A stretch of 46,573 nucleotides of DNA from positions 1-46,573 of IMG/VR virus record IMGVR_UViG_3300022562_000313; one strand, written 5' to 3'. The translations under genes were made by a program, and so were the position numbers. Every line of letters begins with the position of its first letter. Position 1 is the first letter of the stretch. Shown here piece after piece: positions 1 through 46,573 of this stretch. The stretch comes from a virus. The notes under the pieces are model-generated. The model had not been told where the DNA came from. It did no database searches and saw only the letters and a program-made list of their open reading frames with translations.

Positions 1-327
1 AGTCACCTCAGCCTCAGCGGTGCGCTTGACGTTCCGCCGTCCCTTGGCCGGAGCCTTAGCCGGAGCCTTAGGCTCAGCCTTGGCCGGAGCCTCAGGGATA
101 GCCCCTGAGATAGTCACGGAGCCGTCAGCCTCGACCGTGACCGACACCTCAGCCTTAGCCTCAGCCGCGGCCAGGATAAAGGCTCCGAGCATTTTGTTCG
201 AGCATTCGCCGTCAGGGATGTTCTTAACGGCGTAGGGCTCCGTACCCTTAAACGCCCCGATAGCCTCCGAGACATCCTGAGCCAGCTTAAGCTCAGAATC
301 CGGGGAGAGTGTGACGTTCCAAGACAT
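1..327 (-). CDS. Hypothetical protein with Ala/Pro/Lys-rich tail, 3' end outside window
   Basis: The frame opens at an ATG at 327 behind a strong AGGAGG (about 335-340) and stays open for 109 codons to the left edge. Residues 1-70 look like a small globular domain. The rest is a low-complexity tail of Pro-Ala-Lys repeats ending in basic residues (KGRRNVKR), which could bind DNA or RNA. I do not recognise a family. It is the last gene of the leftward small-gene operon. If the window is a circular genome, the frame continues from 46573 and stops at 46523-46525 after 16 more mostly basic and aromatic codons. Confidence 0.75.
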   Translation of the reverse strand, partial: MSWNVTLSPDSELKLAQDVSEAIGAFKGTEPYAVKNIPDGECSNKMLGAFILAAAEAKAEVSVTVEADGSVTISGAIPEAPAKAEPKAPAKAPAKGRRNVKRTAEAEVT

Positions 328-507
328 AACTAACCTCCTGCCCCTTAGGGCTGTTGAGTGAATGTTGCAACCGTTCTAACGGAAGGCTTAGTGGGGCTAT
401 TCCCGATGCCCCTCAGCCTTTACAAAGTCCTTACAAACGAGCCTCAGCCTACTTAGCCTAGAGGACTCGTCCCAAGACTAGGGAGCCGGTGCCTCTCCGT
501 CGTATTG
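328..507. promoter_or_regulatory. Intergenic leader with small palindromes and a TTACAAA direct repeat
   Basis: This 180-base stretch has no convincing gene. It holds two overlapping short palindromes, GTTGCAAC (364-371) and CCGTTCTAACGG (371-382), and two TTACAAA copies (420-426, 431-437) spaced 11 bases, about one helical turn. These look like possible operator sites before the gene at 1-327. I see no good -35/-10 pair. Confidence 0.3.
496..505. repeat. TCCGTCGTAT element, copy 1
   Basis: Exact 10-base match to copies at 1101-1110 and 2351-2360. The match extends as CTnTCCGTCGTAT, and copies 1 and 2 also share TTAGCT four bases downstream. This copy sits just past the stop codon at 508-510. 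Confidence 0.5.
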
Positions 508-777
508 TTAGCTTATGGCGTCACCCTCTTTCGGGAGCCATACACCAAACCGCTTAATGAGCTTAGCGATATGGCTGAAAGCCGGAGTGATGTGAAGCGG
601 GTAGCTATACGCAGGCTCAACCTGCGTCCACCCTGCCTGAGGGAAAGTCTCAAACAACTCATCCTGAGCCCTTAGAGCGTCCTCCTGAGACTGAAAGACC
701 ATCGCCGTCTCTCTTATACCAGCGATAGGGCCATAGGTTAGAACCCATACCTTCGGTCTGTCGCCGTACTCTGCCAT
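508..777 (-). CDS. Small hypothetical protein (89 aa)
   Basis: I place the start at the ATG at 777 (MAEYGDRPK), behind AAGGGGGAT, rather than the ATG at 819. The upstream ATG overlaps a likely extended -10 box at 818-826 and has no ribosome binding site. The protein is soluble, of mixed composition, with a central Gln/Glu/Ala-rich helix and several aromatic residues. No family is recognised. It belongs to the leftward cluster of small genes that in phages often holds host-takeover proteins; that role is inferred from position only. Confidence 0.65.
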   Translation of the reverse strand: MAEYGDRPKVWVLTYGPIAGIRETAMVFQSQEDALRAQDELFETFPQAGWTQVEPAYSYPLHITPAFSHIAKLIKRFGVWLPKEGDAIS

Positions 778-817
778 AAGGCTTATCCCCCTTAGGGTCG
801 GTTGCCTGTGAGACTGC

Positions 818-826
818 ATTGTAGCA
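818..826 (-). promoter_or_regulatory. Candidate extended -10 promoter
   Basis: On the minus strand the sequence reads TGC-TACAAT, an extended -10 with five of six matches to TATAAT, about 40 bases upstream of the ATG at 777. There is no good -35. The same TGC-TATAAT core occurs in the strong promoter at 2197-2226, which supports it modestly. Confidence 0.35.
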
Positions 827-835
827 CATCCCGCC

Positions 836-1039
836 TTAAGGAGACACCTTCTTAGAGTAACTATCGGCCAGCCGCCAGTCCCTCACGAGCCAGCCGTAGT
901 TATCGCTTAGCCACTTCTCGACTACCCCATCCTCTACGATAGACCATTCATAGACCTTAAGGGGTAGGAGAACCTGGACGACGCTGCTGTTCTCGTCTAC
1001 CTCAAACCATACATCGATTAGGACTCCAATCTTAGTCAT
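836..1039 (-). CDS. Small acidic hypothetical protein (67 aa)
   Basis: ATG at 1039 follows a clear AAGGAGG with good spacing. The product begins MTKIGVLIDVWFEVDENS and is rich in Val, Trp and acidic residues, with a predicted beta-rich N-terminal half and a helical Trp-rich C-terminal half. No family is recognised. It is separated by 77 bases from the upstream membrane-protein gene. That gap has an imperfect GGGG/CCCC hairpin that could act as a processing or weak termination site. Confidence 0.65.
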   Translation of the reverse strand: MTKIGVLIDVWFEVDENSSVVQVLLPLKVYEWSIVEDGVVEKWLSDNYGWLVRDWRLADSYSKKVSP

Positions 1040-1100
1040 CTAACCTCCTTAACTAAGACAGACTAGGGGATCGACCTTGGATTAGAGCCGACCCCCGCTG

Positions 1101-1110
1101 TCCGTCGTAT
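1101..1110. repeat. TCCGTCGTAT element, copy 2
   Basis: Exact copy of the 10-base element, seven bases beyond the stop codon of the membrane-protein gene at 1117-1272. With its extension it resembles copy 1 over about 20 bases. Confidence 0.5.
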
Positions 1111-1116
1111 GATTAG

Positions 1117-1272
1117 CTAGACGTTCCGCTTCTCCGCTATCCATAGGATACAGCAGACCACCGCAGCCCCGTACCAGAAGCTAGAGGCTGTCCAAGTGAA
1201 CCAGTCCTCTCCTATGTAGGCCCACATCGCTCCGAAGGTGGCGTAGATTAGGACCCTATCCAGGTTATCCAT
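1117..1272 (-). CDS. Small membrane protein, two hydrophobic segments (51 aa)
   Basis: ATG at 1272 follows GAGGAGGCG. The frame overlaps the stop of the preceding gene by 8 bases (ATGGATAA), typical of translational coupling. The sequence has two short hydrophobic, Trp/Tyr-rich stretches (about residues 7-20 and 31-45) around GEDWFTW, and ends in a charged tail (AEKRNV). Likely an inner-membrane miniprotein of unknown function. The frame is short but well supported by its ribosome binding site and overlap. Confidence 0.6.
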   Translation of the reverse strand: MDNLDRVLIYATFGAMWAYIGEDWFTWTASSFWYGAAVVCCILWIAEKRNV

Positions 1273-1414
1273 CACTCGCCTCCTCTAGTCCTAGCTCTTG
1301 CTTTATTGCGAGAGCGTTCTTGTCGTTCCCCTCAGCCTTAGCCTTGTCATAGGCTGCCATTAGCTGAGGGTAGACCCGTCTAGCCGTGGACTCGTCCATG
1401 CTGAACAGCCCCAT
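1265..1414 (-). CDS. Small charged helical protein (49 aa)
   Basis: The ATG at 1414 shares its A with the stop of the preceding gene (TAATG), so it is probably translated by re-initiation. The product starts MGLFSMDESTARR, is almost wholly helical, rich in Ala, Lys and Glu, and ends EEASDG. No family is recognised. Its 3' end overlaps the start of the downstream membrane miniprotein. Confidence 0.55.
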   Translation of the reverse strand: MGLFSMDESTARRVYPQLMAAYDKAKAEGNDKNALAIKQELGLEEASDG

Positions 1415-1779
1415 TAGATTTCAAACTGGTTGTTGAGGGCTTCGATCTCAGCGAGCCGCTTAGCCACACCATAGCCAAGCATAAACATACCGAGAGCGAT
1501 GACCCGAGGATCGGTAAGCCTTTGAAGCTTATCCTCATCCTCAGACTCAGCATCGGGATCGAATGCGGCCTTGAGCTTCTCGATAACGACTACCTTGTAG
1601 AGGTCGGTGACCTGCTTATCGATAAACTCTACGATAGTCTCCTTGCCGATGCGCTGCTCAATCTCGTCTAGAGTAGAGTCAGCGCCGCCTTCGACGTTAG
1701 CTCTATGCTCCTCCTTGGTCGTGTTCGAGGGGTCGATGCCGTACGCTAGTCGCTCAAACTCAGGGAGTGACATACCCAT
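1414..1779 (-). CDS. Hypothetical acidic protein (121 aa)
   Basis: ATG at 1779 lies behind AGGAGG and overlaps the upstream stop as TAATG. The protein is acidic and helical: a central stretch with DAESEDED (about 76-83) divides an N-terminal helical half from a short C-terminal Gly/Leu/Met-rich segment (LGMFMLGYGVAKRLAEIE) that looks amphipathic rather than membrane spanning. I do not recognise a family. Its position suggests co-expression with the neighbouring small basic proteins. Confidence 0.7.
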   Translation of the reverse strand: MGMSLPEFERLAYGIDPSNTTKEEHRANVEGGADSTLDEIEQRIGKETIVEFIDKQVTDLYKVVVIEKLKAAFDPDAESEDEDKLQRLTDPRVIALGMFMLGYGVAKRLAEIEALNNQFEI

Positions 1780-1982
1780 TACTTTATCCTCCTATTGCGG
1801 TCGCGGTTGTCTTGCGCTCTAGCTATACGATTCTGAAGGTAGTTAGCCTTATTGCCAGAGCGATGTTCTCGCTGCGTCTTGCCCTTTCTAGGTTGCCACT
1901 TAGAATCAGCGGCGTGTCGAGTGTTGGACTCTCTATTAATCTGAGAGAGCCGTTGGTTCGGGAACCACCTAAGGCTACTCAT
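1779..1982 (-). CDS. Very basic hypothetical protein (67 aa)
   Basis: The start ATG at 1982 overlaps the upstream gene's TGA as ATGA, and the stop overlaps the downstream ATG as TAATG. The product is extremely rich in Arg, Lys, Asn and Gln (for example WQPRKGKTQREHRSG) with few hydrophobic residues, so it is probably a nucleic-acid-binding or disordered peptide. The tight double overlap argues it is genuinely translated. No family is recognised. Confidence 0.6.
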   Translation of the reverse strand: MSSLRWFPNQRLSQINRESNTRHAADSKWQPRKGKTQREHRSGNKANYLQNRIARAQDNRDRNRRIK

Positions 1983-2143
1983 GCCAATGCCTCAGCATAG
2001 GGGCGCTCCCGGTTCAGCCGCTTCTCACGGCGGATAGCCTTAGAAGCCTTGTTGCGCTCCCTACGTCCCTCAGCCCTATAGCGCTGACACTTGACCTTGT
2101 TCCGCCCTAGCTTACGGGAGGAACCTCCTGCCTTCTTAGCCAT
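1979..2143 (-). CDS. Small basic phage protein with GRNKxKCxxYR signature (54 aa)
   Basis: ATG at 2143 follows TAGGAGGTAGGTA, an excellent ribosome binding site, and this is the first gene after the strong promoter at 2197-2226. The product is Lys/Arg-rich with the pattern GRNKVKCQRYRAEGRRERNK (about residues 14-33). From memory, short proteins with this signature recur in many unrelated phages and are usually left unannotated. A nucleic-acid-binding role is inferred from charge. Codons and spacing leave little doubt that it is real. Confidence 0.7.
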   Translation of the reverse strand: MAKKAGGSSRKLGRNKVKCQRYRAEGRRERNKASKAIRREKRLNRERPYAEALA

Positions 2144-2196
2144 TACCTACCTCCTATCTGGACTTTAACTTCAAGCCCGATTGCGGTGGAGCCTCC

Positions 2197-2226
2197 ATTA
2201 TAGCACGTCCAGCCAGGGCTTGTCAA
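2197..2226 (-). promoter_or_regulatory. Strong sigma70-type promoter for the leftward small-gene operon
   Basis: Read on the minus strand, TTGACA (2221-2226) is followed by an 18-base spacer and TATAAT (2197-2202), with TGC just before the -10 (extended -10). Both hexamers are perfect. It lies 54 bases upstream of the ATG at 2143, and transcription would start near 2190. Host housekeeping RNA polymerase should use it, so this operon is probably expressed immediately after infection. Confidence 0.8.
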
Positions 2227-2464
2227 GGGCGACCTTCCTTATAATAAATACATCTATATAAATATATACTAGATAAATGTAACTAAATATACTTAGTTAA
2301 ATCGCGTCTTTAATAACGGGGTGACAATGTTCCGGCATTTGAAATTGCTTTCCGTCGTATGAGCTTCTAAGAGGCTCTTGCATCGTCGCTGTAATCAGAA
2401 TGGCAAACGATTTCTGAACCGAATCGATACAAACCGTGTGAAAGTGCCTGCAAACGGGCACAAT
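2227..2464. other. AT-rich intergenic core between divergent operons
   Basis: No gene is visible here. Bases 2236-2310 are very AT-rich with runs such as TAAATA, TATATAAATATATA and palindromic AGTTAAAT/TACTTAGT pieces, in contrast to the balanced composition of the flanking genes. A copy of TCCGTCGTAT lies at 2351-2360. The segment could be a DNA-unwinding element, an upstream activating region for the two promoters, or part of an origin; the sequence alone does not decide. Confidence 0.5.
2351..2360. repeat. TCCGTCGTAT element, copy 3
   Basis: Third exact copy, in the divergent control region between the two promoters. Its placement near promoters and gene ends favours a protein-binding or RNA-processing site over coding chance. 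Confidence 0.5.
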
Positions 2465-2494
2465 TTGACAAGCCGCCGATGCCTCCGGTACTAT
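2465..2494 (+). promoter_or_regulatory. Promoter for the rightward early/middle operon
   Basis: TTGACA (2465-2470), an 18-base spacer and TACTAT (2489-2494, four of six matches) lie 49 bases before the ATG at 2543. The -35 region shares TTGACAAGCC with the leftward promoter. The predicted leader contains a small hairpin, GCCCC-AATCC-GGGGC (about 2502-2516), before the AGGAGGG ribosome binding site. Confidence 0.6.
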
Positions 2495-2542
2495 GGAATC
2501 AGCCCCAATCCGGGGCAGCCACTACGACCTAGGAGGGTCACC

Positions 2543-3823
2543 ATGGCGGGTTTCACACTAAGATCGGCGGGGAACAGGTCGGGTTCCTACGCAACGAGCC
2601 GTGAGTTTCAGATTGTAAAGCGAGGCCCACGGCGAGCCGATATCGTAGATATTAGCTCAGGTCAGGTAATTACATCGTTCGAGTTCGACAGGACGATGCC
2701 GGAATTCTTTAAGGTTCAGGTCGATCCGGGCTCTAACCGCGTCTATGACTTTAGTGGTCAGCCTATTGGCTCGGCCATGCCGTCAGGCGGTTTCTACACA
2801 CCAGTTGTAGATGTAGAGCCTACTGCTTCTGCCGAGAGCATCGACACGATTAAGGAGGCTAGCTCTACTAAGAACCGCAACTGGCGCATCGATGAGGGCA
2901 TCTTCTACGTTCGCCCTACTCCTGAGTCTCCCGACGAGACGGAGATTGGCCTTCCGCTCGCCTCTGGCTCTCATCCTACGACTCCTACTAACGTGGATGA
3001 AATCATGGGGCAGCACGAAATGTTGTTCAACATCGCTCTTGCTATCTTCTATGACATCCCTAGCTTGCTTTGCGGCCCTACGGGTGTCGGCAAGACGACG
3101 GTGTACCGCTGGCTGGCTGAGAAGCTAGGCTATGCGTTCTTCCTCATGCCTATCAGCCGTGGTACGGAGTCTGCTCACTTGGTAGGCGAGTATATGCCTA
3201 CCGAGGGTGAGAACGGTTCTGTCCCGTTCGGCTGGACTAGTGGCCCGGTGACGGAGGCTGCTCTTACAAGTCATACCCATCCTACACTACTCGTGTTCGA
3301 TGAGCTTAACCGCATCGGGAACATCGCGGAGTTTGCTCGCATCTACTCTGTCCTTGACGATAGCCGCGTGCTTGAGCTTAAGGAGAAGCGGAGTAAGACA
3401 AAGACTGCCGAAATCATCGCCATTAAGGAACTTAACATCGGCGGTACGATGAACCCGGTTGAGGATGATGGTGCAGACTACATCGGTGTTCAGGAGCTAG
3501 ACCCGGCCCTTTCGTCTCGCTTCCTGATTCAGCCGACTATCAGCTATCCCGATAGCAAGACGGAGACGGCTGCTCTCGTTAAGAGAGTCGAGCGTGACGG
3601 TGTGACGCTTGAGATTAAGACCGCGCTTAAGATGGTGAACGCGGCCAATAAGATCAGGCAGTCTCCTGATGTGCGCTTCCCTATCTCATTCCGTGAGCTT
3701 AGGGCATGGGCGCTGGCAATCCCCTACCTCGGCTACAAGCGAGCGGCTGAGTCTACGGTGTTGCCTAAGTGCCCTCCCGTCTATCAGACGGATGTTCGTA
3801 CCCTTCTAGCCTTGCAGGGGTGA
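2543..3823 (+). CDS. MoxR/CbbQ-type AAA+ ATPase
   Basis: The start is the ATG at 2543 behind AGGAGGG (2531-2537); an in-frame ATG at 2378 has no ribosome binding site and lies upstream of the promoter. The 426-residue protein has about 150 N-terminal residues of unclear fold, then an AAA+ domain: Walker A GPTGVGKTT (178-186), Walker B LLVFDELN (249-256), sensor-1-like GGTMNP (300-305) and a likely arginine finger in ALSSRF (322-327). MoxR-type ATPases work as hexameric chaperone-like machines with VWA-domain partners, and the next gene encodes such a partner. CobS-type cobalt chelatase ATPases are the nearest well-studied relatives; nothing else here suggests cobalamin synthesis, so a remodelling role during infection is more likely. 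Confidence 0.88.
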   Translation: MAGFTLRSAGNRSGSYATSREFQIVKRGPRRADIVDISSGQVITSFEFDRTMPEFFKVQVDPGSNRVYDFSGQPIGSAMPSGGFYTPVVDVEPTASAESIDTIKEASSTKNRNWRIDEGIFYVRPTPESPDETEIGLPLASGSHPTTPTNVDEIMGQHEMLFNIALAIFYDIPSLLCGPTGVGKTTVYRWLAEKLGYAFFLMPISRGTESAHLVGEYMPTEGENGSVPFGWTSGPVTEAALTSHTHPTLLVFDELNRIGNIAEFARIYSVLDDSRVLELKEKRSKTKTAEIIAIKELNIGGTMNPVEDDGADYIGVQELDPALSSRFLIQPTISYPDSKTETAALVKRVERDGVTLEIKTALKMVNAANKIRQSPDVRFPISFRELRAWALAIPYLGYKRAAESTVLPKCPPVYQTDVRTLLALQG

Positions 3824-3828
3824 GTCCT

Positions 3829-5505
3829 ATGGCGAGACAGCATCTAGAAATGAAAGAAACCATCGATCCCCGTGTAGCTACACAGATGCGAGAGCGTGTA
3901 GTTAATACGACCTCGCTTCTGGCTGACGAAGATGAGCCCATTAAGGAGGAACTAGGGGAGAATTGGGCGGTAGACCTTAAGAAGCGCGTCGTCCATTGGC
4001 GCGTAACTAATCCGTTCCCTCCCTACAATGTTCTCACTCCTGAGGAGTTGACTTATCTAGTGGCTCACGAGTCGGGGCATCTAACCGATAGTAGCGTGTT
4101 CAAGACTTATCAAGACGCCAGGAGAGAGTCATTCGACCGCTTCGTTAATGCTTACGAAGATATCCGTATTGAGGATATACAGCAGAAGCGGTATCCCGGC
4201 TTCGAGCAATTTAAGGACACGATGACGCCTAAGGTAGAGTCGTTCTGGCTCGATGACGGTGTTCTTAGACATACAGAACCAACCGATCAGTACGGCTTTC
4301 TTTCCTGGGCTTACGAGAACCTGGACGAAGAGGGCATCGCTAAGGCTGAGAAGTTGTGTCACCCTGAGGTTGTCAAGCTATACGACGATGATCTTAGGAA
4401 GCGTGTCAAGGCTCTAAATAGTACGCAAGAGGTCGCCAACGAGCTTGAGTCTATCTATGAGAAGATTCAAGAGGCGACGAACACCGTTCCTCAGGGCGGT
4501 GGTAAGCAAGGTAGAGATAAAGACTCTGGGCCTCAAGGCGGTGTCTCGGGCATGGGGCAGAAGGCTGATACGGCCCTAGAACAGGCTAGATCAGCAGCAC
4601 CGAATACTCATAGAGGTAAGGCTGAGGCATCCTATGATGCCAAGATGGATGCTCATAGACAGTCCACTAACGTAGTTCAAGACGAGATTACCGCTAGAGA
4701 TTGGGGCAGCTTCGAGCAGAACGCTAGCACTAGAGAAGAAGCCCCTGAACCCGGTGGCGGTACTTCCGACCATGGCGTAGGCCGATACGGTGTAGCCTAT
4801 TGGAAGGATGAGGCTGCTAAGGTGCGTGTCCCTATCAATAACCTGCATAGGCGGCTCATGTCCGTTCTTAGAGCTAATAAGCAGGATGTGTGGGAGTCCT
4901 CTCATAAGAGAGGGCGGCTCGATAATAGAACCAGCTTTAGAGTGATGACAGGTAACCCGAGAGTCTTTAAGCGTAAGCACGCTTTCGGACACTATGATTA
5001 CCTTGTTGGTCTAGTCATCGACGTGTCAGGTTCTATGGAGGGCCGCAAGATTCAGGCGACTAGAGCTACAGTCACCATCGGTGAGGCTCTAGACAAGACG
5101 GGAATCCCGTTCTTTATGATCACCTATTCGGATAGAGTAACAGCGTACAAGCCCTCACGCTTCTCTCTTAAGAAGCATGGTGACGCTATAGCCTCTAGAA
5201 CGCTGTTTCCAGGGGGAGGCACGGGTGAGTATTCAGCCCTATACGGAGCCCTACAGGAGTTTCATTCAGCGTCCCCTGAGACTGTTAAGATTATGATTGC
5301 AATTACGGACGGGACTACCTCTAGACAGGAGTTGAGCAGGATGCACTTGCAGGAGATGGATAAGCTAGGAGTCCACGCTTTCCAGATTGGACTAAACATC
5401 CCTCCTGCTGAGTACTACGAACACGGTATTCAAGTGGATGATGTTAACCAGCTTGCTCCTGAGATTGGTAAGATTCTCAAGAAGCTGGTGAAGCAGGGTG
5501 TTTAG
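3829..5505 (+). CDS. VWA-domain protein with zincin-like HExxH motif, partner of the AAA+ ATPase
   Basis: I choose the ATG at 3829 (AGGGGTGAG upstream, five bases past the ATPase stop) over an earlier in-frame ATG at 3769 inside that gene. The 558-residue product has two parts. Residues 65-125 carry HESGH (80-84) followed by NAYEDIRIED (107-116), a pattern like the zincin-type metallopeptidase-like domain found N-terminal to VWA domains in CobT-related proteins. Residues 220-320 are a low-complexity linker. Residues 388-558 form a VWA domain with a complete MIDAS: DVSGS (398-402), the Thr of GGGT (465) and ITDG (492-495). MoxR/VWA pairs usually load or remodel a target complex. Whether the HExxH is catalytic is not known. 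Confidence 0.85.
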   Translation: MARQHLEMKETIDPRVATQMRERVVNTTSLLADEDEPIKEELGENWAVDLKKRVVHWRVTNPFPPYNVLTPEELTYLVAHESGHLTDSSVFKTYQDARRESFDRFVNAYEDIRIEDIQQKRYPGFEQFKDTMTPKVESFWLDDGVLRHTEPTDQYGFLSWAYENLDEEGIAKAEKLCHPEVVKLYDDDLRKRVKALNSTQEVANELESIYEKIQEATNTVPQGGGKQGRDKDSGPQGGVSGMGQKADTALEQARSAAPNTHRGKAEASYDAKMDAHRQSTNVVQDEITARDWGSFEQNASTREEAPEPGGGTSDHGVGRYGVAYWKDEAAKVRVPINNLHRRLMSVLRANKQDVWESSHKRGRLDNRTSFRVMTGNPRVFKRKHAFGHYDYLVGLVIDVSGSMEGRKIQATRATVTIGEALDKTGIPFFMITYSDRVTAYKPSRFSLKKHGDAIASRTLFPGGGTGEYSALYGALQEFHSASPETVKIMIAITDGTTSRQELSRMHLQEMDKLGVHAFQIGLNIPPAEYYEHGIQVDDVNQLAPEIGKILKKLVKQGV

Positions 5506-6022
5506 AAAGAAAGATACAGAGAAGCAGAGGCAAGCTCTTCTTAAGAAGCAGTATGAGTACAATCAACTGCTAGCTCAGCAGACTGAGTTCCTTAAGAGGG
5601 CGCAAGCTACCGCAATAACGAGGCCCGTTGTGGTACAATGGCTAGAAGATGACTACCTACCGGGGGTGCTAGAGATGAAGTACGAAGATAATAAGCCATT
5701 CGATAGGGTGATTACGGCTAAGTATACGGGGCGCTGCTCCGGCTGTGGTAAGGGCTTTAGGGCAGGAGATCAGATTAGATGGGTGAAGAACAAGGACGAC
5801 ACTAAGCCCCATGCCTATTGTCTCGACCCTCAGACTTGCAAGAGTCACCTGATTCCTGCTAGTCTCCTCCCCGAGAACATCCAAGCGACGATTGCACTAG
5901 CTCTACAGAACGGCGACACCGACGAAGCACTCCGTCTAAAGAAGGAGGCCGAGGATAAGGCTAAGGAAGATAAGGAGCAATCAGAAGTAGAGGAAATCGA
6001 AGCCCTACTAAGGGAGATGTGA
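5498..6022 (+). CDS. Zinc-finger protein with coiled-coil ends
   Basis: The longest frame begins with GTG at 5498, overlapping the VWA gene stop by 8 bases, so it may be translationally coupled. A shorter form from the ATG at 5675 (GGGGGTG upstream) is possible and would drop a Lys/Gln-rich coiled coil (residues 5-35). The core is a Cys/His cluster: C80-x2-C83, H105, C108 and C114, in a context (TAKYTGRCSGCGKGFRAGDQ) seen in small zinc domains attached to phage and bacterial nucleic-acid enzymes. The C-terminus is a charged helix ending EIEALLREM. It travels with the AAA+/VWA pair and might be their adaptor or substrate; that is inference. Confidence 0.7.
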   Translation: MFRKKDTEKQRQALLKKQYEYNQLLAQQTEFLKRAQATAITRPVVVQWLEDDYLPGVLEMKYEDNKPFDRVITAKYTGRCSGCGKGFRAGDQIRWVKNKDDTKPHAYCLDPQTCKSHLIPASLLPENIQATIALALQNGDTDEALRLKKEAEDKAKEDKEQSEVEEIEALLREM

Positions 6023-6228
6023 TGGACAGTCAGCAGTTCTATATTCCTAACACAAAGCAAGTGATCACACTTGAGATTTACTATGACAGCCATTTCGATC
6101 AGCCGCCTGCTGATTGGGACTGGCCTGAGATTGTTAATAATCCAGATACTTTTATTATTCATAACACGTCCCCACAAGCCTTTAAGGAGGATCAGCATGA
6201 GAACCTTGCCGGACAACGCGACAGTTAA
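6022..6228 (+). CDS. Small acidic hypothetical protein (68 aa)
   Basis: The ATG at 6022 overlaps the upstream TGA (TGATG) and lies behind GGGAG; a GTG three bases earlier is less likely. The sequence is rich in Asp, Pro, Trp and Ile (PPADWDWPEIVNNPDT) with an acidic, beta-prone character and no clear motif. Its 3' end overlaps the next gene, including that gene's ribosome binding site. No family is recognised. Confidence 0.55.
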   Translation: MDSQQFYIPNTKQVITLEIYYDSHFDQPPADWDWPEIVNNPDTFIIHNTSPQAFKEDQHENLAGQRDS

Positions 6229-6469
6229 ATACCAACACTATAGACTCACTCCCGATCATAACTTAATGCCAGCGCATCTTTGTAGGGCGTTGCGTCTACC
6301 TATGCGTTCGCAAGGTGGACTGACTATTGCTACCCTTGCCTGGGAGGGTCACATCATCGTGGCACAGGCTGAGTGTAACGATAGGGATAACTTCTCTAAG
6401 TCAATCGGCAGGAACATCGCTCGTGGCAGGGCCATTAAGAAGCTCTATGAGGAGGTGATGTATAAATGA
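6197..6469 (+). CDS. Small hypothetical protein (90 aa)
   Basis: The start is the ATG at 6197 behind AAGGAGG (6184-6190), not the upstream in-frame ATG at 6071. The product has a predicted beta-strand centre (GGLTIATLAWEGHIIVAQAE) and a basic helical end (SIGRNIARGRAIKKLYEEV). That alpha/beta pattern with a basic helix would suit a small nucleic-acid-binding fold, but I do not recognise a family. Stop overlaps the next ATG (ATGA). Confidence 0.65.
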   Translation: MRTLPDNATVKYQHYRLTPDHNLMPAHLCRALRLPMRSQGGLTIATLAWEGHIIVAQAECNDRDNFSKSIGRNIARGRAIKKLYEEVMYK

Positions 6470-6687
6470 GGTTGCAGGAAACCACACTCGATATGCTAGA
6501 CCAGGCTATCGATGCCGGGGGTCTAGTAGTAGAAGAGTTTGAGAAGCGCCCGGATCAGAGCCTATCAGCGTTTGAAGCCCGTAAGGTATTCGGACTCATC
6601 TCTCTACAACTTTCCCTACTCCAAGCCATCAGTCTCACCCTTCGGATTGAACATCGTCTAAGTAAGAAGGAGGATATCGAAATATGA
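6466..6687 (+). CDS. Small helical hypothetical protein (73 aa)
   Basis: ATG at 6466 overlaps the previous stop (ATGA) and follows GGAGGTGAT. The product is all-helical, with a Leu/Ile/Ser-rich amphipathic stretch (GLISLQLSLLQAISLTLRIE, about 43-62) that could be a coiled coil or dimerisation helix. It ends four bases into the Ku gene (ATGA). Its place directly before Ku makes an accessory role in end-joining thinkable, but nothing in the sequence shows it. Confidence 0.6.
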   Translation: MRLQETTLDMLDQAIDAGGLVVEEFEKRPDQSLSAFEARKVFGLISLQLSLLQAISLTLRIEHRLSKKEDIEI

Positions 6688-7454
6688 AAGCGTGGCGGCA
6701 CCTAAACATAGCCTTCGGGCTTATTAACGTCCCTGTAGGTATCTCTCCCCTCGTGGAACCCTCAGGGATTAGTGGTTCGTATGTGTGTTCGGAGCATCAC
6801 AACAAGCTAACAACGCACTATGACTGCCCTAATTGTGAGGGTGTCATCCCTGAACGGGTCAAGGCTTACACTAACTCTAAGGGAGAGGCCGTCATCCTGA
6901 CGGAGGGCGACCTGCCCACGGTGCCTAAGTCTGACCACACGCTAAAGCTAGACACGTTCATTCCTGTGACGGAGGTAGATCCCGTCTACTTCAACAAGAC
7001 ATACATCCTCTACCCTAAGAACAACGAGTCAGTAGCAGAAGTCAAGGGCTTTAAGCTACTGCAAGAGGCGCTCTCGTCTACCGACCTGGCCGCTGTAGGT
7101 AGCGTCCTTCTAGACAAGAGCCCCGTGCCTGCCCTTGTTAGGTATAGCCCTGTGGCGGGTACGATTGTGCTGCACACCTGCCACTACCAGTCTGAGCTAT
7201 CCGAGACTAAACTTAATACGGTCTTGGGATATCAGACAGGAGTGGACGTGCCCACTAAAGAGCTAGACATGGGCAAGGCTATCATCCAGAGTGCGGTGTC
7301 CTCCTGGGATATCACGGTGTACTCTAACGAGTATGCGGATAGCCTAAAGGAAGTGATCGAAGGCAAGAAGCAGCCTCGCAGTAAGAAGAAGGCTAAGACA
7401 CAAGAGGCTGACCCCGGTAAGCTCATCGAAGAGATGTTTAAGGGGATCAAATGA
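6684..7454 (+). CDS. ku: Ku-type DNA end-binding protein
   Basis: The 256-residue product begins MKAWRHLNIAFGLINVPVGI, the typical opening of the prokaryotic Ku core, and continues through the beta-barrel region with a Cys/His patch (SEHHNKL, YDCPNCEG) to a basic C-terminal tail (QPRSKKKAKT). Bacterial Ku forms a ring-like dimer on double-strand ends and recruits ligase D. In mycobacteriophages Omega and Corndog a phage Ku is known and has been linked to circularising genomes with short cohesive ends using host LigD. No ligase gene is visible in this window, so host ligase would be needed. Starts by ATGA overlap with the upstream gene. Confidence 0.92.
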   Translation: MKAWRHLNIAFGLINVPVGISPLVEPSGISGSYVCSEHHNKLTTHYDCPNCEGVIPERVKAYTNSKGEAVILTEGDLPTVPKSDHTLKLDTFIPVTEVDPVYFNKTYILYPKNNESVAEVKGFKLLQEALSSTDLAAVGSVLLDKSPVPALVRYSPVAGTIVLHTCHYQSELSETKLNTVLGYQTGVDVPTKELDMGKAIIQSAVSSWDITVYSNEYADSLKEVIEGKKQPRSKKKAKTQEADPGKLIEEMFKGIK

Positions 7455-7519
7455 TAACCATACTTGTCGTAGCCTTCGTGGTCGCGGCAATTCTCTTCGG
7501 TGCTAGTTATCTGATGTAG
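7451..7519 (+). CDS. 22-residue single-span membrane peptide
   Basis: ATG at 7451 overlaps the Ku stop (ATGA), and the frame runs 22 codons to TAG. The peptide is one continuous hydrophobic helix (ITILVVAFVVAAILFG) with a short Ser-Tyr tail. It has no ribosome binding site of its own beyond coupling to Ku (AAGGGGATC upstream). It could be a genuine microprotein or a chance hydrophobic frame; the exact ATGA overlap favours the former. Confidence 0.4.
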   Translation: MITILVVAFVVAAILFGASYLM

Positions 7520-7538
7520 CCCCACCGTCCGGCAGGGG

Positions 7539-7547
7539 TGCTATAAA
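7539..7547 (+). promoter_or_regulatory. Candidate extended -10 promoter before the exonuclease
   Basis: TGC-TATAAA gives an extended -10 with five of six matches. No -35 match is apparent. Transcription would begin near 7554, inside the loop of the hairpin at 7545-7572, giving a leader of about 23 bases. The same TGC-TATAA core occurs in the strong leftward promoter. Confidence 0.3.
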
Positions 7548-7572
7548 GGGGGCTGAGAAATCGGCCCCCTTT
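7545..7572 (+). terminator. Strong hairpin directly before the exonuclease start codon
   Basis: A perfect 9-bp stem, AAAGGGGGC (7545-7553) and GCCCCCTTT (7564-7572), encloses a 10-base loop and is followed by ATATATG, the start of the next gene. It resembles a rho-independent terminator with a short T-run. It also occupies the place of the ribosome binding site of the gene at 7577, so it may act as attenuator, translational block or both. Confidence 0.6.
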
Positions 7573-7576
7573 ATAT

Positions 7577-8443
7577 ATGACAAAGATACCATACGATGAC
7601 CTAATTCAGGACTGTCTGGACGATCTTAATAGACCGGCCGATAGATTCCTTCATTGTTCCTCAGACATTGTAGGTAGCCTACGCCACGCGCAGCTTAGGG
7701 CTGCTGGTGTACCTCTGCCTAAGCGTCCCATCACCGACTCTATTAGACTAACCACGGGTACGCTGTGGCATGAGTTTCTACATGAGGGACTTAAGCGCCA
7801 GGGTGTTCCTATCCTGACGGAGATAAACGTAGACGAGGGACTACCTGACGGGTGGAGCGGTACTGCTGACTGGCTCATTTGGAATAAGGGTAAGAGACGC
7901 TTCGACCTGACCGACCTTAAGACTACTAAGGGTGAGGGTATGTCGTTCCTCGGGACGGAGCCTAAGGAGGAACATCACGCTCAGGCTTCCGCGTATTACT
8001 ACGCACTAGTTAATATGGGCTACCCGATGTCCGATGATATACACGTCCTGTATCTGCCTATGAATCAGCCGACGTGGAAGAACAGCGCCCAAGTGGGCCC
8101 CGTCGTATTGTCAGCGAGGCCACTTGAATACAACGCATTGAATATAAAGATGCGTAACAGGGCGAGGAAGATGGAGCAGTTTCTATATGAGTTCGATCAC
8201 ACAGGTAACTTACTGAATCCGTATCTAGCTGAGCCTATGGAGCGAGTGCAGAAGATGAATAGCAGATTTGAGGTTAGTCTGAATCCGCATTGGCTCACCA
8301 AGTACTGCCCTTACCCCGACAATCTATGCAACTGCAATACACAAAAGACTACGAAGATAGGAGAATGGAGAAATGGCGACGCAGGATGGCAGTACCTCCC
8401 CCGACGCGGCTATGAATCTATCAAGCCCAATCTACGACCCTAA
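7577..8443 (+). CDS. PD-(D/E)XK exonuclease, Cas4/RecB-like
   Basis: The 288-residue protein shows the order of motifs expected for this fold: an early His (LWHEFLHE, H65), GTAD (D98), DLTDLKTTK (D113, K115) and QASAYYY (Q136 to Y142). A Cys cluster near the end (CPYPDNLCNCN) might bind metal or an iron-sulphur cluster as in Cas4/AddB-type enzymes. It would resect DNA 5' to 3' and make single strands for the annealing protein encoded next. No Shine-Dalgarno is visible: the ATG follows the hairpin at once, and no better start exists downstream. Confidence 0.82.
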   Translation: MTKIPYDDLIQDCLDDLNRPADRFLHCSSDIVGSLRHAQLRAAGVPLPKRPITDSIRLTTGTLWHEFLHEGLKRQGVPILTEINVDEGLPDGWSGTADWLIWNKGKRRFDLTDLKTTKGEGMSFLGTEPKEEHHAQASAYYYALVNMGYPMSDDIHVLYLPMNQPTWKNSAQVGPVVLSARPLEYNALNIKMRNRARKMEQFLYEFDHTGNLLNPYLAEPMERVQKMNSRFEVSLNPHWLTKYCPYPDNLCNCNTQKTTKIGEWRNGDAGWQYLPRRGYESIKPNLRP

Positions 8444-9017
8444 GCCTACGACGGGCAGCATCGGGATGCAATGGGATGGAACCACTAAGCAGTACGTTGC
8501 TATACAGGGCATGAATACCACGCTTCCTACTACTAACCCCGTAGAGAACCTTAAACGAGGTGCTGAGAAGTTCCCGGTTGAGGACACTCGGCAGCGCCAA
8601 GGACCGGGCGGGATCATGCTTGACTATATCCCTATCGAGAAAGTCTTGGCTCGTCTTGCTGAGATCGATCCAGCTTATGAGATTGAGGTTAGAAAAACTA
8701 TCGTTGAAAAGGATGTAAATTATTGGGTCGTCTTTGTTCAACTCGATCTTCTGATGCACGGTCGGTCAATTTCGGGAACGGGGTCAGGGGCTAGTTCTGA
8801 CTCCGACATGGCGATCAAGACAGCGCACAGCGAGGCGATCAAGAACGCTGCTAAGAACGGCTGGCATGTCGGGCTCTATCTATGGGACGAGAGCGAGCGT
8901 GAGCTACTCGCAGAGGAACGGGCTGGCGGGTCTAGAAAGGGGGCGAAGCCGCCGCCGAAGAGGGTAAAGTCGCGTCCTGTGCCTGCTCCTACCGAAGTGG
9001 AAGGATTCGACGGATGA
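8373..9017 (+). CDS. Rad52-like single-strand annealing recombinase
   Basis: Start ATG at 8373 follows AGGAGA and overlaps the exonuclease gene by 71 bases. The core (about residues 70-175) runs from QRQGPGGIMLDYIPIEKV through a beta-sheet region to SDSDMAIKTAHSEAIKNAAK and GWHVGLYLWDE, a layout like the Rad52/Sak family, where a conserved T-x-A-x-x-x-A-x-K-R-A helix is followed by G-x-x-L-Y. Residues 185-214 form a disordered basic/Pro tail, possibly for SSB contact. Paired with the exonuclease and SSB it makes a complete recombination module. Confidence 0.78.
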   Translation: MATQDGSTSPDAAMNLSSPIYDPKPTTGSIGMQWDGTTKQYVAIQGMNTTLPTTNPVENLKRGAEKFPVEDTRQRQGPGGIMLDYIPIEKVLARLAEIDPAYEIEVRKTIVEKDVNYWVVFVQLDLLMHGRSISGTGSGASSDSDMAIKTAHSEAIKNAAKNGWHVGLYLWDESERELLAEERAGGSRKGAKPPPKRVKSRPVPAPTEVEGFDG

Positions 9018-9955
9018 TCATAGCTCTAGACACCGAGACTGACAACACCTTCTATCCCTTCTGCGTGACAGAGGCGTGGCGGGATAGCCATGGCGTACTT
9101 AATACGGCCTATCACGACCTGCGTAAACATAACTATACACTAGACCCTAGAAATACCTATGTGTTTCACAATGCGAAGTTCGATCTGCTTGCGCTGTGGA
9201 AGGCGGGCTGCATTGTGGACATGGAGGCTATTAGTTTCCATGATACTGAGACGATGGCTCACCTCATAAACGAACACGCCAAGCGTGGCCTTAAGCATCT
9301 GGCTAGAGAGGAGCTTGGCATGAACACCACGTCAGAGGAAGCCCTTAAGCAGTATATAAAGGATAACAAGATGAAGAAGTCGGACGGCTACGACAAGATT
9401 CCCGACCACATTATCCAGCCGTATGCTAGGGATGATGCGCTCTATACTCTACTGCTCTACGAGAAGTATGAAGCCTCACTTCCCAAAGACCTGGATCGAT
9501 TGTATAAGCTTGAGCTAAAAGTCACCCGTGTTCTGTTGCGTATGGAACAGGATGGGATGAAGATAGACTTGCATAGGTTGGAGGAACTGCACAAGGAGTA
9601 CTCTGGCAAGCTACTCGACCTAGAATTGGAGCTTCGTCGTATGGTTAACAACGACGAGTTCAATCCTAACTCACCGCAGCAGGTGAAGAAGGTTCTCCTC
9701 GAACAGTACGGCCTTCATGTTCCCGGTACGGGGGAGGAAGTCCTGCTTGCTATCGAGAGTGAGTCGGGGTCTGCCTTCGTGAACAAGCTGTTGGAATACC
9801 GAGGTACCTCAAAGATTCTCCGCACCTACATCGAAGCCCTGAGACGGGAGGTTCAGGCAGCAGGCGGTGGGTACGGTATCTTGACCCCTAACTTTAGACA
9901 ACATGGCGCTCGTACTGGACGCATGAGTAGCGGCGCTATCCAGACAGGAGACTGA
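9014..9955 (+). CDS. DNA polymerase I family A, N-terminal part: 3'-5' exonuclease and thumb
   Basis: The 313 residues carry exonuclease motifs I (DTETD, D6/E8), II (HNAKFD, 52-57) and III (YARDDALY, Y137/D141), then the thumb and the start of the palm up to ARTGRMSSGAI. The frame stops with TGA at 9953-9955 just where the family continues with an NxQNIP motif. There is no 5'-3' exonuclease domain, as is common in phages. The break is not a simple point mutation: the stop is followed by a start with its own ribosome binding site (see next entry). Confidence 0.9.
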   Translation: MIIALDTETDNTFYPFCVTEAWRDSHGVLNTAYHDLRKHNYTLDPRNTYVFHNAKFDLLALWKAGCIVDMEAISFHDTETMAHLINEHAKRGLKHLAREELGMNTTSEEALKQYIKDNKMKKSDGYDKIPDHIIQPYARDDALYTLLLYEKYEASLPKDLDRLYKLELKVTRVLLRMEQDGMKIDLHRLEELHKEYSGKLLDLELELRRMVNNDEFNPNSPQQVKKVLLEQYGLHVPGTGEEVLLAIESESGSAFVNKLLEYRGTSKILRTYIEALRREVQAAGGGYGILTPNFRQHGARTGRMSSGAIQTGD

Positions 9956-10728
9956 TGAACACTCAGAACATTCCCCGCTCTCATGTCATCAAGAGTTGCT
10001 TCGTCCCTAAGCGAGGGCTCTTTATGTTCTTCGACTACTCGCAGATCGAATACCGCTTGCTGGCCTTCTACCTCGACAAGATGGGTTATCCATCCATGGC
10101 CGAGGTCTTTAAGACCGGGCGTGACCTGCAGACGGAGACAGCTAAGGCGATCTACAACGTCACCCGTGAGCCTACACCTGACGAGAGGCACGCAGGTAAG
10201 ACCCTTAACTTCTCCATGATCTACGGAGGCGGAACCAAGACGGTGATGAAGCAGCTAGGCGTGACTCGACCCGAGGCTACGAAGCTGCTCAATGCGTTCC
10301 ACAAACAGTGGCCTGGTATTGGACGACCTACATGGAGCGGTGGCATCCCTTACGTTGACCCGAACACCTTGACTGGTGCGCTACGTCAGAGGTATGCGAA
10401 TAGAGGATACATCAAGACTATCTATGGAAGGCATCTCCATCCTCTGTCGGAGCATAAGATTCTCAATGCCGTGGTGCAGGGTAGTGCGGCTGATCTTATG
10501 CGAGCATCTCTTGTTGCCGTTGACGAATACCTATTTACTAACTCATACAATGATAGAATTGTAAACGTAATCCATGATGAAATTATGGTGGACTGTGCTA
10601 CCACTAGCGAACGTCAATACCGGGTAACTATTCCGTCTCTAATGATCGATCCGCATATCCATGCGGTAGTTCCTATCGAAGTTTCAGTCGCAACATCCAC
10701 TACTAATTGGGGAGATAAACATGAGTGA
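9955..10728 (+). CDS. DNA polymerase I family A, C-terminal part: fingers and palm
   Basis: The ATG at 9955 overlaps the upstream stop (TGATG) and sits behind AGGAG (9946-9950). The 257-residue protein starts MNTQNIPRSH and holds all polymerase motifs: A DYSQIE (27-32, D27), B R78-x3-K82-x3-F86-x3-YG (90-91) and C HDE (207-209). The two halves therefore contain one complete catalytic set. If the conserved spacing is assumed, 17 bases (about 9941-9957) are extra and contain the ribosome binding site, stop and start. Coupled translation would give two subunits that assemble. It ends by overlapping the next gene by 8 bases. Confidence 0.9.
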   Translation: MNTQNIPRSHVIKSCFVPKRGLFMFFDYSQIEYRLLAFYLDKMGYPSMAEVFKTGRDLQTETAKAIYNVTREPTPDERHAGKTLNFSMIYGGGTKTVMKQLGVTRPEATKLLNAFHKQWPGIGRPTWSGGIPYVDPNTLTGALRQRYANRGYIKTIYGRHLHPLSEHKILNAVVQGSAADLMRASLVAVDEYLFTNSYNDRIVNVIHDEIMVDCATTSERQYRVTIPSLMIDPHIHAVVPIEVSVATSTTNWGDKHE

Positions 10729-11074
10729 AGCTATCCCGCCCTATAACGGGCCTAATACTATTCACCCCTCGTCTGCACGGTTCTATGAGCTACTGGATGA
10801 GGCACGTCACACGCACAACCTTAAGCAGCGAGACTATGGTACTGACGATGACCCGTTCGCCAACGTCCGAGCAGGCGAAGCCTTCGGCATCCCTGCCTGG
10901 GTAGGCTGCATGATTCGAGCCAACGACAAGATGCGGAGGATCATGGCGTTCGCAAGGAAAGGCGAGCTTTCTAACGAGTCTCTCCGAGACTCGCTCATGG
11001 ACCTCGCTGTGTATTCGCTCATAGGTATCGTCCTTCTAGAGCAGGAGCAGAAGCAGCCGGGAGGTTTGCCGTGA
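10721..11074 (+). CDS. DUF1599 / nucleotide-modification-associated domain protein
   Basis: The 117-residue protein matches what I remember of this phage family: a YG-x-D-x-DPF-x-N motif (DYGTDDDPFANV), GIPAWVGCMIRANDK, a basic RRIMAFARKG segment and a final ESLRDSLMDLAVYSLIGIVLL helix. The fold resembles all-alpha MazG-type nucleotide pyrophosphohydrolases, so a role in nucleotide metabolism is plausible; family members are often near modified-base or replication genes. The ATG overlaps the polymerase stop (ATGAGTGA). Confidence 0.75.
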   Translation: MSEAIPPYNGPNTIHPSSARFYELLDEARHTHNLKQRDYGTDDDPFANVRAGEAFGIPAWVGCMIRANDKMRRIMAFARKGELSNESLRDSLMDLAVYSLIGIVLLEQEQKQPGGLP

Positions 11075-11169
11075 ACAACGACCCCCTGTGGTGGCACGTT
11101 CTAGTCTATCTAGGATTCTGGACGGGCCTCGTTCTTCTACTCGTGTACGGATGTGGTTCAAGTGCCTAG
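11071..11169 (+). CDS. 32-residue single-span membrane peptide
   Basis: GTG at 11071 overlaps the previous TGA (GTGA) and lies behind GGGAGG with good spacing. The product has a short polar N-terminus (NNDPLWWH), one hydrophobic helix (VLVYLGFWTGLVLLLVYG) and ends CGSSA. The good ribosome binding site and overlap support translation. Function unknown. Its end overlaps the start of the phosphatase gene. Confidence 0.5.
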   Translation: MNNDPLWWHVLVYLGFWTGLVLLLVYGCGSSA

Positions 11170-11566
11170 AAAAGTTAAGCCGATGGTGGCATTGGATTGG
11201 GACGGCACCCTAGTTGAGAACGTGTGGCCTAGGAAGGACGGTATCTGGCTGCCCGGTGCTGTCGATGCGATGAAGGAGTTGGATGAGTTCGCACAGATGA
11301 TCATTCACACGTCTCGTATTGCACCCGTACTGCCTATCTCCCACACCCCTAGAAGCGTGGCCGAGGTGCAGGAGGAGATCAATGAGATTAGACAAAGGCT
11401 GAACAGCATTGGTATGCGCCACGTTAAGATACACACCGACCCATGGAAGCCGTCGGCTGATGTATTTGTGGATGACAGGGCGGTTCACTACGCCGGACGC
11501 AAACAATCATGGAGGAATCTTGTGCCTAAGATCGCCGGAATGTGTGGAGTAAGCTATGATAGATAA
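11153..11566 (+). CDS. HAD-superfamily phosphatase
   Basis: Motif I DWDGTL (15-20), motif II HTSR (52-55) and motifs III/IV K99 with VDD (106-108) are all present, giving a minimal, capless HAD hydrolase of 137 residues. These enzymes remove phosphate from nucleotides, sugars or nucleic-acid ends; the substrate cannot be read from the sequence. The start is uncertain: GTG at 11153, GTG at 11162 or ATG at 11183, none with a strong ribosome binding site. Its end overlaps the primase-helicase ATG. Confidence 0.8.
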   Translation: MVQVPRKVKPMVALDWDGTLVENVWPRKDGIWLPGAVDAMKELDEFAQMIIHTSRIAPVLPISHTPRSVAEVQEEINEIRQRLNSIGMRHVKIHTDPWKPSADVFVDDRAVHYAGRKQSWRNLVPKIAGMCGVSYDR

Positions 11567-12845
11567 GGAGTGGTTTGAGAATGAGCGTGGCATCTCCCAA
11601 AAGACATTGGACTCATTCAATGTTAGAGTCGAGGATGGTACTGCAATCTTTCCCTATGCTACGGGCGAGCGCTACCGCAAACAGGAAGATGGAAAGCGTA
11701 CCTTTGCATGGACAAGTGGCTCCGAAGTCTCTCTATTCAAAAGCCCGAATCCAGCGGGAGCTAAGACGGTATTCCTGTGTGAAGGGGAGACTGACACCAT
11801 GCGTCTGTGGCAAGAGCTTGGCGGAAAGATACCTGTGTACGGACTCCCTGGAATTACTACTTGGAAGTCCTCTTTCACTCCCGAATTCGAAGGGGTGGAG
11901 CGTATCTATATCGTCCTTGACAACGACATAGACTACAACGTAGCGAGCAGAGTAAATGAATCGTATAAACTTATCAGGCAGGACCTTGGATACAGGGCGC
12001 ATCGTATCTACTTGCCCTCGCACACTAAGGATATCTGCGAGTTCTTCAACGCGCACGACCTCGACGCTTTCCGAAAGCTGGTTAGCTCTACGCCCGCTTC
12101 ACGGTTCAAGCCTCTCGACCTCAAGGCAAAGCCGCCGCCTATCAACTGGCTCGTCAAGCAGTTCATATGCAAGGGCGATGTCACTCTTCTTATGGGTAAC
12201 CCTGGACTTGGTAAGTCGTTCCTAGCTATGGACCTGGCGGTATCTATCGCTGAGGGTCATAAGACCTGGCTAGGTATGCCTCTGACTACATCCACTAACC
12301 GTGTTCTCTACATCGATGAGGAAAACCCGGTCGATCTCATCTATGATCGTATGCTTAAGCTCGGGCTCACCGCTAAGGGCGCGACTAACCTGCGCTACCT
12401 GCACCGTCAGTCTATCTGGCTGGACCGTGATCCCGAAGAGGTGTTGGATGAGGCCATGGCTTTCAAGCCCGACCTCATCATCATCGATGCGCTTGCTCGC
12501 ATCCATACGGGGGATGAGAATTCAGCTAACGTGATGGCATCCCTGTTCCGCTCAGGCATTGCACCCCTCGCCAGGGACACCGGGGCTGCCGTCGTAGTGA
12601 TTCACCACGCCGTCAAGGGTGAGCATAGTAACTCGTTCGTCCGGGCTAGAGGTAGTGGAGACATTTCAGCGTCCGTCGATTCCGGTATAGATGTGCGTCC
12701 CACGGGTACCATCGGGAAGTTCAGCGTCTCTATGTATAAGTCCCGTAGGTTCGGTGGGAGCGTTACCTTCGATGTGAAGATCAACGACACGAAGGAAGGC
12801 GGAGTTAAGCTAGAGCGTATGCAACCACAAGGAGAAATCTTCTAA
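11556..12845 (+). CDS. TOPRIM primase - RecA/RepA-type helicase fusion lacking a zinc domain
   Basis: Of 429 residues, 65-130 form a TOPRIM domain (CEGETD 75-80, LDND 121-124) and 195-400 a RecA/RepA-type ATPase with Walker A GNPGLGKS (214-221), Walker B LIIIDA (307-312) and a histidine-containing VVVIHHAVKG sensor. It would prime and unwind at the phage fork. The usual N-terminal zinc-binding domain of T7-type primase-helicases is absent; the protein begins with a short helical segment. The next gene, in TAATG overlap, starts with a zinc ribbon and may supply that function. Confidence 0.85.
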   Translation: MIDKEWFENERGISQKTLDSFNVRVEDGTAIFPYATGERYRKQEDGKRTFAWTSGSEVSLFKSPNPAGAKTVFLCEGETDTMRLWQELGGKIPVYGLPGITTWKSSFTPEFEGVERIYIVLDNDIDYNVASRVNESYKLIRQDLGYRAHRIYLPSHTKDICEFFNAHDLDAFRKLVSSTPASRFKPLDLKAKPPPINWLVKQFICKGDVTLLMGNPGLGKSFLAMDLAVSIAEGHKTWLGMPLTTSTNRVLYIDEENPVDLIYDRMLKLGLTAKGATNLRYLHRQSIWLDRDPEEVLDEAMAFKPDLIIIDALARIHTGDENSANVMASLFRSGIAPLARDTGAAVVVIHHAVKGEHSNSFVRARGSGDISASVDSGIDVRPTGTIGKFSVSMYKSRRFGGSVTFDVKINDTKEGGVKLERMQPQGEIF

Positions 12846-13273
12846 TGCTAAGATGCTTCCGTTGTAAGATCAGCTATCCCGATACCATCGGTATCAAGTG
12901 CCTGGTCTGTCACAAGTCGTTGCTCAAGTTCCATAACGAGTACACGGCTGACGCTAACTGGACGGACAAGGTTAATGCGTATCCGCAGGATGAGACTAAT
13001 CCTGTTGTTGTATACACGCACAAAGAGAATAAGGAGAAGTTCCTGTCTAATGTGGAGCTACTCCGCAACGGGTATAGGAATCTAGAAGTAGGGAAGCTCG
13101 TGCTTGCTCACGACCGTAAGAACGGGGATGAGGTAAGGGTGTACGAGCTAGGCCACTTCCTAGAATCCCTTGGCATGTGGTGGGTTAAGCCTATCAAGGA
13201 AGAGATCAACATGGAAGAGATCACTAAGTTCCTAGAGGAGTTTGAAGATGAAGATGGAAAAGAAGAAGAGTAA
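12845..13273 (+). CDS. Zinc-ribbon protein following the primase-helicase
   Basis: The ATG overlaps the helicase stop (TAATG), with AAGGAGA upstream. The N-terminus is a four-cysteine ribbon, C4-x2-C7 and C19-x2-C22. Residues 30-120 are of mixed composition and the C-terminus is strongly acidic (FEDEDGKEEE). Four-cysteine ribbons at the front of phage primases read the template trinucleotide; here the ribbon is on a separate protein. A primase cofactor role is inferred from context. A transcription-related zinc ribbon is the alternative. Confidence 0.65.
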   Translation: MLRCFRCKISYPDTIGIKCLVCHKSLLKFHNEYTADANWTDKVNAYPQDETNPVVVYTHKENKEKFLSNVELLRNGYRNLEVGKLVLAHDRKNGDEVRVYELGHFLESLGMWWVKPIKEEINMEEITKFLEEFEDEDGKEEE

Positions 13274-13601
13274 CTACGCCATCGGTAGACAGTTCGAGTA
13301 CAAGACGATGAAAGCTCTTCGTCAGATGGGGGCTGTCCATATCGTGCGCTCTGCTTCGAGTAAAGGTATCTTCGACCTCGTGGCCTTCTTCCCTGATGGT
13401 GACGTGTGGTGCGTACAGTGTAAGAAGAACGGGCGGCTGTCTGCTCGTGAACGTGCGGTAATGCAAGAGTTTATGGATGACACGAACAACCTAATCAAGG
13501 TACTCCACGCCTATAACGAACCGGGTGGCGGAGTGAAATGGGAGGGACTAAACCGTGGAACAAAGGGAAGGAAAACTAAAGCATCCGGTGGAGATGTATA
13601 G
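13248..13601 (+). CDS. Hjc-like Holliday junction resolvase (PD-(D/E)XK)
   Basis: The ATG at 13248 lies seven bases behind GAGGAG; the TTG at 13242 is less suitable. The 117-residue protein has the archaeal-Hjc-type arrangement: GRQFEYK (E17), SASSKGIFDLVAF (S38, D43) and VQCKK (Q57, K59). It would cut branched recombination or replication intermediates before packaging. Its start overlaps the acidic tail of the upstream gene and its end overlaps the next gene by 47 bases. Confidence 0.8.
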   Translation: MKMEKKKSNYAIGRQFEYKTMKALRQMGAVHIVRSASSKGIFDLVAFFPDGDVWCVQCKKNGRLSARERAVMQEFMDDTNNLIKVLHAYNEPGGGVKWEGLNRGTKGRKTKASGGDV

Positions 13602-13743
13602 CGGTCGTGTCCTACCAGCAGGGCTCACCGTCCTATTACTCCGCTATGATTCCAAATCACATTCTTACGTCGCAAGACTAAGACATGGTACAGAGAGATT
13701 CATGGTACACGAACTTGACATAAAAGGAGAAGATGATGGCTGA
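13555..13743 (+). CDS. Small basic hypothetical protein (62 aa)
   Basis: GTG at 13555 is nine bases behind GGAGG. The sequence reads as a small beta-rich fold (VLPAGLTVLLLRYDSKSHSY followed by ARLRHGTERFMVHELDI), like many short OB or SH3-like barrels, but I do not recognise a family. It lies between the resolvase and SSB genes and overlaps both. Confidence 0.55.
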   Translation: MEQREGKLKHPVEMYSGRVLPAGLTVLLLRYDSKSHSYVARLRHGTERFMVHELDIKGEDDG

Positions 13744-14062
13744 CACTAAGCCAGTGTACGCAAGCTTTATCGGATTCGTTCAGTTCGATCCTGTGACCCG
13801 GCAGGTTGGGAAGCAGACCGTTCGTAACGTGACGATCAAGACGTTCAATAGTAACAAGATGGTATACCTCACGCTCTGGCCTAGCCACGATCAGGTGCCC
13901 GTTGCTAAGGGTGACCTCCTCGCGGTAGAGGGTAAGTACAACAAGCGCATCTCTAATGGTACTGAGTACCATAACGTAGATGTGTCTCTACTCTCCACGC
14001 TAGGACAGGGTTCAAGGGGCAACCGTACCTCACCTACTACCCAGGATGACGATTGGGCGTAA
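13736..14062 (+). CDS. ssb: Single-stranded DNA-binding protein (OB fold, acidic tail)
   Basis: Of two adjacent ATGs (13733, 13736) the second is better spaced from AAGGAGA. The 108-residue protein has OB-fold strands (ASFIGFVQFDP, VRNVTIKTF, MVYLTLWP, DLLAVEGKYNKR, EYHNVDVSLLSTLG), then a disordered Ser/Thr linker and an acidic end, TQDDDWA, that mimics the protein-docking tail of bacterial SSB. It should coat single strands and interact with the exonuclease/annealing pair and the polymerase. Confidence 0.78.
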   Translation: MADTKPVYASFIGFVQFDPVTRQVGKQTVRNVTIKTFNSNKMVYLTLWPSHDQVPVAKGDLLAVEGKYNKRISNGTEYHNVDVSLLSTLGQGSRGNRTSPTTQDDDWA

Positions 14063-14065
14063 GTC

Positions 14066-14293
14066 ATGGAGAGGGCGGTTACTTCTGCGGAGGTAGCCGA
14101 ACACCTACCGCTCATCAAAGAATGTGCGAGAAAGTTTACAGGACGATTTGGTGCGGAGTGGGACGACCTGATTCAGGAGGGTATGATTGCGTCATGGCTG
14201 CACATGAGAGACGAGATGGAGGAGGATCTAGAGACGTGCATTACGCGAGCTATGAGGAATTGGGTAGCCGAATTGCGTCGGCAGGTGCGCTAA
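14066..14293 (+). CDS. Sigma70 region 2-like protein (split sigma factor, subunit 1)
   Basis: ATG at 14066 lies three bases past the SSB stop, probably by coupling. The 75 residues match sigma region 2: HLPLIKECARKFTGR (13-27), the highly conserved DDLIQEG (33-39) and a following helix ending in NWVAELRRQVR. Region 2 binds the beta' clamp helices and the -10 element. The frame ends before any region 3 or 4. Those features occur in the overlapping downstream gene. I see no slippery heptamer that would join the frames. Confidence 0.75.
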   Translation: MERAVTSAEVAEHLPLIKECARKFTGRFGAEWDDLIQEGMIASWLHMRDEMEEDLETCITRAMRNWVAELRRQVR

Positions 14294-14460
14294 GAAATCT
14301 GACACGCACAGAGGCTATGACAATCATGCTCCATGATCACATGGGTTGGACCTATGAAGAGATTGGAAAGTATATGGGATACTCCCGACAAACTATAAGT
14401 AAGTTCCGTAAGAGAGGAGTCGAGAAACTTGCTAAGGAACTCGGAAGAGAACAAGATTGA
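14236..14460 (+). CDS. Sigma70 region 4-like HTH protein (split sigma factor, subunit 2)
   Basis: I choose the GTG at 14236, nine bases behind GGAGGA (14221-14226), within the region 2 gene in another frame; the two genes overlap 58 bases. The 74-residue product has an N-terminal helical lead and then a typical region 4: LTRTEAMTIMLHDHMGWTYE (22-41), EEIGKYMGYSRQTISKFRKR (41-60) as the helix-turn-helix, and a final EKLAKEL helix. Region 4 recognises the -35 element and the beta flap. Together with the upstream protein it would reconstitute a sigma factor, like the two-protein SigO/RsoA system of Bacillus subtilis. Confidence 0.72.
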   Translation: MHYASYEELGSRIASAGALRNLTRTEAMTIMLHDHMGWTYEEIGKYMGYSRQTISKFRKRGVEKLAKELGREQD

Positions 14461-15361
14461 CCTACTCGATGCAGACATCTTGAAGCTGGCTGCGCGTGGT
14501 TTCAGTACACGGGCCATCGCAACCAACCTAAGTGAGTCTGAACGTAAGGTCAAGACGAGGCTAAAGAAGTTGGATGTAGATTGCCTACTTCCTGTCTCAG
14601 AAGCAGCTAGGTATAGTGTCTACCTCGACCTACCCCTGTATGTCAAGAGTAACTGCGTCATTACGGCAGACTGGCACATCCCTCTGTTCGACGCAGACTT
14701 GGTTAACGAAATGATCTTGGATGCCAAGCACGCTGGACTTAAGACGCTCGTTATCGGAGGGGACTTCTTTAACTTCGACGCTCTCTCACAGTATGATCCT
14801 AAGCAGAATGATCCTGACTTGGAGTGGGAGCTTACTGAGGGTGTCGCAACCATGGAGATTCTCACCAAAACATTCGATGAGATCGTCTACCTCCTGGGTA
14901 ACCACGATCAGAGGTTGCACAGGTCATTGAACTACAAGATTCCGTTTAAGTATGCTATGAGTCTTGTGTTCGATAAGATGTCAGCAGAGGCTATGGAGAA
15001 GGTGTACTTCTCTAACCTGGACTTCTGTTACATCGACCACGGCGGTATGTACGATTGGCGTGTGTGCCATCCGGCTACCTACTCGAAGCTTCCGCTTGCG
15101 GTGCCTCGACAGCTAGCCGCCAAGTTTACTGAATCTCATATCATCAGCGCTCATGGACATCATTCAGCCGTGGCCTATGCACCAGACGGGAAGCGTGTCC
15201 TCGTGGAGGCTGGTGGACTGCACGATAGAACAAAGACTGCGTATCTACAGAGAACCACCACGTTCCCTGTATGGCAGCAGGGGTATGCTACGCTCATCGA
15301 TGACAAGCTGCGTGTGGTCACCCCGGAATTCACCTACAACTATGAGAAGGAGACAGTCTAA
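14429..15361 (+). CDS. HTH - calcineurin-like metallophosphoesterase fusion
   Basis: The start is TTG at 14429, nine bases behind GAGGAG; no ATG occurs before residue 95. Residues 12-50 form a helix-turn-helix (LLDADILKLAARGFSTRAIA). From residue 77 a metallophosphoesterase follows: ADWH (80-83), GGDFFNFD (110-117), GNHDQR (157-162) and GHH (243-245) as metal ligands. Substrate could be nucleic-acid ends or nucleotides. The HTH suggests DNA binding. It overlaps the region 4 gene by 32 bases, so it is coupled to it. Confidence 0.82.
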   Translation: MLRNSEENKIDLLDADILKLAARGFSTRAIATNLSESERKVKTRLKKLDVDCLLPVSEAARYSVYLDLPLYVKSNCVITADWHIPLFDADLVNEMILDAKHAGLKTLVIGGDFFNFDALSQYDPKQNDPDLEWELTEGVATMEILTKTFDEIVYLLGNHDQRLHRSLNYKIPFKYAMSLVFDKMSAEAMEKVYFSNLDFCYIDHGGMYDWRVCHPATYSKLPLAVPRQLAAKFTESHIISAHGHHSAVAYAPDGKRVLVEAGGLHDRTKTAYLQRTTTFPVWQQGYATLIDDKLRVVTPEFTYNYEKETV

Positions 15362-15549
15362 TGATTAAGGTTATCCAGGCGCTTCGTCCTTGGACCAAGA
15401 CTATCGTTGCTGCCGTAGGCGCTGTGCTTGTGGTTCTCAACGAGTCCGGTATGCTCACCGGAGAGGATTGGTTTACGAAGGTCGTTGCCGTTGCTACGGT
15501 ACTCGGTGTGTATCAGTTCGCCAACATTCCTAAGGAGGCTAGAGCATGA
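15361..15549 (+). CDS. Small membrane protein, holin candidate (62 aa)
   Basis: ATG overlaps the upstream stop (TAATG). Two hydrophobic segments (about 14-27 and 39-53) flank a loop with GMLTGEDWF, and both ends carry charged residues (N-terminal KVIQALRPWTK, C-terminal NIPKEARA). Small actinophage holin-like proteins have this shape, but it sits in the replication operon and not with the lysin, so a lysis role is only a possibility. Confidence 0.55.
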   Translation: MIKVIQALRPWTKTIVAAVGAVLVVLNESGMLTGEDWFTKVVAVATVLGVYQFANIPKEARA

Positions 15550-15836
15550 GCGATGCAGAGTTTAGTAGTGGCGAGGATCAGGTGAACCTCAATGATCTCT
15601 TCACCGTCGAGGCGGAGCAGGAAGAGGCCGATCCTATTGGCTTCCTCCTGGGACTAGAGAAGGAGTTTGCCGCGCTTAGTTACCTCGGCCTGTTCAATAC
15701 GATGGCCGTGCGGGAACTCATCCGTATCGTGACGGGTCACGAGATCAACGAGGAAACCGAGACGATGAGCGAGACGCTAGAGCTATTGAAGAACACCCCG
15801 TCCGTCAGGTCTGCTACTGTGCAGGAGTCGGAATAA
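15546..15836 (+). CDS. Acidic hypothetical protein, last gene of the rightward operon (96 aa)
   Basis: Starts with ATGA overlap behind AAGGAGG (within the previous gene's end). The sequence is strongly acidic (EAEQEEADP) with a helical middle (GFLLGLEKEFAALSYLGLFN) and no recognised motif. It is followed by about 60 non-coding bases and the convergent terminator. Confidence 0.6.
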   Translation: MSDAEFSSGEDQVNLNDLFTVEAEQEEADPIGFLLGLEKEFAALSYLGLFNTMAVRELIRIVTGHEINEETETMSETLELLKNTPSVRSATVQESE

Positions 15837-15899
15837 TCCGGCATTGACAGAGCCGAATAAGACATACACGATACCTCCTAGTTCAAGCGGGCTTGGAAG

Positions 15900-15948
15900 G
15901 ACATAAAGAAAGGGGGCCGAAAGGCCCCCCTTCTTATACCTTTATGTC
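15900..15948. terminator. Bidirectional terminator between convergent operons
   Basis: The inner stem GGGGGCC (15912-15918) and GGCCCCC (15923-15929) closes a GAAA tetraloop. An outer inverted repeat GACATAAAG (15900-15908) and CTTTATGTC (15940-15948) extends it. It is A-rich on the left and T-rich on the right (TTCTTAT), and follows the last rightward gene. The leftward zinc-protein gene ends inside it at 15934. Confidence 0.85.
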
Positions 15949-16095
15949 TGCCTTCTTCTTACGACGGCGCTCGTCACACGCCATCATGTTCGGGCAGTAT
16001 CTTGACTTGGTAAAGCGAGAGTAGATGTATGTCTCTCCGAGCGTAGCTCCGCAGAGGGCACACACTTTCTTCTTCGACTTCTTCGGCTTTGCCAT
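15934..16095 (-). CDS. Small zinc-ribbon protein, last late gene (53 aa)
   Basis: The frame from ATG at 16095 encodes a very basic start (MAKPKKSKKK), then C12-x2-C15 and C34-x5-C40, a small four-cysteine knuckle, and a basic end (ERRRKKKADIKV). It is short but contains no rare features. No good ribosome binding site is visible; the gene follows 12 bases after the preceding stop. Likely a nucleic-acid-binding peptide. Confidence 0.6.
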   Translation of the reverse strand: MAKPKKSKKKVCALCGATLGETYIYSRFTKSRYCPNMMACDERRRKKKADIKV

Positions 16096-16107
16096 GGCGA
16101 CAGCGTA

Positions 16108-16254
16108 TCAGAACCGAAAGTTGAGCCAGATGGTCAGTAACGTCGTAGCTGTGAGCCCGCCGAGTACCACCTTCCATCCGAGCCGCTGCACCCAAAACCT
16201 CAGCCAGAACAGAGGCCACTTTATGACTAACCAGATTATGTAGTTTGGATTCAC
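16108..16254 (-). CDS. Small membrane protein, possible holin (48 aa)
   Basis: GTG at 16254 is preceded by AAGGATAGAC. Two hydrophobic, Trp-rich segments (YIIWLVIKWPLFWL and VVLGGLTATTLLTIWL) are joined by a basic turn (RFWVQRLG). Its position at the end of the late operon, close to the lysin genes, makes a holin or holin-modulator role possible; this is inference. Confidence 0.5.
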   Translation of the reverse strand: MNPNYIIWLVIKWPLFWLRFWVQRLGWKVVLGGLTATTLLTIWLNFRF

Positions 16255-16256
16255 GT

Positions 16257-18179
16257 CTATCCTTGGAAGGGAATATTCAGACTAGCCATACCTCGTGCAA
16301 GACGCTTGAAGTTCTCGTGCATATAGCGAGGATCGGCGTAGGATGTATGACTAGCATTACCCCACGACCACGGGAAGCGATCTTCCATCGGGATATTCAT
16401 TCCCCTCATCTCCTCATGCAGCAGCCCAGGCCACCCAATAGGACCCGAGTTGGCATAGAAGTGCGGCCTTGCAACATAGTTGGTAAGTTCCTCACTACCC
16501 GCGACGGCATCAGCTATGTCCATAAGGTTAGCTTGAGACATATCCCACACAGGAGCCATAGAAGTTGCGCCCGGTTCCAAAGCACGAGGTAGCATGATGC
16601 CACCCTCCCAAGGATTCCATGCATCATAACCCTTAGGACTGATGTACTCAGACCTGACATCCCCATGCACCAGGCCCCTAGGCCCGAACACGACAGAGCT
16701 AGGCTGTTGCGCTGACTCGAAGAGACTCTTCATTTGAAGGTCTGTCTCCGCACCAAACATCGGGACGCCCTTCATCGCTTCGTTGAATCCACCTTCACCA
16801 GCGTACTTGGCCCTCTCTGCCATCCACATGCCAAGCTCCTCTGCGTTCGTCAAGCCAAGCTCCGAGAGAACTTCCCGAAGTGACATAGGACTACGAGAGA
16901 AGATAGCTTCTGCGGGTGTCCCTCCCTGATGGAGGAATGGAATTCTGCTCTGGAAAGAACTGTAACCCATGTCGTGAAAGTCAGCCGGGTTGAACGGTCC
17001 TGCCCTCCACATACCTTCGGGTAGCACCTGGCCCACGCGGTCAGCCGCAGACATACCAGCCATAGCATTGGGCGGAAGTTCTGGAAGGTCGCTGAAGAAC
17101 GCAGACAGTTCATCTGGATTGACCCCGAAAGAGAAGCGCCGTATCAATTCCTGGCGTGCGTTCTCAAGGCGTTGCCGTGACTCGTCTGCCGCCGTATAGT
17201 TACCACGAGAGAGCGGCGTGTCGGGTGTAACGAGGTTAGGTTCCGTAGGATCGGTAACCTGATCGTAGAACATATGCCCCTTGGTCTGGAACTCGTTATC
17301 CCCGACCTGATAGAAGTCTCCTCTACGCACCTGGAAGGGCCCGTACAATTCTGCGCGTTGGTTGCTTGCAAAGTCAGACGCATACCCGGCGGTAGGTTGA
17401 TCGGTGAAGAACTTACCGCTACTGATGGGGTTACCTACGATCCAGCTATCGAACTCCTCAGGAGACATAGCCCTGTATAGATTCATTAGCTCCTGTGGGT
17501 CAGCCCCTTGGAGCCTATCGATAGCACTAAAGTATCTGTTCTGAAGATCGATGTTGCTTCCAAAGAAGTCCTCGTCACCCGCTTGCAGGATGTCGGATAC
17601 TTCCCACTTACCATGGCGTCGCATGGCACCGAAGGTCGGGTCCATGAACTCACCTCCGGGCATGTTCACCATGAACTGTGGTGTATGCTCGCCAAGGGAT
17701 AGGTCCATGATCTGCTGTGGATCGTATAGCTCCGGTGAGATAGTAATAGGATTCTCAGGACTAGAGAACTCGGCTAGCTGCCGTGCCAAATCTTCAGCCG
17801 GAGATCGATAGGTTCTCTCCCAAGCTGGTCCCTGCAAGTAATTAAAGGTCTGGTCTGTTTCGGATCGGGTGTAGTGCCCCTGATCCATCAGAGTTTCCAA
17901 ATCCTTTTCGAGGAACCTGCTGGCCCTACTCTCGTCCCACAGAACGGGTACGTCGTCTACGTTCCACCATCCCCGAGAATGGCCGAATCCGCTGACACCG
18001 CCGCTAAGCCCCTCAGGAGCCGCTCTAAGGCCACGCAAGCCTACACCCCAAGGTAGGACACTCGCTGCGGCTAGTCCCGCGAAAGCGGCCTTTGTAGGGT
18101 CTGACTTATCACTCCACCAAGAGCGCACATCACGGGCACCCGAGTATGTATTGAGTAGGTCAAGAAAGGCGTTAGCCAT
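16257..18179 (-). CDS. Large late protein with an ADP-ribosyltransferase-like segment
   Basis: The 640-residue product starts at ATG 18179 behind AAGGACTACA. A hydrophobic patch occurs at 31-55. Residues about 230-305 read like a bacterial toxin-type ADP-ribosyltransferase: LYRAMSPEEF (R236), ISSGKFFTD (252-260, Ser pair), ASDFASNQRA and DNEFQTKG (E296). The remainder is rich in Pro, Trp and Met with no motif I know. Phage ADP-ribosyltransferases such as T4 Alt enter the cell with the DNA and modify host RNA polymerase. Being a late gene, this one may be packaged too. The assignment rests on motif reading only. Confidence 0.5.
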   Translation of the reverse strand: MANAFLDLLNTYSGARDVRSWWSDKSDPTKAAFAGLAAASVLPWGVGLRGLRAAPEGLSGGVSGFGHSRGWWNVDDVPVLWDESRASRFLEKDLETLMDQGHYTRSETDQTFNYLQGPAWERTYRSPAEDLARQLAEFSSPENPITISPELYDPQQIMDLSLGEHTPQFMVNMPGGEFMDPTFGAMRRHGKWEVSDILQAGDEDFFGSNIDLQNRYFSAIDRLQGADPQELMNLYRAMSPEEFDSWIVGNPISSGKFFTDQPTAGYASDFASNQRAELYGPFQVRRGDFYQVGDNEFQTKGHMFYDQVTDPTEPNLVTPDTPLSRGNYTAADESRQRLENARQELIRRFSFGVNPDELSAFFSDLPELPPNAMAGMSAADRVGQVLPEGMWRAGPFNPADFHDMGYSSFQSRIPFLHQGGTPAEAIFSRSPMSLREVLSELGLTNAEELGMWMAERAKYAGEGGFNEAMKGVPMFGAETDLQMKSLFESAQQPSSVVFGPRGLVHGDVRSEYISPKGYDAWNPWEGGIMLPRALEPGATSMAPVWDMSQANLMDIADAVAGSEELTNYVARPHFYANSGPIGWPGLLHEEMRGMNIPMEDRFPWSWGNASHTSYADPRYMHENFKRLARGMASLNIPFQG

Positions 18180-18187
18180 TGTAGTCC

Positions 18188-18757
18188 TTACATCAGGTTA
18201 GTAGGTGGACGCTTAGCCCTGGGATAGGGCCAGTTGCCCCAAAAGTCAGGAGACTCTTGTGGGTTGAAGTCGGGCTGCTCCCCGATACCAAAGCCCTGGC
18301 CCATGCCCATAGCGGGCTGTCCCATCGGAGCCATAGGCGGAGGCTGCGGTGCCGGAGGAGTGAACCCCTCAAGCATGTTCGGATGCTGCACCGGATGTTG
18401 AGGACCCATCATAGGAGACGGTCCTTGTACCGGATGCTGCGGCATCGAGGACTTGATGCGAGCAAGCGTCTGCTTGAAAAGCTCCGGGTTCTGCATACCT
18501 ACAACCGGAGCCTGGGTAAAGGGCTGCGGAGGATTGATGAATCTAGGACTAACGGGATGTTGATTAGCCTGCGGGAAGGCGTGCTTCCTAAGCAGGTCCT
18601 CCAACCAAGGCGGCATGTCGAACCCAGGGTCGAGCGTCGGCTTGGGGGCAAAGTCAAAGATGGGCCCAGGAGGAAGGGGCTGCCAAGGAATCGGCTTTAC
18701 GGAGCCACGTCCAAACTTCCCTCCCACCTTCAGGTTTCTACTTGAACTACGTCTCAT
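18188..18757 (-). CDS. Proline-rich disordered late protein (189 aa)
   Basis: ATG at 18757 follows AGGAGAGAAC. Residues 18-180 are dominated by Pro, Gln, Met and Gly with repeated HPVQ and PQHPV units, so the protein is probably disordered. The N-terminus is basic (MRRSSSRNLKVGGKFGRG). It could be a virion linker or a partner of the two adjacent ADP-ribosyltransferase-like proteins, between which it lies. No family is recognised. Confidence 0.6.
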   Translation of the reverse strand: MRRSSSRNLKVGGKFGRGSVKPIPWQPLPPGPIFDFAPKPTLDPGFDMPPWLEDLLRKHAFPQANQHPVSPRFINPPQPFTQAPVVGMQNPELFKQTLARIKSSMPQHPVQGPSPMMGPQHPVQHPNMLEGFTPPAPQPPPMAPMGQPAMGMGQGFGIGEQPDFNPQESPDFWGNWPYPRAKRPPTNLM

Positions 18758-18765
18758 GTTCTCTC

Positions 18766-19455
18766 CTAATGACCGCCGAAGGATGTCTCGTGTTCATACT
18801 TAGCGGCTCGTGATTTAGACCGTGCTAGCCGTCGAGCTAGTCTTGCCTTATCTGTCTCCCTCTTAGCAGCCGCAGCTTCTCTAGGGAACTTAGCTCTAGT
18901 CTCTGGCGTACTGCGTAGGACGATAGGCTTGTCGTGGACGTACACATGCTCCCTGGTTGCACCGCTAGCCTGCACAGGAATCTCATTCTGATAGACACGG
19001 GTGGTCCTAGGAATTGCGATGACATGCCGTGTGCCTGGATTGCCGTGCCCATGTCCGATTGCACGCTGAGGATTGGTGGTGGTCCACACCTTCTTACCGA
19101 AGTGGGGTACGTCCATAGCCTTCTCAGGGTCCAGATAGCCCGCCCTCATAATGTCCTTTACGTTCCCCGTCCCATGAAAGACATAGCCTAGACGATCTAT
19201 CTCCTTCATATTGTACGCATCCTTTAGACCGAGGACGTGCAACGCATTGGCAGCCCTGAAGAACGGAAGGTCTGCCGTGCCTGCTCCCGCAGGACGCATG
19301 ACTCCCTGGTAGTTGACATACTCCGGAGGTCCTAGCTTTCGCATCACATTGTAAGCATCCCCAAGCTGAGCCCTGAACCAGCGTTCGATAGGATCGTTAC
19401 CGAAGTCAGTGGCCTGGTGGTATGCCTGCTTCAAGAAGGAACGAGGATTCCACAT
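18766..19455 (-). CDS. ADP-ribosyltransferase-like protein (229 aa)
   Basis: The ATG at 19455 overlaps the lysin stop (TAATG). Residues 90-180 resemble the PARP/Tpt1-type transferase fold: YVFHGTGN (91-98, H94), the following DIMRAGYLDP (101-110), GKKVWTTTNPQRAIGHG (120-136) with the Trp/Thr strand, VIAIPRTTRVYQ, and EHVYVHD (169-175) near the catalytic position. The N-terminal third is helical and the last 45 residues are a basic helix (ARLARRLARSKSRAAKYE). It may modify host proteins or nucleic acid; late expression suggests packaging or a role at lysis. Confidence 0.55.
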   Translation of the reverse strand: MWNPRSFLKQAYHQATDFGNDPIERWFRAQLGDAYNVMRKLGPPEYVNYQGVMRPAGAGTADLPFFRAANALHVLGLKDAYNMKEIDRLGYVFHGTGNVKDIMRAGYLDPEKAMDVPHFGKKVWTTTNPQRAIGHGHGNPGTRHVIAIPRTTRVYQNEIPVQASGATREHVYVHDKPIVLRSTPETRAKFPREAAAAKRETDKARLARRLARSKSRAAKYEHETSFGGH

Positions 19456-20084
19456 TACTTATACTTCTCCGGGATAGCGAGGAGGGGAACGAGGTGAGAG
19501 GCCACGTTCAGATCGACACGACCTGAGATGCCTCTGACCTTCCCGTTTGACGTGTACTGATGAGCGACGTAATCCTTCCAAGGGTCAGGGACCCAGGGCT
19601 TATGGACCTTGCCATCGTTCGAGCCATAGCTAGCAATCCATAGGTCAGCCCTGTTGGGAACTACGCTCATGTGCATACCCTTGATAAAATAAGGGTAGCT
19701 ATAGAATAGCGGTTTAACGCCCGTTTCTTTCTGAACTTTCTTCATCCATGCGTTTGCCCAAGATGCAAGCGAGGAGCTACCCAACTTGTATGGGTTCGTC
19801 TCGAAGTCGAGGACAGGGCGTAGATCGGTTGGGCAGATGTCCCCGACCACGTTCAGAAAATGCTCGGCCTCATCCACCGCATCATGCCCCGATGGGTAGG
19901 CGTAGTGATATGCACCCACCAGGAGGTTATGCTTCTTTGCACTCTTCATCCTACCCTTGAACTTTTTATCGGTGAAGGTGCTTCCTTCAGTAGCCTTGTG
20001 CCACAGACCCTTGATGCCCGCACGCTTTACAAGCCTGAAGCTATAGACGTTGTTGTTATTTGATAGGTCTACGAATTTATACAT
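19455..20084 (-). CDS. GH25 N-acetylmuramidase (endolysin)
   Basis: The 209-residue single-domain enzyme shows the GH25 landmarks: VDLSNNN (5-11, D6), WHKATEGSTF (28-37), GAYHYAYP (57-64), VLDFET (91-96, catalytic D93/E95), DLWIASYG (147-154) and a final GRVDLNV (188-194, D191). It cleaves the MurNAc-GlcNAc bond of peptidoglycan. There is no signal peptide, so it needs a holin. The gene upstream encodes a C-terminal membrane segment that could serve. No separate cell-wall-binding domain is present. Confidence 0.92.
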   Translation of the reverse strand: MYKFVDLSNNNNVYSFRLVKRAGIKGLWHKATEGSTFTDKKFKGRMKSAKKHNLLVGAYHYAYPSGHDAVDEAEHFLNVVGDICPTDLRPVLDFETNPYKLGSSSLASWANAWMKKVQKETGVKPLFYSYPYFIKGMHMSVVPNRADLWIASYGSNDGKVHKPWVPDPWKDYVAHQYTSNGKVRGISGRVDLNVASHLVPLLAIPEKYK

Positions 20085-20458
20085 TATGTGCTGAGGTGAT
20101 CAAATACATAAATAGCAATGGGAATAGACATAGAGATCAACGCTATAGTCTGAGCCCACAACCACTTACGGTATTTGTTAATCTCCCTTAGCCCTCCCAT
20201 CTCTTCTTCTAGCATTTCAATCTTTGTCACAATAGGTGAGTCGCCAGTGACGACGGTATGTTCTAGAACTGTAATCCTATTCTCATTGCTGGCTGCTTTA
20301 CTATCCACAGCTATGAGTTGGCTTACGTCGGCCTTGGCGTTCAGAGCATTGTGCAACCTATCCACCAGCCTAAGTTCCAGCCCTGCTAGCTCTGCCCTTA
20401 GCTGTGCCAAGCTAACGGATACCCTCTCAACGGGTGGTTCGTCCATTCCATTTGCCAT
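20084..20458 (-). CDS. Coiled-coil protein with C-terminal membrane anchor, holin-like
   Basis: ATG at 20458 follows AGGGGTAGAC. Residues 15-95 are a long helical region with heptad-like Leu/Val spacing (LAQLRAELAGLELRLVDRL), and residues 98-120 form one membrane segment (WLWAQTIALISMSIPIAIYV). This resembles XhlA/BhlA-type holin-associated proteins that sit next to lysins in phages of Gram-positive hosts. It lies directly between two lysin genes, which supports a lysis function. Confidence 0.65.
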   Translation of the reverse strand: MANGMDEPPVERVSVSLAQLRAELAGLELRLVDRLHNALNAKADVSQLIAVDSKAASNENRITVLEHTVVTGDSPIVTKIEMLEEEMGGLREINKYRKWLWAQTIALISMSIPIAIYVFDHLST

Positions 20459-20460
20459 GT

Positions 20461-21396
20461 CTACCCCTGTTGGTAGTCGATGTGTAGGTGTGAGTTGGAA
20501 CCGAGAGCAGGAGATACCTGTGCGAGAATCTGTCCTGCACGGACCCTGGTTCCAATGGGCAGCCTATGATCGATGTGGCCTAGCCAGTAAATCCTACCGC
20601 TATCGCCTCTTAGATACAAAGCCTCCCCGCCTTGAGCGGAGCCGTAGCGCGTAATCACCCCGGCCTCTGGCGCACCTACCGTCGTGCCAGCCGGAGCCAT
20701 GAAGTCATGTGCTGTCTTAGTCGTCCATAGATTGTCGGTGTTATGGGTGCCAGTCCAATTCATTCCGGGCTGAAGTGTTGCCTGCTGACCCTGCGGTACC
20801 TGCTGTGGCATAGCCGGAGCCTGTGTCGTCCTAGGCTGGAAGCTCTCACTTAGGCTGAGAAGCTTAGCCGTGGTAGACTCACCGCCCCTACGCTGCGCTG
20901 CACGGGCCAGTAGTCCCATGATCATCTGCGTCCTAGGATCGAGCGGGTTACGCTCTAGCTCGGACTGGACAGGAGGGATAGAGGCGTACTCTTCTGCGGG
21001 CTCTGCTATCGCCCCACCGATGCCACGCTTCGTTCCCCACTTAGATTGGTACACCGTCTGAGCGAAGTTCTTTAGAGGGGCCTGCTTTGCCAGAGCATCC
21101 AGGATGCCGCCATAGTATCCGTTGGTGAGCGTATCAACCGTCGCTTCAATACCCTGCTGCGGGTTAATATAGTTCTGAACCCCAACTGAGTTATAGTTCG
21201 TGGAGCCTGGGTACTGGCGAGTAGAGTTTAGCCAGTTGTAAGCGGTGCTTTTCCCTTTAGCCAAACCTCCTCCGCCCTCGGCGTGCCACCAAGCGCCAAG
21301 AAGCTGCAAGTTATGAGGAGTGACAGGTATGTTGAGCCCCCTCTGATTAAGGCCCTTAAGAACTTCAACTCTCCAATCATAAGCCTTCCTTGCCAT
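20461..21396 (-). CDS. Lysozyme-like plus M23-type peptidase, virion or lysis lysin
   Basis: ATG at 21396 follows TAGGAGTAAACG. Residues 5-120 look like a lysozyme/transglycosylase-like domain of the kind found in actinophages: LLGAWWHAEGGGG (candidate E40) and QGIEATVDTLTNGYYGG. Residues 190-210 are a Pro/Gln linker. Residues 213-311 are an M23-type zinc peptidase: H218, AHDFMAPAGTTV (D231), WLGHIDH (H274) and SHLHIDY (H303/H305). The first zinc ligand is not in the usual HxxxD spacing. It may be a tail-tip enzyme that opens the wall at entry, because it follows the fibre gene. Confidence 0.75.
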   Translation of the reverse strand: MARKAYDWRVEVLKGLNQRGLNIPVTPHNLQLLGAWWHAEGGGGLAKGKSTAYNWLNSTRQYPGSTNYNSVGVQNYINPQQGIEATVDTLTNGYYGGILDALAKQAPLKNFAQTVYQSKWGTKRGIGGAIAEPAEEYASIPPVQSELERNPLDPRTQMIMGLLARAAQRRGGESTTAKLLSLSESFQPRTTQAPAMPQQVPQGQQATLQPGMNWTGTHNTDNLWTTKTAHDFMAPAGTTVGAPEAGVITRYGSAQGGEALYLRGDSGRIYWLGHIDHRLPIGTRVRAGQILAQVSPALGSNSHLHIDYQQG

Positions 21397-21405
21397 CGTT
21401 TACTC

Positions 21406-22458
21406 CTAGTTGTAACTGAGGACCCAAAGCTTGCCAGGGCCACCCGCTCCGCCGCTGCCCCCCGTCGAGGTTGCGGCACCTCCGCCGCCTCCCCCACCAC
21501 CGGGAGTACCACCAGCACCACCGACACCGCCCGTGGAACTGGCACCTCCTCCACCGCCTCCGCCGCCGGAACCACCGGAGTAGTAAGTGGAGTTGTTTCC
21601 TGCGCCACCCGCGTTAGCCCCGCCTGTAGCACCAGCCGTACCACCTGCGAGGTTCTCCTGAGTAGCGTTACCGCCCGCCGAACCGATTACTGCGGAGCCG
21701 GAGTTATCAGCAGCGCCATATCCGCCACCGCCAGGTGCGCCGTCAGCACCGTACTGCCCCGTGCTGAACGCTCCCTGCCAGTTGCCTCCTGCGCCATAGG
21801 CTGCACCTGTACCAGTAACCCCACCCGTGGCACTCGTGGTGCCCTGAGAGGAACCGCCCAGGTTTCCGCCTACTCCACCAGGGGCACGGAACTTCCCGGT
21901 GCCGAAGATGGTGTCGCTCCCGTTAGAGCCAGCCGCACCTGATCCCCCACCTGTTCCGCCCGAAGAGGGAACAGTCACAGACTCAGTTGCACTAAGATCG
22001 GAAGCTTTGAACCAGGCTCTAGAGATACAACCTCCGCCTCCACCGCCTCCGCCTTGGTGGTTGGTACCGACCGCTGCGACACCGCCGCCGCCACCGCCTC
22101 CACCTGCGCCTACGCCGATGACGAGAACCCACCCACAGTTAGCAGGCTTAGTCCAGGTCCCGTTAGCGGTGAAGGTATCAACCTGAATCAACCCACCAGC
22201 AGCAGGCGTAGCCCATGAACCGTCTCCTCTAAGGAAGGTGGTAGAACTTCCCGTGCCAGTCGGCCTGACCCAGGTAGAGCCATTCCAAATTGCAGCGTCA
22301 TTAGTCTGCACACCCGACGGCTTATTAACATACCCATCCAGGATGGTGTCAATAGCAGCCATGGCGTTATTGAACCCCACGCCGGATGGTTTATCCTGCG
22401 CTGTATTGAATGTAGGGATACCCTTAGCAGTAGGTGTCCCTGTTGCGTCAACTGCCAT
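21406..22458 (-). CDS. Glycine-rich tail fibre / adhesin
   Basis: The start at 22458 follows GGAGGATAA. The N-terminal 90 residues have repeated KPSGVxxN and WNGSTWVRP motifs of fibre attachment domains. A strand-rich segment with FTANGTWTKP follows (about 95-107), then some 240 residues very rich in glycine with runs up to eight, ending WVLSYN. Glycine-rich tips built from polyglycine II helices, as in phage S16 gp38, recognise host surfaces. A receptor-binding role is likely. The GC-rich Gly codons also create long spurious frames on the other strand. Confidence 0.75.
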   Translation of the reverse strand: MAVDATGTPTAKGIPTFNTAQDKPSGVGFNNAMAAIDTILDGYVNKPSGVQTNDAAIWNGSTWVRPTGTGSSTTFLRGDGSWATPAAGGLIQVDTFTANGTWTKPANCGWVLVIGVGAGGGGGGGGVAAVGTNHQGGGGGGGGCISRAWFKASDLSATESVTVPSSGGTGGGSGAAGSNGSDTIFGTGKFRAPGGVGGNLGGSSQGTTSATGGVTGTGAAYGAGGNWQGAFSTGQYGADGAPGGGGYGAADNSGSAVIGSAGGNATQENLAGGTAGATGGANAGGAGNNSTYYSGGSGGGGGGGGASSTGGVGGAGGTPGGGGGGGGAATSTGGSGGAGGPGKLWVLSYN

Positions 22459-25400
22459 TTATCCTCCCGGCCTTCCATAGACCGACTTTAGAAGTGCAAG
22501 CTTGAGGAGTTCGTAATCACTCATGCTTCTAGGATCAGGCTCAGGTAGCCTATCCTCGTCACGAAGTCCTCGGATCATGCGGTTCATCTGATCTGAGAAG
22601 AGAGCCTCCTGTACGTTAAGCATCTGCTCCTGATTAGGATTGAAGGCGGATACGCCTCCAAGCCAGGAGAGAAGCTCCAACGGAACAGGAGCATTGCCCT
22701 GCCTCTGCTTCTGTCTGATGTTAGACCGCTGGTTGAAAATAAGGTTGAGAAGTGGAACCTGCGATGCACCGTAGGATGCCCATGGCGATACCCCCGGTCC
22801 AGTCACGATCTCGTTGCCCACCCTACGCTCCGTCGGCCCGAAGTTCAGCAGGGAGGACAGGATAGGCGTGTTCCCCAAGACGGCTGCGATCTCACTACCG
22901 ACAGGGTTGCGAGGATGTTCGCCAGCAATAGGCCCACCCGTCCTGAGATTTGTATTAGATACAACTTCCCAAGGTACACGATAGATGGGGTTGATAAGCT
23001 CCATCCACTGATCGATGGGGAACTTAGCTCCACCTTCCTGCCCCGGAAGCCTCTCGGGAAGCAGCCTAAGATCAACGGCACCGATAGCCGGGTTGACGTA
23101 GCCCAACCCAGGCGTCTTAAAGGCGAACCCTTCCTTGAGGAAGTCAGGGAGAACCTCGCCCTGGCTGTCGCCCGCAGCCTGCTCGCCCTCCATGATCATC
23201 TTAGGAAAGGCAGCGTACCTACCAGGCTCGTTAGCCAGCGCAGCAATCTGGTAAGGGAGGTTCTTTCTGGTCCATGTATAGAACAGGGCAACCTTCTTAC
23301 CGAATCGAAGCTCCGAGGTCGTGAGGTCCTCGTAGTCGAAGTGCCTCAGCTTGACCCACTCAGCGGCTTCTGCGGCAGGCATACCCTGGCTACGCTTATA
23401 CAGGTAATGCCCAAGCCTCGTGCTGTTCTCGACAGCCGAGTTCATGTTGACCATGGCTTCCTGATAGGCGCGGAACGGATACGCTCCTGCGGCAGCGGCA
23501 TGACCGCCTACCCCTGCGCCCTCTCTAGGTTGCCAGCCTTCGGTCCAGAAGTGTCCCTTCTTTCGTGAGCCCCCCGAGGTAAGACGCCGCACCAAAGCAG
23601 CGTCCCCCTCGAAGAACCCGGCCAAGATTCCCAGGTCATAGGCTTCGTTCACAAGGTTTACGGAAGCTTGTTCCGCCTTAGTGAGAGCTTCACCACGGGC
23701 AGCCTTGTTTAGAGCCTGTGTTGCAGAACGCATCTGCATATGGCCCTTCATCCCCCAATGGATCGCTTTAACAGGACCCATCCCCGATAGCCACATGGCC
23801 CACATATCGGAGACGGTGTTCCTGATTCGATAGCCTGGGTTCCAGACCGTATAGAACATACGAAGCTGAGAGAGAAACTTGTCGTATCTCTGCAAGGTGA
23901 TCTGTGCGAACTCATCGTCCTGGAAGTCGATAAGCGCCTTCTCCATCCGGGCCAGCGGTTCCTTGATGTCCGGCTCAAGTCCGATCTTGGTCCACATGGT
24001 AGAGCCGTCAGGCATGGTGAAGGGCAGGCTGAGATGACCGCCCTCCCTAATGTCCTTGACTTCTTGTAGAAGCGCCCGGTTAGGATTGTCCAGCCCACGG
24101 GCAGCGTTATCCAACTTCTTCAAACTGCGTACATAATCTGTCGTAAGCTGGTCGTACTTCTTCAGGTGCCTCGCCCGAAGTTCGGGGTAGAGCTTCTTCG
24201 TAACACGATCCTTTGCACGCTTACGCAAATCCTTGACATACTTATCGAGGTCAGCCTGCGCCTTCTTCTTGGTGGCAGGGTACTTAGCCTTAGCTACACG
24301 ATTAGCCCTTGCCGCCAATCCCTTCCTCACGGAGGGGAGAGCCGTAAGTCGATCAAGCTCATCCTTGACCATCTGATTCTGCCCACCGAACAGCATACGG
24401 CCACGGTCACCCGCACTCATCTTCTCGTGAGTGACCCTCGCAGCCCACAGGTTGTCCCGGTTCCCTACGACCTCATCGATGTGGGTCTGTAGAGACTGCA
24501 TCTTATCGTAGTCGGGCAACTTCATAGGCTGGCCGAAGGTCTTGGTCACCGCATCGAACATCGTCGCATCGGCGTGCTTCTGACCAGCGGAGCGGGCACG
24601 GCCAAGCATACGATTGAGCGGGTCAAGCTCCTTCTCGCTGAATCCTTGCTCGACCATATCTGCACTTGTGCGTACAGATTTCTTTATCTTCTGATAAGGA
24701 GCCTCTGTAAGTACAGTTCTACCACCACGCCTACCGAGAATCTTAGGCTTGAATGGTTCGGGAACGTAGAGGTAACCCTTCTCCCTGGTGAGAGAGTAGC
24801 CCTTCTCATAGGGAATCTTGTAGGCCATATCCTGTTCCCACATATGCTTACCGAAACGGTAAACCACATTGCCCAGGAAGTTGGCCTCATCAGCCGAAAG
24901 CTCACCAGCCTTGACCGCGTTCTGAATCATGTCCGTGTTGAGATCACCGTATACACCCTTTTCCCAATCACGGTTAATAACTACATCAGCCTTGTTCGCA
25001 GCCCAATCGACAGCATGAATACGCTCTCCACGGGTAAGCAGCCCACGGCTACCAGGAACACGCTCAGCCTCTCGGATGACGTTAGAGTATGCCTCCTGTA
25101 GTCTGCGGGCACGGTGGCGCGTAGCCATCTTAGCCGCGTGCAGCGTCTTGTTCATGTAGTCAGGAAGGAACGTACCTCCCCCATGACGCGCCAACGCAGA
25201 GATGACCGGAATGTTCTTTTCCCCGATAGGCAGCTTGCGAGCATGGAAGAACGTAGGAGTCTTGACTTCGGGGAGGAAGGGAAGCTTGTAACGCACTCCG
25301 CCTTCCCATAGACCAGCCCTTCTAAGGTGGTCCTTAAACTCAGCGCGAGCCATAGCCTTCTGGCTGACCAGAGAGCCTTCAGCGAGCAGGTCTTTGGCTG

Positions 25401-26136
25401 CCGCTTCATCGACGTTCTTTGTTGCGAGGAGCCCTTCGGCCAAGCCCTTACGAGCAGCAAACTTCTCCAAGCTCGTGTCCAGTACATCAGCCGCCGTAGG
25501 CCCGTACACGTCCATGAACTGACGGGCATACTCAGCAGCCGATACATCGTCAGCAGCAGTCAGCATCTTGTTACTGATGCGCGTCAGGTCAACGGCCTGC
25601 TTAGACCCTAGCTTTGAAGCTGCCTTAGCAGCGGCACGACTGCCCTCCATGAAGCCGAGCTTTGCGCCTTGCTTGGCACCGACCGCTGCCCAACCCGGAG
25701 GCCCTGCGAATAGGCCCGCGTAGGTAGTCGGATCACCAAGCACGTCCAATGTGAACCCTGCAACTCCACGGGTAAAGTCATGCCCGGTCAGAATTCCTGA
25801 GTCACGGAGAACTTCACCGAATCCGACTTTAGACTTCCCGGCCAAGCCTGCGCCGTAAGCTGTAAGTGGGTTACTCCACGGTGTATTCTTGCTGTTGAGA
25901 AGCTCGTCCACCATAGAGGCTGATGCCCAGGTCGGACGCATGAGGATGTTGAAAACTCCACCGACGATGGACCCGGCACCCTTACCAGCACCCTTGATAA
26001 TGTCCCAAATGGTACTACCAAACCCGCCCTGTTGTCGGCGCTTTTGGAGTTCCATAAGAGTAAGGAGTTGGAGTACGGATGGACCCTGGGTACCAGAGGA
26101 CTGCCCGTATCCCGAGTAGCCGGAATAGGTCGGCAT
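22459..26136 (-). CDS. Very large virion protein, probable internal/ejection protein (1225 aa)
   Basis: ATG at 26136 follows GGAGGCTAATAG. The N-terminus is Gly/Ser-rich with a hydrophobic helix around GAGKGAGSIVGGVFNILMRP; the central 550-680 region is Lys/Arg-rich and helical; residues 760-1000 carry a conserved-looking stretch (LSQLRMFYTVWNPGYRIRNT, FGKKVALFYTWTRKNLPYQI). Similar segments appear in large polyvalent proteins of phages, often injected with DNA. In podoviruses the genes after the nozzle encode internal core or ejection proteins, and this fits that place and size. No catalytic motif is evident. Confidence 0.65.
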   Translation of the reverse strand: MPTYSGYSGYGQSSGTQGPSVLQLLTLMELQKRRQQGGFGSTIWDIIKGAGKGAGSIVGGVFNILMRPTWASASMVDELLNSKNTPWSNPLTAYGAGLAGKSKVGFGEVLRDSGILTGHDFTRGVAGFTLDVLGDPTTYAGLFAGPPGWAAVGAKQGAKLGFMEGSRAAAKAASKLGSKQAVDLTRISNKMLTAADDVSAAEYARQFMDVYGPTAADVLDTSLEKFAARKGLAEGLLATKNVDEAAAKDLLAEGSLVSQKAMARAEFKDHLRRAGLWEGGVRYKLPFLPEVKTPTFFHARKLPIGEKNIPVISALARHGGGTFLPDYMNKTLHAAKMATRHRARRLQEAYSNVIREAERVPGSRGLLTRGERIHAVDWAANKADVVINRDWEKGVYGDLNTDMIQNAVKAGELSADEANFLGNVVYRFGKHMWEQDMAYKIPYEKGYSLTREKGYLYVPEPFKPKILGRRGGRTVLTEAPYQKIKKSVRTSADMVEQGFSEKELDPLNRMLGRARSAGQKHADATMFDAVTKTFGQPMKLPDYDKMQSLQTHIDEVVGNRDNLWAARVTHEKMSAGDRGRMLFGGQNQMVKDELDRLTALPSVRKGLAARANRVAKAKYPATKKKAQADLDKYVKDLRKRAKDRVTKKLYPELRARHLKKYDQLTTDYVRSLKKLDNAARGLDNPNRALLQEVKDIREGGHLSLPFTMPDGSTMWTKIGLEPDIKEPLARMEKALIDFQDDEFAQITLQRYDKFLSQLRMFYTVWNPGYRIRNTVSDMWAMWLSGMGPVKAIHWGMKGHMQMRSATQALNKAARGEALTKAEQASVNLVNEAYDLGILAGFFEGDAALVRRLTSGGSRKKGHFWTEGWQPREGAGVGGHAAAAGAYPFRAYQEAMVNMNSAVENSTRLGHYLYKRSQGMPAAEAAEWVKLRHFDYEDLTTSELRFGKKVALFYTWTRKNLPYQIAALANEPGRYAAFPKMIMEGEQAAGDSQGEVLPDFLKEGFAFKTPGLGYVNPAIGAVDLRLLPERLPGQEGGAKFPIDQWMELINPIYRVPWEVVSNTNLRTGGPIAGEHPRNPVGSEIAAVLGNTPILSSLLNFGPTERRVGNEIVTGPGVSPWASYGASQVPLLNLIFNQRSNIRQKQRQGNAPVPLELLSWLGGVSAFNPNQEQMLNVQEALFSDQMNRMIRGLRDEDRLPEPDPRSMSDYELLKLALLKSVYGRPGG

Positions 26137-26139
26137 CTA

Positions 26140-27681
26140 TTAGCCTCCGATGATATCGAGCGGATTAACAGCAGCAGGCGGTTGTGCTGTGCGAATAGGA
26201 TTGTTCTTAAAGAAGTTCGGATATCTAGACGTATACTTAGGTCCGATACCCCTCATCATATTGATGACGACGTTGTGCATCTGAGCCTGATTTGTAAAGC
26301 CAATCTGAGTCAGGTAGTTCATAACAGTCTGATAGATTTGCTGTGGTGTAATCGTACCCTTGACAATGGCAGCCTTATTAGGTACAATGAATGTACGGTT
26401 AATAACACGCCGTAGCTCTGTCTCCTGGGCAGGCTGCATCTGAAGAGGCTCGTTAGTCTTAGCCTGATCCTGTGCAAGGGACTGAATGAACTGACGATCC
26501 TGCTGGCTGAGCTTCGCTCGTTCGAGTTCGAGGCCCGCTGCATCGGAAGCGATACCAGCGTTGGCCGTGTTCACGCCCGACGCGATCTGTGCGACCTGAC
26601 CAGGCAAGAGCGCCTGTGCGGTCATAAGATCAACGAGGTTGGCCTGAGCAGACAGCTTCTTATCCAGAGCGTCCAACTTATAGGCAGCCCTAGCCGTACC
26701 CTTTTGGGATCGGAGGTCAGAAAGCTGAGCCCGAGCGTCAGCAATCTGCTGTTGTAGACCCATGCTGTATCCATGCGCCTGATCGAGGGCAGACTGCGCG
26801 ATGATGCCCTGCATACTATTATCGAACGCTCCCTGATTTGCGCCGAGAGCGCCCATGAGTCCGGCCCACTCACTTCCGGCCTGCTGAATCATGCCCACAC
26901 CTGGGTTAGCCCCGCCGCCCATAGCGCCTGCAATGCCCGAAGCAATGTTCGCCATGTCAGCCGGGAACCCCTCATAGGCTGCGGTGTTAGCCGCTGCGTT
27001 CTGCATGTGTGCGCCGAGTACGGAAGCTGGATGCGGGTTCTGAGTCATGTCAGGATTGAACCCGTACCAGGAGAAGATTTGATTTCTACCCACAGGAATC
27101 TGACCCTGTAGATTTCCAATCATATTCTGCAAAGCACTCATCTGTGGATTGAACTGAAGATTAGCCGCAGCATTAGCGCCTCCGCCCATACCACCAATCA
27201 TGTTTTTATAAGCCATGATTTGCTTATTGATAGCCCGCATTTGTGCAGGGCTAATTCCTGCGTAGTTTGTCTGATACGCAGTCGGGTCTACTGATGGCAC
27301 GCTAGAATAGTCACCTCCTCCTACGGTCGAGGTAGCTACGCTACCACTACTGACGTTACTTGAACCCCCCTTGCCACCCTTCTTACCCTTTGCAGGGTTA
27401 TCGGCTGCCTTGTCCCGCGCAGCACGAGCCTGATCTTTGAGCCATTGAGAACGAACCGTTTGAGCCTTCTCGACTTTAGCGGTCAGGCTTTTAATCTGAC
27501 TATTAATCCTTGTGGTCTTTTGCTGTAGATTATAAACATTTTTATCGTTTGGTTTATAACCTCCCGCAGCAGCGATAGCAGAACGAGTGGCCGTCACAGC
27601 CTTGTCATAGTTAGCCTTAAGCTGCTTGAGCATAGACTGATGACGTGCTATCTGTGCGTCATATGGCGTTGATGTTTGCAT
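26140..27681 (-). CDS. Helical virion protein, probable internal/ejection protein (513 aa)
   Basis: The product is Ala/Gln/Asn-rich and mostly helical, with a coiled-coil N-terminus (residues 8-95), a Ser/Gly/Lys linker (KGKKGGKGGSSNVSSGS), a Gly/Ala/Met-rich centre and a second coiled coil (about 310-430). This composition is typical of podovirus internal virion proteins that form a conduit for DNA ejection. Start ATG at 27681 has only a weak ribosome binding site and depends on the upstream gene four bases away. Confidence 0.6.
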   Translation of the reverse strand: MQTSTPYDAQIARHQSMLKQLKANYDKAVTATRSAIAAAGGYKPNDKNVYNLQQKTTRINSQIKSLTAKVEKAQTVRSQWLKDQARAARDKAADNPAKGKKGGKGGSSNVSSGSVATSTVGGGDYSSVPSVDPTAYQTNYAGISPAQMRAINKQIMAYKNMIGGMGGGANAAANLQFNPQMSALQNMIGNLQGQIPVGRNQIFSWYGFNPDMTQNPHPASVLGAHMQNAAANTAAYEGFPADMANIASGIAGAMGGGANPGVGMIQQAGSEWAGLMGALGANQGAFDNSMQGIIAQSALDQAHGYSMGLQQQIADARAQLSDLRSQKGTARAAYKLDALDKKLSAQANLVDLMTAQALLPGQVAQIASGVNTANAGIASDAAGLELERAKLSQQDRQFIQSLAQDQAKTNEPLQMQPAQETELRRVINRTFIVPNKAAIVKGTITPQQIYQTVMNYLTQIGFTNQAQMHNVVINMMRGIGPKYTSRYPNFFKNNPIRTAQPPAAVNPLDIIGG

Positions 27682-27684
27682 TAT

Positions 27685-28593
27685 TTAGATCCCATACCTA
27701 GGAGTTCCATATCGATTCGTTCCTCGCTGCGGTTGCTTCTTCTGCTGCTGCCGCCTCTGATTGACCATGGCTGCGGCGAGTCCTCCGCCGAAACCTGCGA
27801 GGGGTTGGGCCTTAGCACCGCCCACACTAGACGCAGGATTGCCTGTACCAACGGTAGACGTGCCCGTTGTGTCGTTCTGATTAGTGTCTGGCCCATAGTA
27901 CGGTGAGCCAGCCTGTGCAGCAGCTAGACGTGCCCGGAGAACCTCAAGGTCGTAATTGTACTTACCCTGAGCCCACTCATCTCGGAGTCCCCCGAATCCC
28001 GCCACACTCTCCGATGCCATGGTTCCGCGTTGCAGTCCCACGTTATAGCCAACATCGTTTAGAATCTGACCGCCAAGACCCGAGCCATAGATACCTCGAT
28101 CCATGCCTTCCTGCTGCCCCATACTGTAGTCCTCTGCGTTCTGTCTGAACAACTGCTGGTACTGCCCGTAGAGGGACTGTGGATCAATCTCGAACTTGGA
28201 GGTTAGACCAGTTTCCTTATCTGTCTCAGTAGATTTCAACCCATAGTAATTCCTAAGTTGAACGTCCCTTTGCTTAAGCCTAGCCTGTGCATCCTGCCAA
28301 GCTTTAAGGGCGAGTGCCTGAGCCTGCAAGTAGCCGCTCGCATTGGGAATACCCCACTGACCTCCACTACTGCCGCCTGGTCCCCACTCGTAGCCAGGGA
28401 CGTTACCTCCGCCCTCATAGCCGGGAATAGGAGTCCACTCAGTAGACGTACCCTGCGGGGTGTTATACTTAATCATAATCCCCGGTACGCCGTTCTGATA
28501 GGTCACCGTCCCTTCCTGCATGATCATATGCGGGGCGTATCCCTGACGCTGCTGAGCGTAAGCCTGGGCTGCACTATTGACATCGTAGGCCAT
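27685..28593 (-). CDS. Virion-associated protein, Gln/Gly/Tyr-rich (302 aa)
   Basis: Start at 28593 behind AAGGTAAGC. Residues 60-95 are Gly/Pro/Trp-rich (GYEGGGNVPGYEWGPGG), residues 90-240 helical with many Gln and Tyr, and the C-terminus is disordered and basic (RRQQQKKQPQRG). No family is recognised. It lies in the block between nozzle and ejection proteins and is probably a minor structural or internal protein. Confidence 0.55.
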   Translation of the reverse strand: MAYDVNSAAQAYAQQRQGYAPHMIMQEGTVTYQNGVPGIMIKYNTPQGTSTEWTPIPGYEGGGNVPGYEWGPGGSSGGQWGIPNASGYLQAQALALKAWQDAQARLKQRDVQLRNYYGLKSTETDKETGLTSKFEIDPQSLYGQYQQLFRQNAEDYSMGQQEGMDRGIYGSGLGGQILNDVGYNVGLQRGTMASESVAGFGGLRDEWAQGKYNYDLEVLRARLAAAQAGSPYYGPDTNQNDTTGTSTVGTGNPASSVGGAKAQPLAGFGGGLAAAMVNQRRQQQKKQPQRGTNRYGTPRYGI

Positions 28594-28595
28594 GC

Positions 28596-28922
28596 TTACC
28601 TTGCCTTATAAGCTGGAATCACTAGCTGTGTTCCAGTCTCGTCTGTGATTTTAATGTACTTCGTTGGATTGGCTGGCAGAGCCGATGCGGAGCCAGCAGC
28701 ACCTACGGTCGTCTGCGACGGCTGCTCGAACACGAGGTTCCCATCGAGGAGTAGGTTGTCCGTAATAGTCACATTCTCATAGGTAGGATTAGGTGTAGCG
28801 ACATCCCGTGTCACATCCTGAATGAGACGAAGAAGGCGGTTGAGTGTCCAATCTTTGATTGACTCGCTATTGTCAATCCTGTCCTCCGGCCTTTCTCTCT
28901 GTGCTGGATAATGCTCTGACAT
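28596..28922 (-). CDS. Small virion-associated protein (108 aa)
   Basis: The frame from ATG 28922 encodes a charged helical N-terminus (residues 1-40) followed by beta-prone segments (YENVTITDNLLLDGNLVFEQ and KYIKITDETGTQLVIPAYKA). The pattern of a helical base and short strands resembles fibre-base or trimerising attachment domains. No ribosome binding site stands out; translation probably depends on the upstream nozzle gene two bases away. Confidence 0.55.
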   Translation of the reverse strand: MSEHYPAQRERPEDRIDNSESIKDWTLNRLLRLIQDVTRDVATPNPTYENVTITDNLLLDGNLVFEQPSQTTVGAAGSASALPANPTKYIKITDETGTQLVIPAYKAR

Positions 28923-28923
28923 A

Positions 28924-31611
28924 TTAGGCTACCAATCTCTGCTTTCTCATAAACTTGAACGCGATGTGTACGGGTCCAAGTACTGCTTCTGTGACAGCCG
29001 CCGAGTTCTGCCAAATACGAAAGCCTAGGAACTGATCGCGCTTGTGCAGCATGATCCTCTTAGGCTGGAAGATGGAACCGCTAAGGATATCCCACGTTGC
29101 GTTCTGAGCAGCCAACGAATCCCAGGTCGCGTAGTTGGTACCCGTAAGGGACCATGTAATAGTAGTAGCTGCGAAGGTGCCCGACATCGTAACCCCAGGG
29201 ACGTTGAGCCCGAGAGATACATCGATGTTCAAAGCGTCGCCACGAACAGTGTAGTACATCGCCATCGACTTGAAGTACTTAAGTCTTAGCGAGTCATCCA
29301 TGTTAAACCTTCTACTCTCAACATAGAGATCAGGTCCAGCCGTGTCCCCATCACATGCGAAGTCGTCGTTCCCGGTGAGGTCGAACAGATCGTCTGCATC
29401 GCAGACCAATCCGCTGGCATAGTCCTTATAGTTAGCAGCGGTAGACAAACGCCCGCCGTCAATATAGAAGGTAACCGACTGAGTGGATGTATGAGTAACC
29501 ACCTTGCAGATAGCCCAGGCTGCTAGTGCCGGAGCGGTTGCTGATAGCTTGGTGTGTACCCAAGAGCTAGCAACAGAAGTAATATTCTGTGTGCTGGTCG
29601 AGATAGATGTGCCTCCACTCTGGAACCACTCAATCTCCAACCGAAGGCTAGGCGTGCCCCCGGTCAGCGTCCACATACCGAACTCGTAGTCGGTGCCAGC
29701 CGTGACCGCTGCGCCACTACTATAGGCGGAAGCGGATACAGCCCCTTCCCCGGTTGCGCTGTTGTTAGTGACGACCTTACCCGAGTAAGAACCGAACCTA
29801 ACATTAGCTACGCCGGATTCCACTGTAAGAGTAGAACCTGTTGCGTTCCAGGTAGACGCAGTTCCCTGCTGATTGGTGTCAGCAATGAGGTCTGGTCCCT
29901 TGATTACGTCGAGCAGGTACCAAGTATTCCATCCTGAACTAGCGGGCAGAGGGGCAGAGCCTCTGAAGTTCAAGTTAGTAATGGTCCCTATAGCCCTAGT
30001 AACTAGGTTGATGACGATTCCGATACGGCTTTGAGAGACTGCCGTATCGCCCTTGATCGGCCCGAAATCAGGCGCACAGTTCTCGATGAAGAGGAAGTAG
30101 TGATCACGGTTGATCATAGACGTGATGCGATACTTCGTAGGATCGAAGGTACGCATGAGGTTCTGATACCAGCCGCCAAGCTTCTCCTCAGTGAGGGAGG
30201 TGACCTGTAGACCGTCGAAGAAGTTGATGTTGTCCTTACCAGCCCAAATCACTCCGCCTGCCCAAGCCTGTGCCGACATCCCACAAAGCGTGCCGTCATC
30301 GCTGATCTTACGCACGTTGAAGGTAGTCGGGCTCGTCCCGAATACTGCGGCGACCTCGTTCTCCTTCAGCACTACAAGTGAGTTGTAACAAGGGATGAGA
30401 GCCTGGATTGGTAGGTTAACCTGAGTACTAGATGCTACCTGGATATAATCTCCATCATAATCTGCAAGATCAAGCGCCTCGAAGTCCTCCGGGTCGGAGA
30501 ACCACAGACGATACGTTCCCTCCGCCGAGACAGCGTTGTTTGCATACCACTGACGCTCGGCGTATGTTGCGGTGATGAATCCCGGCTTGATCGGATATGT
30601 TGCTGAACTAGTCCATGTATCGAGGGACCAATCGCCGTCGATCTTGTAGGCTACAAATCTCTCGTTACTCATATCGATAGCTGCGTTAGCAGCGAGAGTG
30701 AGTGAGATATTCGTAGTTACCGAGGACACCTTACCGACGTATGTAAGATCGGCTGCCCTAAAGATAAGCCACACACCCGTTGCCAGATTCCAGTCACGGA
30801 ACTTAGTCTTACCACCCGTGACCGTGGTTGAGCTAGTAGTCGTGGTGATGTTCCCCTTGGCGATCCTGGGCATGATCCCACGCACCGAGGTAAGCTTATA
30901 GCTCTTGGCGGTGCCGGAACAGGTAAGCTTCTGCACTAGAGTTACCTGCGTATTGGAGTCCACCGTCCTTACCACACCGAGTAGCGTCTGTCCCGTAACT
31001 CCTGTGGGATCGTCTACGTTACCGAATAGGAACATACCGGGTACGATGTTCGTAGTCCAGGTAGTTCCAGAACCCGTGACCGTATAGTTCCCTCGGGTAA
31101 ACGTGATCGTGCCTGTGGTGTAGTCGTTCTTGTTTGCGCCATACCAGTAGCCCAACTTTTGTGTAGCACCAGCGTTGTAGTTCTCAGCACTACCAACAAG
31201 GACTCCTCCACCAATAGCCCCACCTAGCATAGCCTTCGTGTCTATGATATGATAAGGATAATTAGGCGGGAAAGATGTAAACCCCGCGTTCCATGGATAA
31301 GAGGTGGCGATGGATAGGCCGTCGTCAGACACAACATCCAGAGTTCCTGTAGTGTCGCCATGTCTCCCGGAGAAGATGGCTGCCCTAAGGTTTGCGTCAG
31401 GGTCCAGGACGGTCACAACACCATGGATGGGAACGTCCCACTCGTAATACCCTGTGATCTGCTGGACGGGGCCTCTACGTCGCATAAGCCCAGGCTCATC
31501 CAACAGGACATCCTGCATGTACCGAACCTCCTCAGGGTCCAACTCCTGAGGCGGTCTGTTTAGATTCATACCCGCAGGAAACCCATTGTAGGTTTCGGTA
31601 GTAATTGGCAT
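28924..31611 (-). CDS. Podovirus tail nozzle (beta-propeller type) with carbohydrate-binding-like insertion
   Basis: I start at the ATG at 31611, whose A is the last base of the adaptor stop (TAATG), not the ATG 15 bases earlier. The 895-residue protein opens with FPAGMNLNRPPQELDPEEVR and GLMRRRGP, a signature I associate with P22 gp10/T7 gp12-like nozzle proteins, and is beta-rich throughout (FFDGLQVTSLTEEKLGGWYQ). Residues about 570-725 look like a jelly-roll carbohydrate-binding module. It should form the hexameric tail nozzle below the adaptor ring and may contribute to surface binding. Confidence 0.72.
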   Translation of the reverse strand: MPITTETYNGFPAGMNLNRPPQELDPEEVRYMQDVLLDEPGLMRRRGPVQQITGYYEWDVPIHGVVTVLDPDANLRAAIFSGRHGDTTGTLDVVSDDGLSIATSYPWNAGFTSFPPNYPYHIIDTKAMLGGAIGGGVLVGSAENYNAGATQKLGYWYGANKNDYTTGTITFTRGNYTVTGSGTTWTTNIVPGMFLFGNVDDPTGVTGQTLLGVVRTVDSNTQVTLVQKLTCSGTAKSYKLTSVRGIMPRIAKGNITTTTSSTTVTGGKTKFRDWNLATGVWLIFRAADLTYVGKVSSVTTNISLTLAANAAIDMSNERFVAYKIDGDWSLDTWTSSATYPIKPGFITATYAERQWYANNAVSAEGTYRLWFSDPEDFEALDLADYDGDYIQVASSTQVNLPIQALIPCYNSLVVLKENEVAAVFGTSPTTFNVRKISDDGTLCGMSAQAWAGGVIWAGKDNINFFDGLQVTSLTEEKLGGWYQNLMRTFDPTKYRITSMINRDHYFLFIENCAPDFGPIKGDTAVSQSRIGIVINLVTRAIGTITNLNFRGSAPLPASSGWNTWYLLDVIKGPDLIADTNQQGTASTWNATGSTLTVESGVANVRFGSYSGKVVTNNSATGEGAVSASAYSSGAAVTAGTDYEFGMWTLTGGTPSLRLEIEWFQSGGTSISTSTQNITSVASSWVHTKLSATAPALAAWAICKVVTHTSTQSVTFYIDGGRLSTAANYKDYASGLVCDADDLFDLTGNDDFACDGDTAGPDLYVESRRFNMDDSLRLKYFKSMAMYYTVRGDALNIDVSLGLNVPGVTMSGTFAATTITWSLTGTNYATWDSLAAQNATWDILSGSIFQPKRIMLHKRDQFLGFRIWQNSAAVTEAVLGPVHIAFKFMRKQRLVA

Positions 31612-32243
31612 TAACTCAGCATCCAATCATCTTCGTCTATGACATAAATACGATCCGGCCTATCGAAGTTCCACTTCCACATATCCTCACGCATGTTTGC
31701 GATGCGGGCCTCCATCTGCTCATCGAAGAGAGCGCCAAGCTCAGGATCATCCTCCCTGTAGTACAGCTTGGCTAGCGCCCCTAGAACAATGAGGCGCTGA
31801 TGCCGGATAGGAATGGGGATAGCAGTCTCAAGCGAGGCCGCTGTGACAGCCACCGGAACCTTGACATATGCAATCGAGAGTACCTTGGTGGTACTTATTG
31901 GGAAGATATAGAAGTCAGCCCCAAGCCTATAATAATATCTAGGATCGTTGGTTTGACTTAAATCGCCTCCACTAACTTTATCCAGATACTCGCGCCTCTC
32001 TGGAATCAGGCTGTATCCATCCGTCTGGTTGACCAGAGAAATGATCTTGCTAATATCCGTTGGAGACGTGATCTTTCCTGAAGAATCCACCGTCACTGAC
32101 GTAGTGGCCGTTTCGAGAAAGGGCCACCCTTCACGAGAGCATACGTCCCAAATTGTGTCGTTGATAACTCCGACCTTAGAATCGGAGAGCAGGTCACCGA
32201 AACCGTGATCGTCAATCTCGGTGATCATCTCGCTAACGTCCAT
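31611..32243 (-). CDS. Head-to-tail adaptor protein (podovirus gp11/gp4-like)
   Basis: ATG at 32243 follows TAAGGAGGATCA. The 210-residue protein has the expected layout: an N-terminal helical part (SEMITEIDDHGFGDLLSDSK, INDTIWDVCSREGWPFLE), a beta insertion (VTVDSSGKITSPTDISKIIS) and C-terminal helices (HQRLIVLGALAKLYYREDDP, EQMEARIANMREDMWKWN). Such adaptors join the portal to the nozzle. Gene order (adaptor before nozzle) agrees with T7/P22-like phages. Confidence 0.75.
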   Translation of the reverse strand: MDVSEMITEIDDHGFGDLLSDSKVGVINDTIWDVCSREGWPFLETATTSVTVDSSGKITSPTDISKIISLVNQTDGYSLIPERREYLDKVSGGDLSQTNDPRYYYRLGADFYIFPISTTKVLSIAYVKVPVAVTAASLETAIPIPIRHQRLIVLGALAKLYYREDDPELGALFDEQMEARIANMREDMWKWNFDRPDRIYVIDEDDWMLS

Positions 32244-32252
32244 TGATCCTCC

Positions 32253-32729
32253 TTACTGCATAAGCAGCGGATTAGCTGCCCGAGTGTCGTACCAATACCA
32301 AGTGCTAGGATCGTTAGGATCGGGCATAGCGATGTTCATGTTAGAGCCTGGGATACCGCTCTGTGCAAGCTCACTCGCACTTGTGATAGGCTGAATGGGA
32401 GACGAGCCAGAGTCCGGTGGAGCCGTGTCGCTTCCCGGAGGAGGAGTCGGAGACGGAGACGGTCCACCGCCGCCGCCCTGTGCCGGAGCGACAGCCTCAG
32501 GATCACGGAAGAACGGAGTAGGATTAATTGGAGACTTGATATAGCGTCCCCTTCCAATACCAATGGGTGAGAACCCCTGCCTTGCGCCTTGAATCTTGTT
32601 ACCAAAATCCGGGGCTGTGGTACCGAACGAGACACCCATACCACCCGCGCCAACTCCCGCTAGATTGTGCGCCAACTGTGACCTGATAGATCGGTAGTCC
32701 ACAGAAGGTCTACTAAGTGCAGGCAGCAT
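32253..32729 (-). CDS. Pro/Gly-rich virion-associated protein (158 aa)
   Basis: The start at 32729 overlaps the upstream stop (TAATG). The N-terminal half is basic and Gly-rich, the middle a Pro/Ser-rich linker (residues about 84-115), and the end contains a Trp/Tyr-rich peptide (PSTWYWYDTRAANPLLMQ). The form resembles small disordered capsid-interior or connector proteins. No family is recognised. Confidence 0.5.
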   Translation of the reverse strand: MLPALSRPSVDYRSIRSQLAHNLAGVGAGGMGVSFGTTAPDFGNKIQGARQGFSPIGIGRGRYIKSPINPTPFFRDPEAVAPAQGGGGGPSPSPTPPPGSDTAPPDSGSSPIQPITSASELAQSGIPGSNMNIAMPDPNDPSTWYWYDTRAANPLLMQ

Positions 32730-33181
32730 TATTTCTTCTTTCCTTTGATTTTATTTTTAGGAATAGCCATATTGACAGACCCGTACTTAGTCTTACCAGC
32801 CTGTCTATTGTGGAACTCAACAACCTCAGCCAGAGCGTCTGTGCCCTCCTTGGCTGCGGCTTCTTTCTTCTTACGAAATTCCCTAGAGTTACGCTCGATG
32901 AGAGCCCAAATCTCTTCACCACGTCTGACGGTATCCATCTTATGAAGCTGCGCTACCGCCTCGTGAGGTTCGGGAATCTGCTCAGGTGGATTGAATCCGT
33001 AGACAGGAATCTCGGGCGGCTCGTGGCCTCGCGGCATCTGCATGTAAATGCACCATTGACGCTGCACGGGGTTGAACTGAAAGGATAGCCGTTCATCGTA
33101 TTCATGGACAGCCTGCTCTACTCTGTGAGCTTTCAGGTTAACATTACCTTTACCTGGGATGTATACCATTACATCAGACAT
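32729..33181 (-). CDS. Hypothetical protein, structural module (150 aa)
   Basis: The ATG at 33181 overlaps the coiled-coil gene's stop (TAATG... on the minus strand). The first 60 residues look beta-rich (VMVYIPGKGNVNLKAHRVEQ, RLSFQFNPVQRQWCIYMQMP), the rest helical and very basic at the end (KNKIKGKKK). No family is recognised. Possibly a head-completion or DNA-associated protein from its position behind the capsid gene. Confidence 0.55.
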   Translation of the reverse strand: MSDVMVYIPGKGNVNLKAHRVEQAVHEYDERLSFQFNPVQRQWCIYMQMPRGHEPPEIPVYGFNPPEQIPEPHEAVAQLHKMDTVRRGEEIWALIERNSREFRKKKEAAAKEGTDALAEVVEFHNRQAGKTKYGSVNMAIPKNKIKGKKK

Positions 33182-33417
33182 TAGTTCTCCACAAGATTTT
33201 TAATTGCCGCAAGCTTACGAGCCATAACATCGTTCTCGTCAGCAAGACGGGAAACCTCGGCATGGAACTTCTGCGCCTTCTCATTGACCGCCGCGTTATC
33301 ATCCGCGATGGACTGAGCATGAGCCTCAAGCTTTGCGATCTCAGCCTTGAGAGCCTCGACCTCGGCAAGCTCCTTCTTTAGCTCCTCGACCTCGGCAACA
33401 ATTTTGTCAATAGACAT
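33181..33417 (-). CDS. Coiled-coil protein downstream of the capsid gene (78 aa)
   Basis: Almost the whole product is a heptad-repeat coiled coil (IVAEVEELKKELAEVEALKA ... EIAKLEAHAQS, VSRLADENDVMARKLAAIKN). It is the first gene after the capsid terminator and has GGAG 12 bases before its ATG. It could be an assembly cofactor or connector protein. No family is recognised. Confidence 0.6.
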   Translation of the reverse strand: MSIDKIVAEVEELKKELAEVEALKAEIAKLEAHAQSIADDNAAVNEKAQKFHAEVSRLADENDVMARKLAAIKNLVEN

Positions 33418-33438
33418 TAGTTCTTATTCTCCATAATT

Positions 33439-33480
33439 AAAAGGGGCCAGAGACTCTCCGAAGAGAGCCGCCAGCCCCTT
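33439..33480 (-). terminator. Terminator directly downstream of the major capsid gene
   Basis: On the minus strand AAAGGGGC pairs with GCCCCTTTT, and the inner part GGCTCTC-TTCG-GAGAGTC closes with a stable UUCG tetraloop. A T-run follows. It begins six bases after the capsid stop and would reduce expression of downstream genes relative to capsid. Confidence 0.82.
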
Positions 33481-33485
33481 TACGA

Positions 33486-34751
33486 TTAGATACCAGTGTC
33501 CGTAAGATCGGACAGGAGGTACTGCACGTTCCGACGAGTTGCGCCAAGGTTGAAGTACTTAGCAAGCACAGCCTCCCATGCGTCATAGTCAACGACCCAC
33601 TTGAGCATGTCGCCGTCCTCATCCAGGAAGTGCCAATCCTTGTTGGCATAAATCTTCAGGAAGGACTCATCGAGGAAGTACATACGACCGAACGGAGCGT
33701 CGATGTCCCCAATAAGCGGCTTGCCCATGAAGTCGAGGGTCTGCCAACCAGAATCGAACTTCATAGGATCGTTGTAACGCACCTGGGCCTGAAGCAGACC
33801 GAAGTACTTGCGGAGCAGGCCCATCGATGTGATAATCGCGGAAACCTGTCCACCCTTGAACTTGACATTGTTCCACGCCTCAAGCATCAGGTCAAGCGAG
33901 AGGGCACGCGGCGTTCCACCGTTGAGCGACCTCATGTTGTCCCAATACTCGTTGCCCGCAGTCGAAGCGTCGATGCCGCCAAACGCGCTAGCAGCACCAG
34001 ACACAACCTCCCTAAGCCCGCTGATCTCATAGGAGTCAGCAGCACTCAGGGCAGCCGCACTCGCATTAGCGCGAGAAACGAAGTGCGAGGCAGACGTGGT
34101 AACAGTAGCACCCGAAATGGTGATCGAAGGCGTGGCAGGAGTGACCGCCGTGATGGTACGATCAGCCGCGATAACATCTGCATCAGCAGCCGTACCAATA
34201 TCAACGATCATACCGACATAGACCCAACCCTTAGTGATCGCCTCGGACCCGGAAGGAGAAGTCTCATCCGCAGCCGAAGCAAGGACCACAGTAGCCGAAG
34301 CCGTAGTCACGCCACACTTGACAATCGCAGAGGTACCGAACCCGTAAATCTGTCGAGCCAGGTCCCTCTTAAGGTCATTCCGAATACCGTCAAGCTCTGC
34401 ACGAAGAATCTCAAGGAACGAACCGCGCTCATTAGCCGTCTTAGCCATAGACGGACCCGTGACACGGACGCGGCCATAGAGGTACTTGAGGTCATAGACG
34501 GCCTTCGCAAAGCGCTGCTTGTCAGCAGCCGGAAGGATAACGCCCTCGCCTCTAGCACCCACACCAGCCGACCTACCACTGTGAAGAGGAACAACAGCCT
34601 GATTACCGAAAAGCTCCTGGTCACGCTGCTCTAGCCGCGAAATAAGCAGAACTTCGTTATTAAGCTGCTCCGTCACAGGCGGAAGGTAGAACTCCTTAAG
34701 AATTGCAGAAATATCGGAAAGTGAAGTACCTACACCACCAGCAGCAGGCAT
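33486..34751 (-). CDS. Major capsid protein (HK97-fold type)
   Basis: The 421-residue protein starts at ATG 34751 behind AGAGGT. It has the features of podovirus/siphovirus HK97-fold capsids: an N-terminal arm (LSDISAILKEFYLPPVTEQL), FGNQAVVPLHSGRSAG, a spine helix with FLEILRAELDGIRNDLKRDL, and C-terminal LDFMGKPLIGDIDAPFGRMY and LKIYANKDWHFLDEDGD. Residues about 145-235 form a Thr/Ala/Val-rich beta insertion that may be a surface domain. It lies between scaffold and terminator, as expected. No delta-domain protease gene is apparent nearby. Confidence 0.88.
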   Translation of the reverse strand: MPAAGGVGTSLSDISAILKEFYLPPVTEQLNNEVLLISRLEQRDQELFGNQAVVPLHSGRSAGVGARGEGVILPAADKQRFAKAVYDLKYLYGRVRVTGPSMAKTANERGSFLEILRAELDGIRNDLKRDLARQIYGFGTSAIVKCGVTTASATVVLASAADETSPSGSEAITKGWVYVGMIVDIGTAADADVIAADRTITAVTPATPSITISGATVTTSASHFVSRANASAAALSAADSYEISGLREVVSGAASAFGGIDASTAGNEYWDNMRSLNGGTPRALSLDLMLEAWNNVKFKGGQVSAIITSMGLLRKYFGLLQAQVRYNDPMKFDSGWQTLDFMGKPLIGDIDAPFGRMYFLDESFLKIYANKDWHFLDEDGDMLKWVVDYDAWEAVLAKYFNLGATRRNVQYLLSDLTDTGI

Positions 34752-34779
34752 TTTACTTTACCTCTTTGTGTGTTGTAGA

Positions 34780-35616
34780 TTACTCACCATAACGGGAACG
34801 GAGGAAATCTTCCACAGCCCTTCCAAGATTCGGGTCCTGAAGAGACTCGAACTTGTGGGGCTGCTGCGCCGATCCCGTCACCGGAGGCATATCGCTATGT
34901 GCAGCCGGAACAGAGCCCTTCTCATTGAGATAGCCACTGGCCCAAGACTGCTTCATATTCTTATACACCTCATTCGCAGCAAAAAGGTTGCCGTTGGTGG
35001 AGAAAGCCAACTGATAGACATTATTGATGTCAGCCTCGGTATACTCGGGATGTGCCTGAGTGATAGCCGCCTGCTGACGCGATAGCTCGGCCTCGTATTG
35101 GGCCTCCCTACGCTCAAAGTCGATCCTGTCTCTCCATTCCTTTAGCTCATTAAGCTGCGTCTCAAGTTCGCCTGAGATACGGCCTTCATCTGTCGGTGGC
35201 TCATCAAAGGAGAACAGGTTACTCCCGTCGTCCATCGGTGGTTCCCCGGCCACCTCCGGCCCAACTTGGAATCCTGCGTTGGTGAGCAATCCACCCAACT
35301 CATTATAGACCGCCATAGCGTAGTTCGGATCATTACGCATCCTAGTGACAAACTCATAGGACATCTTAAGATCAGCCGGATCACCGCCGAGATCACGATA
35401 AGCCGCAATCTCCTGCATCTTTCGAGTGTAATCCGCCTGCATGTTCTTATAGCTGCCCTGTAGCTCAGGAGGTAGATCCGCAGGATTGATACTCGTGAAA
35501 GCATCATTCACAGCTTGTCCACTATCCGGGGCGGGAGTCTCCGGGGCCGCTGCCGGGGCTGGCGTGGCGGGACCCGAACTATCCTGACCCATAGCGGGTG
35601 CTGGTACGTTCGTCAT
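34780..35616 (-). CDS. Scaffolding protein
   Basis: I start at ATG 35616 (MTNVPAPAMGQ), two bases past the upstream stop, not at the earlier ATG inside that gene. The 278-residue product is acidic, with a Pro/Ala-rich disordered N-terminus (residues 1-40), helical segments (PELQGSYKNMQADYTRKMQE and LNELKEWRDRIDFERREAQY) and a C-terminal helix ending FLRSRYGE. Composition and place directly before the capsid gene are typical for scaffolds. Confidence 0.8.
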   Translation of the reverse strand: MTNVPAPAMGQDSSGPATPAPAAAPETPAPDSGQAVNDAFTSINPADLPPELQGSYKNMQADYTRKMQEIAAYRDLGGDPADLKMSYEFVTRMRNDPNYAMAVYNELGGLLTNAGFQVGPEVAGEPPMDDGSNLFSFDEPPTDEGRISGELETQLNELKEWRDRIDFERREAQYEAELSRQQAAITQAHPEYTEADINNVYQLAFSTNGNLFAANEVYKNMKQSWASGYLNEKGSVPAAHSDMPPVTGSAQQPHKFESLQDPNLGRAVEDFLRSRYGE

Positions 35617-35617
35617 T

Positions 35618-36160
35618 TCAGACAAGGTATTCCTCTTTCTGTGGAGTGTCACTAGGCGCGGGGAGCGCGTCTAATTCTTCGACTTGTTCCACTTCTATGA
35701 TTTCGTGAATGTCGGCAGACCTGTCATGGGCTGCCTCTACCGCTCCTTGAACAAGATCGACAAGGGCGGCACCTATCTCTCTAGGGCTAGGGCCTTGTTG
35801 AATCGTCTCAGTTCTCGCTGTCGCCTGACCCTTGGCAAGACGAATCTTGTCCGTTAGAGTCCCGATGATAGCGTTGAGATCACGAGGTTGAACTTCGTCG
35901 TTGTCTAGTTTTTCGGATAGCCTCCGAAGGGCTACATCGCGTACAGCTACAGCCTGTGTCACGAACTTATCCGTCTCAACCTCGGCCTGCGCCTCTATCT
36001 CGTCAGAGGGTGCCTCGCGGTCCCACGACTTCTTCCAATCCCTCACCGTCTGTTCAGGAATCCCTAAATCCATGGATGCCTGACGCACGTTGAAGTCATT
36101 GGCGCGAAGTAGTACGAGCGCCTGGGCCTTGTCCTCCGCCGAGTATCTTCGGCGTCCCAT
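35618..36160 (-). CDS. HTH protein, small terminase candidate (180 aa)
   Basis: Residues 4-45 form a helix-turn-helix (RRYSAEDKAQALVLLRANDF, ASMDLGIPEQTVRDWKKSWD) like those of transposase-type and small terminase N-termini. Helices follow (AVRDVALRRLSEKLDNDEV, IIGTLTDKIRLAKGQATA) and an acidic tail. Small terminases bind pac/cos DNA and feed the large subunit. Here the gene sits between portal and scaffold and not next to the large subunit, so the call is tentative. The ATG overlaps the upstream stop (TAATG). Confidence 0.55.
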   Translation of the reverse strand: MGRRRYSAEDKAQALVLLRANDFNVRQASMDLGIPEQTVRDWKKSWDREAPSDEIEAQAEVETDKFVTQAVAVRDVALRRLSEKLDNDEVQPRDLNAIIGTLTDKIRLAKGQATARTETIQQGPSPREIGAALVDLVQGAVEAAHDRSADIHEIIEVEQVEELDALPAPSDTPQKEEYLV

Positions 36161-36324
36161 TATTTAATATGTTTCCTTAGTGATTTTCTCATTTGCGCCT
36201 TGCAGATAGCGACGGCAGATGACTTGTCCTTACCGGATGCCATCACTGATGCCACGCATTTCTCCATCCAGGCGTCATTCTTAGGAGAGTCGCCACCAAG
36301 AGATTTAGATACTCCGGATGGCAT
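36160..36324 (-). CDS. Small protein with CVxxV...AVAIC motif (54 aa)
   Basis: ATG at 36324 follows AAGGAGTAGCA, a very good ribosome binding site, and the stop overlaps the next ATG (TAATG). The motif WMEKCVASVMASGKDKSSAV, followed by AICKAQMRK, is one I have seen in short domains of phage head-module proteins, with two Cys spaced by about 18 residues. A small structural or packaging role is likely. The basic end (RKSLRKHIK) may touch DNA. Confidence 0.6.
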   Translation of the reverse strand: MPSGVSKSLGGDSPKNDAWMEKCVASVMASGKDKSSAVAICKAQMRKSLRKHIK

Positions 36325-36326
36325 TG

Positions 36327-38654
36327 CTACTCCTTCTTAGGGGGCTGTTTAGCCTCCTTTTCAGCTTTGTCAGCGTCAGCCTCGGCCTTGCGAAGCTGTG
36401 CATCGTGCATCTCCATCTTCATCTGCGACTCCAAAGCCGCGAGTTGCTGGTTCTGCATCGCCTCCGCAGACGTGATATCCACGTCAGGCTTATCGATGCT
36501 ATCCGTAACCCACGTCTCGGTCGGGGGCTCCTGAGCAATAACCTCAGGCGGAACCTCGACACCCGTGCGCTTAAGAATCTCAGCGAGCATAGACGGACCC
36601 GCAGCCGACCGGATATTCAGGTTGACCTTAGGATCGTTCTCGCCCTGCTGGATCGGGATGCGCTGCTGAGTAAGTTCGAAGTGGAGAAGGAATCGTTGCC
36701 GAACATCCATAGGAAGTCTGTCGAACTCGATGGACTTGATGAACATGGAGTGCGTGTCCATATGGATCGAGTGGTTGTCAGCGGGCCCAGGTGAAAGGGA
36801 AGCACGCTCGACCAGATTTTGAATCTCGTTCATATCACCTGAGAGCGGTTCCTGAGTTTCAGGGTTCATCCCCTGCTGAATCATCCCTATAGCCTGTTGC
36901 AACGCCTCGGGATTAAGAGGCTCGCCCCTAAGAATCTTCTCATGCTCACGAGACGCGAGGTTCTCGTCAGCCTGATAGGGTGCCATGATCCCCTTAATGT
37001 CGGCCAGGTCGAGGAACTTCATAGCCTTCTCAAGCGGGAGGATGCCCGCCTGGTAAAGCTGAAGAACCCTAGCCTGTCGGCCTGCGCGAGTACGCGGAAG
37101 GCCCGACCCGGCCTCGACCCTGACATCGATGTTCCCTGCGATGTCGGCGGAACTGAAAGCACGAGAGGCACCGACCCCATGAGAGCCGACAACCTGCACC
37201 GTGCGCGGTTCCTTGTAGTAAGCTTGTGCCAGAGCCAGCATCATGTTCCCGGCCCTACCGATTGCCAACTCCATTAGCTTGATCGTCGGCGCGATACGGT
37301 CGGTAGCCATCTCCTGCAAGAGGTCGATGGCGATACCCGCCTCGACGTTGGGCGGGACTTGTCCCTGCGAAACCTCCGCCAAGCCGAACACGTCATTGAG
37401 CCGTGCGTTAATATCTTTCAGATGCTCAAAGACGTATGGCGGAAGCGTAGGCAGAGACTCTGGCTCTGGCCTCATCCCCTGGATAGGGATAAACTCTTGA
37501 ACCACACCCGGCTCAGTATTCATCTTCGTACGCACCGAGCCGATGGGTGCCCACACTCGGGGCCTCATCATTAGATTCTTGTACTCAACGATCTGAGATA
37601 GGGTGCGGTTCAACTCAATCTGTAGCGGGCGAGCGTGCGTCACAACGGCGTCGTCATAGACGGAACCCGGCACGCGGATACCCGGAAACTTTACAATCGG
37701 TAGCTCCTGGAACGGATACGGCCAGGGCTCGTCCGATAGAATCTGCTTTGGCGTGTCAATAAAGACCACATAGCGCCCCTGCGGAAGCTGCGGCGTCGGC
37801 TTGAAGTACCCGACCCACACAGCCTTGACAGTCTTATCGAGTGCGTTACTAGAGTTGTCGAAGGGGATGTTGATGTCAATATCGGACGGTACCGAGTCAG
37901 CCTCGACCTTCACGCCCCACTTCGTCTCGATCTCTTCGGGAGTCATGTAGTGGCGGCAGAAGGCGTACTTTGCATCCTCGAACAGCTTGGCGTTCGAGTC
38001 GAGCAGAACATTGTCAGGGGAAAGGACTTCGATCTTAAGGTCGCCCTCATAGACCGTCTGTTCCTGCGGCGGAATTCCGTACTTCTCAAGCTCCGCCCGG
38101 AACACTTCCTTCTCAGCGTCAGTGACGATAGGCTGACCCATGGGGTTCAGCATGAACGTAGTCTTGCGTCCCGCATAGGGGTCCCATCCAATCTTCCAGT
38201 AGCCCTGGCCCGTGATAATGGACCACAGCAGCGCCTCCTCAAGCTTGGCAGACAACTCGAACGTACTCCACCAATGCTCAAGCAACGACTCCGAAAGCTC
38301 AGCCGCCTTCCGATCCTCGTAATCCGAGGACCCAGGTGAGGCGAACATGGAGGGCTTCGTCTTTGTCAACTTCGACAGCAGGGAGTGGGCTCCCGTAACC
38401 ACCTGATTTGACACAAGACGGACCCGATAACGCGGCTTCTCGCCCTCTTCCGTAGGAAGAGCGTAGACCTGCCTTGTAACCGGGTTATACCTGACGTACT
38501 GCTTGCCGCGATAGAAAGCGAGGTTAAGCGCCCAATCCTTCTCAAACCGCTGGCGAGCGGATTTGAGCGTGTCCACTCTCTGAAGGAGGTCACTCGCGCT
38601 CTTGAGCTTCGAGGTCCCCTTGTTAGCGCCCGACATATTCTGCTCGTCTGCCAT
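36327..38654 (-). CDS. Portal protein
   Basis: The 775-residue protein has the portal layout of P22-like podoviruses: N-terminal ARQRFEKDWALNLAFYRGKQ, the wing, the long stem/crown helices with LQIELNRTLSQIVEYKNLMM, ARLNDVFGLAEVSQGQVPPN and GIAIDLLQEMATDRIAPTIK, and a Gln/Lys-rich C-terminal coiled coil (QNQQLAALESQMKMEMHDAQ). It forms the dodecameric DNA gate to which the terminase docks. The C-terminal barrel-like helix is long, as in P22. ATG overlaps the previous stop (TAATG). Confidence 0.88.
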   Translation of the reverse strand: MADEQNMSGANKGTSKLKSASDLLQRVDTLKSARQRFEKDWALNLAFYRGKQYVRYNPVTRQVYALPTEEGEKPRYRVRLVSNQVVTGAHSLLSKLTKTKPSMFASPGSSDYEDRKAAELSESLLEHWWSTFELSAKLEEALLWSIITGQGYWKIGWDPYAGRKTTFMLNPMGQPIVTDAEKEVFRAELEKYGIPPQEQTVYEGDLKIEVLSPDNVLLDSNAKLFEDAKYAFCRHYMTPEEIETKWGVKVEADSVPSDIDINIPFDNSSNALDKTVKAVWVGYFKPTPQLPQGRYVVFIDTPKQILSDEPWPYPFQELPIVKFPGIRVPGSVYDDAVVTHARPLQIELNRTLSQIVEYKNLMMRPRVWAPIGSVRTKMNTEPGVVQEFIPIQGMRPEPESLPTLPPYVFEHLKDINARLNDVFGLAEVSQGQVPPNVEAGIAIDLLQEMATDRIAPTIKLMELAIGRAGNMMLALAQAYYKEPRTVQVVGSHGVGASRAFSSADIAGNIDVRVEAGSGLPRTRAGRQARVLQLYQAGILPLEKAMKFLDLADIKGIMAPYQADENLASREHEKILRGEPLNPEALQQAIGMIQQGMNPETQEPLSGDMNEIQNLVERASLSPGPADNHSIHMDTHSMFIKSIEFDRLPMDVRQRFLLHFELTQQRIPIQQGENDPKVNLNIRSAAGPSMLAEILKRTGVEVPPEVIAQEPPTETWVTDSIDKPDVDITSAEAMQNQQLAALESQMKMEMHDAQLRKAEADADKAEKEAKQPPKKE

Positions 38655-38944
38655 TACTCAACCTCTACGATTTCGCTGTTTGTATAGCCGACACCCTTGA
38701 GGATGCCTTCCATCTCTTCCTTGCTCATAATGCCCTCCTGCTCTGCCCACATCGCATCCTCCTCATCCTCGTTATAGTGGAGAGGGGCGCTAGCAAACTG
38801 AACGTCCTGATGAAGCACGCCCTGGTTGTAGCCCGGAACCGTGAGCTTCAAGATGATCTCTACAAGCCTGCGGTTCTCAGCCAGGAGGTTCTGGATGATC
38901 TCAGTTGCATTAATGAATGGGGGTCTAGAGGGAGGTTTATTCAT
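38654..38944 (-). CDS. Small acidic hypothetical protein between portal and terminase (96 aa)
   Basis: ATG at 38944 lies within the last codons of the upstream gene (8-base overlap). The N-terminus has a helix with ATEIIQNLLAENRRLVEIIL; the second half is acidic (NEDEEDAMWAEQEGIMSKEE). No family is recognised. Its position suggests a head-assembly or packaging accessory protein. Confidence 0.55.
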   Translation of the reverse strand: MNKPPSRPPFINATEIIQNLLAENRRLVEIILKLTVPGYNQGVLHQDVQFASAPLHYNEDEEDAMWAEQEGIMSKEEMEGILKGVGYTNSEIVEVE

Positions 38945-39392
38945 ACTTGGCTACCTTTTTCGGTCGTCCCCTTTTTGCAGGCTGCTTAACTGCAACCACA
39001 GCAACATCGGATGCAGCGGCTTCATCGGCTGAATCCGTGTCGGGGGCAGAGGGAATTGATGTAATGCTTTCCGCAGGAGCAGTCGGTGGAGTAAAGAGTT
39101 CTAGCGCGTCCTGAATCACCTGAGCCGCGTTTAGCTTGGCCTCCGCTTCCGCGAGAGCCTGCTTCGCCGCAGCCGCATCGTGCTTCAATGATGCCACTTG
39201 CTCTGGCGGCGCTAGTCCGAACATCACAGCCATCTCGACTACACACGGTCTGCATACATACTTCCTTCCATTCATATAGGGCTGAGGCCCATAGTCAAAG
39301 TTATTCAAGGTATCGATATATCCGCCTTCGTTTGTGCCCTCGCAGAGGTAGCACACACCCGGCTCGTGAATCGGTTTATCAACAATCTCCAT
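38937..39392 (-). CDS. Zinc-finger protein with C-terminal AT-hook
   Basis: The start ATG at 39392 overlaps the terminase stop (TAATG). Cys14-x2-Cys17 and Cys47-x2-Cys50 make a four-cysteine zinc module; a helical Ala/Glu stretch follows (about 63-97), then a Ser/Ala/Asp linker, and the protein ends KRGRPKK (140-146), a classical AT-hook that binds the minor groove of AT-rich DNA. DNA binding next to the terminase suggests a packaging or genome-recognition role; the AT-rich segments at 2236-2310 and 46390-46500 would be natural targets. This is inference. Confidence 0.65.
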   Translation of the reverse strand: MEIVDKPIHEPGVCYLCEGTNEGGYIDTLNNFDYGPQPYMNGRKYVCRPCVVEMAVMFGLAPPEQVASLKHDAAAAKQALAEAEAKLNAAQVIQDALELFTPPTAPAESITSIPSAPDTDSADEAAASDVAVVAVKQPAKRGRPKKVAKYE

Positions 39393-40894
39393 TATAGGTA
39401 ATCTCCAATATATTCATCATAGTAGCGATCTGCCGGGGTGCCAATGCTGTCGATCTCACGCTTGACAATATCCTCCCATTTATTCGACTTCTTTGTGGGG
39501 AAGATTTCAAACGAGATTTGCTCGATATCCATTGGCTCGGGGAGAAGCACGCCCGCACAGCGAAGCGCGATCTCAAGCGAGTCCAGGCAGTCATCTTTAG
39601 GATTCTTCAGAGTAGAGTCATAGTTGATCCACTCGTCAATGAAATCGTTGTGGTCCTTCCTGATCTTGACCTTACCGATCTTGAAGAGTGCGCTCATCGC
39701 TAGGATTCGCTCGTACTTCTTCCCCCGTGCGATGACGGGGTTGATCGGAGGGAGGGTAGTAAGCTGAGCCACCTGCTGTGCCAGAGCCGCCTGGTAAGCG
39801 TTTGACTCAATCCCAATATATGTCGGTCGATACTTCAAGAACCACTCCTCAATTTTCTGTACCTGCTCCGGGAACGAAATTCTGCCGGAGAATTGCTCAA
39901 GCAGATATACCGTTCCAGTTTGCGGGTGTACGCCAATTAGCGACATTGCAAACTTATCAGACTGGTCGGACAGTGAAATTGCGGGGTCTACGCCGATGTA
40001 TGTTCTTAGAGCGAGTTGTTCAGGAGACTCGGAATCCCTGGGGAGATCAGCCGACTCGTAATACTTGAGCCATTCTCCTGGCAATTCCACACCAGCAAAG
40101 GCGTCAAAGGAGGCCATATACTCCCGCTTGAAGAAGAGAGGGTGATACGACTTTGAAACCTTTTCCCACTCTCCCTTCGGGAAGTAGTGGTTATCGATGC
40201 TCCTGTATTCCACGATACCTACGTCTGGATCAACCAAAGATTCTGGATTCCAGAACAGATCGTAATACCAGTTCTTACCACGAGGAGTTGTCGTACTGAT
40301 TACGATACCTTCTCTATCTGACAACGCAGGGCGGGCAATCGTCCAAGCGGTGTCGTCGGGGATGACAGCGGCCTCGTCTATCCACAAGATGTCGATACCC
40401 TGACCGACAAGCTGCTCGGGCCGTTCTGCCGTCTTGAATTCGATAATACTTCCGTTTGAAAACTCTATCCATTTCTCGCCCTTGTTCTCCTGGTAATCCT
40501 TTCCGTATGTCAGATTGGAATTTTGTAGGACATTTCTCGTAGTGAACAAAGCTGCCCTACCAGAAGAACGATAGTCCGGTGTTAGAATCCAGACATGGAG
40601 CGGTCGATTAGAGTCCTTCCCGTGTGCGTCTCTATGAAACGCCTCGGGATCAATGCAATAACGTACTGTCTCTTCAGCAGCGGAGAGGGTTTTCCCTCCG
40701 CGCCGTCCTGCGACAAGGTTGCGAAAACGAGCCAGGTTTCCCGTGTCCTCATTCCACATGGAGTGGAAAATGAGTTGGTAATAGTGGGGGACATATCCCT
40801 TCTTCAAGAAGTAGTCAAACTTATCAGGACACTTCAAGATACGATCAGACATCTGCTGCTGATCGTAAATCTTATCCAGATAATGATGTCTCAT
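39392..40894 (-). CDS. terL: Terminase large subunit
   Basis: The 500-residue protein carries the ATPase Walker A AGRRGGKT (62-69), Walker B ILWIDEA (169-175) and STTTPRGKNWYYDLF (coupling motif, about 199-213). The RNase H-type nuclease follows: GVDPAIS (300-306, D302), YIGIESNA (358-365, E362) and DDCLDSLEIAL (433-443, D437). It drives DNA into the prohead through the portal and makes the terminal cuts. ATG overlaps the stop of the repeat protein (TAATG). Confidence 0.93.
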   Translation of the reverse strand: MRHHYLDKIYDQQQMSDRILKCPDKFDYFLKKGYVPHYYQLIFHSMWNEDTGNLARFRNLVAGRRGGKTLSAAEETVRYCIDPEAFHRDAHGKDSNRPLHVWILTPDYRSSGRAALFTTRNVLQNSNLTYGKDYQENKGEKWIEFSNGSIIEFKTAERPEQLVGQGIDILWIDEAAVIPDDTAWTIARPALSDREGIVISTTTPRGKNWYYDLFWNPESLVDPDVGIVEYRSIDNHYFPKGEWEKVSKSYHPLFFKREYMASFDAFAGVELPGEWLKYYESADLPRDSESPEQLALRTYIGVDPAISLSDQSDKFAMSLIGVHPQTGTVYLLEQFSGRISFPEQVQKIEEWFLKYRPTYIGIESNAYQAALAQQVAQLTTLPPINPVIARGKKYERILAMSALFKIGKVKIRKDHNDFIDEWINYDSTLKNPKDDCLDSLEIALRCAGVLLPEPMDIEQISFEIFPTKKSNKWEDIVKREIDSIGTPADRYYDEYIGDYL

Positions 40895-42891
40895 TAGGTA
40901 GTATCCACTTCCTCTGGTACATGCCCAACCTTTGTCACGTTGACCACACGCTTAGTCTTAGCGGGGAACACCACGACTCCGTTGAGGGTGATGTTCAAGT
41001 GATCAGAGACGATAATGGTGTCAGCCGCGTCATACGTTCTCGCGTTGCCACCACCACCGAGGACAGGTGTTGCTAGGTCAGAAAGGTTTACGTTATCTGA
41101 AAGATATACAGCCATATCTTTCGTAACGGAGTCTGAGAGCGAGAAGGAGTCAGCGAGAGAAGCCGCGACCGCCTTAGCGGTGGCATCACTCAGAGTTATT
41201 CCATCTGCTCTTGCGATTACGATACCCTTAGAGAGGGCATCGGTCAGGTTGACAGTATCCGAGAGATCACGAACAAAGTCAACAGTGGACGTTATATTAT
41301 CACTCAGCGTGATTGTATCCGCAAGTGAAATCAATTTGTAAATAACCGCGTCGAATACGTCACTAAGCGTGATCGTATCTGCGAACGTTAGCCCAGGTTG
41401 TTTGGATATTGAATCCGTGAGAAAGATAGTATCCGCTGGACTCCGATTAAAAGCTGCAACCCGGCTGAGGTTGTCGGACAGGTTAATAGTATCCGTAGGC
41501 GACAGTCCGGGCTGCTTTGAGATAGCGTCTGTAAGGGAGACGCTATCCGACAGTGGACGACCAATACTTTTAGATAGAGCATCGGTCAAAGTAATAGTAT
41601 CAGATACATTCCGAATAATAGTCCAAACATCTGACATGCTATCCGAAAGAGTGATAGTGTCAGCAGGGAACAATCCCGGCTGTTTGGATATATTATCTGA
41701 TAGTGTGATGGTATCAGAAAAGTTCAGGTGACTGGTTTTGATCTTACTGAATACATCACTCAACGTGATCGTATCTGCAACAGCGAGAAACACACCGTTG
41801 GATATCGAATCCGTCAATGTGATCGTATCGGCCAAATCCCGAACAAACGTCGATACCGAAGTGAACCCGTCCGTCAAGGTCACAATATCGGACAAGTTTA
41901 CCCCAGGAGATTTTACAATACTATCAGAGAGAGTAATAGAATCAGTAGGAAACAAACCCGGTTGTTTCGATATGGAATCACTGAGAGTGATTGTATCAGA
42001 AGCAGTACGAACAAAAGTTGATACAGGAGTTATATTGTCCGAGAGTGTAACAGTATCGGACAAACCCTTTCCTACCGATTTTGTCGTTATACTGTCAGAA
42101 AGGGTAATTGTATCGGAAGCAGCTTTTCCAGGCTTTTTTACAATTGCATCTGAAAGAGTATAAGAATCTGCTAGGTTCTTAGTCCAGTTAGTTCCAGAAG
42201 CAGCTACATCGATAACAACACCGACACCTGCGGTGTCATACTGCGCCCCGCTGACCCTAACTTCGTCCGTTCCCGTACCATCAAAGTTACCGCTGTCAGC
42301 AATCCAATAACAAGAATTACCACCAATGTTAGAAGTAGGTCCCTGTCCAGATGTATTTGCTGAACCTAGAGCCGTTTCAACAGAGGTCGAATCTACAAAA
42401 ATTTGGCTACTTCCTGTCCCTGGCTGCTCCGTACCACAAATAGAAAGAACAAGTTGACCAGATGAAACGGCATGAGTGGCACCATCAAACACAACGATAT
42501 TAGAAGTTCCTGTGGCAGTAGCGCTATATGAAACTGTACCAGTAGCACAGCCTCGCCACACATGAGCCCCTGCTACTTTTGCCGTTTGGCTTGTGGTCCA
42601 ACTCCATGATAGAGTACCTAGAGTGGAGCCTCCTGAGACACTTGTAACCTCACCTTTCCAAACCTGAACTTCGACACCACTTGAGTTAACTACACTGTTA
42701 ACAGCCGCCCAGGTGATGCTGGCAGTACCGCCGTCATTAAGGCTAAAGCTAGAAGAGCCGTTGTCAATTGCCAACCACGCTATGATTATATCCCCAACTG
42801 CGAGGTCAGTGACAGACGTATTATGGTTAATTAGTGTATCAGTGGTCTTATTAGCTGTTGCTCCCGTATCTGCATGGAGGGTAATAGCCAT
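40894..42891 (-). CDS. Fibre-like protein with 21 tandem DTITLSD repeats (665 aa)
   Basis: ATG at 42891 is preceded by GAGGGGGCC. Residues 1-235 are a beta-rich domain (SLNDGGTASITWAAVNSV, VWRGCATGTVSYSATATGTS). Residues 241-634 are about 21 copies of an 18-20-residue repeat of form (S/A)DTITLSDSISKQPG, with 18- and 20-residue units interspersed. A short C-terminal domain ends VNVTKVGHVPEEVDTT. Regular repeats of this kind form elongated beta-solenoids or stalks. It may be a head fibre, tail fibre or decoration protein. Late expression and neighbours support a virion role. Confidence 0.7.
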   Translation of the reverse strand: MAITLHADTGATANKTTDTLINHNTSVTDLAVGDIIIAWLAIDNGSSSFSLNDGGTASITWAAVNSVVNSSGVEVQVWKGEVTSVSGGSTLGTLSWSWTTSQTAKVAGAHVWRGCATGTVSYSATATGTSNIVVFDGATHAVSSGQLVLSICGTEQPGTGSSQIFVDSTSVETALGSANTSGQGPTSNIGGNSCYWIADSGNFDGTGTDEVRVSGAQYDTAGVGVVIDVAASGTNWTKNLADSYTLSDAIVKKPGKAASDTITLSDSITTKSVGKGLSDTVTLSDNITPVSTFVRTASDTITLSDSISKQPGLFPTDSITLSDSIVKSPGVNLSDIVTLTDGFTSVSTFVRDLADTITLTDSISNGVFLAVADTITLSDVFSKIKTSHLNFSDTITLSDNISKQPGLFPADTITLSDSMSDVWTIIRNVSDTITLTDALSKSIGRPLSDSVSLTDAISKQPGLSPTDTINLSDNLSRVAAFNRSPADTIFLTDSISKQPGLTFADTITLSDVFDAVIYKLISLADTITLSDNITSTVDFVRDLSDTVNLTDALSKGIVIARADGITLSDATAKAVAASLADSFSLSDSVTKDMAVYLSDNVNLSDLATPVLGGGGNARTYDAADTIIVSDHLNITLNGVVVFPAKTKRVVNVTKVGHVPEEVDTT
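40990..42171 (-). repeat. Coding tandem repeat array, 54-60-base units
   Basis: About 21 degenerate tandem units encode (S/A)D(T/S)(I/V)(T/N)L(S/T)D followed by a variable 10-12-residue linker. Some units recur nearly unchanged, for example SISKQPGLFP and STFVRDL, which shows recent duplication or recombination within the array. Confidence 0.8.
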
Positions 42892-42906
42892 GAGGCCCCC
42901 TCACTC

Positions 42907-43338
42907 TTACGCGAACGTAAGCGTCCAGGTGATCTGAAGCGTGTCGCTTGCACCCTTGTTGATTGTGGAGAAGGACGCGGAAACCCACATATTTCCTGAC
43001 GCAGCAGCGTCGAAGATGCCAGCCTCGGTCAGAGCGCCAGTACCTTCACCAGCCGCCCAATCGCCAACCATCGTCACAACATTCGTACCACGGGTCTTAG
43101 ACGTAAGCGCGTTACGGTCGATCTCTACACCTAGGGCGGTGCCAGTCGGAGTACCCGTACCGACAGCCATATGTGTAGGCTTGTTAAGAGTGGGGGCTGC
43201 CAAAATCTGATCTGCCGCCCCATTCTGTCCCGCCGTTGTAACGGTATTGGCAACTCGGACATCCTTGATCTTGCCGTTCGCATCACGCAGAACGACCAGA
43301 ACATTGTCCTTCAGTCCAACTTTACCGCCAATTTCCAT
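42907..43338 (-). CDS. Small beta-rich structural protein (143 aa)
   Basis: Start at 43338 behind AAGGA. The protein is beta-rich (VLVVLRDANGKIKDVRVANT) with THMAVGTGTPTGTALG, LTSKTRGTNVVTMVGDWAAG and TEAGIFDAAASGNMWVSASF; such GTGT and TEAGIFD motifs are common in phage tail-fibre or head-decoration proteins. Located with the repeat fibre, it may be its attachment partner. Confidence 0.65.
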   Translation of the reverse strand: MEIGGKVGLKDNVLVVLRDANGKIKDVRVANTVTTAGQNGAADQILAAPTLNKPTHMAVGTGTPTGTALGVEIDRNALTSKTRGTNVVTMVGDWAAGEGTGALTEAGIFDAAASGNMWVSASFSTINKGASDTLQITWTLTFA

Positions 43339-43350
43339 TAGTCTTATTCC

Positions 43351-43674
43351 TTAATTAGTCATGTAGAGGACCGAAACTTTCGAGTCTAGCGTAGCTGCTT
43401 GGTCCCTGATGAATTTAACTGTACTCGGGTCCCCGTCATAAATGAGTAGGTCATTGGCCCTAAGGATGAATCCACTTGTACTAGTGGGGTTTGCTCCTGT
43501 GGCTAGCCATCGAACTGGTTGCAACTCACATTGTACGAGAATCCTTCTTATGTCCTGAACGGGGACCGGAACCGAACCAATGTCTAGCCCGATTGCCGAA
43601 GTACTTACCGTTATTTCCTCAAAGTGGACCGCTCGCAGGACGACAAGAGATCCCTGTTCGTATAGAGACATCAT
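43351..43674 (-). CDS. First late gene: small virion protein (107 aa)
   Basis: I start at the ATG pair at 43674/43671 behind AAGGGGTG; the in-frame ATG at 43782 would lie across the control region and has no ribosome binding site. The product is beta-rich (GSLVVLRAVHFEEITVSTSA, IRRILVQCELQPVRWLATG, LRANDLLIYDGDPSTVKFIR), with the look of a small head or fibre accessory protein. No family is recognised. Confidence 0.6.
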   Translation of the reverse strand: MMSLYEQGSLVVLRAVHFEEITVSTSAIGLDIGSVPVPVQDIRRILVQCELQPVRWLATGANPTSTSGFILRANDLLIYDGDPSTVKFIRDQAATLDSKVSVLYMTN

Positions 43675-43680
43675 CACCCC

Positions 43681-43709
43681 TTGACAGGTCCGTGTCGATG
43701 TGATAGGCT
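43681..43709 (+). promoter_or_regulatory. Candidate promoter for the distal rightward operon (TTGACA / TAGGCT)
   Basis: TTGACA (43681-43686), a 17-base spacer and TAGGCT (43704-43709), with TGA before the -10, fit the actinobacterial -10 pattern TAnnnT. Transcription would start about 80 bases before the GTG at 43795. Confidence 0.4.
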
Positions 43710-43725
43710 CCCCGAGAGTGGGAAG

Positions 43726-43754
43726 CCGACAAAAAGAACTTCCTACTATATAGT
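43726..43754 (+). promoter_or_regulatory. Second candidate promoter for the distal rightward operon
   Basis: CCGACA (43726-43731, four of six), a 17-base spacer and TATAGT (43749-43754, five of six). The -10 lies in the palindrome ACTATATAGT (43745-43754), which could also serve the leftward late genes. The phage sigma factor might recognise this region; no clear leftward sigma70 promoter is visible in 43675-43794. Confidence 0.4.
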
Positions 43755-43794
43755 CATCATTTTCGGCCCAAAATGTTAACAAAAGGAGGAAAAG

Positions 43795-44112
43795 GTGGCA
43801 AAACTTAACACAAAACTAACACTTGAGGCAGCACTAAATAAGGGGTATGTACCCGCAGAATGTGTTATGCAGAGCCTAAAAGACCTCACCGCAGAGGCTT
43901 TAAGGGACGATGTGGGGGACAGCAGAACCACAGCACACGAGGAGGTAGCGTCCGTCACGGGTGTAGACTCCTCTGCAATCCGGCGAGTGTTGAACGGACA
44001 GAAGGACTGGATCACCTTTGCTCACGCAGATAAGATACTCTGCAAGGCTAATAGGGTGGACGACTGGCACAGCCGCTATAATGACATTTACATGAAAGTG
44101 AGGCTCACATGA
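43795..44112 (+). CDS. Helix-turn-helix DNA-binding protein (105 aa)
   Basis: GTG at 43795 follows AAAAGGAGGAAAAG. The C-terminal half has an HTH-like segment: TTAHEEVASVTGVDSSAIRR (about 45-64), VLNGQKDWITFAHADKILCK (65-84) and VDDWHSRYNDIYMKV. Similar short HTH proteins open accessory operons in actinophages. It could regulate the divergent control region it borders. Its stop overlaps the next ATG (ATGA). Confidence 0.65.
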   Translation: MAKLNTKLTLEAALNKGYVPAECVMQSLKDLTAEALRDDVGDSRTTAHEEVASVTGVDSSAIRRVLNGQKDWITFAHADKILCKANRVDDWHSRYNDIYMKVRLT

Positions 44113-44753
44113 AGGGCGTTTGGGTAGATCAGAACAACGGAGCAGATTTCACGAAGTTGAAGCGAGAGGGCATCAATATCGTGATGTTTCCGCTCACCGG
44201 GGATTTGACGAAGATTAAGGAGAGGATCAACGAAGTCAAGGCGCGAGCCCTACATTTTGGGGTCTACAGCGCGTGGAACTGGTACCCGACACTAGATGGT
44301 CCTGAGTTTGCCGAGAAGGTCTACCATGATATCCGCAGTATGGGAATGAATAACATTAGGGTGCAGTTCGATATCGAGGAGCATGACCCCACCTACGTTG
44401 CCGAGTGTCTCGAACGCTGGCGGGTTCTACAGCCGAAGGCTAACACCTCATGGACGATGGAGCCCAACCAGGGAGGATGGATGGATTCAGGGTTCGTGAA
44501 CCGCGTTCTCGACTGTCGGGTGCGTATTTGCCCGCAGACCTACCTGAGTCGCATGGCTAACATCGACCTGAGGGATAGTGACCCCGCCGCGTTTCTCAAG
44601 GAACTGCGAGCGTTCTCTGCGGATTCGGCTACGGTGCAGCAGGACCTCGTGAAGCGTGGGTTCCCTATCACCCTTATCTCACCCATGTATGATGCGGCCT
44701 TCCTTCCGAACTATTGGAGTGGCTACGCATTTACCCAGGGGCGGTTGTCGTGA
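44109..44753 (+). CDS. TIM-barrel-like protein, possible glycosidase (214 aa)
   Basis: The repeated beta/alpha pattern suggests a TIM barrel: GVWVDQNNGADF, INIVMFPLTGD, LHFGVYSAWNWYP, IRVQFDIEEHD, TSWTMEPNQGGWM, CRVRICPQTYL and ITLISPMYDAAF. The DIEEHD strand end resembles the DxE catalytic motif of GH25-type muramidases, but the remaining active-site residues are not clear. It lies outside the lysis cassette. A cell-wall or sugar-active role is possible, as is a structural barrel. Confidence 0.55.
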   Translation: MKGVWVDQNNGADFTKLKREGINIVMFPLTGDLTKIKERINEVKARALHFGVYSAWNWYPTLDGPEFAEKVYHDIRSMGMNNIRVQFDIEEHDPTYVAECLERWRVLQPKANTSWTMEPNQGGWMDSGFVNRVLDCRVRICPQTYLSRMANIDLRDSDPAAFLKELRAFSADSATVQQDLVKRGFPITLISPMYDAAFLPNYWSGYAFTQGRLS

Positions 44754-44965
44754 GGTTCGCCGGGTGGCACGTTATAACGGCTTGGATTCTCGCAATCTTC
44801 AACTTCCTTGCATGGTGCGCATATGCAGGTTACATGGTTCAAAGCGGAGAGAACTGGTCCGGCCCCATCATGGGATTGGCTATAGGGTGGCTTATCATCT
44901 ATGGAATTATTTGGTTCGGGACTCTCATAATCGCAATTTGGATTACCTCCGAATGGGCGGATTAA
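44750..44965 (+). CDS. Small membrane protein, two or three spans (71 aa)
   Basis: I choose the GTG at 44750, overlapping the upstream TGA (GTGA) behind AGGGGCGG; the longer frame from 44714 has no ribosome binding site. Hydrophobic segments: ITAWILAIFNFLAWCAYAGY (about 9-28) and IMGLAIGWLIIYGIIWFGTL with LIIAIWI. Acidic C-terminus TSEWAD. Unknown function, possibly a membrane modulator or superinfection protein. Confidence 0.6.
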   Translation: MRFAGWHVITAWILAIFNFLAWCAYAGYMVQSGENWSGPIMGLAIGWLIIYGIIWFGTLIIAIWITSEWAD

Positions 44966-44966
44966 A

Positions 44967-45272
44967 ATGTTTCCAATGCTACAAATCAAGCTAGTCGTGG
45001 TGCAGAAGGGGAACAACAGGCTCCTCTTGACCTTCACCAACCCTGAGACGGATGAGCTTGTGGCGCAGGGGGAGTTCACCTACGACGGTAGAACCGACTC
45101 CATCGGCAAGCTCGTCAAGGCTATATTGCGTGATATGATGCGTCTCAAGAGGGAACAGCAGGAGGATGAGGCTGAAATCGGAGAGTTCGACACCGACGGC
45201 CTAGATGACGACGATGACGACGACGATGGGTTCTCTATGTATGGAATTCCTATGCCAGGAGGCAACGAATGA
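44967..45272 (+). CDS. Acidic hypothetical protein with poly-Asp tract (101 aa)
   Basis: ATG at 44967 lies one base past the previous stop, with GGGCGG upstream. The N-terminal part is beta-rich (QIKLVVVQKGNNRLLLTFTN), the middle helical and basic (LVKAILRDMMRLKREQQEDE), and the end contains an eight-residue Asp run before GFSMYGIPMPGG. The acidic tail could be a DNA mimic; no family is recognised. Confidence 0.6.
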   Translation: MFPMLQIKLVVVQKGNNRLLLTFTNPETDELVAQGEFTYDGRTDSIGKLVKAILRDMMRLKREQQEDEAEIGEFDTDGLDDDDDDDDGFSMYGIPMPGGNE

Positions 45273-45559
45273 AGGATCATGTTGAAGTCAAGAAGGAAGT
45301 ACTGCTTCCGTATGACGAAGTGCCTATAAACGATTTCCTCACCGAGGTCAAGGAGGTGGGGAACGGCATGATCGATGCCCAAATCTACTTCGATTACGAC
45401 TGTATCGTGCTAAAGGGGTACCGCCCCATGACGGAGAGGGAGCTTGAGACTGCGAGACGGCGGCGGGAGAGGCAGAAGGAGATTGCCCGAAAGCAGCAAG
45501 AGCTACTCGAAGCCAAGGAAAGGAAAGAGTTGGAGCGACTTAAGGAGAAATATGGCTAG
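45269..45559 (+). CDS. Hypothetical protein with C-terminal charged helix (96 aa)
   Basis: ATGA overlap with the preceding gene and CCAGGAGGCAACGA before the ATG. Residues 5-60 are mixed alpha/beta (VLLPYDEVPINDFLTEVKEV, AQIYFDYDCIVLKGYRPM); residues 58-96 form one long Arg/Glu/Lys helix, probably a coiled coil. No family is recognised. Confidence 0.6.
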   Translation: MKDHVEVKKEVLLPYDEVPINDFLTEVKEVGNGMIDAQIYFDYDCIVLKGYRPMTERELETARRRRERQKEIARKQQELLEAKERKELERLKEKYG

Positions 45560-45773
45560 ATACGACAAAACCAGGCGAAATTGGAACGTCAGAGAGGATA
45601 AACTGCGGTCTTTGCTGTTCCAGGGCGTCGTCCTCGCGGCGCGAAGTGGGCTACCACAGCTAGAGGCGTGGGCAAACCAGGCGGATAAGTTCCTTCAAGA
45701 CACCGCCCCCGTGAGTAATCCAGACGCACTACGCCATGATTCAAGTGTAGACGCGAGGGTGAATGATGCGTAG
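45552..45773 (+). CDS. Small basic hypothetical protein (73 aa)
   Basis: I start at ATG 45552 behind AAGGAGAAAT, with an 8-base overlap with the previous stop (ATGGCTAG). The product begins MARYDKTRRNWNVREDKL, has a helical centre (LRSLLFQGVVLAARSGLPQL) and a polar tail. No family is recognised. Longer in-frame versions from 45444 are not supported. Confidence 0.55.
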   Translation: MARYDKTRRNWNVREDKLRSLLFQGVVLAARSGLPQLEAWANQADKFLQDTAPVSNPDALRHDSSVDARVNDA

Positions 45774-46107
45774 GCTCTTTTACTCGCAATCGAATATAGG
45801 TGGGTACCCGTTCGAGATGATGAGGGGATGGGCTATCTGTGCGATCACCGTACTCATCGTCATCGGCTGTGCAGTTGCTGTTATATCCCCGATTATGGTC
45901 GGAGTTTACTTCGGGGAGAAGGGAGACTGCGGCGGATGGGGTAAAGCTACGGGAAGAGACGCCAAGTTCGAGGTCACGCTAAAGTGGGTTGGCGTCCCGC
46001 TCTCGTGGGACTGCTACACCACAGGCCCGGATGGGAAGAAAGTCACCCGTTCCAACGTCTTTAACATTCAAGATACCTCTGCGGGGGACCAATATGGGCA
46101 GAAGTGA
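45766..46107 (+). CDS. Membrane-anchored protein (113 aa)
   Basis: Of two adjacent ATGs (45763, 45766) the second is better spaced from GAGGGTGA. One membrane span (AICAITVLIVIGCAVAVISP, about 23-42) separates a short basic N-terminus from an outside or cytosolic domain of about 65 residues with two Cys (GDCGGWG, SWDCYTTG) that could form a disulphide if exported. Unknown function. Confidence 0.6.
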   Translation: MRRLFYSQSNIGGYPFEMMRGWAICAITVLIVIGCAVAVISPIMVGVYFGEKGDCGGWGKATGRDAKFEVTLKWVGVPLSWDCYTTGPDGKKVTRSNVFNIQDTSAGDQYGQK

Positions 46108-46351
46108 CCAAGTTGCGGTCGCTTACGCCCTCGCGTTCCTTCTTATGGGCTGCATCGGGTACGTCCTCGGTGTGGCCCATGAGAAGTTGGAGCGTAGAAA
46201 GTACAACAAACAGCTAGAAACCGTGACGATATCCTTGATAAGCTTTCTTGAGGACGCTATGAGACTCTTGGAGGACGGCGCGGCCTTTGCCCGAGACACG
46301 GATGATCCAGTATTGAACGCCTGGGCCGACCGTGTAAGCGACTTCGAGTAA
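46094..46351 (+). CDS. Membrane-anchored helical protein (85 aa)
   Basis: ATG at 46094 follows GCGGGGGACC and overlaps the previous gene by 14 bases. An N-terminal span (AYALAFLLMGCIGYVLGVAH, about 10-29) is followed by a charged helix (EKLERRKYNKQLETVTISLI) and an acidic end. The arrangement of membrane anchor plus helical domain resembles spanin-like or holin-accessory proteins, but it is not close to the lysin. Function unknown. Confidence 0.55.
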   Translation: MGRSDQVAVAYALAFLLMGCIGYVLGVAHEKLERRKYNKQLETVTISLISFLEDAMRLLEDGAAFARDTDDPVLNAWADRVSDFE

Positions 46352-46380
46352 CTCCACCGTAGGTGGGAGTAGCTCCACCG
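46352..46380. terminator. Duplicated CTCCACCG with central GGTGGGAG, possible terminator or switch
   Basis: Immediately after the last rightward stop, CTCCACCG (46352-46359), GGTGGGAG (46362-46369) and CTCCACCG (46373-46380) allow two mutually exclusive hairpins. There is no T-run, so termination is uncertain. Confidence 0.4.
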
Positions 46381-46573
46381 GTAAGTACTTAGTAGTATTT
46401 ATATAGGTATCTTGTCCTCCCTAGAGGACTACTTACCGTAGTATACCTCTATATCTTTGTTCTTCTATATATTTATATATAAATATACATAGAAATGAAC
46501 TCTATGTGTACCATGCACAAACTTATCTATAAAATCCTCTAGTTTTTAATCCACGGTATCTCCTATAGTTGCC
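46381..46573. other. AT-rich, palindrome-rich right end without genes
   Basis: I see no plus-strand gene. The segment has a 6-bp hairpin GTCCTC-CCTA-GAGGAC (46414-46429), an inverted pair GGTAAGTA (46380-46387) and TACTTACC (46430-46437), a partial pair ATATAGGTAT (46401-46410) and GTATACC (46441-46447), and the palindromic TATATTTATATATAAATATA region. These are candidates for a termination, origin or packaging site. The minus strand of 46523-46573 may encode the end of the gene at 1-327 if the genome is circular. Confidence 0.45.

Follow-up and report, generated by a model that had tools for sequence, protein, structure and literature searches.

Several enzymes of T4-like phages are encoded by genes in pieces: nrdA of phage Aeh1 is split by mobE, the T4 topoisomerase genes 39 and 60 are separated by mobA, and gp43A/gp43B of an Aeromonas phage is a further example. 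The split NrdA of Aeh1 is fully functional (PMC2988022). Family A DNA polymerases are model enzymes that are normally studied as one chain. In the literature that we searched, a split PolA was otherwise found once, in the OM43 phages MEP401 and MEP402 (OP830906), in which gp13, gp14 and gp15 comprise the polymerase parts and a small gene between them (PMC10580990). Here we describe a family A polymerase that is divided inside the motif by which the arginine that grips the primer is connected with the remaining palm, a division that is kept by a whole phage clade. Because dozens of related uncultured phages have the cut in common, often with unrelated genes in the gap, it is long established and most probably functional, not a product of sequencing error. 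Neither this clade nor its cut site was found described in the literature searched; papers beyond the reach of that search could exist.

RESULTS

Two adjacent reading frames tile one family A DNA polymerase

The stretch of DNA that we analyzed (the window) comprises one virus record, 46,573 bases long, and all of its features given below lie on the plus strand. Two of its ORFs tile one family A DNA polymerase, as two chains and not as one continuous polypeptide. The first, polA-N (9014..9955), is a 313 aa ORF with the C-terminal end TGRMSSGAIQTGD and encodes the 3'-5' exonuclease, the thumb and the first part of the palm. The second, polA-C (9955..10728), is a 257 aa ORF that begins with MNTQNIP and encodes the remaining palm and the fingers. 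An earlier sequence-only reading had placed the break between TGRMSS and NTQNIP, and these ORF boundaries confirm it. Base 9955 is common to both ORFs, since the stop TGA occupies 9953-9955 and the start ATG 9955-9957, giving a TGATG overlap at 9953..9957. The same reading had proposed a well-spaced ribosome binding site; a Shine-Dalgarno sequence, AGGAG, is indeed present at 9946..9950, but with 4 nt to the second start its spacing is slightly tight. Given the stop/start overlap and a Shine-Dalgarno sequence inside the end of the first gene, translation of the two halves is probably coupled in the window. The neighboring genes (8373-9017 on one side and 10721-11074 on the other) each overlap the polymerase pair by a few bases, which places the pair in a tightly packed operon.

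Pfam searches assigned the 3'-5' exonuclease domain (PF01612) to the first ORF only, in agreement with the earlier claim that all exonuclease motifs reside there, and divided DNA_pol_A (PF00476) between the ORFs, the first of which covers model positions 3-123 and the second 127-380. The Klenow chain was matched by the half-gene profiles at 30-350 (N-half) and 351-601 (C-half), with no gap and no overlap. When the TGR arginine is taken as Klenow Arg668, the cut falls five residues past it, between the equivalents of D673 and P674, so the proposal of a cut near the active site was borne out.

Residue conservation was read from 48-row alignments that include unsplit relatives. In polA-N, D6 and E8 of exonuclease motif I (D6, T, E8; 9029..9037) are nearly invariant, and F56 and D57 of motif II (HNAKFD; 9167..9184) and Y137 and D141 of motif III (YARDDA; 9422..9439) are invariant. 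The first half of the TGR..QNIP motif, TGRMSS (9914..9931), contains the invariant G302 and R303, the latter corresponding by alignment to Klenow Arg668. It is followed by an extra C-terminal tail, GAIQTGD (9932..9952), the equivalent of GxAEA or xASNx tails in relatives; its last three residues have pLDDT values below 50 in the AlphaFold (AF2) model. In polA-C, the second half of the motif, NTQNIP (9958..9975), retains nearly invariant N2, Q4, N5 and P7. Motif A (DYSQIEYR, with the catalytic D27; 10033..10056) has invariant D27, E32 and R34, and motif B (RHAGKTLNFSMIY; 10186..10224) and motif C (HDE; 10573..10581) have invariant R78, K82 and Y90 and invariant H207, D208 and E209, respectively. 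The pair thus carries the family A signature, namely the exonuclease carboxylates (D-x-E, D, Y-x3-D), motifs A, B and C and TGR..QNIP, with each element invariant or nearly so. The view that all polymerase motifs lie in the second gene holds for motifs A, B and C, but not for the TGR of TGR..QNIP, which is in the first chain.

Two other loci in the window drew our attention. A phage-encoded Ku protein (PF02735, E 6e-23) lies at 6684-7454, ~1.5 kb upstream of the split polymerase, and 2378-5505 encodes an AAA_5 (MoxR-like) ATPase and, after it, a CobT/VWA-domain protein, a combination that is unusual in a phage.

The same codon site is broken in a clade of related phages

We gathered relatives by alignment-based scans of viral contigs; L-numbers denote the loci fetched. 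The first relative scan, with the N-half alone as query, returned no matches. The first relative identified, L014 (45% identity), shares the codon site of the break, and ~340 bp with two small ORFs lie between its halves. Distinct C-halves were counted over all fetched loci, and identity was measured against four C-halves of the split clade, any one of which sufficed. Of 40 distinct relatives that reached 35% identity, 38 had the C-half frame closed just upstream; one scan pattern, with M before N, favors split genes, and three scans with patterns away from the break agreed. The two unsplit exceptions sit at the 35% identity edge and outside the split clade. Relatives in which the same DNA forms a single frame were looked for, and none was found within that clade. 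Below 35% identity, 95 of 96 relatives were open through the motif, and the remaining one ends at a contig edge. Wherever an N-half was present on a relative's contig, it stopped at the same codon site as in the window. The border in the clade follows the pattern TGRM[SA]S plus a tail of 5-8 residues, then [start]-N-x-Q-[N/T]-I-P, with TGRAAS in L246.

Split sequences formed one clade in a tree of the concatenated halves (34 members; SH-aLRT 99) and again in a second such tree (21 members; bootstrap/SH-aLRT 100/99). As the split polymerases are monophyletic, a single ancient splitting event is likely; it is the simplest reading of trees whose root is set by the chosen outgroup. The clade is known from metagenome assemblies, and no cultured member or close cultured relative was found in the phage collection, whose best matches were PolA proteins of ~30-35% identity. 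Among the other loci, L211 encodes a PolA with ~600 bp of unmatched sequence between C-half blocks (2660-3261), possibly another insertion in a phage polA.

The gap between the halves varies in length and content

TGRMSS and the N of NTQNIP are 26 nt apart in the window, compared with 9 nt in most unsplit relatives, as the sequence-only reading had estimated. That reading went on to propose a discrete 17-base insertion supplying the ribosome binding site, stop and start. The clade does not support this: its borders range from 17 to 2,219 nt and are often filled with genes, and we dropped the discrete insertion because the shortest border is already 17 nt and the length is fluid. Judged by these comparisons, the 26 nt in the window are one state of an old, fluid gene border.

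Gaps of 17 nt were found in L040, L049, L050 and L052, and gaps of about 185-205 nt contain one small ORF each. The 781 nt gap of L046 encodes a family 2 glycosyltransferase (PF00535), the gaps of L073 and L184 encode SLOG-family proteins, and that of L072 a calcineurin-like phosphoesterase; the longest gap (2,219 nt) is that of L180. These inserts are ordinary genes, unrelated from phage to phage, and family searches of them found no uniform mobile element. Whatever the gap holds, the polymerase frame is never continuous, and where it holds complete genes, a read-through or fused product is impossible. L049 and L046 belong to the same tree group despite differing by a whole gene in the gap. 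The stop/start overlap GCATGA occurs at both ends of the glycosyltransferase gene, suggesting gene exchange via this short repeat.

There is no homing endonuclease at the break in the window. Two relatives have ORFs with weak matches below the Pfam cut-off, one LAGLIDADG_3-like (L072 gap; E 0.066) and one HNH-like (L158 gap; E 0.018). The latter ORF (L158 3227-3502) lies exactly before the C-half and is absent in the close relative L031, and it is possible that it represents a recent homing insertion at the border.

Some C-halves have no standard start codon

The C-half begins with ATG or GTG in most members and with TTG in L184. Five distinct relatives have no ATG, GTG or TTG in the open frame upstream of the C-half, and their apparent starts are ATA (L071 1615), ATC directly after a TAG (L072 6193), ACG (L073 6459), ATC (L246 3501) and CTG (L180 3498). 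A purine-rich, Shine-Dalgarno-like sequence (e.g., AAGGAGG or GGAAGGAAG) lies just upstream in four of the five and is weaker in L180. Five independent cases suggest natural non-AUG initiation, with single-base errors possible in one or two of the assemblies; the missing codons nonetheless count against a two-chain polymerase in that they demand an extra assumption. In L158, ATT immediately follows the HNH-like ORF, and a GTG three codons upstream could serve as the start. A similar situation is seen for an N-half: that of L014 (3700-3735) has no ATG, GTG or TTG in the open frame before the exonuclease motif and seems to start at an ATC, after GGGGAG, where the window has ATG.

Both halves appear to be constrained and to make up the sole PolA

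In 116 N-half pairs and 84 C-half pairs with dS 0.1-1.5, median omega (dN/dS; Nei-Gojobori) was 0.18 and 0.14, respectively. The pairs are non-independent and dS is unreliable in GC-rich members, but values of this size indicate that purifying selection acts on both halves. PF00476 was present as exactly two pieces per record (about 2-124 and 125-380) in 18/18 records, with no second PolA beyond them, and no PolB or PolIII-alpha was found in the 12 records searched for these. AF2 models of the single chains were confident (mean pLDDT of 93.9 for the N-half and 94.6 for the C-half), and each matched Pol I structures. A known fold would be reproduced in any case, and the models of separate chains speak for intact halves, not for mutual binding.

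Pol I that lacks Arg668 is about 1300-fold less proficient in catalysis (PMC11122685). Since the equivalent arginine is in chain 1, a working enzyme should need that chain. From the conserved residues, the selection on both halves, the absence of another PolA, the intact halves and the need for Arg668, we infer a non-covalent heterodimer of the two chains.

DISCUSSION

The interpretation we favor, to which we assign a probability of roughly 0.86, is that the only family A polymerase of this phage is a gene in pieces, with two probably coupled halves, products that join non-covalently, a single splitting event and a fluid border. The products of the adjacent genes, polA-N (through TGRMSS) and polA-C (QNIP and motifs A, B and C), would fold and form a Klenow-like heterodimer that is kept together by non-covalent contacts and is predicted to have polymerase activity. 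Chain 1 would supply the TGR arginine in trans to the active site of chain 2. A single break, in the common ancestor of these uncultured tailed phages, would account for the whole clade, and the border would have been an insertion point ever since, with whole genes gained and lost there. An origin via a mobile element such as a homing endonuclease is speculative.

A more far-reaching version holds that the pair is an obligate two-chain replicase with an active site shared in trans that has long been kept in a diverse clade of phages, with the border as a gene insertion point and with non-AUG starts (AUA, AUC, ACG and CUG) that set how the catalytic chain is expressed in some lineages. We advance it only tentatively and think it somewhat doubtful as a whole. 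If it is true, the phages would be maintaining the split as a design, for instance because the exonuclease/thumb chain can thereby be tuned or exchanged, and not tolerating an accident.

With each half encoded by its own gene and motifs A, B and C all in the C-half, the C-half might be a functional polymerase by itself and the N-half a separate exonuclease/thumb factor, with no Klenow-like enzyme being reconstituted. However, the thumb and the TGR motif are kept in the N-half under selection, and the C-half alone should be nearly inactive without Arg668; we consider such a division of labor improbable. To about the same degree, we doubt that the gap is an intron or a bypassed segment and the mature product one chain. 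An intron was suggested for the split OM43 phage polymerase by the authors who described it (PMC10580990), the site here is inside a highly conserved motif, which is a usual intron target, and some C-halves have no AUG, like a 3' exon. Yet the inserts gave no match to any Rfam intron family, including group I and group II covariance models, at the gathering cut-off or at E values up to 1, and they are ordinary, mutually unrelated genes. Gaps of 17-26 nt are too short for self-splicing, and most C-halves have their own ATG, GTG or TTG, with a Shine-Dalgarno-like sequence in most of those that do not. Translational bypass was rejected because kilobase inserts with complete genes cannot be spanned.

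Less probable still is that the polymerase is a single chain whose frame is interrupted by a mistake of sequencing or assembly, or by a recent inactivating frameshift. The window is a single metagenome-derived record in which stop and start overlap by one base, but 38 distinct relatives share the break, many of them with genes between the halves, which refutes error as a general explanation; purifying selection on both halves also argues against it. The sequence-only reading had preferred a functional two-polypeptide polymerase to an accidental frameshift, and the comparative evidence (38 relatives, one clade, selection, sole PolA) supports that preference well. Finally, a split-intein pair that rejoins the halves, as known in PolB of N. 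equitans (PMC4104785) and proposed for MIJ3 PolB (PMC6892783), is the least credible of these alternatives, for there is no intein sequence beside the break and no room for one on either chain, with 5-8 residues after TGRMSS in chain 1 and only the initiator residue before NxQNIP in chain 2.

The split calls for care in genome annotation and in virus surveys that rely on polA, since each of the two ORFs resembles a broken or partial gene. The clade would also offer natural, testable two-part polymerases and a clear case of splitting that survives gene insertion.

Split archaeal PolB (Methanobacteriales; N. equitans; PMC4104785) is likewise a replicative polymerase made as two polypeptides, but it belongs to family B and is intein-linked, whereas inteins are absent here. 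With the Klenow part of E. coli Pol I and other single-chain PolA enzymes, the pair shares the fold, the exonuclease motifs, TGR..QNIP and motifs A, B and C; the difference is that two chains are made, with the break between the D673 and P674 equivalents. In OM43 phages MEP401 and MEP402, too, a small gene separates two ORFs that together encode a family A polymerase. In MEP401 (L216 6111-8221), PolA is split just before motif A, ~20 residues further downstream than here, and a 77-aa ORF lies between the parts: gp13 ends with TGRLSSSSPNLQNFDGEIKTLFLSRYGE, and gp15 begins near motif A (MILNADAKALEW). Neither the cut site nor the clade is that of the window, and because the MEP401 sequence falls outside the clade on a long branch, the OM43 split looks independent. 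The T4-like genes in pieces are similar: there, too, the gene of a critical enzyme is divided at a conserved site, and the products of the two ORFs have to come together. As expected of such a gene, the polymerase gene is intact in relatives, is present as two ORFs here and has conserved its functional residues. The present case differs from the T4-like genes in that the enzyme is a family A DNA polymerase, that no homing endonuclease could be confidently assigned to the break, that varied ordinary genes occupy the gap across a deep clade, and that the cut lies inside the TGR..QNIP active-site motif.
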